NCBI GenBank assembly: GCA_023053545.1 | Contig: JAKZAN010000004.1 | Coordinates: 10,602,001-10,666,000, forward strand | Direction of reading: 5' to 3' | Origin: Lepidurus packardi | Lineage: Eukaryota > Arthropoda > Branchiopoda > Notostraca > Triopsidae | Length of the DNA stretch: 64,000 nucleotides | Shown: one piece after another, positions 1 through 64,000 of the stretch | Numbering within the stretch: position 1 is the stretch's first letter | Layout of the letters: each line of letters starts with the position of its first letter | The notes under the pieces: model-generated | The model's input: only the letters and a program-made list of their open reading frames with translations | Databases searched by the model: none | Told to the model about the DNA's origin: nothing | Made by a program: the position numbers and the translations under genes

Positions 1-690
1 CTTGACGCACTCTACACCAGCTGCAGTAGGAAGGGATAATAATTGATGATTCACAGACAGAAGATCCATTGGTAAGTGATATCAGCAAGGAATCTTGTAG
101 GTCGTTTCACAGTGCTCCTCTTTCTGTACATCCAAATCAGAAAGTCGTTAAACACCTACGGTAAACACATTAGGTCTGAAATTCATATAAACACATTTCT
201 GATTATATATTACCAAAGGGTTTGGAGTAGCGACGGATTTGGCTCTTTTTTTGAAGTTCTTCCAGCGTTAAAAATGCGCAATCCATGAACTTAATCTTGA
301 TCATCATTCAATCTTGGTAATATACACAAGTAGGACAATTCCATATAAGAATGACATGCACTTAAGCCTCTCAGGAGTTAATGTGATGTCGAGTTGAAGA
401 AGTTTCTGCTCATTAGCTAACCACACGCAGATTCAAACATTCCTAAGCCATATTAATAATTACGTCATACAGAAGATGAACCGCGACGGATCTATTCTAC
501 TAAACTATTAAATATGTTTTAAACAATCTTACCTCAATCCCATACCCAACTGAGCCACGTGGCACGTCCCATGTGTACACTCAGCTTCATTTGCATAAGA
601 GGATGGATCTCCTAAAATAATAAATTTTGCGAACTGGATCAGGCCGAAGATAACAAAGAATAATCCCAGAGGCATCTTATTTGGTCTCAT
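1..690 (-). CDS. Secreted Cys-containing protein, first exon, runs off left edge
   Basis: I do not recognise this gene. The minus-strand exon 690..533 opens with a Met (a second Met at 675), a short basic stretch and about 20 hydrophobic residues (MPLGLFFVIFGLIQFAKF), which looks like a secretion signal. A polar segment with two cysteines spaced C-x4-C follows (EAECTHGTCHVAQLGMGL). The exon ends at a good donor (GTAAGA, 532 downward). A CTGCAG acceptor places the next exon at 21..1; joined in phase it adds SWCRVRQ and leaves the window. Alternatively, an acceptor at 613-612 (TTTTAG) would start the exon at 611, and the hydrophobic stretch would be intron. The secretion signal is what makes me prefer a start here. 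The family and function are unknown. Confidence 0.4.
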
Positions 691-3600
691 AAAGCCTACA
701 TTTAACAAACTCGTATGTTTTAAACGTAATAAAATATTCCAAACTTCTACACGCCCAATAGCGTTTGAAATAAACACCGCACTGAAAACACGCCTAAACT
801 CCACAAGCGAAGCTAAATTAATGCTTACGAATCACAGGAATATTTTCGTAACTTTAAGTAGAGTAGGATATCAAAATTTACTTAAAAATCAACAAATATC
901 ATAAAAGTGAATCGTGCCAACAGACTTGCATTGCCAGATGCAGCTCGTTCGGCTGCGCGAACGAGACTGAGGCGAGGCGAGGCGAGGCAGCGAGGCCCAG
1001 CTGAGTGGAGCGCCTCTGGCGGAGATTCCCATAGTCCAATTTTCGCGGTTATTTAAAAAATTACAAATAAAAATTACAAGTACAATGAAAAGGACATGTT
1101 TGGAAAGTAGAATTTAAGGGGAACATTTTGGGTACAACAAATAAGCACATAATGGATTCCGGGGGAAGGAAAAAGTCTAGTTTGCATGCTTTTATTATCT
1201 AATTTTGTGGAGCTAAGAAAGAACACAAACATCCCAACAGATTTGGAAAACTGAGCACCAGTGCATATATGTGCCTATAAATACAATAATATTGAAAAAA
1301 AACTCTTATTAAGGAGACTTTTTTGCATCTCTCAGATCGCTTAAACATGCCATAGAAGCAAAATAATCGTGAACTTTAAACACATTATTTACATGCAAAA
1401 CATGATAACAACCAAGAAACGTTAGTTATATATATAACAATACAAACCAGGGACAGCACAAAAGTATACCTAAAGATTTACTTTTAAGGCCACGGCATCC
1501 TGCAAGTAGTTGATACTTTTTGTCAGGAGATGGCCCTGGTGACACAACTATATCCTTAAAATCCTTCCCTTACTTTTACTGTCCTCTGCTCTCGACCTTG
1601 AGTTCAGCACAAGTTTTGCAGTTTCCTGCCTGACCGCTATCCCCTGAGTGGCAGCACAATTTCTTCTTACGATTTCATAAACTTTAAACAAGAAATGAAA
1701 AGAAACAGAAAGAGATAGTTCAAAAATATTTTTCTATAAGTATATTAAAAAAATACTTTACCCGCTGCTTAAGATTTTGATGAATGACTTATTTAAAATT
1801 GTCATAACTTGAACACTATGTAAAAATTAGTGAAACCGATACTAAAATTAAAAATCAGCAGGTTAAAGTAGATTTATACATGCGTGCAGTACTGTCACAA
1901 TGCAATTTCATTATATTGCATAATACGAAAAATTAAAATGAAAAATGACCTCGCTGTAGCGCCATAGTTCCAGTACACCACGTCCTTATGCATTGACACA
2001 CGGGCCTACGCTTTCCCATTAAGAAACCAATGAAAAAAATTACCCATAAGGGCCTTGAAATAATGGTTGCTTGCACGATATAATATAGCACAGGTCTCTA
2101 TAATTACCCAGGTCCCATCTCGTCAGCTGTCATTCCTGATAATTGCAGTTCCAGGAAAAGTCAGCATGGAATAATAGATGTACCAACGCACGGATGAGCA
2201 AGTTTCTTTGCAAAGCGAAAAAGGGGGGAATGGACTTAATTGTGTCAGTTCCACCCGACTTGAGCTGTGCACTAATGCTTCTTTCTCCATATACTCTGCA
2301 TTACACCCGTTGAAAAGAAAACGTCGCCTTATAAATGGCTTAAATTACCCCAATTACAACAAAACTGAAGAAAAAACCCCCTTCAAATTGAAGAAAATCC
2401 ATAAAATTATACACGATAATTAAGATTGAATCTTACCCTACACTGAGCCCAATAATTCCATATTATTACCAAAACCCGCCCGACAAACGAAAAACGGGGT
2501 GTTCCTCCCCGAGTCTCTAGAGGGGTCAACATGCCAAAACCGTTCATCACATTATCAAAAAGGGAGGCACGGGTACTATAGAACTACACATACAAGCCCC
2601 CCTTTATTTTTTACTCCATTGTGCCATCTCCCACTGTACCAACTAAATGGAAGGAGGCATCAGCGATGGGGTGGCCAGCTGCACTTCCATCAATCACAAA
2701 ACGAGGATAAAGCACGCGCTTTTTCTTAAAAAAGGGAAAGAGAGCAGGACATACGTATTACAACAAAACCTAGGTTGCTATTCCTTATTACTGTCGCCGT
2801 CCCTGCAGTTATTTGTCATGGTGATACAACCCGGGCTTGCATCACATCAGAACCTCATAAAAGCTGGTGTCCGTACACAATTACACTTTGGTCCCCTCAG
2901 CTTATCCCTGCCTGTAAATGAGAAACGGATCCAGCTTATCCTCAGATTATCCCAACTATCCCAACGTGCTACGCAAGGCGTAAGGAAATCTCCGCTTACC
3001 GTTCCAAAAACGCAGCATTCAGGGTACACCCAATACACAGGGTACACCTAATACACATACTACACAGCCCCCAAAACGGGGAATACACTATACACAATAC
3101 AGTACCTTCTGATTGAGTCATCGTCAAGCTCGTGTCATGGAAGTCCCAATTAAGCATGCAAAGCCTTTCAGCTTCTTTTACGTCTCCCGGCTATTGGGGC
3201 GGCCGGAGCAAGGAGAACTTTGACGGGAATAGTGTTTGAAATGGAACGAATACAACTAGAACTACAACCCCATGAAGCATGAAAACGCCCTATTACGCGG
3301 GGGTCTTTTTGCCTCTTAAACAAAACGGAATACACAAATAAGCAAGCACATTCATATAGGAACAACGAGGGATCAAAAGTCAACGGATCACGTGACTCTT
3401 GTCAGCAAAGGGGGTGGGCGTGCAATAGGGTTAAAAAAGAACGTAGAGGGTTTTGTCTTCTGGCTGCATCTCGCACGTGGCACTCGGAACTTCTCATGCA
3501 CTATTCCACCTCGATTTGGAAGTTTGCATTTTAATGAGCTGCCCACCCAGCTTTCGACACGGCAGGGTCACACAAGGCGCAATATCGCAGTGAGTAGAAG

Positions 3601-6580
3601 GCAGGAGGGGGGTCCAACAATAGTTGGCTTTCGTCACGCAAAGTTCAATTCTTGTGAAACGCCTTCAAATAAAAAGTTCTGTATAGTAAAAAAAAATGAT
3701 AAAAAATAAATGAATAAGAAATACGAACATGAAATAAATTACATTAGGGGTTCGGTACCCTCAACTCAAACTTTTGGGGCTTGGATCCACCAGCACGGAA
3801 AATGGTCTGTATCGGTCTCTATGGCGTCAAGTTGCAATATCTGGGAACCTTCCTTCCCAGAATCTGTGTCCCCGTTGCTAATCCAGTGCGAAGCCAACAT
3901 GCTGACCGCCTTTGGGACACAAAGTACCGCCTTGACCATTTGTTGAGACCCGTGTTAAAGCTTTCCATGTCCATCACAAGCTGGAGGGGAGTCCTTCCAC
4001 AGATCCTTTAAGACCATTTAGAGAGACCATCTTAACTCAAAAGTCTTGGAATATTTCCCTAAACAGAGAAGTTAAATTAGGATATAAACTTTAGGATATA
4101 ACTAGTAAAAAAAAAGGTACGTTTTACCTTCCGAAAGGGAATAAAAAAAGGGGCCAACGCAGTTGTGGTGCCCATGTAAAACAAGCGTGAGATTGTTGAC
4201 AGGCATGGCGAATTAAACCGGGGTTAAATGGATGGCGACAAGTGGAACCTGCATTGGAACTGCATGGCACGGTATGGCACTGCAGCTGTAGGATTCCCAC
4301 ATCTAAAATTGAAGCCCGCTCCTTCGTTCTATAAAGCAGTCAAAAGCAAAACGGGAGCTCGCTGACACAAAAGCGCAAGGACTTGTTGGGCAAAGTTTGC
4401 ATGACATTAATAAATCCGATTTCAATCACGGTCTCACAATAGAATTCACAGCAGGCGAAGTACTAAAGAAAAAAAAGATAAAAAAGAAAGTTACCAACTG
4501 GAATTATTCTCTATGATAAAATTAGTCAGCTGTGCTATTTGCTCCCCATTTGTCAGCTCCCATACTTAGCACATGTTGGCCTGAAATATAGTGTAAAAAC
4601 CCCTTTCGGCTCTGCACCACTTTTTCCGAGTCCTAAAATTTCCCCCAGTCAGCCCCACGTGTTACTGCAGTGATTAATAGTCCTTAATTGGTCCTCGATT
4701 GTCAACAGGGTTCATCTTCGCGTCAACTGTTCTTCCCTTAAAACTATCTTTTCGGTTTTTCTTTTGAAGCGTGGTCAAACAGTCCAACATAGACGATCCT
4801 GAAATTTTAGCTCCACCGAGTGAATCTTGCTAAAGTGAAAGATTCCTGTTAAGCGACCTTTTCTTATAGTACAGTAGAAGTATATGGCTTTAGCATGATA
4901 AAGGATATTCTCCTGCTTGCTCAAGAGTATCATGTATCCTATATCGTTCCCCCTTTTGGAACCTAGCAAATGTGAGGCCGAAATCCGTCCAAGCTCTCTT
5001 TTTCTTCCTTGATCCTGTGTCAGCGTAACACACTTCCGTGCAAGCCAATGAGAGCTCATGTGTATCAAACGTGGGCCAATAGGACACCGGGCCAGTACAT
5101 TGCGCCGTCGAACTCATCGATCTTCTTTTTCCGGTTCTTTTAGCCTAGCCAAGCCCTGTAATCTCTGTTTTCGACATAACGCTTACGTCAACTTAAAGCT
5201 TTTAAAAATAAACTAGCCCACAGGATGTTAGACAAAGAAAAATTGGCGATAAGAACCGAGGTTAAACGGAAATCATGGCTCCCGACTCCTTCTCCAAAGC
5301 AAATCAAATCACTTGGCATCTAAGCAAAGTTAGACTGTTTTCCCAGACACATATCCCCAAAAACTGGTGATAAGAAACGAGGTTTCACGGAAATCATGCA
5401 TTCATTTCTGATTTTCCTAAATCTATTTTGCCTTCAAGAACAAGTTGTCACGGTTCGAAGCTTATTGTATCCAATCGATCCAATTGATCCAATTCTTTTA
5501 ATTGTCCTTATTTTTCTTTAAAAAAAAACGCGAAAACTCACCTTTGGGATCCTTTCTAATCGAACCTGTGATCTCTAACGCAAGTCTCGAATGCAATATA
5601 CTTGTCACAACAAAACATCTGTTTAAATTCCCTACTACACTTTGAAGAACTTCGGCAAAGGTACAAAAAGCCTTCCATTCCTAGCTAATCCTCATCAAGT
5701 GCCAATCGAATAGACATGTCTCCATGCTCTTGTGATTCAATGTTCTTTGTCGTCATGCAAAAAAAAAAAAATGGATGATGGCTCCTGGTTTTTTCTGGGG
5801 CGCCGTTGATCCGTTTCAGTGTCGCCTGGTCTCTGTATCCAAAGATCCACACTTTTCCTCCTTGGCTATTACCACGATTGATCTTCTGACAGCCTCTCGA
5901 GGGAGGGTATCAAACACGCCTCTTGTTGCTAAAGCCCGCCTTTTGCATTGGCTAACAGGCGCGGTGCAACAGGGAGTGCGCGGCTCATGTCTGCCCAATC
6001 GCTTGCTGGACAACACCATTTCCCTCCCAGCATCTTGCTACTCTATGCTATAACGCTGACAGATCCCAAAATCCCGGCTCAGAATTCCATGGACGTTGTC
6101 CTTGCCTTGTCCCTCTTTTTCCAGTTCCAGAACTTGCCTGGGTCCCATCCAGTCCTCCCAAAAAACTCCAACTGTGTCTCACTTCCCAATCGCTTAGTTC
6201 CACTGACTTCAATTTCACTGTTGTAGCAAAAAAAGAAATTAATTTTAAATTTTACTGAGCTTCCACAAAAGGAAAAAGTGTTTAGTGCTCGGGTCCGAAG
6301 AACAGAAAGAAAGAAAACAAAAAAAAACTAAAAATCTCATCTGCCATCCAACCAGCAGAGGAAGTTGTTAAACCCAAGCCGGCGGCCAGCACCGAGAAAC
6401 CCTTGAGCTTTTCCTTGAGAAGCTTCAGTCACCTGATAACTCGGGACCGGGAAACCCGGGATACTTCCAGGAGCTGCACACCTGTACCCTTTCCATAACC
6501 TGTGTTTTGTGTATGTGGAAGTTGGTGTCGTGTTCAAAAGTTTCGCTTTGGGGATTTGGATTTCCCAGTATTTCCTCACA
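691..6580. other. Gene-free stretch with minor repeats
   Basis: I see no supportable gene. Small features are a run of GAGGC units at about 970-995, a low-complexity stretch built on AATACAC/GTACACC at 3,020-3,100, and a direct repeat of about 35 bp (gataagaamcgaggtt core) at 5,245-5,280 and 5,366-5,400. Open frames here have no family resemblance and no splice context. Confidence 0.5.
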
Positions 6581-6764
6581 TCTGTGTTTGATCACTTGTG
6601 ATCGTTTTGCACGATGTGCCGTGTGAAGAAGCCATAGAAGGTGCAGTGATTCAAACCCAAATTCGAAAGTTTCGAATACTTGCGAGTTTCGGAAGAGTTT
6701 GTGGGAGAAAAGCTGAACAAAAGAACATTTGATTTTCTTATTTAAAAGTGTCGCCAGTCAAGTA

Positions 6765-9700
6765 ATGCTGGCCAATATGTTACCCTACGAAACACTGGGT
6801 TTGTACGAGCAGACCAAGCCCAGTCTGGTGTACAAAGTGCCCAGGGTCGTGCCAGACCAGAAAGCGAGGTTCGAGTCAGACGAGTTGTTTCGGCGACTCA
6901 GTCGAGAGTCCGAGGTAAGCATGAGCTAGGAGTGCCAATTACAACCAATTTTAACTCCAAGGGGAAAAGAAAAAGTATATACGGGCTTCAACTTGGAACA
7001 TGGACGAACCTCACAAACCAGAGCTTTGGGAAGAATTTATACTCAGGTTGCACAGAGTCCTTCTGGTGTGGACAGCCCAAGTTTTGTGGGCTGGCTGGGA
7101 AAAGCGTTAGGAAATCACTCCGGTGACTTTAATAAAAAAAACAAAACAGGACTATATTTCGTTAATCGTGGGTACACAACAAAGAAATTTTGACAGGTTA
7201 CGAACATCGACTAGCCGTTTGCGAGAACGGGACGTGAGTCAACGTTAGCAAGGACGAGAACATTCAAACTGGCAACAGTGAATTTTGGCAACAATGAAAT
7301 ACACCTTCCGTATCTAGTACGGAAATTCTTTGATGGTGCTTAGTTGCTCCACAAAACTTGTAATTCATTCTCTCTAAACTGGCTCAATTTCACAGAATAA
7401 CTATAACTTCTAAGCAAACTTCTCTTTTGGGAGAACCTAATTTTGTTTTCAAACACGAGCGCTTAATTGGACAAAAAACTTCAAAGTTAGTGAAACGCCA
7501 AGTTGGATTGCGATTAAAAAAAGTGGCTCGGATTTGCTCCACTGGTTAAGACGTGAACCTGGCAAGGGAACATGTTATGTTCTCTATATCCAAAGCTGTC
7601 AGTGGCAACCAGTTGACCGCAAAAGAGGCATATCTATCTATTTCAAGGCTTATTTCTAAGTTTTACAGGTTTTTAAAAGTTTGGTTTCAAAGGAGTTTTG
7701 GGGGGCTCGCTATTCAAATCAATAATAGACTCGAGAAGTGTCAACAGTTAATAGATTTATTATCAAGTCTTCCCTTTTCGAGCCTCTGCACCCAAAATCC
7801 ACTCCAGGTGAGATGGATACTCTTGTATTGACTGTCGGAAGAATTTTTCCACCTTTTTCGGTGGTTCTCCCAGTTCGCAAACCTGGATTGGGGCAGTGCG
7901 GAAAGGCTACTTCATTCACCAAGTCAGAAAGCTAAAACGGGGAGGACTATTGTTAACTTTGTGGTCATTTTCAACTCTTTTTCCCCGTGATCCGACGCCC
8001 GCTGCTTATTATATGCCCCCGACGCCCCGAAGCCAAACAAGTTTTCTTCAATGAAAGCCCCAAGCGCGCTTTGCGGAACCTATTAAATGCCTTCCAAAAT
8101 GGCCTAAACAGGGCCATTGTTAAGAGTTAACTCTCCCTTGAATGCCAGAAAGATACTTGAAATATTTTGGGTATATTCCGAATAAGCACGACAGTGGTCT
8201 ACTGGCGTTAAGGAATGTTTCTTTAGCAAACGTAATTGACTGGTTTTGGGGTCTTAACTTGAGGTCGCTTCAAGTTCTCCTTGCGGTTTCCCAAAGAACT
8301 TGATGGATTAGTACGTCTTCTTCCGAGTTTCAATGACTACATTCCTCACAAATGAATAAGTTGCATGTCTTCTTCCGAGTTTCAATGACTGACTCCCTTC
8401 TTCAAACATACAAACATAATAAAATAAAAAGCATTAAAAAAAATTCAATTTATTAAGTACGATCGGTTTATTAGGTTCGCTACGTTGGGTACCGCGATCG
8501 TCCGCTGGAAGAACGTCAAATGCGATTCCAAGCAGGTTGCCGGGAAGGACACAGCGAAATCGTAAGTTTCATTATATTGTACTTTTTGTATGGAAACAAA
8601 CGTAATTTACTAGTAAAGTACCCTTGTTGTTGTGAGAGATGCGAGTTGAATTCCTGAGCGAGCCATTTGTTCTGGGAGACGACAGACGAAGCGTCTTGTT
8701 AGGGGGGGGGGGGGGGATAACGGCTGTAATTTCTGCGCTCCAACACGCTCCAATTGCTGCAGCAATGAGCTCAGAGGACAGGCCGAAACGAGGAGGGGAA
8801 TCTTTCTAAGCTTACTTCCTTGCACCGGATAGGTTCTTGCTCTAACAGAACGTAAAGATCTTCGGATCAATACTCTTTGGAAGTATCTTTTTGCCGGTTC
8901 CAGTACGCGCAAGTCCTCTGAGAAAACTTAAAAGGGGTATTCCGAGTCCCCCCAATGTTCTTCTAGACCATTCTGAGCCGTGCGCTAATACTAAAAAATA
9001 TAGTATTATTTTATAGATATATTTTGTCCGGTTTTTCCCAAATCTGGACATCGGCGACGGCGCGAACTGACTTGGCAACCGATCTCGCGGCAGTACTCCG
9101 GGACGGCAGTTCCCACGGAATATCTCTAGCTAGGAACTTCTCTGGCATAGAAAAATGCGAGATTCGAGTGGGGAATTTTGCTTCTAATCAATATCTACAG
9201 TGGACACTCTTTCCAATTTTTTTTTTTCTGTTGATCGTCGTCAACGTTTGTCCTATTTAGCTCTTTTCAATTAGGTTAAAACGCATGGATTCCTTGTACA
9301 GCTTCCTTTTTTCTTCCAAAAGTTATTATCTCCAAACCACACTTCCTTTACCCTACGTTTTTTTTCAACTCTGTATACGTATTCTATAAAAGAACTCTCT
9401 ATGGATTCTATATCAGAAGCCCCGAGAGTTTCCCTTAGCCCAGACCGTCCAAGTAGCGAGCCCAACGCTTCACGCGTCTTTCGGAAAACGAAAACCCCAA
9501 AAGAAAAGCAAAACCGCATCTACATTTCCTTTCATCCTGCTGGAAATTAGAAAATGATATTCAATACGAACCCGATAACCTGAACGTCGAAAGATAGGAC
9601 TTGCAAGCTTCACAACCCAAATTATCTTAAAGGGAAAAGAAAAAGGACGACAGCGCACCAAGTAACTGATCCGCTTTTCCTGCGATACTTCCAATAGCTT

Positions 9701-12700
9701 AGGTCGCCAATACTCCCCAAGACAAGTCCTCCAACTTCCGATTAAATGTAAACCTACACCTTCGAAAACAGCTTAGAACCCAAGAAGCGAAACCTTATTA
9801 TAAAACAAAAAAATTGTAACTAGAGATACTGAAACCAAATTAACCCCCTTGTTTTTCGTTTGACGTAGGCGATCGTGGCCACTGGGACCAATTTCCAGCT
9901 CGTCTTTGGGCCCGGAACGTTAGGTTACAACAGTGATGGTCGAGATTGCGATTTTGACAAGGAACCTGGCAAGGTAAGTTTCCCCAACAACACACTAGTC
10001 TTTTTAAGTGTCCCTTTTAAGAGGGGAACGCTCGGGCATTAAAAGAACCGCAAGACCTATCGAAACGTACTTTGGCATGTCATTAACGTCGAAACCAATT
10101 CTTGGGACATCTTCATTGCCAAAAATCCCCATGAAAAAAAAAAGTTTCTCAGGGCAAATAGGTAGCTTGTGCCGGGGCTCCCAATGTGCTTGGATGCACT
10201 TCTGCGTACGGGCCCGGGTCCAGCGTGGGTTGGGAGTGGAAAGCATCGGGGGATTTAGGGAAAGTGGTAGAACGGGGAAAAGAGCCTTTGCTTGTATATA
10301 CTTGTATGAGCGAAAGAAACAAGTGTCCTTTTGTAGAGTAATACACGTTGCTACTTACTGACCGGTGGGGGCCTTTCTGGGGTCCAATTCCTCCTGAGCC
10401 AAAAGGTTTTTAGCTGGAAGGTGTCGTAAAATGCGATGCATCTGATACTTATTGATGCGCACAGCAGCTCTAAGCTCGAAACTTTGCCTCGGTGGCCATA
10501 AAACCGCACCCTTTGCTAAATAGCTCGAGAAACGAGAAAAAGGCCTACAACCCAAGATGTTTTTATGGTAGAGGATGGTGGATCTGGGTTTTCCAAGCCT
10601 TGTGTGGAGGTGACTTGCTGTCGTTGCTAATAACTTTGGATTTGGAATTTCAATGGGGGGGTTGGGCATCCTTCATTTCCCGAGCGATCTAAACAATGTT
10701 TGTGCGCAAATCAAACGTGACAAGAACAGAGGAAACTTTTCAAAACTCTTACAGGTTTGAGGTTAACCACGTGGCATTGTGAACGTTTGAGCCGGTACTG
10801 GGAGGCAAATGTGTTGTACAGTTTGTACCGATAACAAGGAACGCACACCGGCAACCAAGCCCAGCATGGTCATGTTGGGGCTGAAAGTGCAGGATAAAAG
10901 GTATACTATACACCATCATAACAAGCAAGCTTTTTACGACCCGAAGGCAGCCCCTGTCATAAAACGTACCCAAAACAGAAACATTTTATTAGAATTCGGA
11001 CCGTAATACCGCAGTGAGCTATTTGCCAGGAATTGCAAAGTTAAATGACTTGATTGACCTTAGGAGTTACTTTTATACCTGGCTCGGGCATTAATTCGAA
11101 GGAAGAAAGATCAAGAATCCAAAGGACTTCATTTGGGGACTTCTTTCTCAAGTTTTGAGCCGTTTTACCAAGCAGGGTGCACAAGGGTTTTCGTCACTCT
11201 GCGCTCCAGCGCACTTCCCCGGGGGTTGTCACAAAGCATAATTTTGATTTACGATCGTACAACGATTTTAGAACTTTTAGCTGAGGTTTTAGCGAGTTAC
11301 CGTCAAAAAGCGGTCGTTCCAGCCATGATAACCGCCAACCAACACACCTGTGTGGTTTGTCCGCCATTTTTAAGCGACTTCACTGCCCCCTGTGGGACCA
11401 CCAACGGCGTTAAGATTCGCTAAAAACATTTCCAATGCTGGGGCAGTATATTTTAACCGATTTCACAGGCTTTTAAACTTCCAAAAAGGATCGACCAACA
11501 GTGAATTCCACGTTGTTCATTTGAAAAACCAGCAGCTAAAAGCTCTCGTGCGCACTCGATTGTTTCATTGTTGGGAAGTATACAACCCCCCCAATCCAGT
11601 TGCCCCCACCTCGGAAATACAATAAAAGCGAAAATTTCAGCAACTATAGAACGAACTAATGACCAACCCGAGCGCATTACTCGCTTGGTTGGAGCCTTGA
11701 AGACCTCCCGGTGTCTATTCGGAACATCCTTGTGGACAAGTTAGCTGCCTTTTTACTACCGACAGGACAGACGCGAAAGCAATGGGCCCACAAGATAACG
11801 GTAGAAGAAACACAAGGATGGAACGTGGCTCGCTTCCTTTGCCTGCATGTATAATATATACCTATTTCTTTTACTTAGGCCAAAAAGTCTAAAGGAGTAT
11901 CGCTTACCTTGCCTATCACCTTTGGGGAGAGCAGCTCCGGGCTCGGCTTCGTTCTGAGACGGGAAAATAGAAGATATATAATACTCGGGGAAGGATTTGG
12001 AGGCAGGTTTTTCATTTGAATAGAAATCCCATTAAGCGGGCACTGTCCAGCGGTTCCTTGATGGGCACAACATTGTCAGTCCAAGACAAGAAATGTGGAT
12101 GGCGGTCTGTTGCTTTTGCTCCGGCTAACATACTCTTGGGTCGTAAGAAGATGCTCACCAGATTAGATAGTTACGGTGCAAGAATGCAACAAAATGAGGA
12201 TTAGTCCCTGCCAACATAACAAGCTGGCCTGGGCGCACACGTATTGTTGCAAAGGCAACAAGCAGCAGGAGCAGCAACCCCCCCTCCCCCCCAATTCAAA
12301 CCCGAGGAACGTGCCATTGGACTCTGAATAGGACTACTTTTCTGCGCTGTTTGTTGCTCGGCATGCGAATGTGGACATTCCTGCCTCTTTCGTTCTATTC
12401 ACATGCGTAATCCTTCTAGAAGAAGAAAAGGGGGGCTTTGAAATACGAAACTTAAGGTTAAAGTGTAATAGTTTATGTACAAAAAAAGGGAACGTGAATT
12501 ACCCGAATCCCAATCTTGATGGGCCAATTTAGCAAGCTTTGGCAACGCGAAGATCCATAAAATTGCCTCGGCTCGTAGAAAGCTGGATGCGTCCGACGGT
12601 TTCTGGGCCATTATGCGAAGCAGCTAAGCATCCAAATCGTCCAACTTGGACCGAAGCGCAGCTGTCTCGACAACGGCAGATGACGGTTATCATACCACTC

Positions 12701-15700
12701 GCTAATGCGTTCAGACGCTTCAATTCCAGGGCCGCTAACGGGGACTAATTTCACGTAGCTCGCCCTTTTTCCTCCGGATTTCGTTATTGCAGTCAAAGTT
12801 TCTCTCGCTGATGTGGATATGACGTCGACAATAGTGTAATTTGGTGCAATTAGTCTAGCCAGGAGCAGGCAAAGGAGGATCCTGGGTGACTCTGGGGAGT
12901 GCAATAAGAAACAAGCAAGAAGACCATTACCGTAGTCCTTCGGCCTTTTCGGGGGCTTATTGCTCACTTCCGGACGCCCAAGACATAGTCTGATGTTCTT
13001 ACACGAGTTCGCTCCCAACAGGGACCCAGCACGAAGCTTATTCTAACCATGCGCAATGTTGACTCTTTACTTGCTAAAAGCTATAACAATCCTTCTAACC
13101 ATCCCAAACGGCGTAAACGTGACCCAGCAAATTAAAAAACTTGGAAGACCACTTTTTTGTCATAAACGTTATTCCCAAAGAGTTCTGCTTCTACTTATGA
13201 TTCTACTTTGAGTATACGGGAAAAAGGAGCTACAACTCCATAGCTCTCCTCAAGTTGCAACAAAGACGGGGCGACTTTTTGAAACTACAAACAAATAACG
13301 CAGAGGGGAGGCTATTGTTGGAACCACGACGGTTTGGGAGCTCTTCCTCTACTCTTTCTATCCAGTCCAAAAGGGATTCTCGTCGCTTGTCGGCTTTCCA
13401 GGTCTAACAGAAAAGGGACTCAAACATTCTCGTCTGTTTGTTGCTCTTTACTGCCAAATGAGTGCCAGAGCCTTGTCTGGTTGTTTACCCATAAAGCCGG
13501 GGGACTGATATGGCAACATTGCCTTCAAACCCACGACAGTTCTAAACTTGGTCTTTCATTACACTTTTTTTATGTGTGTACTACTATTTGTTTGTTGGAC
13601 TTGAAGGAATTTAGCACAAGAGAGAGAGGAAATCAAGAAATTATTGAATTACGCGCGAGTCCCGTGAAAAGGTGAAATTTCTCTACTGTTCCAAGCCATG
13701 CAAAAGAGTTGGCTGGAGGGCATGTGGAAAAGACCGGAAGGTTGGAGCCGTGTTGCCCGCTCATCTATCTTCATTAAGTATTCATCAAAAAAGGGACCCC
13801 AACATCGTGGAAGCTAAAAGGCACCAACGAACCGACCCGACTCGACTCGACTCTGGGGGCATTACACAAGTGGGTTGGTTGCTCCTTGTTGTCTTCCCTT
13901 TCGAGGAGCGAGTATCGTTCGTTACGCGCTCCCTTGTTGTGTGAACTTCACTTCAACAGCAGCTAATTGTTTCCGACAACACTTTTCCAGCCCTCTTTTG
14001 CATTGGGAGTGAACGCACCATCCGAACGCGGTCGTAACGTCCAAGCTTTTCACAGAAGAATGAAATTTCCAACAGTGAAAAATGGCCGCGAGGATTAGCG
14101 TTGCGTTCCTGATTGCCTCCCAATTAAACTACGTAGATGAACACGATCAACGAACCCACAAAACCGGCTTCTTTTAGATTAAGGTTTCGCTTCTGGTTTT
14201 TCGAAACCTTTCCTCGATTCCGCGTCGTCCTTTGGGGTAGAATATTTGACTCTTGTCACACAGTTTATGGAAATTTCTAAGGTTCTACGGATCTTCTCTG
14301 GGAACCGCCCGCCGATGACAAACCTAGTTTAGGCCTACGTTTGTCATCCCGAACCTTCATTCCAAGCCCATCTTTTGTCTTTTTGGTCGAGGTATATCTT
14401 TACCTTTTTACCTGATTAACTATGCAAGAGGCGTAAAACGAGTCCAAAAGAAAGCTTTGGTAGAGGCGCCAAGGAAGAAAAGGTGGAAGATTTCGAAGCG
14501 TGGAGAGGTTTGTCACTTGCAGCGTTTACCTATAAGCGGCACTTTTCTTGGAGCTTTCTTTTCTTTAGAACGAACCAAACATTAATTCCTATTTCAACAG
14601 AGGTCACATCATAGCATACGTCATGGGCTTGTCCAGTTAATGAGTTTAGAGGCGTAGGGTTTGCTGGAAATGCGATGGTTAGAGCTGACGCAAACAAATG
14701 ACCAAAGGAGTTATAGGGAAAAGCAAAAGGCCACAAGGATAAACCTAAATCCAGGCAAGCTTCAAGAAGTATACCGCCGTACGGGTATCTTCTGTGTGTG
14801 TTTTGGAGTAGGAGCTTTTTGGTTGCTTGCTACTGCGCTTGACCACTATTTGCCTTCCCTAGAAGGCCTTCTAGGATACGCATACTCGGCATCTTCTACC
14901 CCGGCTCTCCGGGGATTTCATCCTCTTCAAGGGTGACTTCTTTGATAGGTATCTCACGCTGGCTCTATCCACTTGTCTCTGACATGAGAGCTTTGGATAA
15001 AGGGAACCAAAAGTTTAAGCATTGATGACAAGCTGAGTTGGTCAAATGTAATCATCGAAGCAGCCAAGCTTGTGTCATTTTCATGCGCTCTGACAGCTTC
15101 CAGTAATTTAAGGTTTTGGAGGGCGGCCTATTTTACAGGTGGAAATGTGCAAAGGATCCACTCTTGTATAACATAATGTCTTTTCCGGGTGGTCAGCTCA
15201 CTGTTTTGGAAGAACCAGGTTGCCAACTTTCCGAATCCGCCCACCGGCTGTAAGCACCTGCTCTTCGTCATTTACTGAGCACACACTAGTGGACATGTAA
15301 TGATAGGTTTGGCTGCTGTTGCAGGAAGGATATGGATACGGCCCTCAAGTTAAAAGTAAATTGCAATGCGCACTGTACACACTATTCAGCCAAAGCAAAG
15401 AAAGGCGGAAGCGTCTTTTTCCGTGTTGCTGGTTAAGGCGCCCCTGTATTCCTTCTGTTGTCCGCACTGCATCTCCTCCTTCTACTCCTTCCGAAACTTC
15501 ATTAAGGTTAATAAACTAAGCAGTAGGTACAGTTCCCCAAAGTGCCCTATTCTTTCCTTTCACGGAGAGGCTTTTGAGTCCAGAAGAACTATATACCCTT
15601 GTATTCTAGGACAAAAAGGAGGGGAACTTCACGCTGTGTTATATCACTTCATAAAACTTGCATGGAAGCGCTCATTAAGAGTGCATGTCCTTTTGCGCCT

Positions 15701-17643
15701 CGTTCTTCAAAAACTAGCTTAATTCAACGCGAACACAACCGTCTCGCAACGCCACGTAGCTCTTTTCCAAATTCACAACTTCCGCCCACCATTACAAGCT
15801 CTAAGCGTGAATTCAGACTAGAAACGTTCTCTAGCACCCCTGATCACCATTGGCACCGAAAAACGTTCGCAGCTAGGAATTTCGCAATCGTTTGTGTGGT
15901 TATTTCAACTCTATACCATTAGCGCCTACCTCCCAGATCATATCTTCGTACGAAAATCGCTGTGCTATGCCACATCATAAACCTTGGATGGAAGCACTTA
16001 CTACAGTACACGCCTTTCCAAGTTTTATACCTTTCATGTCTCTGCTACTGTGTGAACGAAGCTTAGGAAAATGTTCGCAGTAGCCTGGGAGCCCAGTGCT
16101 GGGGACGTAACAAGCACGGAACACGTTCGCAGTCCTCCCCCCAGCGAACGTTTTTGTGCTTTGAAATGTAGCGTCAAACATTCGAAAAATGGAGCTAAAA
16201 GTCCAAGCTATGAGTATTAAGTGGCAAGATGGGACTAACAGAGCCAGAGTACACAAACTATCGAATTCTCATGCATGGGAAAGTCTTGAGGAAACAATGT
16301 AGCATAATAGAACGGAAATGACGTCCCGCGAGCTACAGTCCTGCCGTGATAATGATAGCGAAGTACCGAGAAAAGAGACTGTTCAAGAAAGCTTGCAATG
16401 CCTTCTTCGAGCTACTCCGACTCCCAGGTGAAAATTGCAATGCAGGAAGCGCGACTTGCACGCTCAGTTGTTCCTTTTTCTTTTTAGTTTTCTTTTGCTT
16501 CTCGTGCTGTCTGTGGAGCTCACTTGTCTGCCAGGCCTGTAACGTAAAAATTCAAATGCCATAAAACTTAACGACCAGCTTTTTGTCCTGTTATTGGGTT
16601 GTAAAACGCAGTCAGCCCAATCACTCCAGGTTCACCCACTTTTTTTTGGCTGACTTTACATACCACGGCGGCATTTGCCTTCCCAATACCGCAAAACCCC
16701 TTTCTTTCTGCCTCACAAACAAGAGTGGTTTCTCTAGGACCCCAATCTGCAATTGAAACCCGAAAACCCAATGTCCAAAGTATTATAGCCGGAAAGTTTG
16801 GACCCCAAATCCCCCAATCGTTTTTACAATTCTAGAATTTGCCTGCCTTTCTATTAAGATCAGGGCCGCCATTTTCCACTATATGGTCCCTGGAAAAGGT
16901 TCTTGCTTTTAATACTTGAAGTTGAATATGATGCTGTCTACAAGTGGCAATTGAACATCGTTTTGCGACTGACAACTTGACTCTGATCTCATAGAAAGGA
17001 GAGGGGGCCCAACAGCGGCAGGCGGCCCAAAGCATATTTCTTTGCAAAGCTGAAGAGGGTCAAGTAGAATAACATGAGGCAAGAAGTGGCACCCTAGGGA
17101 GCACGAGGGTTGTAATGACTCTGTTTGTTGGACATCAGACTTGGCTTAAGCGAACTAGGACCATTGTCGCACTTGTCATTGAATCTCTTTTCCGTTTGAA
17201 ATACTGTATTCCGAATCCTTTTTGCGTTCCCCTTTCACTGCAACCTTTTGGTTGCAGTGTTGAACTGTTTACCCAAGAATCTGGTAACTAACATGGCTGA
17301 TCCTTTGACGCAGGTGCACATCAAGTCACGACTGATCCTCAACGGAGTTTGCGTACGGTGGCGAGGCTGGGTGGACCAGGATCGTTTAGATGGCGTAGGA
17401 TGTGTCGAATTCGACGAGGAAGCAGCCAGGGTACGTACTACCTCGATATGTTCTCCTTTCTTATGACGGTACAAAAACGTTCTATTCTTTTAGATCGAAG
17501 ACGCGTACCGGAGGGAGCAAGTCGAGCGATTCAACCAGCGCCTGCGCGACTTTGAGGAAGACCAACGCGCGTACCGAGCTCACCATGGTGATCGTCAAAC
17601 GGACCCTGATTTAGTTGAGGCAAGAAGAAATTCGAGTCGTTAA
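6765..17643 (+). CDS. CBFB: Core-binding factor subunit beta (Brother/Big brother type)
   Basis: This is the non-DNA-binding partner of RUNX (Runt) transcription factors. It binds the Runt domain and raises its DNA affinity and stability in the nucleus. Five exons join in phase: 6,765-6,914, 8,475-8,561, 9,869-9,973, 17,314-17,430 and 17,494-17,643 (202 residues; human CBFB is about 182). Landmarks in order are the N-terminus with MLPYETLGLYEQ, then PRVVPDQKARFESDELFRRL, then GYRDRPLEERQMRFQAGCR, VATGTNFQLVF, LILNGVCVRWRGWVD, RLDGVGCVEFDEEAA, and a charged C-terminal helix (YRREQVERFNQRLRDFEED). All junctions are GT-AG and all are phase 0. An alternative start is the second Met at 6,777, which matches the usual arthropod start. 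Exon 3 carries a non-conserved acidic loop (GYNSDGRDCDFDKEPG) where arthropod and vertebrate proteins differ. Introns are 1.6, 1.3, 7.3 and 0.06 kb. Confidence 0.93.
6915..8474 (+). other. CBF-beta intron 1
   Basis: This is non-coding. A 24 bp direct repeat (gtcttcttccgagtttcaat core) occurs twice, near 8,308 and 8,370, about 60 bp apart. No second gene is visible on either strand. Confidence 0.6.
8562..9868 (+). other. CBF-beta intron 2, with a G15 tract
   Basis: This is non-coding. It contains an uninterrupted run of about 15 G at 8,702-8,716, which is a possible length-variable or quadruplex-forming site. No gene is recognised. Confidence 0.6.
9974..17313 (+). other. CBF-beta intron 3 (7.3 kb)
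   Basis: This long intron separates the third and fourth CBF-beta exons. The open frames in it (for example 12,611-13,018 on minus and 15,366-15,722 on plus) lack recognisable motifs and are not flanked by a coherent chain of splice sites. I call no gene here. Confidence 0.55.
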
Positions 17644-18374
17644 AAGAACACACTTCTCAATCCCAACCCTCTTACCAATTTCAAAGTAAATCGTAGTTTT
17701 CGTCTTTCCAGGCGCGGAAAAAGATTGACCTATCCCAAACTCACGCTCAGCATTAAAAACAAAACAAGCACACACAAACCTCTCCTCCATCCCAACCAGA
17801 CTTTCATTGTTGTCCAGAGTCATTGCGACGGCAATATAACAGGCTATAATGTGCTTGAGTTCCGCTACGGTTTGGTTTGGTTCCTAGTTGATGGTCGATG
17901 TACATTTCGAGCTACTTGCTGCAAACCCAAGGTTATTTTTGTCGCAACAAAGAATTTTACCGAGAAGATCCCCCCCCTGCCTTTTAGTTAAGAAAACCTC
18001 CCATAAACACACTACAGCAAAGTCACTATACATGTAAAGATGGGGAAATGGAAGTTTGTAAACATTGGTCACTGACGTTGGATTCAACGCTAGTCAGGTG
18101 ACGGCTATCGAACGATTTCAGTTTCTTCAATAACTTCCCAAGTTTTCTTCCTGTAAACTTCGACCTTCCATCGGAAAGAAGTTGAGCCCGTTATACTTTT
18201 ATTGGGTACATGTTTTCTGTTCTTGAGCTCTTGTAAACTAACAGCTGTTGGCATGTTTCCTTTAGAAAACTTTTGCGCATGCGTTTAGAGCGGTCTTTGC
18301 ATGTACTGTACCATATGTGTCTGGCTGCATTCAGTGTTTGTTGAGTCGAAACGACGTGTATAAAAATTGACGGC

Positions 18375-18380
18375 AATAAA
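18375..18380 (+). terminator. Candidate CBF-beta polyadenylation signal
   Basis: An AATAAA hexamer lies 732 bp after the CBF-beta stop codon. It is the first convincing canonical hexamer that I noticed downstream on the plus strand. Use of this site is inferred. Confidence 0.35.
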
Positions 18381-18399
18381 TCTAATAAGAAAAAAAGGA

Positions 18400-21300
18400 A
18401 AAATTTTCAGCTAAATTAGTTTCGGTGTAACTGTGCATTCTAGATCCGAATGTGAGAAAGGTAAACATCAATATCGTGCGGACATTCGGCCAGAAAACCC
18501 GTTCTGACAAGAGCTAATGATTCAGAAAAATCGACCAACCCTGACATGCAAGGGCCCAGAAAGGAAAAAAAAAAGGTTTAGGTTGAAGGTCCAACAGTAG
18601 CAAACATAAGTAAGGACTGTGATAAATGTAAAAACTCGATAGCTCGGAAAAAAAAATAATTCTGTGTATGTGCACATGCACGATTCCCCATCATTAGACA
18701 GAAAATCCCGAGGCCTAAGAAACCTAAACATACAAACGATGGCTCTTGCCGATCATTTTTTCCTACGGCCTTTAAACCGCCATAGGTTTAGCTATACCAC
18801 AGGAAAGAATAAAAAAAAATATATGACAAGGGCGCAGGAAGCTCCCGGAAAACCTATCCATCACATCCACATTAAATGAGAAAGAAAACTGCCTGTAAAG
18901 AATATACATGACCCCTGTTTAAGAAAAGTAAGAAAAGCTGAGGGCTTCTTGCATCAGCAACGACAAAAAAAGGTGAAATAGAATAGGCTTCCTGTGCACA
19001 CGGAGAGACGCAAGCTATTGTTAACCCCCCAACACTAAAAACGTGAACCCCTCCATGGATACTTTGTATAGTTCCAATCATTTGCTGATGCGGGGGCGGA
19101 CACGGTCCTCAAAAGAGGTCGGCAGAGCCAGTTTGCTACGGGTCATTGAGAATCAATCGTTACACTTCCCCTCTTTTAACCCCAGGTGTCTACAAATAAA
19201 CCTGTATAGGCAAAGAAAAACTGTCCATTCGGGGAGGATACGGATATTTGAGGAAATTTCTTAATTATGGACCTGTGCAAAGTCGCTTCCTACCTTTCCT
19301 GAGCAATCTTATGAAGGCAAAATACATACGCACACAAAATCTTGGTCATTTTAAATAAACTTATAATGTTTGACAACTTTTGACAACTGTTCTAAGTAAA
19401 GAGTGAAAATATAGAGTAACCATGGTATGTGACGCCGTACGCCATTTCGTTACGTCAAACCGACCCAAACTATTTCAGTTAGCAACCTATAAACCAAGGG
19501 TTTCGCAACTCGTGTTTAACTTTGTACACCTTGACCACTCAGTTAAAAAATGTTAAACTTTTTAGTGCGTACAACTTGTTTTTGTAGCTTTTCAACTGAA
19601 CAGTTTAACCAAGTTTAACATCGTAACTCTTGCAACTATGTGTTTAACCCTAAGTTTGACAGTTTAACCCCAAGATTTCTTTGGGTTCAAAAAAAAGTTT
19701 AACCCTTGTACACCTACCAACGGAGTTATGAACCACTTGCTATAAACTGTTTAAATTGTGAAAACTCAATCACTGCTATTGTAATCAATGTTGATTATAA
19801 TACAAAGTCAAATTACATCTGAATATCTGAACGTCGTACTAATTCTAGCGTAATTCTAACGCAATACAAATATTTCCTTTGAATCACAAAATTTCTTAGT
19901 ATACTGCGTCCTAATCGTTTAATTATACTGGGATAGATGAATCTTTTGTGGCAAATTGAAAGCTTTTGTTGATACAAATGTTAACATAATTTGTTGACAT
20001 AATTGGAAACTACGAATTCGACAAAGTTTCGACCGTTCTAAGAAATAGTAAGCTTAGTTGTTTTGTACTTCCGTGTTTCTGTTTGTTGTTTAGTTTTTTT
20101 TAGGTAGGTTATACTAAAACACCATTAATTTGCCGTATATAATACTAAATGCGTGAGATTGGAAGGAAACCATGTTGGAAGATATGCGCGACAGCGAGAC
20201 ATTCGGTAACGTATAATCAACCGCATTTGTTTGCGCTAATATTTGTCTAGGAAAAAGGTGAACAATCATGGAAACGGATGGGAAAAAAGCGTGACTGAAC
20301 CATAAGGACGAGTTTCTACGCACGAATTCTCAACAAAACAACCTACTCCCACGCTTGGTTATGTTATTTTTGCCCGTTTCTTGCACTTCATATATGCACC
20401 ACCGGAAGAATGTAATTTCAGTAAGTAAAAACTGGCCATTGCTTCCAATTCAGCCAGCTAATTAGGCTCAAAAGACACTTTTCAACGTCCAGAAACCAGA
20501 AACTTCCCCAAAGAACCAAATTCTGACAAAAACGTATGGCACAGGAAATGGAACGATTTCCCAGCTATCCTGACCATTTTAAACCGTCCATCCTTATAAC
20601 TTGGTAAGATTCAGGTGTCATAAGCTTGAATAAGACATCTCTACCACATTCCTGGGAACTTGCAACTTTTGACACCAGTTTATTGTGCAAGTCAACTAGA
20701 ACTCCAGAATAGCCCTTCACCACCCTCTTCCTGGGCTTTCCCTTTTGCTTTTTCATGAAAACGTTGACACCTTTAGACCAAAACTTTCCTCGAGTGTTAT
20801 GCAAAGAGTTGACTTGAGAAAACTCCAGGATTGAAACCCATTTTCAATAGGTTCAAGCCTCCCCAAAGTCAGTGGGCTATGACAACCCCCTAGAGTGCCT
20901 TATTTTGGGGTAGAAAGGCCCGATTTTACATTGAAAAGTAACATCTCCATTGAAAACAGGCCCTTTGGAGACTTTTCCACAAGGAGGCTTGAACAACGTT
21001 TACTCCACACAAGCTCCTAAGATATTTCCCCTCAATGGCTCTGACTGGAACACATTTGACTGTCCCTAAACTTAGTAACCTACTCCGGTAATAAATCCTC
21101 GGGCATATAACTAAAAGTCCGTACAAAAGAGGTGTTGATGGGCTCTCGGCTCTCTCGTATTTGGCTTCTCGTGTTTCATAAACGTATTGCCGATCAAAAG
21201 AGCAGAAAAAGGAGATCAATAGGCTTCCAGGCAGCGGACCCTCCCTAATCTCATGGGCGATTATAGTCCAGATCCAATGTCATGAAAAGCGATGCCTTCG

Positions 21301-24300
21301 ATGTGCTCTTTTTGTTGTTCTCGCCCAACACCGCTCTTCTCGAAACGAAGCACACACTATTCTTTCAAAAGTGCAGCGATCCTATGAAAAAAAAAAAAAT
21401 TAAGGGAAAAAAACCGGTCATAATTACGACGTCCATAAAAGTTGTTACAAAAAGGAGAAAAAGCTCACAAGTTTCGGTGCTTCTTTCAAATTGCTCCTGA
21501 ACTTTTTATTCCTTGGCGCGCCAAAAAGCCCAAGACCAAGACTATACTATGAGATCCTCCTTTATGCATGGAAAGAGCCAAGGACAGGAAATGAGCGAGC
21601 CGCGTATATATAAGACTCACAATATACAACGTCCGTGTAGTTATCTTGTCAACGACTGCAAATAACGGGGTGAGAGTCCGCTCCACGGACGGGCGGCGGG
21701 TTCCAGTGTTCGATGCCAACTTGTAATATGCTAGAGCGTTTAGTACCCGGCCTTATGCTCCTGCCTTTTTGTTTCATAATGCTATATACTTGGGAAAAGC
21801 TTCTCGGTGTGCAGTCTTCTGGGCTTTTAACCAGAACAGTCAAGCAGGTAAAACGCAACCAAAATGCAAGCACAACTTCAGCGGCTTTTTAACCCAAGTT
21901 CAAATCCTTTTGGCTACTTTTCGGATGCAACGAATGGACTCTTTCTACTCTTTAGGCTCTGCTGTACCTGTTGAGTCTATGTTAACAAGTTTGCATAAGA
22001 TTATAAAGGCTGCTGCCAAATAAACGCGTCTGGAATAGTACTTGGAAAAGTGTCGCACGCGCGTGGTTTTGCATGACTTCCAGGATGACTTTTCGTTGTT
22101 TACGTCTTAGTGCCGGGTAAAAACCCTCCGAAACCTATGAAAACAATGCACGACATCCATCAAGCGATTTGAAAGATGTTAAGATGTTTGAAAGACGATG
22201 AAAGTTTAGCTGAAATTAATCTAGGAATAAAAGTAGAGGGAAACATATGCTAAGCTTCAACTTACCAGTAAGTTATCATCGGGCAACAGAAGCTTTCCTG
22301 AAAGGCTACAATAGCGCATGGGGAAATAGCGAGGGGTGTTTGTTAGTACAGGAATACAGGATGGGATGGGGTATATTACCCATCCGAAGCTTCTCCTCTA
22401 CTAAGTGATACCCTATGTCTGTTGTCAAAAGGACCGATTCTGACCTGCCGACTTGCCAAAAAGGTCCTATTTTAGCGGGTCATCTCATCTCATCCCTCCT
22501 CTCTTTCTAGCCCTCTTTTATGACACAGATTCACACCAGTGCATTTCCATTGCTTCCTAACTTTCAATATCTCAAATGGTCCGTGAACGGGGCGGGAGCC
22601 AGAGCGTTTGCCAGTAGTACCCCCAACTTGGAAATTCATAACTTTAACAAAGCGAAAACGTATTAAAAAGTTGTTTGGACGCCAAATCTTAATCCTTAAT
22701 CGCATCACAGACTTAGAGAGTTTGCATTATGCAAACGAGTCGGGATTTGAACGGCGCTGAAGCAGTGCGGGCATGTTGTTTGCTACGATTGGAATCGATG
22801 GACCATTGCGATTGAGATGTTATATATATCTGCATTATAAATAAGACCTGAAAAAGGGGGAAAGGCAGGCGAGGGCTTGGACGGCTTTGATTAAAAGCTC
22901 CAAAAAAAGTCTTATAAGGGAACGGAGAGGGGAGAACACCCTACTACTCTTCTCCCTATACATTGAAAGACCTGAAACGAAAAACGAAAATCAACTGTGC
23001 TGCTGCGCAGGGCCAAAGCACAAGAATTGAGATGCAACGACCCGAATCTAAATTGTCACGCGGAGGTTATATAACTATATTGGAGGATCGGCGAGGTGCT
23101 GACATTCCTGGAGTGCACCATAATAAAACTGCTAAAGTCATAAATTATAGGGTCAATTGATAAGACTCTTTCTGGATAGTCGCCAATAGCCCTCTAGCGC
23201 CAATCTGTCGCTTGCGAACGTTTTAAGGAACTCGAAAGGAGGGGAAATCGAACATTTTTGAGCGACAGAAGGAATGCTCGCCAGCTTTAGTAGTTCTTTT
23301 TTAGCTTTTCAAACACTGTCTCTTCGTTTGAAGAGGGTTAATACATGTCAAAATTCGAGCTTGGATGTTCCCAGCCCACTTTATGAAGCATGACACCCCC
23401 TTCAAGTCGCCGTTGGGGTCCACATTCACACTGTCACACCTTTTGACTTGCGACTGCTCGCTGAGTTCGCTGCATGCACATACTCAAAAGCGGGCGTTCG
23501 GTCCGAATTAAAAGCGACGTCGTCCTCCCTTCAGTAATATTCTCTTTTTTTTTTGCTTGTTGCCACTCTCTGCTGGGCCTGTCATCTTTTGTCATCAGTT
23601 TTCCAGACCAAGTCAAACCCGTCAGGAGACAGGCTACAGTAAAGCTCTGTTGCTCACCTGCCATGCGCATAGTAGTCTTCCAACTATAAACTACAAGAAA
23701 GAAAAAGCATCCCCGTAAAAATTCCTGAAACGAAAACGAAAACGGTGGCAGCTTCGTCACATCGAGATCAAAAGCACCGTAGGACGTCTTTAGCGACGCA
23801 ACAACAATGCACAGGACTTTTAGGCTTTAGCACATCTGTCAATTAGCATTCAAATAAAGGTTCCATCATCATCATTATCGCCTCCAGGGCGCCAAAAACC
23901 TTTTTTCCCATAGTGCCGTGACTCGGTGACTTCCAAACGTTGGCCGTTAATTACAGAAAAAGCGCCCCCTGCTTGGCACATAGGATTGGAAGCGACAAAT
24001 CCTATAAGCGAGAAAATGGAGGGCGCCAAAATATATACAACGCAAGTTTGTGATGGATGGCTCCACAGGGCGCCGACTAAACTTGTCATTAACTCGTGCT
24101 CTATTGTCCGCTATCAGTCTTTTTCCTCCTACCCCCTCTCCCTCTACACAAAAACGAAAATCAAAAACGAACAAGCTTTTTTGGGGCTAAAAACACCAGA
24201 ATGTCAACAGTGTGTATTAGCATATGAAAAAAAGTTGGTGTTTTCTAAGCTTTTCCCTGGTTGGTGATTCCCTATTCTATTCTTTGTATATTTTTGGGTT

Positions 24301-26426
24301 ATCAAGTAAATTATGCATGGATTTGGGGGATTGAAACCCCAACGGGTGCCAAAAGGGTAAAGGAACACCCGTGAAATGGGCGGTGTTTTCGATAAGGCGT
24401 GGTAAGAATGGCTCTTAAGTAGCCAGTTAAACAGGAACACGTGCAACAGGAGATCGTCCCGAAAAGAACAAGGACTTTGATAAATGAAGCCCTTGGGTAA
24501 TCGCTTTGCAGGACGCAAAAAGGGGCAGCCGAGAATTTTGGCCTGGCATTTGCATATAAAGCTTCTGTTGGCTTTTTGATTTGCCTCTTATCGTCGCCAT
24601 AGGGAAAGCCAGCTTAAAAAATGACAACCATAAAATAAATAAAAGTTTGGCTCCCAACATTTCTCAAGCATGTTTGGTTCCTTTGCCGCCTGCCCCAAGT
24701 CCCCTTTAAAGATTCATTGTTGACGACAATGAATTTCGAGGCGGCGGAATTATTTGTCGAAGAATTTTAATCTGACAAAGTTAGCCCGTCGCTTCATAAG
24801 AAAACCCATAGGGACAATCCCTTTGAGCTACAGGCACACACAGAAAATTTGAAGTATTTTAAGCTATAAGCAAGAGGAATTGGCAGTGGAATGCAAGGGT
24901 AAGATATAAGGAGGCTAAATATACAAGCTAACGTGCTACAAGTGGTCTTGGCGGATTTTCAGTGTTGGAAGTAACGCACGACTTTGGTGGGATTGACCCT
25001 CGTTGAGGGTAAATAGCGTATTTTGTCTATTGAAAGTGTAAACAAATACAAGAAATACTTATTAAAGATGGAGGTCGACGAATTGAGAAAGGTGGCGGCC
25101 CAAAAAAAGGATGAGAAACAACGAGAACGGCTCGTGACAACTTAGGAATGCCAAGAACGACTTCAGTATTCTCGACGTCGTGGAAAAAACGCCCCCGTAG
25201 ATTCTCACCGAAGTTTGCGTCCTCACTCGGTTGCCCGACTTGGCTCAAACAATTCTTCTACTTCTACGAACTACTAATACTCCACGGGTGCAGTGCATCT
25301 ATCCAAAGGTTAAAACGTGCTCCAGTGCCTAAACGGGTGTTCGGTTGCCGCGTACTTTGCGAGAAAAGGATCTCGAAACGCAATTTTCTCTCAAGAAAAC
25401 TGTGGTTTTAAGGTAAAAAGTGCAGTGCGATACTAAACCGCGTAAAATTTATCATTCTTCCAACACTAGCTCAGGTCAAACATCAAAGGCATTTTAAACT
25501 TTCTCAAATTTAGTTTTCCAGAGGAACTTTCCTAAAGGATTGCGTATCATACGTTGAAAGATACGAAGATTCACGCACAATGTTTCAAGCTAATGTCTTC
25601 TACGCATAGGACTTATGACTTCCAATGTTCCAAATAACACAGACAAGACAGTGACCAAAATAAACTCCCTCGTAGCTACCAAATCTGCGACTGTCGCATC
25701 ACTGCAGCTGCTTTCCCAACTTCATCGGCCGCCGGATCCTTTCAGTAACTCTTCGCTAAATTTCACTCCCTTTTCGCGAATTCAAACAATCTTTCCCTAG
25801 AAAGGAAGGTCTCCAAGCTTACTTATACGATTTTCAGCCATTTTTCACTCAATTCGACTCCTTTTTACGGAATCCAAACAGTCTTTCGCTAGGATGGAAG
25901 GTCGCTATACCTTTATACTGTGATCTCTAGGCTTATTTGTACGCTGAAGTTTTAGAAGAATCGAAGTCACTTGATTTGGAGTCCGTTCTTGTTTCTCATT
26001 TGTCACTCGGAAGAGAGCGCTCGTGAAAGGGACAGGGTGATGACAACCTCGGACAAGAAATTAATACTTTCCATATTGACTAACGTGTTTGACTACTTTC
26101 CATATTGACGAAGGGTCACAGGGGACCTTTTCCCAGAACTGAGAGACAGGATAAAATACTTTTGGCATTCGAAATTACGTCCAGAATGAAATTCTAAAAC
26201 TCCCAGGCCAAGAGGCTTAAAAATAAACACACTCTAGACGCTCTTGTCATGCTCCAATAACCTGTCAAGTGCTTCTTGGAGCATCAACGTCAGCCTTCGC
26301 CCCCCAGTTTAGGGGGGGGGGGAAGAAGAATAAGTTTAGGAAGAACCTTTTGAACTTCCTCTCTGAAGTACTAATTTCTGACTCTGATACTATGATATAG
26401 GAAGACTCTGAATTGAACTTGAACCT
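18400..26426. other. 8 kb without a supportable gene
   Basis: I found no gene chain on either strand. Content worth noting is a cluster of GTTTAAC/GTTAAA words at 19,515-19,700, a relic at about 19,419-19,500 resembling the internal part of other repeats in the window (accatggta then gacgccgtacgc), a diverged tandem duplication of about 90-110 bp at 25,750-25,945, and a run of 11 G at 26,312-26,322 facing a C6 run. Confidence 0.5.
25750..25945. repeat. Diverged tandem duplication
   Basis: Two adjacent copies share the order ttcactc..ccttttcgcgaatt, then caaacaatctttcgctag, then ggaaggtc, then cttatttgtacg, with scattered differences. No coding sense is seen. Confidence 0.5.
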
Positions 26427-29400
26427 ATGCACGCTAATCTGAACTTCGAGCGCAACGAGTGGCGCGTTGCTCCCGACGAGACCATCCAAGTCCTTGATCC
26501 AGAGACGAAACGTTTACAAGTAAACCAATAATAAACATAAATCATGACAACACACAAAGAAAAGCATGCCCGATAACGGAAAGAGTAACAGTCTTTCAAA
26601 CCACAACTAGCCTCATTATCTTGTTACTTTTGCCTGATCCAGGAACTTTACTTGAACAGAACTTCACTTCAGAACAATTGGAAAAGTGCATTGGTGGCCA
26701 TCGTAGTCATTCTTGCGGTTTTGCTGGGAGTCTTAGCAGCTGTTCTAACATTGGGGCCTATTGACGAGGTAAAATATGTTCTATTTACTGAATAAAGGCT
26801 AGTTTGTTGGTAATAATGGGAAATGTTGTATCTAGGCTGCTATATGGCTACGCATTCCTGTAACCTTGCACGAAATTCTGGAGGAAGGAGAAGCGGCCCG
26901 GATAGAAGATGTCTACCCGGATGGATGGGCAGGAACGCACGGAGGAGTGGCAGGTGTATGGCTACCTGGTAATGTTAACTTTACTGCCCAGAAAACCGGC
27001 CTCACTTTCTCAAAAATTTGACCGCAAAATTGGCATTCTCTCGTACCCCATCAGGAGACAAATTGGCATACTTGGACGACAATGGGGGCATTAGCTTGCT
27101 CGATGCGTCACGGAAAATTAACATTGCTCTCGTTCCTAACTCCACTCTGGTAACAACAGCTTGAACTGAGAAGAACAATACTATTTCTTAATAAAAATAA
27201 ATAAATAATTGGGAATTAACTGATGAAGAATATAAGCAACATTATAACTTCAATTTGGAAATTTTCGAAATTTTTCGAAATTTTCGAAATTTTAAAGCTA
27301 ATTTTATTCCAGGATCGTTTTAGTACTAAAACGTTTGCAACTGAAATAGTTTGCTAAATAGTAAATTTTCCGAAATTTTTTCGAAATTTTCAAAATAGTA
27401 ATTTTATTCTACGATCGCATTAGTAGTAAAACGTTGCCAACTGAAAGAGTTGTTAAGAAATAATAATTTTATTCTAGGATCATAGGACATTTTCACTTCG
27501 TGAATGATTCTTGTTTTTTATGAATTTTATAGCGATAAATACGAAAGGTTTGACATTGCCTTTCAGCGAATAATATTTGTGATTGATTGGCCATTAGACT
27601 ATGCTTTGCCAAAATTTTGAATGCCAAGTATCGGTGAATACGTGAAAGAGCTAAGGTACTGAACTGCGTAACTAATGAAAAGGAACGAATTTATCGAGCC
27701 AAAAACTGTTAAGCGTAACAATAATTGCCAGTATTTTAGACTAAAGAGTTTCTGCTCCATAAACAAAAAATCTGCAATTATGCGCAACGGACTTTGTTAT
27801 GGATCCTTGAGTCACGAAGAGCCGTAATCAAACAAACATCCACATTAAACAAGAATTTTAGACTTTCAAACTTTCCTTTTATTTTTATTATTTTTCTATT
27901 ATTTAATTATAATTTGTAAACATAAAAACTCAAGTTAGTGTTACCTAATTTTATCCAAGTAACGTAGAAAGGAAATCTAATGTCATTCAAATTTTCTCCC
28001 ACCAACGTCAAAATACGTTTATATATAGAGACAGCTTTACACTCGGGATTTCCAACCGACTGCTGACGCAAGATTCGTTCTCTTCCGCAGCGAACTTTCG
28101 GCAGTACAAGGCCAGTACGGTACTGTGGCTCGCTACAGTGTGTACGACGTTCAAGAAAAGTAATTCAAGTTATCAGCGCAATCTTAACAACTCCATATAA
28201 AAACAAAGTTTTTTCAATCATCTAGTTATCATTTCCCAATTCGATTACACGCTAACGAGGTCCAATCCAGTTTACTGCAGTACGCAGGATGGGCAGGATC
28301 GTCTCATGCGATACTACTAGTACACGACAACGATGTACACTATTTATCCGATTTGGCCCAAAACACCATCGAACGCCTCACTGATACCGGAATACCTGGA
28401 GTTATTTACAACGGAGTACCCGACTCTATCTATATCGGTAAAACGCTGACTTTCCAACTCCTTTAATTTTCCTCAATTTTTTGCGAATTAAATCCAGAGG
28501 GATCAATGGGTGCCAAACGCATGTTATGGGCCAATCCTTCGGGATCTTTGGTAGCGTACGCCAGCATCAACGATTCCTTGCTGAACGAAGGACATTACAT
28601 ATGGTACCAAATGAAAGGCTCGGAACTGCAGGCTTCTCCCCATGCCCTTCGCTACGCCAAGGTAAACAGTGCCAAGAAAGCACTAGTGCGTATCTTATGG
28701 AGGGCTAATCCATCCTAATTCATAATTCCCAAGGCTGGTGGTCCATTACCTCAAATAACGCTCACTATCCGTAACTTGTCAACTCCGGACCAATCCGTGA
28801 CTATTCAACCCCCGTTTTCATCCAGAGAGTAATTTAAATCGCGTTACTTATTCTTTTTTAAATTAAATAATAATTTAAATTAAGCTATTTGCTGGCCGAA
28901 GTTCAATGGGATGGAGAGCTAAGTCTCACCGTGGCATGGATGTCTCGTGCACAAAACCATACCATTATAAACCATTGTCGCTCGCCGAGTTTCCAATGCG
29001 AAGAAGTACTTTATCAAAGGACAATAGCCACCAAAAAGCAACAAAATCTAGTTTTTCTTGATTTTTTCTTCCCATTAGGCGAGAAACAGTAACTAAATTA
29101 ATCACATAAGAAACTTAAAAAGGTGATCACGTGGCTTCCTGAACGAACCCACGGTACTCCAGAGTGCTTTGTTTACTGTATTAAGGCTCCCGTATACCTT
29201 AGCTTAGGGATGTGAAACAATCACAGATGGCGCTGATGTATGTTATTGTTTTACGAAAGCCTTGCGTAAGAAAGTTAATTGCCGGCTTGTTTTGCGTCTA
29301 AAAAGTACGAGTTACCACAATTTGCTGTAGTAGCCCGATATCTCAAATCAAGTCGTGGAACATTCAGAACAAGCTTTCTGGAAAACTTCAGGTTTTGGCC

Positions 29401-32090
29401 TGTCACGTCAGATTTGAAAGCCATCTAGAACAAAAATTTTCTTCTTTTTAGCAGCTAGTGCTCAACCTAGATATTTTTAGCTAGATATTTTTAGGCAACG
29501 TATTTCACCTAGTTGCAAACTTCATTTACATGTAACTAATGTATTATTCATCGGAAAGAAAAGATGGACTGGTTTTGCACTAGCTAATAGTATGCTCAAG
29601 CTTACTGTCAAAGAATTTTTGCATGAAATGTGCTGCTTTTAACGAAAAGTTGTTCCGAAATTCTCTGTGCTAACCGCCTATACCAAGCTAAGGTATACCG
29701 GAGCCTTCCCGTTCTAAGCGGCTTTACCAAGCTAAGGTATACGGGAGCCTTCCCATGCTAAGCGGCTTTACCAAGCTAAGGTATACGGGAGCCTTCCCAT
29801 GCTAACCGCCTTTACCGAGCTAAGGTACACGGGAGCCTTAAGCATGCGAATAAACAATAACCATGGTAACAAACGCCGTAAGCTATGTTATGCGAGTTTC
29901 ATGACGTCACGACCTAACTGACAGTAAACGGCTTTTTTTATAGACCAAAAAGTTCATCGTATTTAGAATGACAAACTACAAACGATCATACAAATCTGAT
30001 CTTGTGATTTTGGTGGTTATTGCAAATTCTTTTGTTTTCAAAATTTGACTAGATTTGAGTTAAACATGTTATAGATTTACATGGAGCAAGCTATCAGTCA
30101 TCACTGGCTAGGAAATCCTCGTCTGTTTGCGTCGTTAAAAGACAAAGGCAGTGTTTTATACGCAAAAGAACTTGAAGATGAGCACGGCGATATTTCCTTG
30201 CAATTAATTCACGTTCGAGGCAAAAACCACCGAGCTACGCCCTTGTACCATGATGGCGTGTCCGTCTGCGAGATTTTGGCCTGGAACGAGAACTCCCATC
30301 AAGTGTAAATAATGCAAGAAATATTGTCAAATGCAAAAAATAATTATTAAAAAATAAATAAACTCCAATCAATCTTTCATTTCAGGTTTTTCCTCGGAAT
30401 CCCTTTGGCGACCCCAGCCCAAAAGCACATTTACGTTGTCCCGGATGCTACAGCACCAACCATTGATCCCTTTAGCAGCAGCAGGAGTAGTAGTAGTACT
30501 GGTTTGGAATGCTTAACCTGCAAGTTGGGTCCCGAACAGTTTTGCCAGTACTCGAGAGCCGAGTTTAGCGAAACGACCCATTACTTTACGTTACATTGCC
30601 AAGGTCCGAACGTCCCGACTCATTTCTTATGGTCAAGGACCGACAACCAACCTATTTTGCCATTAAGGGGCAACGTCATCCTTCGCAACAAATTAATGGG
30701 CCAGTTAACTCCTCGTATGAGGTCCTTTGACTTTGAGTTGGCAGACGGATCCACCGGTCACGTACGACTCTACCTGCCCTTGTCATGGAAAGATACTGTC
30801 CATGAGCGTAATCACTTTCCGCTTGTGGTTGAAATGTCCGTTAATACTACAGAACATTTGAAACATTTAACTACCTATCTTTTCCTAATTCTTTGTTTTT
30901 TTTCCTTTGTTTTTGGGCCCGCTTAGAGCGGATTTTGACGAAATGCCGACCGTAACAGAGCGATGGACTAGAGACTGGGGCACTTATCTAGTCCTTAGTC
31001 ATCATTTCATTTATGCCAGGATGGAAGGTCGAGAAAGGAGACACGACAAGGGCTCTGTTCTATTGGCCATGGAAGATCATTTGCATATGATTAAGTGCGA
31101 CCATTTCTTTAATTTGCTATTTAGTTATTTCATTTCGAAATATCATTTGCATATGATTGCGTAACAAAATTTCTTACCTTTTTGAAATTATTGAATTAAT
31201 TTCGACTGTCATTTGTTTATAATTCTTTACTTCCAGCTTTCCTTTACTTTAATCCTTGACTTTGAAATACTTAAAGACGCACATAACTAAGTGAATGAAC
31301 CTAGCTAAGAAAGTTTCTTTGATTTCCAAAATTTTCTTCAATTTTTCATTCACTTCTTTTATTGGTAGTTTATTCTAAACCACACGAGTGATTAGCAGTG
31401 ATTATATCGAAGTTAGAGTCTTTTCAGCTTAAATTAAACCCTCCAATTCTTTTAGTGCCCTGAAAAAGAAATTGTGGTACATCGACGACACTAGGATTGC
31501 AGTTTGGGGGAAAGGGTTTGGCGGGTACGTGGCTGCAGCCATAAGGGAAGATGGCCGAAATGAATGGGTTTCATGTAGCATTGCTGTGGCTCCAATAACT
31601 GACTGGTTATTACACGGTATACAAAAACAGCTTCATATCGGACAAATTAGATATTTTTAAAGATCTATTTTTTTAATAGATTTTTTTAAATCTTTTTTAG
31701 AAGCAACGCTATCTGAGCGTTACATTGGATTACCCTCGGAGAACTACCAAGAGTACGTGACGGGGAATTTAGCTCGGTCAGTGAAGAGAATCCAGAATGA
31801 TTCTTTACTGCTTATTCATCCTAGTCCATTGGATCCAGTCAAGCAAATGCAAGCTGTAAAATTAGTCAAAGCTCTGACCCGCGAAGGAGTTCGGTTTCAA
31901 CAACAGGTAATAACTACATTTTATCGGCCAAGAATTCAGTTAATTATTTTTATAATTTTTCTTTCAAACTTTTCAGATGTATCCTCACGCGGATTACAAG
32001 CTCCTCAATGTGAAGCAACACATGTACCATACTATGGAACATTTTCTGGAGAAATGTTTCCGGGTCACTCCACTGCCTTTGAACTTCTAA
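26427..32090 (+). CDS. DPP6/DPP10: Inactive dipeptidyl peptidase, DPP6/DPP10 family
   Basis: This is a type II membrane protein of the S9B prolyl oligopeptidase family. Vertebrate DPP6 and DPP10 are non-enzymatic accessory subunits of Kv4 potassium channels; that role here is inferred. Fifteen exons join in phase: 26427-26519, 26643-26768, 26836-26968, 27055-27149, 28035-28159, 28226-28437, 28498-28661, 28734-28828, 28885-29005, 30075-30304, 30386-30835, 30927-31094, 31456-31616, 31701-31906 and 31977-32090 (830 residues). Residues 1-46 are cytosolic, 47-69 are a membrane helix (ALVAIVVILAVLLGVLAAVL), then comes the beta-propeller (ILLVHDNDVHYLSD, AFLVAYASINDSLL-like blade) and a C-terminal alpha/beta-hydrolase fold. 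The Ser elbow reads GKGFGG (689-694), so Ser is Gly691. The Asp position is Leu768 and the His position is Tyr800, so no triad remains. Exon 3 to 4 uses an 86-nt intron; reading through it would give a false frameshift. The start is the first Met after an in-frame stop. Confidence 0.94.
27150..28034 (+). repeat. AT-rich tandem duplication in peptidase intron 4
   Basis: The intron holds two and a half copies of a roughly 100 bp unit. The core attttattcyagatcg..ttagtartaaaacg occurs at 27,301 and 27,401, with a partial third copy at 27,466. Each unit also carries clustered TTTCGAAA palindromes (27,259-27,290 and 27,366-27,390). The rest of the intron is AT-rich with nothing else recognised. Confidence 0.6.
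29181..29841. mobile_element. TTAA-flanked non-autonomous element with tandem ends (copy 1)
   Basis: A 653 bp element (29,185-29,837) lies between two TTAA tetramers (29,181-29,184 and 29,838-29,841) inside intron 9 of the peptidase gene. The left end GGCTCCCGTATACCTTAGCT is matched, inverted, at the right end with about two or three mismatches. The right end is a tandem array of four 44 bp units starting at 29,668, 29,712, 29,756 and 29,800. Each unit contains a copy of the terminal-repeat sequence (aagctaaggtatacgggagcc). There is no coding capacity. Its flanks resemble another repeat in the window (compare 60,405-60,480), so it appears nested. A transposase of a TTAA-specific type is inferred. 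Confidence 0.75.
29999..30025. repeat. Terminal-repeat-like end inside intron 9
   Basis: The sequence cttgtgattttggtggttat resembles the right terminus of the THAP transposon at 47,045-47,075 and the ends near 50,695 and 60,655. Together with the CRE-like core at about 29,901-29,912 (catgacgtcacg), it suggests the relic of a short relative around 29,085-30,025, into which copy 1 of the other element inserted. Confidence 0.4.
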
Positions 32091-32145
32091 GAAGAACACA
32101 ATAGTGATATTCCAAGGAACATTATCAAGTTGAATGGATTTTTTT

Positions 32146-32151
32146 TTTATT
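32146..32151 (-). terminator. HSBP1 polyadenylation signal
   Basis: A minus-strand AATAAA at 32,151-32,146 lies 255 bp past the HSBP1 stop. Cleavage just beyond it would place the HSBP1 3' end close to the stop codon of the opposing peptidase gene. Confidence 0.5.
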
Positions 32152-32196
32152 CGATACACTGACAGTGATACGCCGCACATCGTCTAAGAAGCGGGC

Positions 32197-32261
32197 AATA
32201 AAACTCTGAACTAGCAAAACTTGGGAAACTTTGGATGAACTTTTTTGAGAAAATGAATAAA
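32197..32261 (+). terminator. Peptidase gene polyadenylation signals
   Basis: Two AATAAA hexamers (32,197-32,202 and 32,256-32,261) lie 107 and 166 bp after the stop codon. Either would put the transcript end inside the opposing HSBP1 3' UTR. Confidence 0.5.
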
Positions 32262-32405
32262 GTTGTGCAAGGAATGAAGACAAAATGGTCGAGGTGCAAC
32301 TGACGACATGTAATAATGGCAAAGAAACAGGCAAGAGTCATGCCGTATGTTTGCAATGAAAAAGTAGCAAAATTATCAGCCTGGAAAAGGCTTGCATATA
32401 TAGCA

Positions 32406-32900
32406 TTATTTGGTGGTAGAACTGCCTCCTTCAACTCCAGCTTGGGTCATAAGATCGCCAATATTGCGCTCTAGATCTTCGATCCGCGTTCCCATCTCAT
32501 CAAGTAAAGTCTTAGTTAAGGAGTTTGAACGTTTTAAATGCTGAAATTTCAATCCAAAGGATTCAAAGTGGGTTTTCAAAGGTTGTTATAGTATAGTTTT
32601 TAAGATAAAATGTGTAAGATGAAAGGATATTTCTTGACAAGACCTGATCTGACATGGCTTGAAACTTGTCTTGCATCTGTTGGAGTAAAGTTTGTACCTA
32701 GAAGCAAAAGTCGCATACCTTAAGTGTTAAGAGTTTAAATGGGATGAAAATGTTAGTGTAATCCTTACGAAATGGGTCAGTTCTTGAAGATTCTTAAGTT
32801 CTGGAGTCGAGCCATCTAGTCTGGCATCAGCATTATCGACTGCCAAAGCTCCTTCCAAGCCAGAGGCAGGGGAAATCTCATGAACGCGATTGTCAGCCAT
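32406..32900 (-). CDS. HSBP1: Heat shock factor-binding protein 1
   Basis: This small trimeric coiled-coil protein is known to bind the HSF1 trimerisation region and dampen the heat-shock response. Exons on the minus strand are 32,900-32,769, 32,697-32,644 and 32,540-32,406, giving 106 residues against about 76 in human. Exon 2 encodes the signature VQTLLQQMQDKFQAMSDQ. Exon 3 gives LLDEMGTRIEDLERNIGDLM then TQAGVEGGSSTTK. Residues 1-36 are an acidic, probably unstructured N-terminal extension (ISPASGLEGALAVDNADARL). With the best acceptor (TTTCAG at 32,541), exon 3 adds HLKRSNSLTK between SDQ and the second half of the coil. That is about eight residues more than human and would disturb the heptad register; a downstream acceptor would shorten it by ten residues. 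The gene is divergent from NSE1 and convergent with the peptidase gene. Confidence 0.9.
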
Positions 32901-33854
32901 CTGGAATAAACACAAAACAAACGTTATTTCTTATCGATTATGTTAAGTAGTACCTAACACAAACATGTCTTTCAATCTTGCTCGTTTAGTTACCTCAACT
33001 TCTAATTAGTTTTAGCAGGTGTAAACACTAGACAACACTACAAGAGGCTTAGTGACACTATTCGGAAGAAAAATTTCTCCCAGTACGTGGTGCCACCTCC
33101 TGGTACAGAAAGCGAATATGAAGCTTAGAATTTGCAGGAATGTTAGGATTGGGGTGCGTTACTAGACGTCTTTTCGGATGACATCCACAAGTTGTCTACT
33201 TCGGGCATTTAGGTGCTCCTTTTGATGCCTTTTCGGAGCGAGTCTCCTAACCTAACCTAACCGAACCGAACCGAGCCTAACAAGAATTCCTTTTCTAACA
33301 AAATAAGTAAGTTATAGTCACAGTTTAACCAATAACAACACTAAAGGTCGTTTTGATACGCCCTAAACTCCAAAAGCCGGTCTTTGTATACAAGGTTGTT
33401 TTTGAAACGGCCTGAACGTCGTGAATGACCTGAACGAACCTAACCTAACCATGATGTTAACTTGGTGGACATTAGTGTCAGTTAAATTCAGTATTCATTA
33501 GTTCAGGTTCATAGAGAGAAAGCTCTATTCATACCCACAGCATGCACGGTTAGCGGTCAGATGGGTAAGCTTTTGGCAGGTTCGATCCTCCGAAAGGCGC
33601 CATAAAGTTGTTTCTGACAACACTGGATTTTTACTTGTTTAAAACTGACATAAAACGCCACCTATGTAAAGCTTCTAGAAAGTCAGAACAAATTTGTTTG
33701 TTTTATACTACCAAACAACACGTTTTAAATTACCCTATTTTTAAATACTTCTTGCCGCGGCAAAAGAAGGCAAAACCCCAAACAACGGGCTTTAAAAGCA
33801 ACAAGAGACAGATAATTTACTTCACCTGTCCTCTAGTTTAGTTAATGAGCAAGC
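32901..33854. other. Divergent intergenic region HSBP1 / NSE1, with CCTAA tract
   Basis: This 954 bp space must hold the promoters of both divergent genes. It contains CCTAACCTAACCTAACC followed by CCGAACCGAACCGAG at about 33,247-33,275 and a shorter CCTAACCTAACC near 33,438, resembling arthropod telomeric units. A B-box-like gttcgatcc lies near 33,581 without a complete tRNA around it. Confidence 0.5.
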
Positions 33855-34958
33855 ATGGAATACAGTAATGAGCATCGTAAGTTACTCCAGAAAATGCTGA
33901 TGGAACCGTCACAGTCCAAGGAGAGCTTTTACAAACTTTACCAAGAATGTTTTCATGAAGGTAAAATTTTATGTAGCTGTTTCTCACCTCTGATTAAACA
34001 GATGCCTTTTAGATGAGTCGGAAAACGGTGTGGACGACCGCACCATTCTAGAAACCTTAAAACTAATGAATACTAAGCTTCGTCCTTTGCGAATGGCCAT
34101 AAAACAACGTCGTTGCGAAGACACAGGGACGAATTGTATCGTCTTGATTAACACTACAGACTCGCTTGCTACACGGTAAATTTCAACACTGATTAGTGTT
34201 CGTCTTTTTAACGCCAATCTTGTCCTTTATTTGTTCAACTTGTTCTACTTCCATCTAGTTCATCTCCCGAATTTAAAACGACGGAAACAGAGCTGTTTAA
34301 GAAGATTGTGGAGGCAATTATCGTTTCAGAAAATGGCTCCGTTTCCTCAACCCAATGCCTCAACTTGAGTAACGGCGTGGAGAAATTGAGCAAGACAGAA
34401 AGACAGGACGCTCTTAATCGTTTTTGCGCTAAAAAGTGGCTTCAAGATGTATAACTAGCTCGACTTTACCTAGTCAGAGCAGCAATTAAACATCTCTTTC
34501 GCGTGCATGCTATCTAGAACAATGGCCGAGTTTCCTTAACGCCGCGGTCCATTTTGGAGTTGGATCCCATGCTCCGAGAATTGTACCCTGAGGAAGTGGC
34601 AGACTGCCGCCTGTGCCAAATGCTTTTAATTAAGGTAAAACTCATCCCGCCTCCTTTATATTCCGTCAGGCTTATGGTTTTTAATTATTAGGGCTGTCGA
34701 TGTTGCAATTGTGACACGAAGCTGCACCTGCATTGTATAGCGGAAATAACGCAGAAAACTCCCAAGTTTAAGTGCCCGGGATGCAACCGGCCCTGGCAAG
34801 CTGTTCATCGTCAAGATCCTCTCGATTCCACTCTTATGCAAGAAGATGAGTCAGCTATAGAGGAGGCTGATATGACCGACCAGAGTCAACCTAGCTTACC
34901 GTCAACCAGTCAGTCTAAACCTCGTCCTGGATCACGAAAACGCAAAGCTGTTGATTAG
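33855..34958 (+). CDS. NSMCE1: SMC5-SMC6 complex subunit NSE1 (RING-type E3 ligase)
   Basis: NSE1 with NSE3 and NSE4 forms the head-binding module of the SMC5/6 complex in DNA repair; its variant RING is known to give ubiquitin-ligase activity. Five exons, 33,855-33,960, 34,013-34,175, 34,259-34,448, 34,518-34,634 and 34,692-34,958, give 280 residues (human 266). The N-terminal winged-helix region begins NEHRKLLQKMLMEPSQSKES and includes YKLYQECFHE and LRPLRMAIKQRRCEDTGTNC. The KFCAKKWL-like helix pair (RQDALNRFCAKKWLQD) and LELDPMLRELYPEEV follow. The RING-like zinc cluster runs from C183-x2-C186 through C196/C197, C199, H204, H206-C207 to C220-x2-C223 with W227 after it. The last 50 residues are Ser/Gln/acidic with a basic end (SRKRKAVD), possibly nuclear targeting. 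Exon 2 uses the second of two AGs 10-11 nt apart, because the first leads to an immediate stop. Confidence 0.93.
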
Positions 34959-37900
34959 TGCAAGTGAACCTTTTCCATACCGTTTACACCCAACTGTTTT
35001 TGTAACTGTACGTGAAATTATGTGTATATTCCTACGTAATACAGTATTGCTTAATCCGAACGGGTCTTTTTCTCGTAGTAGTGTGCTTGAAATGATCCAT
35101 ATCACGCTCTTCAATTGCCAGTGTTCTCGTTTCAAGGTCCCGTTATAATTCGAGGGTAAAGGTTAGCGCCAAGGCGTATAATAATACAAACAAATAAGAA
35201 CTAGCTAATGGGGGGTAGGTTTTAGGAAATGCCTTTTCCTGGTTCTCCTAGAGCTTATACTTACGTTATTAGACTTACCAAGGCTCCGCCCTTTGGGCAC
35301 ACCAGGGAAAAACAATGCTCAATAACATATTTTTTCCACATTTTTTTTTTCTCCACGGTTGGGAAAGACTGGGAGTAGGTCAGTACAAATAAAACGTGAT
35401 CCAAGGATGGGAAAATCTTTAAAAAATGCTACCTAGAGTTACCTAGACTCGAACAAAAGGTCAGCCAAAGATGATTATATCCACTTTTTTGCCTGGATTC
35501 TATTTTGTTCCTTCGTCTAAAGCTTAATTGTGGTGACAAGCTCATACAAATGACATGGGTCGGTTGAGGTTAGGGCCTGGCCATAAAGTATCTGTGCTAT
35601 TGCGGTTGGCATTTCCGGGTCAAATCATATCGTACGTAAAGTACAGTAAGTGTTACCTTGTCTCATTCCTTGCATGTAAAGTTCGTTAGGATTGAAAGAA
35701 GAAGATCTTCAAGAGGAAGGTTGGAATCGCAAGCAAGAAGAGACAACTTCTCGACGTTTGGGAACAACATGCTTGGACAGTTCGAAAATTGTACCTTCAG
35801 TGTTAAATCCGGTACGAAAACGTTCGGATGATGGGCTCATGAGCATCACATTGAGACAATTGGATGGCTCTAGGGCTCTTACCGAGTGTCCAGCGGTTTT
35901 CACCCAGAAAGAAAGACCACCTTGACACTGTAATCGCGGAAAGAAAAAAGGTGGTAGCGAATAATTCGTTCCGCATTTCTTGTCTTCACAATACTTTTCC
36001 AAACCATCCCTATAGGCCTTTTTCCCAACACTGACTGATCAACAATGAAAAGCCCAGCATAGGACGACTGGGCTAAAAGAGTTCATCGAATCCTTCCGTG
36101 ACACCCAAGCGATGCAATCAAGCCAAACAAAAGCTTCTCCAAACCCTTCATTATTATAAAAGTTTTCTCTGGTTAAGTGTTCGCATATTTTTGGTTACAC
36201 TTGATCGTCTATCATGAGAAACTGAGCCACCAAACACGTTAAAAGTGTCATCTTTCGGTCATCAACTAGAGCTTCTATTACCGGCCAGGCAATTACGACT
36301 TTATTAACTAACCAAGGTCCAATTTAAAACATATACATGCTCTTGTTTCAGCGTTTCGTGTGACGTGAACGTATATTTGAGGCCAAAAAGAGGCTAGTTT
36401 AAATCAAAAAAGCTTACAGAATGGTCGTAGAGCATGAATAAGCTCCAGGCTTCTTGTTTGTTGGGGAATTTAGGCTATCCTATTATTAACCTTTTGCCTT
36501 TTAATGGAGCTTAGGGGGCTGTTGATGACTTTGGGGTGAAATGAGAGTCTCAAATTCTTCTAGAGTCAAAGACAAAGAAAAAGAACCTCAAAGGGCCGAC
36601 TTTGATGCTACTTGTTGGCCATAAGGAAGCCCAAATAGCCGCTCATTTCCACAAGGTGCTGGGTACATTTTACGTATGCAAAAGCTTAGGAACACGTAAC
36701 TCCATATTTAGAAACTTTACACCTCTACATGACTTGGTTTACTTTTACCAGTCACGGAATCTGTCTCCTCCTTCTTTCTCCTTGGCAAGGGTGGCTGAAT
36801 GTATCACACGACTCTCGAATGTTGATCGCCTAGTATAGATACTACAAAATGAAAAAGTAAAGTACTCAAATCAATTCCCAAACCGAAAAAACAGAATTTC
36901 TTAACTGAAAACTCGTTGGCTAACCAATTACGCTAACAATGAGAATTAAAGTTGACAAAGAAACGACAAAAAAACTAATTACAGTCACAGCGACCGTTCG
37001 CTTATAGTGTGCAGTAAATTGTCGTTTTTTCAAAAAATCCTCTCACGATTAAAGACGACAATGCTGTAGGGTTGACAAACAACAACGGACTTTGATTTCC
37101 CAAGGATTTTCGTTTTCCCTCGGAAAATTTCAATTGAAAAGCCCCCAATAACGAGAACGTTTTTGACAAAAAAAGGAAGATAGTATTGCTACCATTGAAA
37201 TATTCATTAGCAGAAAGGATCTCACTTCCCTTTTAAAAACTAGACTTCCTTTGGGGGTGACGACAAGAAAAGAGCTAATGAATAGTCAGTAATGGGTATT
37301 GAAATACGCAACGTGAGGTCATTGCACGTCCAGTAAACACGGAAACCGTGCTTGAATAATAAGTCAATCTTGCTTGATCTTCTCCAAAGAAAAGCAAAAG
37401 ATGATGACCGCATTCTGATAGCTACACAATCGAAGCGAACTCAACTTTTTGGCGTATTTTGGTACATGAAAAGCCAGATTTGCACCACATTCTGGGGATT
37501 GAGTAACAGGACTTGACAGGATGCTTGATAACCGTCGTTTCTTTTACAAAAACTTCCATTTAGACGTAAAAACCCGGCTTAAATGATATACCTTTGTAAA
37601 GTGCATCACAAGTCAATTTTTACTCATTTTTTATTCTTAGAAAGTTCCATTATTCGATGGCGTTACTTGAGGTGCCCTAAATTCGCCGACTTTGATCGTT
37701 CGCTGACCAGGAACCGTCCATCGTTCTTCCAAATCGCTTCAAGCTATCGTAGCATCTTAAAGATTAATCTATCTCCACGCTCGTTTGATTTTTCCAATGC
37801 GCATTCTTACATGTCAACGAACACAAATGGCTCAGGCAAAAAAGTAGGGGATGGACAGTGAGTCTGTTTCGAAGTAGAGCGTCAAATGGGCCTCCGCATG

Positions 37901-38535
37901 CTTCACGTAAGCTTCCGTAAGCGTTTATAATGAACCTTGACCAAAAACCTCCGCTATTCGTAAACAAATCCACCTCTCTTTGTCTCTCTTTCATGCAGTT
38001 TTATGTTTTGCAAAGAGATAATCTTTAATAGAGACGTCTCTCAGCTTAAAAGACGTCTCTCAGCTTAAAAGAGCGAAACGAGTTCAAAACCAACGCTAAT
38101 CCGAATGAAGCGTAGATGATATGAGTTGGCTAAGGACATAAAGGTGAGTGTACTGTCCTCCTCTTACTCAGCAGGTGGGAGTATCAAGAGAAAAGGAGGT
38201 TTTTTCAATGTTCGCTAGAAGCGGAGCTTCGAGAACGCAACAAAGCAGCGGAATTTCCTTTGGCTTGCTTTTCGAACAAGAGGGGAGGTGCTTCAGCACC
38301 ACAAAAACTGTCCAGGCATCCGCTCTTCTCTCGCAGACCGTACCTAACCTTCATCGGTAGCGGTAAACTTTTAAAGTTAGGCTCTTGCACACGAAAAGCT
38401 TGGGCAATCCCTTGGACGGATAACTGCAGGCCCAGAAACGTTTGAATTTTGCGGGAAAGCGCTCGTAAAGGGATTCGTTAGCGAACGACTCGATACTGTG
38501 GTTAAAGTTTCTACCAAATTCCAATACCCGTTACC
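34959..38535. other. Intergenic stretch between NSE1 and the Kazal gene
   Basis: I call no gene here. An AATAAA at 35,388-35,393 could end the NSE1 transcript. A 78-codon open stretch at 35,692-35,925 is charged and ends in a stop, but it has no recognised motif and is open on the other strand too. A 19 bp tandem pair (gacgtctctcagcttaaaa) lies at about 38,033-38,072. The Kazal gene promoter must lie near 38,300-38,535. Confidence 0.5.
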
Positions 38536-41500
38536 ATGTTCCAGTTCCAGCTCAGCGTGCTTTCGTTAACGATCTTCTTAGCGGGTAAGTTTGTCAAAAA
38601 ACTGTTGTATTGATTATTGACGTGGGATTAGCCAAGAACCTGTGGAAAGGAAGGTTGGTTTTAATTTGGTACAATCAGTACAAACTTACTGGCCCAAACA
38701 TGAAAGCATGGTGTTCGTAAGTCGGGGAATTGGATGGGAAAATATTGGCCATTGCAACTAACCAAAGCAAAACCATAACCACGTGGCTTGCGGCGTCGCG
38801 TCGCTTTTAGTATTCTGCTTCATATCTACCAAAAGGGGCCAAAGACCTGCTGCTCTTGGCGATTCTATTCTTCTTTTAAGTAACTGGCCAGCGAGCCATC
38901 ATTTGTAATAAGAACAGGTGTTGTGGTGTCAGACTTCTTTGGTTATTTTTTATTTATTTATTTTTTTTCTCGTTAGGATCTCTTCCCTAATTGCTTTTTT
39001 TACCTTCCGAAAACAAAAGAGAAGAAAGCATTCCTTCTGTGGTCGGTATCTTCGATCGCTGCCTAATTCTGCGCCAGTCTAGTCCAGTCTCTTGTCACTT
39101 TAAGGTGGTAGAGTGGTAGTCATAGTTGTAGTCACAAATAGAGAAGTTTTTGGCTCGTTAGGTACTCATTCAAGTGTTGCAATGCTTTGCCAAAATCTCG
39201 ACCTGCTTTACCTGAATCCACAAGTTGTATCAATGGTGCCTCCTCCATGGTTACCGATCGCTGTCGCAGACGCTCAAATGCGAGTTTGGTGGCTAGCTTT
39301 CTGGCTGCAAACAACTTCCTTTATTCAGTATACGTGTCTCATGCCACCAGGTAAAGCAAAAAAGAAATTGAAAGAAAAAAGGTCCCAAAAAGTGGACAAT
39401 ATCGGAGACAGGTAGGAAAAAAGTGTATCTCCCCCAAAAAGTTGCCAATGTCATTAACTTCCGGCGTTGTGTACCTTGTTTCCGTAAAGGACAATGCTCC
39501 TCAAGCATGGCTGCCCTAGCCCAAAGATTAGTAGCATATCTAACAAGGAGAATACGCTTTTAGCCCACTATATGGGTGGTAATTAAAAGAGCAATAACTA
39601 ACGGGGAAGTTACGAGATATCCTATTAACGTACAGGTGGACAACCCCTGCAACGAAATGCAATATCTCATAAGCAGGGAAGCAAGCAAAGTCAGACAACC
39701 TCGTAAACGAATACGCAAGCTGTTAAACATGATAACGCCATATGCGAGTTAGATTCCTGACCAACCAGTACGCCACGTTTATGCCGAAAAATTAAACAAA
39801 CTCACTGTGACACGTACATCGAGCGTTCTTTTTGCAGAGAACAATAAAAAATCGAACGTTTTCCTTCAGGAAACTAAGCCATTCGAGGCTAAACAGGAAT
39901 CTTTATCCTACATAGTAGCAAAATTGTCCGTATTGCCATTCAATGTTAGTAGAGTCCAAGTTTCAACAGTTAAGCATATCAAAATCGCTCTTATTGAAAT
40001 GACATGTTCGTAGAGTCCAAGTCTCTACAGTTAAGCATAGCAAAACCGCCCTTATTGCAATTTCAGTGTCGTTAAAGCTCAAGTTTTAACGCTTAAGCAT
40101 AGCAAAAACGATCTTACGGAGCTTTTGAGAAAAAGATTTACCGAAAATCGAACATATCTTGCAGTCAAGATATCAAGATTAAATGCGGCGCTAAATCAAA
40201 GATTTTCTGCTGGAGACAAACTCGCTTGTGAAGCAGCCATAAGTCCATTTGACAAGATAGAAAAAAGCGAGAATCAGATTTCAGACAATCAGTTGAAATT
40301 GTTAAAGGGAACAAAGAAAGAGAGCGTAAATTGTATCGTATTGAACGCATTTATTGCGTCTTTCATGGTGGGAAAGGTTCCAGGATATTTCCTGTCTAAC
40401 TGGTGTATCTTTTTAGAATTATTTTTTTTGGCTGTCGTTAAATTTTGAATTCCTGTGGACTAAATTTAAGACTTATTTTTTTTGGGTACAGTTTCAGAAC
40501 CATGGGTTGCCGCAGACCAAACTCGTCCGTGTCCCAAGTACTGCCCCAAGTCCAACGAACCTGTTTGTGGCTCGGACAAAGTGATTTACAGCAACGAATG
40601 CTTTTTGCAGAAATCTAATTGCGACGGTGGTAAGCATAAAACAACCCCTTTTAAACAAGTTACGAGCCTGGTAACCGACAACTTTTCGCAGAAAACATGT
40701 CGGTCAGGGTGCCCCAGTAGGTCAAAACTCAAGCTGTGATAATTTCCCTTACAGAACAAAAAAAGAACCCTAATTAGCCTGGTTTATTTACCCAGTTCTG
40801 TTTTTATCTTTGTTGTCTACTCGGATCCTCAGATGCGGTGGTAGCAGATCCAGAAATATGTACCAGAGCTAAAGGATCGCTTTGTGAGAACCACTGTAAT
40901 TCCGAAGAAGATTTGGTATGCGGATCCGACGGTCGGACGGTAAATTCCAGATCTTTTTAATCACTTTAATCTTTTGGAATTTATTTTTTTTTGCAATTTT
41001 TTCCTATTTTAGTACCTTAATACCTGCGTTATGATGGTCGAAGAATGCCGGTAAGAGTTTCTGCAAGTTCAGTTTAAGTCCTCGGATAATTATAATTTAT
41101 GTGGATTGCTCAGGCGAGGAATACGTCTGGCTCATATGGGCCCATGTGCCAACGAAACCGTGGCTGAAGAAGAATGTCCCAAGACTTGCGAAGGTGTACC
41201 AGCTGATGGACCCATTTGCGCCAGTAATGGGAACGTATATCCTTCTCGCTGCACATTAAAGCAGCAAACTTGCAAGTAAAGACCCAACGAGCCACTCGCC
41301 ACTCGTTTTTCTGTTCTTTTTTGTTCTGCTGCTAACTCCGATCTAACACGGACCTTAAATTTGTGTCCTTCCCATAGGCAAGGCGTGGTAGAAACGAAAG
41401 AAAAGCATTGCCTATTGACCAAGCACTCAAAAGACTCGTGCTGGAGAGCTTCCAAAGCTGTGTGCGGCTCTAATGGCCAAATTTATGCCTCTTCTTGTCT

Positions 41501-43640
41501 TCTAAGGAAACAATCCTCCTTGACAGGGTAAGAAAACGTAAAAAAAAAGGAAAAAAATCGGCACAAAGTTCTTTTTTCAGTCATTACTAGCCTTTCCGAG
41601 TGTCCCACAAGTTAATGAATTCTCTGTTCTTCCTCTTGTCCCGCCAGAAAACATGTGTTCGAAGTCCCCATGACTTACTGCGCCCCACAGGAGCGTTCAG
41701 CTACCAACTGCGCATCGGATTGCCAGGAAGACGAACAAGCTAGTCCAGTGTGCGGCTCAGATGGTAAATTTTTATCAATTAATATCACTCACTTTTTGCG
41801 TGACAAGGGTTTTCTCATCTGATTTATATTCTTCTGTCTTACCTCCACAAAAACTATAAAGGAAACATCTACAGCAGCCTGTGTCAGATGCGCAAATTGA
41901 ACTGTCTGGGGTAAATATTCCTTTTTTTTCATATTATTCGCAATATGGCTCTGCTCTGCTCGTTCCGCTTGAAAACCATAAGAGAAAAGAAAAATTATGG
42001 AGAAAAAAAAGTAACATGAAAGCTTCACTCTCATCCGTTTCGCTTCAGCAATCGATATTTAACCTGTCAAAGTAATAAGAAATGTTTAGAATTAACGCTT
42101 TCTCTTGTACCTCTCGAATCAGTCAAGCCAATGGGAAAGTCATCCAAGTTGATTGGCTTCGTTGTGCAGCGAAAGCAACGCGTTGTGCCCAAATTACTTG
42201 CGGTTCTAACGCCACTCAAGATTCCAGAGAACTGTTTTGCGGGAATGACGGCCAAACCTACACGGATTGCGAGCTAAAAGTGGCTTCCTGTCGCCGAAGC
42301 ACGGAATTAGCCCACCTTGGCCCCTGTACCAACCTCACCTTGGAAGAAACCGCTTCCTGTGCTGCGATCAGCTGTCCTGAAGACGTGGAAGATGACGAGC
42401 CAATCTGTGCCTCGGATGGAAACGTGTACCGGTAATTACTAGCTTATTAAGAAGCGCTTGCTTTGAACTCGGCTCCTTCTTCCTTTCATGAGACAAGACT
42501 CTTCCCTCCTCATTCCTCTTCGATGAAATCATGATTTGCGTCTCCCATTGCAGGACGTTATGCGAAATGAAACGCCAAAGCTGTGGACAACGCGTAATTG
42601 CTGTTGCTCGCAAGCATTGTCTCATGACCAAATACTGTGGGCAGTCATGCAGCAAGAAAAGCCAGAGCGTCTGTGGCAGTGATTTGAAAATCTACCGTAA
42701 CATGTGCAACATGTTTGCCAACAATTGCGGGAAATTTGTTTACGAAGTACCCATGAAACGTTGCTTGGCGGTAGCAGGCTTCCGTTTTACCAGCTGCAAC
42801 CGTATTTGTTCCACCGAATACGACCCAGTTTGTGGTAAGCTTGCATTTTTCTTCACCAAAAATTCTATTACTCCTAAAGTACTCCTAAAGGGCAATTGCT
42901 AAAAGCAAGACAACTATCTTCTCTCGAACAATAAAGCAGGAAATCTTGTTTCTAGTTCTATGTTTCTAAACGAAATAGGACAGTAAACGGTAATGAATTT
43001 CTGTACAAAGAGTACTTTCTTTCTACGAAAATTTCATTGTTGTTGACTGTCCTGTGGCAGTATATGTATAACAAGCACTCGAAACAAGTTCTCTTTATCG
43101 TTAACTCACATTTCATTGTTGCCATTTGGTTTGTTTATCTTTATGCGACCATTATACTTGTTATGGCTTTTCTCCAATCATTTCTTCAGTCATTTTTGTA
43201 ATTTTTCTTCCTTTTCAATCCTTTTCTTCACACAATTCCGTAAAAGTACAGAATGACTGACGAAATAGTCCTAATGTGTTACATATGAAGCGGCCCAGTG
43301 AGTATCACTCTTAGAATATGATTGCTATGGTTCTTAGAGAATAAGTAATCGTTATTATGGTGTAACATAATTATCTTAAATAACATGTATGACTACTGTT
43401 ATTGTATATTATTTCTTAATATTATAAAAAAAAATGAAAATGTATTGAAAAAGAGAGAAAAAAGACGAAAATTTAAGAAATCCCCACCATCTTTTCAAAA
43501 TTCCAGGGTCAGACAACAAAACCTACTCCAATGTCTGCTTCCTTGAACTGGAACACTGTAGATCCAGGTCGTTGGTCACCAAGAAGCATTACGGCAAATG
43601 CGGAGAGCCCGTACCGGAACCCAAAGCTTATTTATACTAA
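38536..43640 (+). CDS. Secreted nine-domain Kazal-type serine protease inhibitor
   Basis: This is a tight-binding inhibitor of extracellular serine proteases; the target is unknown. Eleven exons join in phase: 38536-38584, 40492-40629, 40833-40939, 41013-41050, 41114-41275, 41378-41527, 41648-41763, 41862-41910, 42123-42431, 42554-42834 and 43507-43640 (510 residues). Exon 1 encodes a signal peptide (MFQFQLSVLSLTIFLA). Nine Kazal units follow, each with the C-G-(S/N)-(D/N)-x3-Y-x3-C type core, for example EPVCGSDKVIYSNEC, LVCGSDGRTYLNTC and GPICASNGNVYPSRC. Taking P1 as the second residue after Cys II gives K, S, G, R, E, S, E, K and T for domains 1-9, so domains 1, 4 and 8 look suited to trypsin-like enzymes. 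Domain 4 has only four cysteines; Cys I and Cys V, which pair with each other in Kazal folds, are both missing. Introns often fall inside domains just after the core. No membrane segment or other domain is seen, so dipetalogastin- or infestin-like inhibitors are the nearest kind. Confidence 0.93.
38585..40491 (+). repeat. Kazal gene intron 1 with a 62 bp tandem repeat
   Basis: At 39,949-40,130 a 62 bp unit (start of unit: tagagtccaagtttcaacag, then ttaagcatagcaaaa) is present in three diverged copies starting near 39,949, 40,011 and 40,073, with a partial one before them. The rest of the 1.9 kb intron is non-coding with nothing recognised. Confidence 0.65.
42835..43506 (+). other. Kazal gene intron 10
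   Basis: This 672 bp AT-rich intron carries, at about 42,888-42,905, a word (aaagggcaattgctaaaa) close to the left terminus of the THAP transposon (aagggcaatagccac). No matching partner end was found, so it may be chance or a relic. Confidence 0.5.
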
Positions 43641-44343
43641 AGCCTCATCTCTTAACCATGAACCCGTGACAAGAAAACATTCTCCAACATTGGCTCAGCC
43701 ATCGTATAGTACAGTGCAGTGTAAAACACAAATCGACAAAGAAAAACACAACAACCACATTGGGACGAAACTCGGCCACCTTAGCCCAATCATTTGTAAA
43801 TTATTGTTTTGTTTACCTTAACAAAGAAAATTCCTGATACGTTTTTCTCCGTTGTTCCATATGCCACTCTCACTGATTTAAGTTTGTTTGTTGAGTTTCT
43901 TTTCTAAAAATAATAATAATAATAATAAAAACAATACGTTGTATAATCCCCCGGTGCAAGATGCAAACCTTGTAAGCAAACCTAATGATTTGTTTTTGAG
44001 GCGTATGTTACTTTGAATACAGTCGTCCTCGTTCGTTAAACTAAGAATCTGTTAGCTCGAGCTGCGATTTCACGGTCTAGCAATCAAAAGTTATCGGGAG
44101 AAGAAGAGCATATCACATCCAAGGGTTGCCAAGTTGTGGCACTGGTAAAGTTGCATCCCGGTGACTGAAGACAGAAATGAGGACTATACAAAGTTGGGTA
44201 TATGTCGAGACAGGCACATTGTACAACAACAACAATGCTCTACAACTTAGCTCAAGTTTACGGAGGATGTTACAAGACGTTATAGAGTAACCTGCTTGCT
44301 CCGAGTATCAAGTGGATCAAGAGCAAGGACTGCCAGTCAAGTC
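43641..44343. other. Kazal gene 3' UTR and spacer up to the transposon
   Basis: An (AAT)n microsatellite at about 43,909-43,928 runs into an AATAAA at 43,924-43,929, the likely Kazal polyadenylation signal. Nothing coding is seen before the transposon's TTAA. Confidence 0.55.
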
Positions 44344-44502
44344 TTAAAGGGCAATAGCCACGAGTATAGCGTATTGATATTTGGATGGATTCTTATTGTA
44401 CACATTATTCTAAGAACGGGAAAATTTGTTTCAAATTTTTCCGACTAACCGTTTCCGAGTTATTGGCTTGCGAAGTTTTGGCAATTTTCCCGCCACTAGA
44501 AC

Positions 44503-44520
44503 CGTGACGTCAATAACGGG
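44503..44520 (+). promoter_or_regulatory. CRE-like site upstream of the THAP gene
   Basis: CGTGACGTCAATAACGGG contains the palindromic CRE core TGACGTCA and lies about 90-107 bp before the THAP start codon. The same sequence sits inverted upstream of the other gene of the element. A promoter role is inferred from position and symmetry. Confidence 0.45.
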
Positions 44521-44609
44521 AACAGCGCTAGAGTTGTGGCTTACGGGCGCTTCGTATACACTGGCTTTGTGTAGGCTTCCTCTGTGCTGTGTGATTTTTA
44601 GTGGAAAAA

Positions 44610-45826
44610 ATGGCAAGTAATCTGCCATCAAAGACAAATAACCATAGTGGTAACTATTGTGTTGCTTACGGTTGCAATAACAGTGGAAGATCTGGTGTAG
44701 GGATATATACATTCCCAAAAGACGCAGAAAGAAGACGGCAATGGGTGTTGCAAGTGCAAAGGACTAGGGCTGATTTTGTGGAAGCCACATGTAAATCGGC
44801 GTCTCTCTGTGGTGATCACTTCACCGAAGATCAATTTGACGGTAGTGTTGATCGACAGTTAGCAATGGGATTTCGGGCTAAAAGGCGTGGTAGGAGTTTG
44901 TTGCCAACCGCTATCCCTACTAAGTTTGATAGGCCGGCTACTGTGTCTGGGCTGCGAAGTCCACCCAAACCTCGGAAAACCTCAGCTATTGAGAAAAGAC
45001 AACGCCATAACGTAAATATACTCCAACGTTTGAAGACAAAATAGGGTAATGACATATGCACGTTTTAGATTATCCAAGAATTGCTGCTTCAAGGCGAAAG
45101 TACAAGTTCTGTCCCAACAGTTGCCACAAGCACTTGTACGTCAGACTCGGTGCCTGACTTAGTTTTTTCGGAGTCCACACCCGCAATTGATCTGGAAAAC
45201 AATGAAGAAGAAGTGACTTTGGCCGAAGCTAACATGAAAGATTTCTCTTGTCAATTTTCCGGAGTTGAAATGGCAGACTTTTCTTGTCAGTTCTCCGGTA
45301 TGACGACCCAAGACTTCTCTTGTCAGTTTCCTGAGGACGGGCTACTTTTGCCGGTAAATAGGATACCAATGCATATCAAACGTTCTAAATTGGAGAAACT
45401 ATATGTAGGAAAAGAACCCGCTTCCAAGAAGCAGTACCTTTACCTCAGAAAACCTGAATAGTACCCTAACTGAACAGGGCTATCCCTTTGACGACGATGT
45501 AGATTTTGAACCGGACGACGAATACGAGGACACGGAATCGGACATTTCACCCGTGAAAGAGTAAATTATATTGATCCAAGAATGTATTCTATATAAAGGC
45601 ATTTACTTCTAGGGAACAAGCTAGCTCTCCAATTCCACCTTTTGATCAAAGAAACAAAGAACGCAAATTTATGGTTTTCGAGAGTCAGTTGCGAACTCAG
45701 ATCGCGAAGGAAGGCAGATCGCGAGTTCCGCCACCCATGTGCAGCACGTATTATCATCCGGATAAGCGGAAAGCTGTGGACGAAAAAGTTACTCGCTTCA
45801 AAAAACCGAAGCAAAATAATGAGTAA
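44610..45826 (+). CDS. THAP-domain protein of the transposon, no DDE domain
   Basis: This is a DNA-binding protein expected to recognise the transposon ends. The exon model is 44,610-45,011, 45,069-45,353, 45,478-45,560 and 45,613-45,826 (327 residues). The THAP zinc finger at residues 16-106 has C17-x4-C22-x44-C67-x2-H70, F35-P36, W45 and the closing AIPTKF box. Residues 192-221 hold three copies of DFSCQF at a strict 12-residue period. An acidic stretch (FEPDDEYEDTESDI) and a KFMVFES motif near 275-281 follow; in full-length THAP transposases such a segment precedes the catalytic core. Here a basic tail (KRKAVDEKVTRFKKPKQ) and a stop come instead, so the catalytic part is absent. The second intron is uncertain: unspliced reading gives a different 35-residue tail ending at 45,461. 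An AATAAA follows at 45,920-45,925. Confidence 0.78.
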
Positions 45827-46030
45827 CAAAAAGCTTAGCTTGGGAAACGGTTTCTTTCTTTTTTTTTTGTCATCTGACCAAGAATGAGGGGATTTTTACG
45901 AATGATTTTTAGCCCTGAAAATAAATGAAAAGCTTAGCTTATGAAACGGAATTTTTTGTTGATTTCATATGACCTTAGCCCTGAAAAGGGCTCGGGCAAG
46001 GCCAGGGTCGAAAGGCGTCACGCATCGTTA

Positions 46031-46811
46031 TCAGGCGTCAGGCATCCACTCCGAGTATCCGACATACTGGCCAGTTGGATCTGGAAACTTGCTTTTGATG
46101 AAATGTTCAACACATGCTGGCAAGGGCTTTCTCGTCCTCGCTCCCAGTATCTTATACACGTTCGTGGTAACAGCACGGTAGGCGCTAAACCTGTTCCTCC
46201 TAACACATAAAATTTTACTTCAAAGCTTGATTAGCCATACTTTATGAAATACCTGTTGGGATCTACATCATCAGCAAACGGCAAATGTTTTTTCCGGGCA
46301 CTAGCGTAAGTACACCAGCTAAGGTATACATATTCCAGGACTGCCGGATGCAGCAAATGAGGAATAGCTTCCATTTCTGTATAGCACTTTGCCTGCTGAT
46401 GTGGAAAGTCCTCGTTATTAGCGTCGATTTTGGCTAAAAAGTGACGATTTCTCCTGCAACAGAAATTGTTGACAGGAAGAGGCATCCTAACGCACTTCCC
46501 ACAATCACACCTACAACATACTGTACAGTTAGAAGCACGTGATGTTTTATAATAAGTTACCAGTCAGAAACTTCAGACTCTCCAGAATCTCCAGGTCCAG
46601 AATCTGCAGCTACAAGTGATGTTGAAACACTAACACTGGCACGTGGGTTTGGCATTGGCAACCTTTGAGCCCTATATGGCTCAAACTGGTAGGCCTGAGC
46701 ACACGCAACTATTGGCACAGGAATGACAAAAGCCTGGTCCAATTCCGTCCCTTCATCCTCTACAAAGGGGCTTCTATCAAAATAAACGCTCTCGTCGAAA
46801 CCTTCAGCCAT
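46031..46811 (-). CDS. P2X7 C-terminal (ballast-type) zinc-domain protein
   Basis: The minus-strand exons 46,811-46,561, 46,510-46,253 and 46,190-46,031 give 222 residues with both junctions in phase. Residues 1-83 are acidic and Ser-rich and include YQFEPYR, a motif I associate with this family. The domain starts across the first junction as W84-C-D-C-G-K-C-V-R-M, then C101-C102-R, C126, the LEYVYLSWCTYAS helix, and a third exon with SAYRAVTTNVYKILG, then LPACVEHFIKSKFPDPTGQY, then VGYSEW. This matches the order in the cytosolic C-terminus of vertebrate P2X7 receptors (WCxCGxC, CC, NxxxxxAYR, LPxCxxxxIRxxFP, GxYxGF), which binds zinc and guanine nucleotide. No channel part is present; it is a stand-alone protein. 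The reading frame is intact over three exons, which argues for recent activity. Its role in transposition is unknown. It converges on the THAP gene. Confidence 0.84.
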
Positions 46812-46879
46812 TTTACTCGCTTTGTCTATCACTTTGTATACACGAAACGCAGGTCTGTGGTGCGCCAAGGTGCCGTGGC

Positions 46880-46899
46880 TCCCGTTATTGACGTCACGG
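46880..46899 (-). promoter_or_regulatory. CRE-like site upstream of the P2X7-domain gene
   Basis: This is the inverted counterpart of the 44,503 site (tcccgttattgacgtcacgg as read on plus). It lies about 70-88 bp upstream of the minus-strand start codon at 46,811, mirroring the distance on the other side. Confidence 0.45.
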
Positions 46900-47079
46900 C
46901 GCCACGTGACCGCGTTGGGCCAATGGCAAAAATGCCCGATTTGAATTTTAGATTTCTCATGTTCTGAAATATCGCAGTTATATTTTCGCGTATGATAAAA
47001 AGACACATAAAACTGTAAACTAGATTTTCTACTCCATTTTATAAGACAAAGTTGTTTTTTGGTGGCTATTGCCCTTTAA

Positions 47080-50000
47080 AGGGGCAATCAAAGGCCGTGG
47101 ATACAATAGACTTGATTACTTGACGTGGAAAGCGGTGTTGCCTCGTTTCCTGCATCTTTTGAGGGTTAAAGAATAGGCCAGTATTTATTGAGCGAAAGTA
47201 ATGGGGTGAGAAGGGTTGCCAGCCGGCAGCAGGGCACTCGACCTCTCTCTTTCTATCTCTCTCTAAAAGTCAAGTCAGCCATGCTGAAGGAAAGCTCTCG
47301 ACGACTTCCAGTAACCTTGGAAAACGGCCAATTCAAGTTTCTGGCTGTTTTAACTGGCTACGGATGAAAGCCCTTATTAGATTTTGGCTAGAATAACCCT
47401 CACAGTAAGCTTTATATAAAGGCCAAAGTGTTTCGCTAACCCGACTAGTCACTTACTTACGAGTCTTGGGGCCCTTGACCTTTCACTACTTTCAAGGCCA
47501 AAAGGGTATTTCAAATTAGCCAAACAAAATCCCAATTTTCCAGCAGTGTTTTCTTACCACTTATTTTGCATAATTATTTGATTATATTTAACCAGTAAGC
47601 CTTCAACTTACTACCACTTTAGACATCATGCTAGCGTTACTGTTTTCTGACAATAAAATCGATTTCCTTTCATAGGTTTTTTATTTTTCATCTATTTTTT
47701 ATAGCAGGAATTCCTGGGGGTCACAAGCTATTGCTAGGTTAATCTTAGACAAATACGAGTTGCATAATTAGGGAAACTATACTGGTAAATGTAGGAATTT
47801 CGAAGCTAAAGCGTTTAATATCGATTTGTAGTAGATCGATGTATGCTATATCGATTATACATATTGAATGTACACAAATCAATTTCTGGTAATTGTAATT
47901 AATGAATAAGAACTATCTCTTGAATTTATATAGATTTAGGGTATCGATTTTTATAGTATAACGAATTAATATAGGCATTGATGTCTGGGAATTATAAAGA
48001 AACGAACGAAATGGGAATATAGTTTCTGTTTTTACGTACTATTTTCTTGCGAATATATACCCATTTGTCCTATATGTATGCTATGTAGAATTTATATAGA
48101 TCGATTCCTAGTAATTCTAGATAATGAGTGAGGAACTATTTCCTGAATTTATGTAGGTTTATGATACCGATTTGTTTATTGTAGCGAATTAATGTGGACA
48201 TTGATAAACAAATGTAAATTTGTAAATGTTGTACATTTGTAAATAAATGAACGAAATTGGAATTTATTTTCTGTTTTATAAATTACTTTCTTGCATATGT
48301 ATTATGGATTTGTTATATCGAATAAAAAACTTACAGAATTTGTCCAACAAGTATCGATTCTGTGACTTGTCAGTAATGGAATAAAGAAAGCACTTCTCAC
48401 GCATCTTAATCTTAAGGATTAGACCACATTTGGTTCCGAAAATTGTGCAATAGCAACTGCAGCTTTGGCAGCTGTCGGCCAAGTTTGGTTCCGCAAATTT
48501 TAATAACGAATAATTCAATCCCCACAACTATTTCGTAGCTTTTCCAGTCAACTTTCTTCCAGAAAGGTTAAAATACCAGTTTTTGCCTGTGAATAATTCA
48601 ACTCCTCTCTGCAGCTCGAACTTCGCGTCACTAAGCGGCTTGCACCTTCAATTTCAAAATAGAAGCCATACTTCTATTTTTTAATACATATTTTTTATTT
48701 TTAATCATCCTCTGCTACTGAGAAGCTTTCCTTACTACATTTTTGTTCCACCTTAACATTTTTGTCGTTTTCTTCCTCATCCATATTCACACATCAGCCA
48801 AAGTTGTGTGGGGAATGGTGCCTCCCAAGGGTTTACACGAAATGACAAAATGCTTAACCTGCTTTAATTATTTCTTCGCGGAAGAGAAGAAGACGAAGCG
48901 GAAAATAACCCCAAAAATAGGGTTTTTCCCTTATCAATTTTCCAGCATAAAACCACACATAAGATGGTTAGGATTTCTGCGTTCGTCTCGCTACTACAGC
49001 ATAGTAAACTAAAGCTTCACGTCGGAACAAGAAATCCGAAACTCGAGCTCGAATACAAAGAAATGGGGGAAGAGGAAGAAATTTCTCAGTCTCAATTCTC
49101 AACGCCAAAAGACCTTTACCTACGGCCTGTTTTCTCCAAATCTCCTGATACCCACAAAAGGCAGCAAGGCGAAACAAGAGCTTCCAAAAGACTGCCACAT
49201 TTCTTCGTAGATCGTCTTCCGCCCACCTAAGGAAAAGGTCGCGTTCTATGGAAGAAGGAGTGTCAACATCAATTGCGGCAGTGATGGGAGGCGAAGGACA
49301 GTGAAGAAAAGGGCTCCATACGGCGAAAGGTTCCCTCTCGGAACCGAAATTTCTGCCGCAATTACAGACCGATACGGGACGAAGAAGAATAGCCCCCGGA
49401 CCCAAGCGGTCGTTCGTCGCGCTTTCCTACCCCTCAGGCTAAGACCGAAAAGGGAAGAGTATCTTCTTCTCCTGTTTTCAATTTACAGCTCTTCGAAGAA
49501 CCCGAAGCCAAAACCCTCCCCAGAAAAGCCCAAAGCTTTCCTGGGGGGTGGGGTTAGTCGTCTTTGCACGTCTTGCCTGAGGAATCGATAACAGTTCTTC
49601 GTTATCGCATGGGCCCATAGCATTGGCATCTTCTTTATCCTCCTTCCCCTTAAACCAAAGTTGCAAAGGATACAGAGAAGAAAAGCTTTTCAACAATATC
49701 TTCTGCTCGATTGTTGCTCAAGCGTCTAAAGCAACAGGGCCACGCCAACCCCCTTCTGTTGGCGTTGTTTTGTTGGGTCTAGGTTGCGAAGACACTCATA
49801 TCAGGCAGCCAGAATTGTCTAGGGGCTTTAGACACGCATTCAAGCGCGGTTCGGAAACCAAATGCCTTGAAAAATAATGCCAACAGTCAAAAATTGAAAC
49901 CGCATAAGGGATGGCAACAATGAAAAGCGGCAGGCCAAGCCACTGGGGACCGAGGCTTACATGAGGCACAAGGCCGGCGTGCAGAGACAGGTCCCAACCG

Positions 50001-50480
50001 AACGTTTCCACCGTTAGGTATAGAGCAACGTAAAAGACATGATTAAAAGACAAGCGTTATTTATGATTTTTTTTGTGTGGTAGAAAGAGAACTTCAAAAG
50101 CTATTTCAAGTTTTGGGAATGTTACAGCTGGGGATCATTTGGTACGAGCAATTGGGTCAAAGGGAAACCAATAGTTTAAAGGTCAGACTAGAGGATTCTT
50201 TTTTTTTCGCATTTCTGTGCTTCTATCGTAGCATTTCTAGTCCTAGCCCAGTCCATTTAGCTCACATTTTTCTAAGCTTTTTTTTTCGGAGAACAAATTC
50301 CGGGAAGGCCCACTGACCACGAGATCCTTCCTCGGAATTTGGTTTTCCATGTTGTTTTTCTAGGAAGGGAAGTAAGCACAATAGAGATATCAATTATAGA
50401 TTTAGATGTGTAAAGATATATCTAGGAACAGACAGGGCTAAAATCTATTTTCTCGTTGTAATTTTCTTTCTATTATGCGC
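47080..50480. other. Gene-free stretch to the right of the transposon
   Basis: A pyrimidine (CT)n-like run lies at about 47,240-47,264. The open frames at 48,968-49,405 (-) and 49,301-49,591 (+) overlap each other, have no family resemblance and are not called. The AT-rich repeat at 47,840-48,300 is listed separately. Confidence 0.5.
47840..48300. repeat. AT-rich tandem duplication, period about 222 bp
   Basis: Two diverged copies share the order gtatgctat, tcgatt/tcaatt, ctggtaatt/ctagtaatt, gaactat, cgaattaat, cattgat, aacgaaat, ttctgttt and ctttcttgc. Copy 1 starts at about 47,841 and copy 2 at about 48,076 (the internal word at 47,879 pairs with 48,101). There is no coding sense. Confidence 0.6.
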
Positions 50481-50484
50481 GAAA

Positions 50485-50698
50485 TAATAACTAAGTTAGT
50501 AAAGAAAGAAACTTCACAAAATAGTCACGCCATGACACGTCCGTGTCGCTACGACACGCTCGTGACGGCATGACACAAAGTTTGCACGCCAACAACTTGT
50601 GAATAAAAACTTTAGAGCAAATTTAATCACTTTAACAATGCTGCAGAATAAATCTTTTCAGTCTCAACTTGTGATTTTGATAGCTATTTGCTCTTTAA
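50485..50698. repeat. Short relative of the transposon ends
   Basis: The right end gatagctatttgctct followed by TTAA (50,695-50,698) resembles the THAP transposon's right end (ggtggctattgccct then TTAA). The inside carries cgtccgtgtcgc and gtgacggcatgaca in place of the CRE-like core seen in the other copies. The left side (taactaagttagtaaagaaa) resembles 29,090-29,110. It is non-coding and probably a miniature element or relic. Confidence 0.45.
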
Positions 50699-51532
50699 CA
50701 GCACCTTAGGGATCAACATCACAGCGACGGGGCGTGTCCTCGTTTATCTCTGGAGGCCTGAAACGTCTTCGCTAACCGTTGTTGTCTCTATGTTTTGGGG
50801 AACTTTGGAGAGATAAATATGTCGGACCCATTTTTCTCTTCTTAATGTTAATATTTTGTTTCTGTACCCCTTCTGGAAAGCATTTAGCGAGAAAGGTCAC
50901 AGGGCACGAAGGTCGTACATCACCGTGCTTAGCGAGGGAGCTCTAGTGCTGCCATCTCTCAAACCGTCTTTCTGGATATGAACAATGCATGGGTAAACTA
51001 TATGACAAAAAGATTAGGTAGGGTAGGAGGGAGAACACCGAGCAAGTATAGTTTTTAGCCAAGGGGCTCTTTGAACATAAACTTCCGATAATGAGGGGGA
51101 GTAGTGTATGTTTAACCTTTGGAGGAAAAACACACAGGGACAGGGGTAAACGAGGAAAATTTTAATGAAGCATTTTGGAAGGACTTGGAAAAGCTTTGAA
51201 ATAAGGCATTTCATTAAGCGAGGAGGAAAATTAATTACACTGATGCGCCCCCAGGATAACTTCTTTTATAGCTTTTAAGCTATGGGTTTGCGAACAGGAA
51301 AACCCCTGTTGCAAATTCCAAGTCCGTTCTTGGGGAGATTCTGGTTCATGCAAATGATCTTCGCAAGAGTAAACACACAAGTACACGAACCCTAAACTGA
51401 ATTTTTACTGGCACCCAAGGTTCATTTGCAAAACTACTCATGGAACGTCACTTCAAACCAGGGGTATATTATCATAATGTTATAAAAATATTTAAAGAAA
51501 TCTTACGTAAACGGCGTTATATTTAAAGAGCC

Positions 51533-52300
51533 ATAGCTAATAACCCACTAAAAGGCAAATTTCTCTTTAAAATATAGAACAAAACATTCAGTTTCTAGGA
51601 ATACCTTCTTTGCATCATCCGAGGAATAGCAATTAAGTATTAAAAAAGGAAATTTCACGAACGATTGTCAGCGTGGCTTTCCTGACGCCATTGACGTATC
51701 AGTATCCCTGGCGGGCAACGCGACACAAGGACTACGGTGTACCCGACTTAAGGACTAGGTTAGGTTAGAACTAGTTTAGGTTAGGCCTAGTTTAGGTTTG
51801 AACTAGTTTAAGTTAGGTTAGGTTAGAACCTCGACTTAATGACAAGAAACCCCAACTTAAGGACTAGGTTAGGTTAGGGGTGTGTAGTCCATAAGTCGGG
51901 GTTTTTAGTCCTTATGTTGGGGTTCACAACCCTTAAGTTGGATGCACTGTAGTCCGTTTGTCCTTATGTCTACCTTCCCTCTGGCGCCGGAGAGCTTTGT
52001 TTATCGTGTCAAGCGCTGGAACTGGACAGTTTTGAAACTGAAACTGGACTGGACGCTTACTGAACAGTAACGTGAACAGGTTACTGTTCAGTAACCGTGG
52101 AAGCTAGCGCAGTAGGCCACGGCATGACCCGAACTTTGCATCCCAATAACTCATGTACGGCTATTCGGTTCATCCTTGGAATTGGTAGGAATGAGTAAAA
52201 ATGCGAGTATTTTTAGAGCAATTATTAGCGTAAAACTTTTTCGAGTAAAAAATTCGTATTTTTTAATACTTCAAAAGACTATTCCTGTTTCTAAGTTTTA
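51533..52300. repeat. Relic repeat with left transposon-like end
   Basis: TTAA at 51,533-51,536 is followed by agagccatagcta, close to the transposon left end (agggcaatagccac). Further in, gtggctttcctgacgccatt (about 51,673) and ggccacggcatgacccgaac (about 52,114) resemble segments at 60,415 and 60,505. The TTAGG-rich palindrome at 51,745-51,960 lies inside. The right end was not located. Confidence 0.4.
51745..51960. repeat. TTAGG-type repeats with a large inverted repeat
   Basis: GGTTAGGTTAG tracts recur at about 51,758, 51,780, 51,815 and 51,868. Around them aaccccaacttaaggacta (about 51,849-51,867) is matched inverted by tagtccttatgttggggtt (about 51,907-51,925) with one mismatch, so the region can fold into a long hairpin. 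TTAGG is the common arthropod telomere unit. Confidence 0.6.
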
Positions 52301-52330
52301 CAATGAATATTTGAGGTTATTACAACAAAC

Positions 52331-52396
52331 ATTCAAAATTATCCAATAAAATATTCAAAATTATCCAATAAAATATTCAAAATTATCGAAATGAAT
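52331..52396. repeat. 22 bp tandem repeat
   Basis: The unit attcaaaattatccaataaa plus two bases is repeated at 52,331, 52,353 and 52,375, the third copy diverging at its end. It is AT-rich and non-coding. Confidence 0.7.
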
Positions 52397-53974
52397 ATGC
52401 CGAATTACTACGCATATTATAAATAGTCCCCGAATATTCTAAGTCACTTTTCTGGTACAATTTCATCACCTTCGGGAACTACTGATTTCAAAACTGCAGC
52501 AAATTGGAGTGATTTGTGTGAAAAGTTACAAGAAGGTTAAACAAGTCGCGACCATTCCAAGGTTTATCACTTTAGCATTTGACACAAGCGAGCACCCAAA
52601 AGAAGAGGGAGTAGCGTTCGAATTGGAGGCGTCCGTTGTTGCAATAGTCAGTTTCACATGTCGTAAAACGTGCATCTTGTCTCCGAAGATCCAGCATGGC
52701 TGAACCAATGGGGTTTCCAAAAGATGACCAACTCCCTCCCCTCTTCAAACCGGAAAACTCCGCCCTTCGGTAGTTCTAGGAAAGAAATAGCGCAGTGATC
52801 CTAAGTTGTCCGGTTAATACTCTTCGGTTCTGCTTCTTTTGGGATATTATTATAGTCCTGAACGAAGAGGTCAAGTTTCCATAAACTTTTCTATTCTCAC
52901 TGCTGGACTCCTCTTCTTTTTATGTCTTTTACTCCGGCCCGACTGCCTTCCGTCATAGATCTATGAAAACTGACGGAATTTCTCCCAATAAAACAGGTGG
53001 AGAGATGAAAAATACTTGGGGACACTCCCTGGGACTGCTGTATATATATGACCAGCACTTTTGGATAGGACTCCATTGTTTGCCCAGAACGCTTGGCAAG
53101 AATTTTGAAGACGGCCAAGAAAATGCTTTTGTTGAAGGTGGTGGGGGGTGAGAGAGGGGACAGAACACAAACCCTTGGAGCTTTAGAAAGCCGGGAGGAA
53201 ATCTCCCATGGGGTTTTCGAAGGAAGTCTTGGATGTTCCTGGAATAAAGTCAGGAAAATGGGCAACCGAATGGGGGAGGAGCTTATTTTCGAGTCCGTTG
53301 GCATAGCTTTTGTACTAGTACTTTCTCCTTCATAAGCATGACTATTAAAAAAGCTTATGCTGTAAGAGCTTTATGGCTGAGAAGTATATGGATTTCTTCG
53401 TAAGATTCCTTGCAGGTTTGATCACTGGCTGACTTTGCCAAGATTTTCTTCCTTGCTAACACTTTTATTCTTACTATTTATTATTTTTTATATTCCAGTA
53501 CTAAAAGTGACATGGTCTACAGCAAAGGCTTTTCCTACGACGTCTTTCCTTCCGGGATTGTTCCTTGTCATTCCAATGTATAGACGCCACTTTCTTACGA
53601 CATCGCACTGATTTTTATGGCAGCTATAGCTGTTAAAGCTAGTTGGAGAGGAGATAGGCTTATTAACACAGACATTCGCAAATCTAACTCTTATTTTGGG
53701 CAAAAATCCCGAAATAAAACGTCTTTTATGCCATTCATATCCTTCATCGGAAAAATAAAAGCAAATTCGCAGTTCTTTCAGAAAGAAAAGACCTTGTAGT
53801 GCTAGAAGGAGCAAAGAAAAGGTGAATTTAAGAAATTTCTTAATTTTCATTAAGAAATTACCACTTATTTAAATTATAAGCTTTCCTTACCATGCAAAAC
53901 CAGATTTTCTTACTTAAGGCTCATTCGATCATTTTATACAACTACTAAATTAAAAGCTCTTCGAAAGAATTTCT

Positions 53975-54825
53975 GTAGGTAGCATAGGTATACTTACCAT
54001 AATAAGGTATACTTAGCATCGATAAGACGTACTTAGCAAAAAAGTACACTTAGCATCAATAAGCTAAGTATATAAGCTTATTGATGCGAAAGATTTACAG
54101 ATGGCACTGATACCTGCTATTGTTTTGTGAAAGCCTTGCATAAGAAAGTGAAAAAGAAACATAGCTAATAGCTGGTAAAGTTTCAATGCTTTTTTGCTGC
54201 TGAAAAGTACCACTTATCACCACAGTTTGCTGTAGCAGCACAATATCCCAAATCGAGGCGTCGAACTTTCGGAGCCAGATTTCTCGAAAACGGCTTATTA
54301 CGTCAGCTAAGCCATTTAAAAACTATTTAAAAGCTATTTAGAATAAAAGTTTTCTTTCCTTAGTAGCGAATGCACACTCAAAGGACATCTTTAGGCAACG
54401 TTTTTTCACATAGTTGCAAACTTCCTTTGCATGTTACTAAGTTATTATTCATTAGAAAAAAATGTGGATTGGTTGTGCAGCAGCTGTTTGTATGCTCAAG
54501 CTTACTGTCAAAGACCATTTTCAAGAAATATGCTGGTTTTAACGAAAAGTTGTTCCGAATTTCCCCCTGCTAACCGCCTATCCCAAGCTAAAGGATACGG
54601 GAGCCTTCCCATGCTAACCGCCTATACCGAGCTAAGGTACACGGGAGTCGTCCCATGATAACCGCCTATCCCAAGCTAAAGGATACGGGAGCCTTCCTTT
54701 GCTAACCGCCTATACCGAGCTACGGTACACGGGAGTCGTCCCATGATAACCGCCTATCTCAAGCTAAGGGATACGGGAGCCTTCCCATGCTAACCGCCTA
54801 CACCGAGCTAAGGTAAACGGGAGCC
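53975..54825. mobile_element. Copy 2 of the tandem-ended TTAA element
   Basis: This is homologous along its length to 29,185-29,837: acagatggcactgata near 54,098, then gcaaacttcctttgcatgtt, gtatgctcaagcttactgtc and aacgaaaagttgttccgaat. The right end is a six-unit tandem array with period 44 bp (starts 54,568, 54,612, 54,656, 54,700, 54,744 and 54,788). Units alternate between two types, so the true period is 88 bp. The flank after the last unit is TTAG rather than TTAA, and the left end is scrambled into short gtayacttagca repeats (53,985-54,080), so this copy is decayed. Confidence 0.65.
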
Positions 54826-57800
54826 TTAGATGTTCAGCACAAAGGATGGAATTTTGAATTTAAACTTCTGCATTAGCTTCCAGCGTTAATTCGTAAAGAT
54901 AAACTTAATGAAGTTGCTTTAATGGGGCTTTGGGAAGGTACTAAACTCGCACATTTTAGGGCTATGTTAGAAAAACATCTCCCGTCTTGGAGATTACCCA
55001 AGACGTTCGTAAAAGAACCTTATTGCTCTTTAAGATTCCATATTCCATTTCGCAGGACGAAAAGGAGGCGGAGCTAAGAAGTATCTCTTCCTAACCCCTC
55101 TCTTAATCTATGTGACTTTGCCTGTGTGTTTCCGCAATCTCTCTCCAAACCCACGCAGTTCTATGTGCTAAATAAGCTGCGTGAATGGGCCATTTCTCAA
55201 ACCCAGATTCAAGTTTCATGCAGTAATGCGGCAGTGCTGATGAGCCTACGTAGCTTTTAGGCTTGTCTTGACATGTCCCCTCTAGTTCCTTACGAGGGGG
55301 ACCCCTAATTGCATCTACCAATGATCCTAAAACCTTCATGACTATTTAGTGATGATTAAATCCTTCCTCTCTTTCCTCTCCTTTATCTCCTATAATATTT
55401 TTCTTAAAACGAACTATTTCTGCTTAAAATTCCTTTTGCTTATTATTACGTCATCCCCAAACCAGAACCCCCCCTAAAATATGAAATTTACAGGGAAAAG
55501 CGACAACCCACTGTTTTAAATTGCCTTGTTTATGCCTCCTAACAGCCGCCAAACCCAAATTTGCCTCCATTTGCAGGAGTTTTTCGGGGGTTCAGGGTAG
55601 GTTGAGCACCACACATACTCAATTACTGAAACGGTTGGTGGCCTGCTGTGCGACAAACTTTGCTTTCCGCTGGAATTAAGCTCCGAATGTCCCCTCTTCC
55701 CCCAATCATTTTCGCTTTTTTTGCGGCAAATAAGTTTCGTAAAACCCGATGAACCCCAAACTGAAAATGTTTCAATTGCGTGACACTAGAAGCTCGCCGG
55801 ACTCTACGGTATCTGGTCTCTTCCTGCCCCGAATTACCTTGTGAGTTGCACCTAATCACTCGCTCTTTTTAACCCTTTTTGTCTTTTTTTTTAATTTAAC
55901 TTCTTGTAACGATATTTGGACGCTTCAGAACCGCATGCAGCAACGGATTGTAATTACCCGGTTGGGTTTTTGCATGGTACAGATGGGGCGATAGCGCGAT
56001 AGTGCGATACATTCCATTCTTATTATCCCGTGCGCGAGCCCATTTGCCTGTCAGTGAGCGCGGTGAATACGATCCCTTACCCTTGCAATTTTCCATCAGA
56101 TCTTCTGGGAAACTCCCAAAAAATAAAATAAAAAAAAAGAATAATTACTTGCAGCTTTTCCGCTATATAGTACCAGCCAAAGGGGCTTGACGAATGACAA
56201 ATGTCTACAAGTACAATCCTGGATGGCTTTAACTCGGAACAGCAAGACAAATGCTAAGCTGGAGACATATTTCACGTCTTTTCTCCTTGCACAAGTAGGT
56301 CTTACTTCTTTTTTTTTCTCCTCTTCGCACACACAAACAAAGATCTTATTAAACCTGCTATTCTTCTCCCACCCCTCTACCTAAAAAATATATGCTGCTT
56401 TATCTCTGCTTCCTTTCATTATTTTTTCCTTTTACCAACACCAACCCTCGGTGTATTCGTATTATAGATTGTATTTTATATTGTCTCGGATAACTGACCT
56501 CCTTCCCCTTTTCTAGGGTAATTAAACATCCTTTTTACGACTATGAGGGTCTACGCGTGCTTTTTTTTTTGTATCTTATGTTCTCCACGCAAGAGGGCAG
56601 GGGAGGAGTGGGTTGGAGCGGGGGAGGGGTTAATGATGATAAGGGTACTTACTCTAAAACGAAAGAGCACGCTGTTTTCAGCTACGTGTCCTCATGCGTG
56701 CAGGAAGCATTTATTAAAGAAAGAGGTTTGTTTAAAAGGCATCGATTATCCAAGAGAAGAATAAAAAAATCGCTTAAGGAAAGGAATCTTTGAACTGGAT
56801 TGGATTTGCAAATAGGTTCGGTGCAATCACACGCTTTTCTATTGGTTTTGTATTACTTTGTGCGTTATTTTGATACCTTGAACTGAGCCAGAACTTGAGT
56901 TCTTGTCTTAATGTAAATTAGTGACTAGTTGGATCAATCCTCTGATCATTTCCGACACAACAACAGCGTCACCTTGGGGTTCCGGGAAAAGGGCGAGGAT
57001 GATCCGTTATTGATGCCCTGGACAATAAATCATGAAAGTAAAACGAGTCTTAGAAGTTTTCCTTTGGCTGGTATACCAGTATCGGATGTTTTGCGTCTCC
57101 TCCACCTTTTGCCAGCTATCCTCTGTTTCTTTCTGCAAGTTCGCCAGCAAAACTTTTGGGACCGAACGGAAATAAGGCAAATCCTACGCGGTAACTAGGA
57201 GGTTCTTTCTTATCAGCAAAGGACTTTTTAAGCTTCCCATCCCTTTATATGACTCCCAAGAGACGACAGACCGACCCATTAGCTTCCACATTTTATAACG
57301 AAAGGAATCTCATTGTGTGCTCTGCCTATAGGCCAAGTTCCTGTGCCAAAAGTCCGCCATTTCACGGACAGGAGTGAAAAACTGGACATTCAAAAGAATC
57401 CTATTAGATCAGCTGACTAACCAGTACAGGATTTTCGTTCCCAATCTTTGGTTAACTTGATTACTTTGGGTTGAATTCGATGTCAGGTTTTCTATTCCTC
57501 GCACAGTTATAGATGGCGTAGTAAAGGAATAAATGTGTTCTAAGGAAGGCGCGAGGTAAACGCAAGCCGGAGTAGACGGATGTGTCCCGTTTAGGAGCAA
57601 CATTAGACCGGCTCCATTTCAAAAATTCATTATTGAGTCGTCGTGGCATTTAGTGAGGCAGGCCCGAACTAACGCTACAAGTTCCGGCCTGACCTTATTA
57701 GAAAGGTCGGCAGCTTTTAGTTCTGACAGGATAGTATACAACTTTCGCCTTGAAAGCAGACTTGGCATTGAGCAAATTTAAAAGTTGGAGAATCCGAGCT

Positions 57801-60309
57801 AGACAATTAGTTTCGAGCCCCAATTAGTGGGCAAAAATGTAGACAAGAGTGTCAGGGAACCTGGGTTTACAAGTTAGGACTTGTTTAAACGCGCTCGCTC
57901 GCAAAGATGGGAAAGTTTCTTTGTTAGCGGGAGCCGTTTCTCTCCGCGTGCCAAGGTGAGGCAGACATCAAGAGCTGAGCTTTATCCGCTCGCATCGGCT
58001 CGAATTCAAAGCATAAAACTAGGAAGAAGCCAGAAATTAAACGAAGCCACACACATTTGCCCTTCCCGCACGTATAGACTTAAGGAAGAGTGCAACAATA
58101 CCTTCAAGTGTGTTTGTGCTAACTTGTCGAACATTCTCACGTCGAAAGTTTTTTCTAGCCCGGGCTAGTTTGTTTTCCTTGTATTCTGTATCCTCTTTTT
58201 TTTGAAGGCCTTCTTTCCTAGCCCCCTTTCTAAAATAATGCTTTCATCTCGACACGAAAAATGTACTCCTTCGTATATAACCTACGCCGCAACAATGCTA
58301 TTGTTGCACAGCTCCACAGTTAACAAAAGAGGTCAACCCCAAAAAGACTTTAGTAAGCTTCCCCCAATTTTTTTTATTTTGTGTGTATGTAATGGCAAAA
58401 ACAGCAGTGGGGATCTTAATGAGCTTTCACAGTGGTTGTGAGTCTAATCGTTTTCACTGTCGCAAAGCTGCGAGCCGAACACCCAATTCTTCTCACGTTC
58501 CCAAATGTAACACAATTGCCCCCATAACGCTTCACCAGCTTGGCCCATTCAAATCTGGCCTATTAGGCGTAATTTCCTCGCTATTAGAAATGTTTCCTTA
58601 AAAAAGACTTCAAACGAATCCGACAACTTTTACGGTGGTGTTCAAGCAATTTTCTAGTACCTAACTAGAATAGACCATTTTAATGATCCGAAAGTTACAA
58701 CTGCATACATAGATTACCAGGATTTAACTACGACAATATTACGCAACACATATGTAGATTACGTACATAAGAGACAATCGCCGTACCATATGGTACTACA
58801 ATTTATGTATACTGTACTGTGTACATACACATAATGGGCCAGGCCGGAGTTGTAGTGTTACTCCGGTTTGAGTGGCAGTTCCTCAACCGTGAAAAGTTTG
58901 TGAACAGAACTAAGCAAGTGGCACGTGGCCGGGTTTCTTAGCTCTGCTCCGGCTTCCCTAATGACGCCTCACAGCCCCGGCACTCCGAGTGTTAAAAGTA
59001 CCGAATCAGCCGATTTTTTGACAATTTCAGCGCAAACGCATTTCCTCAATGTGTTACACTGCAGCTCGTATGCGAAGCTTAATTAACTCCACCTATTAAA
59101 TGGCTCCTTCCAAGTGAACTATCCTCGCAAATGAAAACCATCTTAGCCTGCGAATAATTGGCACCCAAAGTAGCCCCCGTAATTCTGACAGACGCAAGCG
59201 AAAATTACACTCAAAATTCGCTGAAATACCTTAGAATTACTTGGAACATTTTGTCCTGATCATTTCACCTCTTGCCCAATTCCATCAAGTTTCCGTCAAG
59301 ACATTCTACCCGAAAAACCTCGTTTAGAACTTGTCCCAAAAGGTTCCCAAAGCAATTAGCAAAGAAAAGACAGTACTATAGTCAGCAGGAGCACGACAGG
59401 CAGATTTTCCACAAAGTTTTCTCTCTGCGATCCCCCAAAAACAAAGCAAGTTTTCCATACAACGTGAGAGGACAATATCTCTCGCTCCCAAGACAAGGAC
59501 TACTTGTCAAAATTACTTTACTCTTGACTTGGGGAGGATGAAGCTGTTCCATAATTCAATGCCAACTTTTCTATCTTAATGACAGGTTTTGGGGTGAAAT
59601 GAAGGAAAACAATAGAGAAAAATGGTCACTTTTTTTTCCGAGACACCGAAATCCGATCCATTGCCTTTTCTTCAGGGCGCTTTTCCTTTCCAAACGATCA
59701 ATACGAAAGATCTGTATTTATGTATTTTATTTTATTTTGCTTCGCGTCTTCTTTTCCGTTGCTTCCGTTGCTCCGTACTCCACTATACTTCCTTAGTGAA
59801 GTGCAATGGGACTAAAGATAAATAAATGTGGAAAAAGTAAAAGAATCTCGCTAAGGAGAGAATACAAGGATAAATATTACAAAACTCGGTGGTCCCAACA
59901 ACCCGTTCTGGAGGCCTCTTTAGATTAGAAGAAGTAGTTCTAGTCTGTTATGCATAACGTACACAACACAACACCATCAGGCAGGCTGTTGAAGCTTAAC
60001 AATCTATCATGGCGGCGCCGAGCAAGCCCATTTTTTATCCATTTTTTTTTCGTACTCCTGTACCCTATATATGTGCAGTCCTGTGGCTGACAACCTGTCA
60101 TTTGCATAAGGTTATACCTATGAATAATGATGGTCACTGGTCGAAGACAATTCTAGGTTTAGGTTCCCTTGCATCTTGAAGGTTCCTGAAGGCCTAAACT
60201 AGTTTAAAGGCTTTATATAGTGTGAGCAAAATTAAAAAAGAAAAAAATACTAAAGTGATCCAATCGAGCTATATTCGATCTAGATACTTACTTCTTTCAC
60301 CAAGATAGT

Positions 60310-60385
60310 GTCCCATATCCCTTAGCTTATAGATGCAAAGCAGTCACAGATGGCGCTGATGTTTGTTATTGTTTACAATATAGAA
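60310..60385. repeat. Left-end fragment (copy 3) of the tandem-ended element
   Basis: The stretch cccatatcccttagctta, then gatgcaaagcagtcacagat, then ggcgctgatgtttgttattg matches 29,188-29,255. The tandem right half is missing. Confidence 0.6.
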
Positions 60386-60404
60386 GAACGAAAGTTCAGA
60401 AAAT

Positions 60405-60660
60405 AGGATCTTGTGGCTTTTCTGACGTCATAGGCATAGGATTATCCACGGTACGGTAAGTATTTGTTTACTGTTTTTGGAGGTTAACAGTTACCGCGAA
60501 GTCAGGGACGCGACACGTCCGTGACATCACGATCCAAAGTTTCTATGCCCATAACTGGTAAATTGCCGTGGGGCGAAGTACGTTGTTCTTGAAGTAAGGT
60601 AGACGTACAAAGATCTACCAAAATCTCAACACGTAATTTTGGTGACTACTTTCCCTTTAT
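60405..60660. repeat. Transposon-end relative, possible miniature element
   Basis: From left to right it holds gtggcttttctgacgtcata, a gtttactgttttt segment (the place where copy 1 of the other element is inserted at 29,181), cgacacgtccgtgacatcac, and the end ggtgactactttcccttta near 60,641-60,659. The order and words match the relatives at 29,085-30,025 and 50,485-50,698. There is no coding capacity. Confidence 0.45.
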
Positions 60661-63600
60661 TAGGTAAAGGGGACATTGATTTCCTATTCACACTCGGCAT
60701 GGATTTCCCGGGGCAAAAGAGAGACACTTTACACACTAACTCAACTCACACGCCTGTTACCCAAATACGATTCGTTACGTCCAAACTGAAGTTGGTGCTC
60801 TCTGTTGCACAAAAAAAGTACGAGGGTTCAGCGCTGAACTATTTAGACGCAATTTGGTCGCACGCGTCGCAAGAACAGTAGGACGAGTAAGTATAAAAGA
60901 CGCGATAAGTCACGTAGTATCTTAGCAATATAAAGCGTTTCTCCAAGCTTCTTCCATAAGAATAAAGCAACTGAAAGCATTCCCTATTCATAAATATTCA
61001 TCTAGAAAAAAAGTGGACAAAAAAGATTCTTAGGTACTTGAATGCACGGAATAGACAGGTTTCTCAAATTTTGCTACGCTCTGCATCTCTTTTACAACGA
61101 AGCGAAGGTTAAATCAGTGTCAGGATATGATTGACAAACGCATTGTTGCACCACTCACGTTTTACTCACTTTCCAGAGCGCGAAACTCCAAAACCAATCG
61201 TTTCATTTTCAGTCCCTTACAACTACTTCGATCATCCTTCTAAAAATCTCAAAAATCGAAATTAAAAACCTAGACAAAGTTAACAACAAGCTTAAGTTAA
61301 TAATCTATAATGTCCTTACAATAAATCTCGCTTAAAAAGCTCTAGGCCTGCTCCCAAAGGAATACGACTTGGCAGGGCAGAAATTCCAGGGCAGAAATCG
61401 AGTTACATTCCAAGTTGACACTAAAACTTTGGCTCTCACTCTCTTTTCCTTGGTAAAAATAAGCGCAAAGTTGCTAAGTTCAAGAGAACTTTCATCTTAC
61501 AAGTGTAACACTCACGTTCCGACCAAACTTGACCAGTGGAATACAATGACTGCACCAGTGCACCCTCAGTGCGCACTAGTGCACTCCAATGCAGTTCTTA
61601 AAATGCCTGCGATTCTGACGGACAGCAGGTTAATCGAAAGTCTTAAGAGTTGGCCGGTCGAAAAGCATTGAATTGCACCCTGGCTTTCGCATACGTAATT
61701 GCCTCCCTGTCGCCATTGGACAGCACCTCGTTCTAGTGACAAGAGTCCCCTCTTCTTCTTATTAGCTTCAAATCAACCAAAAATCACCCACTAATGATTT
61801 CACGGCCTTTTAAGTAAAAGTTTGTTGATTGTAAAGAAAAAGAACCCCCCTCCTAAAAAAAGGAAAAGAAATAGATAACGCTGTCGTGAGAACTCGGAAT
61901 TCTGTCCAAGCTTTCCCACCGAAGAAATACGGAAATACGAAAAAGATGCTTCGAGAAACTCTGGGGTCCCTCGGCCTACTCCGGCATTCAGCTTCTGCAT
62001 AATCCAGCAACTCGCAAGAAAGGCACGCCTGATTCAGTACCCCCTAAAGAAAAGTTCCCAGTAGTTTTCGCCTTTTCCTTCCAATTTTTTTCCTCGGGCG
62101 TGTGTGTGTGTAAGTGTACACCTTCTCCCCAGCAATTTCTCGCAGCTTTTCCCAACGGCTTATTGAAGTCCCAATTTTTCCTGCTCGCGCTGCAAAGTAA
62201 GGGAAAAGAAACACGGGAGCTGAGGGGCCTTGCGGAAAAAGGGAATTATTCCCTAATCCGACCAAGTCATCAAGAACTGCTTGCCGGATTCTTTTCAGTC
62301 AAGTATTACAAAAAAGCCTCGCCTAGCCTTCCAGGAATGAAATACTTATTTTTTCTCATCTTCACTCCTCCTACCAGCAGCAAAAATACTGCATACCACT
62401 GCTGCCAAGTTCAATAAAAGGTCTCGCAAAATAAAATATAAGATGGCCCCAATATTCTCGCCAAAAAACCCTGCTATAGTCAACTTCAAACGTGGGAGTG
62501 CACAAGCCAAATCAATTGCGGCACCGGAACCCTTTCCTTGCTCCTTCTGTATTCAAGAAGGGATAAAAAAGCGCCCAGTAAGTAAGCATACCAAACCCTT
62601 TACATGTACCCCCTTGTTTTCCGCCCATTTCCTTTTTTAGCATGGAATCGAGATGTTGCAGCAAGTCTTAAGGTAATTGACATAACCAACATCTGATGGT
62701 AACGGAGATATAATGTGTTTAAAACGAAAAAAAAAGAATGTAAAAGAGGCACTGAAACTCCTTGTAGCTCATAAAACGCTGTCTTATTTTGCTTAAAAAA
62801 ATAGAGAAAAATCTGGATTTTTTTCTTATCCTTGGGAAGAGAAAATATCTAAACGGCGTGTGAACGGGTACAAATGAAATGCCCTGGGGCCATATGATGT
62901 AGTGAGACGACAGGCTACAGCTTCCTATCATAATGGAACAGCTCGTCCATTCACATTTACTTAACCCTTCTTTTTCTGAAAGAAAACAGTATTTCTTCCA
63001 AGATTTTTCTTTTTTTTTTAGTTTCTTTTACGTCACCCCAGATACCGTCAATTGCGATGTGAGGGAGCGAGAGGAAAAGAAAAGAAAAAATAAACTGCTA
63101 TAAGAAGGATTCCAGAACTTGAATGTTGCACCAGGGGCTACTCGCAAAACATTTTGGCTCGCCGAAGCGAACGTTTTTGGGGGCAATCCGAGCGAGTTAG
63201 TGGCCGGGAAAATCGAACAGTTTTGGGTCGACTCAGATGACATAGACGAGGTATATGTATACCGAGCTTTCGGCGACTACTGCGGGGATAAGGGCTGAGA
63301 AACGCCGTAGCAGTACCAACGGACCAGGGAAAATCGAACATATTTAGGAGATTCGTTCAAGGTTCGAACATTTTGGGTTGACCTGGGCGCTACCAGGATA
63401 GACGGTGGGAACTGCTTGACATAGGGGAGAGCCCTTGTGTCGAGGTGATAACCGTGCTGCTTGGAACTGAGAAACAAACGTTTTGATGCAGCTGCTCTGT
63501 GTCGTGCGTTATGCACTCTATGGATGGGAAATCACATATTTTGGGGCAAAACAACACGTACGGTTGGTTCGGGGAAGCTAAAGGGGAAGAAACAATTTTT

Positions 63601-64000
63601 GTATTTTTTCTGCGTTTTTTTTCCTGTTTGGAGAGAAACAGGAACGGAAAACTACAGCCGGTGGGAACGGCTGTTGTTTAAACTATAAGGCAAATCGAGT
63701 TACTATATAGCGTCCAGGACGAAGAAAAGCCAGAAAGAGCGGAGATTTTCCATAAGGTTAGATGGGAGGCCGCGCAATGAAACAACAGTGAAAAATAGAA
63801 GGTGACCCTGGCGTTATTTCGATTTGCTCTCACATAGTTCCGACTTTTTTTCCCCGTTTTTTCTTGTGTCTTTCTTGTGGGGCTTTCATAGTAAAAGAGG
63901 AGGGTGAAGGCGACTCATGCGACGTTTACAGCAAGAAGCGAACAAGGGCGAAGCCAATGTTTTCGGGTAACACAGAAGGCGGTACCCTTAGCCACAAGAA

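Follow-up and report, generated by a model that had tools for sequence, protein, structure and literature searches.

Kolobok DNA transposons of the Kol0 lineage have been described as encoding, alongside a transposase, a protein termed KolX that has the ballast fold of the P2X7 receptor, and in the same account P2X7 is held to have arisen when a P2X4-like gene fused with KolX (Kojima & Bao 2022, PMC9587614). An earlier proposal (PMC7016195) involved capture of a ballast exon, and described a protein of the tick Ixodes in which a THAP domain (printed 'TAHP') lies ahead of the same cysteine domain; the main text of that paper mentions neither transposons nor Kolobok. Literature on Kolobok internal deletions and THAP domains, and on a transposon origin of P2X7, yielded nothing closer than the 2022 account. 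The link between KolX and P2X7, and the proposed origin of the receptor tail, are thus already known, and since the preliminary description of the present locus had made this its headline claim, the surprise it holds is limited; in-frame deletions of the transposase core and matched types of element ends and THAP domains were not found in print.

The locus considered here lies in a 64,000-nucleotide stretch of the genome of the notostracan Lepidurus packardi (the window; contig JAKZAN010000004.1), where positions 44344-47079 constitute a TTAA-flanked DNA transposon of 2736 bp with two convergent intron-containing genes. Very probably this is a non-autonomous, internally deleted Kolobok element of the Kol0 lineage, whose parent, to judge from related copies, would encode KolX and, convergent with it, a THAP-DDE transposase some 810 aa long. 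The probable Kol0 assignment is drawn from KolX similarity and gene placement.

Boundaries of the element and its copies in the genome

The outermost 18 nucleotides of the element (44344-44361 and 47062-47079) are 100% complementary, and comprise a TTAA target-site duplication (44344-44347 on the left, 47076-47079 on the right; a single TTAA stands at the empty sites of other copies) followed inwards by a 14-bp terminal inverted repeat (44348-44361, plus strand, and 47062-47075, minus strand, by inverted-repeat comparison). The perfect 14-bp ends and TTAA duplications originally reported for the element are therefore borne out, as are its two convergent genes, whose models are both open from ATG to stop once GT-AG introns of 50-57 bp are removed. 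The termini, AGGGCAATAGCCAC, with 5'-AG at the left start, fit the 5'-RR...YY-3' rule given for Kolobok (PMC9587614), rather than piggyBac. A second perfect inverted pair, of 20 nt, lies further in. Its left member (44502-44521, plus strand) starts 158 bp in from the left end, some 90 bp ahead of the THAP ATG, and its right member (46880-46899, minus strand) starts 180 bp in from the right end, some 70 bp ahead of the KolX ATG. This subterminal repeat, here of the type designated A below, includes TGACGTCA, which we take to be a CREB/ATF-type palindrome and which is found, at 44505 and 46889, 70-100 bp upstream of the ATG of each gene; elsewhere in the window it occurs only twice (29902, 60423), and a divergent copy of the element (L071) likewise has one. 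A scan of the element for bacterial-type promoters and terminators gave no excess over shuffled sequences, a result with no bearing on a eukaryotic element. Just beyond the right end, 47076-47100 reads TTAAAGGGGCAATC, a near-match to the element's own end TTAAAGGGCAATAG, which could reflect chance or a leftover of another end.

Searching the whole genome assembly (108.6 Mb, 344 contigs) with the 18-mer end, allowing at most one mismatch, gave 70 forward and 67 reverse matches, and the reversed 18-mer, used as a control on the same genome, gave none in either orientation. At least 59 matches were obtained with the DNA of the whole element, a lower bound because 40 of the 176 candidates were scored. 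Among the matches listed are six full-length copies of 2736 bp (L001-L006), of which three, including that of the window (L002), are identical to each other and two (L004, L005) differ from the window copy by one substitution each, such that five copies are 99.96-100% identical; the sixth, L006, is 96.7% identical. A further copy (L007) is identical to that of the window over bases 1-2497 and is cut off thereafter. TTAA borders each of the six full-length copies at either end, their flanks differing from one another, and likewise borders a larger copy, L051 (4359 bp; C16:1235953-1240311), which has the same kind of ends. Both genes had been expected to recur in any full-length copies, and the minus-strand gene is indeed present in others with the same ends.

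Empty TTAA sites exist in the same genome, at repeated sequences, for L051 and for one of the 2.7-kb copies (L003). When the flanks of L051 are joined at one TTAA, five of nine genome matches span the junction uninterrupted (four at 93-97% identity and one at 75%), and two of the four that do not cross it are L051's own flanks. The corresponding search with joined flanks of L001, L003, L004 and L005, in which 40 of 397 candidates were scored, gave listed matches for L003 only; its flanks match a dispersed repeat, and each of the 69 matches listed runs across the junction, 41 of them as far as the end of the L003 part. The flanks of the window copy are single-copy, matching only themselves across the whole genome, and hence the assembly yielded no empty site for this copy. 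The window element is a recently moved copy. As a separate observation, L051 sits in a sequence (flanks at C16:1235900 and 1240400) that recurs at several places, chiefly on contig C16, and that when translated looks, by eye, like a reverse transcriptase.

The plus-strand gene and the transposase of larger copies

The preliminary description paired a THAP protein with a P2X7-type protein. The THAP domain itself, a usual component of the Kolobok superfamily, is real and complete (Pfam PF05485, E 2.5e-14, profile positions 1-87 of 87), while its standing as a separate gene does not survive comparison with L051. The domain occupies exon 1 (44610-45011, plus strand, from Pfam and the splice model), and is followed by a linker with three DFSCQF repeats in exon 2 (45069-45353, the 3' splice choice being that of the model), where three in-phase 36-bp repeats at 45238-45329 give rise to DFSCQFSG-type motifs, and by an acidic linker in exon 3 (45409-45560, splice model). 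The last exon (45613-45826) is a fusion: what the parent gene has as exon 4 continues in frame into the 3' part of the parent's final exon, with the stop codon. The junction lies at 45699-45708, corresponding to positions 1348/2977 of L051, and here about 1.63 kb including the DDE core has gone, leaving a filler that resembles the neighbouring CAGATCGCGA. The resulting single frame of 350 aa runs from the THAP domain through the linker to ...FESQLRT, crosses a filler of five residues and closes with the final 37 residues, GRSRVPPP...NNE.

In L051 the two halves are separated by the approximately 1.63 kb missing from the window copy, and the gene runs on through the catalytic core. An automatic splice model gives a transposase of nine exons and 809 aa, convergent with the KolX gene, in which one intron is probably misplaced (VQV/...MELKG); the relatives suggest VQ/CNEPDVGHSCRMELKG at that point, with about the same length. 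Residues 340-740 of this protein retrieved 119 proteins at approximately 30-48% identity, many with a THAP domain, from animals that include lancelets, fishes, a hagfish, echinoderms, a hemichordate, ticks, molluscs and sponges. In an alignment, read by eye, of the L051 transposase with five of these THAP proteins (lancelet, fish, echinoid, hemichordate and sponge), the motifs GDGRAD, TDRH, D.WH and a later E show no variation, and an H...H...C.H cluster shows hardly any. The Kolobok DDE arrangement, with C/DxxH and a zinc cluster before the E, is thus present in L051 and deleted from the window copy.

A separate gene for the THAP protein is ruled out by L051 and the other core-bearing copies; on this comparison the plus-strand gene is a Kolobok transposase gene minus its catalytic core, which would make the element a non-autonomous derivative. 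That both of its genes are open, and that six full-length copies occur, five of them nearly identical, might suggest that the 2.7-kb element is instead complete in itself, comprising a THAP protein and a P2X7-domain protein with no need of a transposase core. We consider this extremely improbable, as the plus-strand protein corresponds piece by piece to the N- and C-terminal parts of the transposase in core-bearing copies. Another core-bearing copy, L052 (on C5, within 9625000-9634700), has KolX exon 1 broken by a nested insertion (L052:1163-4857) that contains three long reading frames of 359, 421 and 450 aa, with a sub-threshold match to Agenet (E 0.0013) in one of the three as its sole Pfam match.

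Under the non-autonomous interpretation, the DDE core would have been lost by error-prone gap repair after excision, as the short fillers that the deletion junctions carry suggest, leaving the THAP half and the last 37 residues fused in frame; the deletion class now present at six places would then presumably have been moved in trans by the transposase of larger copies, through recognition of the shared ends. Used as a query against the genome, the 70-aa fused exon had 36 matches (36 of 36 candidates scored), and the C-terminal exon was located at 14 places, five with the core (in one case 10 kb away) and nine without. In L051 positions, the nine core-less copies fall into three junction classes: 1348/2977 (six copies including that of the window), 1335/3000 (L006) and 1306/2983 (L008 and L009). 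These are counted as three separate deletion events, because L006 has a linker insertion in common with the core-bearing L052 that is absent from the window class, and because L008 and L009 are of type B. A second deletion has removed KolX exon 1 and part of exon 2 from L008 and L009.

It is possible, though on balance doubtful, that such core-deleted copies are kept because the remaining THAP-plus-tail protein represses or titrates the transposase, in the manner of the KP protein of Drosophila P elements, with KolX retained alongside. In all three junction classes (of six, one and two copies) the reading frame carries on from exon 4 into the last exon and the THAP half is open, and P-element repressors share two properties, retention of the DNA-binding domain and interruption of the transposase (PMC12393704). 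Against this, three of three in frame would arise by chance in 1 of 27 cases, and the six near-identical copies of the window class represent a single event. Other deletion classes have moreover lost the last exon, which puts them outside the frame test, and most of KolX, and yet have spread; KolX exon 1 is missing from L008 and L009 as well. The parallel between in-frame core deletions and KP, which we infer by analogy, was likewise not found in print.

KolX and its association with the transposase

The minus-strand gene comprises three exons, the first with its ATG at 46811 (46561-46811), the second containing a CDCGKC...CC motif and a ballast-type domain (46253-46510), and the third the end of that domain and the stop codon (46031-46199). 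The intact three-exon protein with a P2X7-type domain that had been proposed for this strand is confirmed as an open frame of 225 aa matching Pfam PF20478 (P2RX7_C) with E 2.7e-9 and 37.7 bits against a cut-off of 23.5. As a single sequence the protein matched PDB entries weakly (best E 0.012, the top three of four matches being P2X7), and a four-sequence profile gave E 2e-7 with P2X7 structures as all four matches. In protein searches, the single sequence found one relative and the four-sequence profile 20 proteins, several of them named 'P2X purinoceptor 7-like'; of the 13 that carry a species name, 12 are from molluscs and one from a lungfish, and seven are without one. Of the P2X7 cysteines in WCxCGxC, CC and PSCC, six are kept in KolX and the last is V in all four aligned sequences, in which another cysteine, C126, is also invariant. 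The ballast domain of P2X7 is described as having seven conserved zinc-binding cysteines. From its P2RX7_C and P2X7 similarity, together with its place beside a transposase gene, the minus-strand protein is identified as KolX, the Kol0-lineage accessory protein.

A 170-aa piece of the transposase core gave eight matches at six places in the genome (17 of 17 candidates scored), and KolX gave 73 matches (103 of 103). At four of the six core locations KolX lies within 0.7 kb of the core (C16:1237669, C5:9631962, C8:56080 and the divergent C16:1548723). At C16:1576397 it is about 10.4 kb away, the pair being enclosed by the same element ends and the spacing presumably due to a nested insertion, and C1:9653660 has core fragments with no KolX among the matches listed nearby. 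The ballast exon is whole, or nearly so, at 12 places: in six copies of the window class, in L006, in four close core-bearing copies and in the divergent L071. Most of KolX is missing from many shorter copies that share these ends, so the gene is dispensable in cis for spread; the likeliest role predicted for KolX is that of a partner of the transposase acting in trans.

Comparison of the window copy with L071 gave dN/dS ratios for KolX of 0.56 in exon 1, 0.12 in exon 2 and 0.13 in exon 3, which are rough because dS is high (1.0-1.6), synonymous sites being near saturation, so that only their direction is safe. Exon 1 is weakly constrained. For the transposase, a value of 0.02 was obtained over four pieces chosen by eye for conservation and is therefore biased low. 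Between the window copy and L051, whose KolX exons were taken from tblastn matches, exon 1 gives a ratio of 0.68, exon 2 differs by eight nonsynonymous changes and one synonymous, and exon 3 is identical; at so short a distance these differences do not demonstrate constraint. The suggestion that the P2X7-type protein is a transposon accessory protein thus gains support from its recurrence with the transposase between the same ends, and from domain exons in which, in the more distant comparison, most of the changes are silent.

The reverse of the published direction, namely that the element captured KolX from a host gene, appears very unlikely. Proteins with P2RX7_C, several named as P2X7-like, are known in molluscs and a lungfish, and no support for capture was found; KolX and the transposase are paired also in a subfamily only about 61% identical in KolX, so the association is not recent, and KolX has been assigned to the Kol0 lineage in diverse animals (PMC9587614).

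Two types of ends and comparison with described systems

Type A, represented by the window element, and type B, represented by L051, were aligned in 100-column blocks with the DDE core excluded. From base 594 to base 2293, 15 of 17 blocks are 98-100% identical, and the other two are 90 and 91% identical, one of them at the deletion junction. Identity is 65-95% in the six outer blocks on the left and 68-88% in the four on the right (2294-2679, the last 57 bases being unscored). Within these divergent outer parts lie the subterminal repeats, the greater part of the THAP exon, and KolX exon 1. The subterminal repeat reads TGACGTCAATAACGGGA in type A and TGACGTAGATAGTGGAGG in type B, each type having one and the same repeat at both ends. 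Ends and THAP type agree in all 11 elements for which both ends were found by pattern in one locus (type A, L001-L006; type B, L009, L016, L029/L030, L043 and L051), five of the six type A elements representing one deletion class; the remaining copies have one end in view or a varied end missed by the pattern, and four further ends (L023, L044, L046 and L047) match neither type.

Linkage of the THAP type to the left end is expected, as the two are neighbours; it is the agreement with the far end that carries information, tempered by the fact that any element needs two matching ends. We infer that the THAP domain may read the subterminal repeat, and the pattern suggests that both subterminal ends and the THAP half form a matched recognition cassette, an arrangement that we did not encounter in the literature. 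It is conceivable, if somewhat unlikely, that the Kol0 family regulates itself through such a swappable cassette (A or B) and recurrent in-frame THAP-plus-tail repressors, with KolX a common partner of either type; ballast exons, linker and transposase tail would then stay near-constant, and some repressors would travel with an intact KolX, giving type-specific control.

This compact and recently mobile Kol0 family allows KolX, the proposed origin of the P2X7 tail, to be studied as a transposon protein, in one genome that holds short copies hardly differing from each other, marked empty sites, and a larger copy whose transposase frame is open. Should the in-frame deletions and matched types prove functional, the family would show self-limitation of a Kolobok element and a change of its DNA specificity.

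Compared with Kol0 elements as described (PMC9587614, in the part available), the family shares TTAA duplications, 5'-RR ends, a DDE transposase in the larger copies and a KolX with the P2X7 ballast-type motif; it differs in that the window copy lacks the DDE core, the last CC of P2X7 reads CV over the stretches aligned, and two types of ends and THAP domain surround one interior. Xenopus XKol and its T2-MITEs (PMC6004289) resemble it in their Kolobok THAP, DDE and H2CH motifs, TTAA target and AG termini, and in non-autonomous derivatives presumed to be driven in trans, although the accessible portion of that account describes neither a P2X domain nor in-frame THAP-only derivatives of XKol. 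The window copy resembles KP in having an internal deletion by which the DNA-binding end is spared and the transposase broken off (PMC12393704). KP nevertheless belongs to another superfamily, and is described as a repressor whereas the window protein is only proposed as one. The DNA-binding end of KP is of THAP type, and KP is not known to carry a second gene. Finally, the P2X7 ballast and NANOR-like proteins (PMC7016195) show the same WCxCGxC...CC...LPxC...FP...GQYxG pattern as KolX, which differs from them in having no channel part and in residing inside a transposon.
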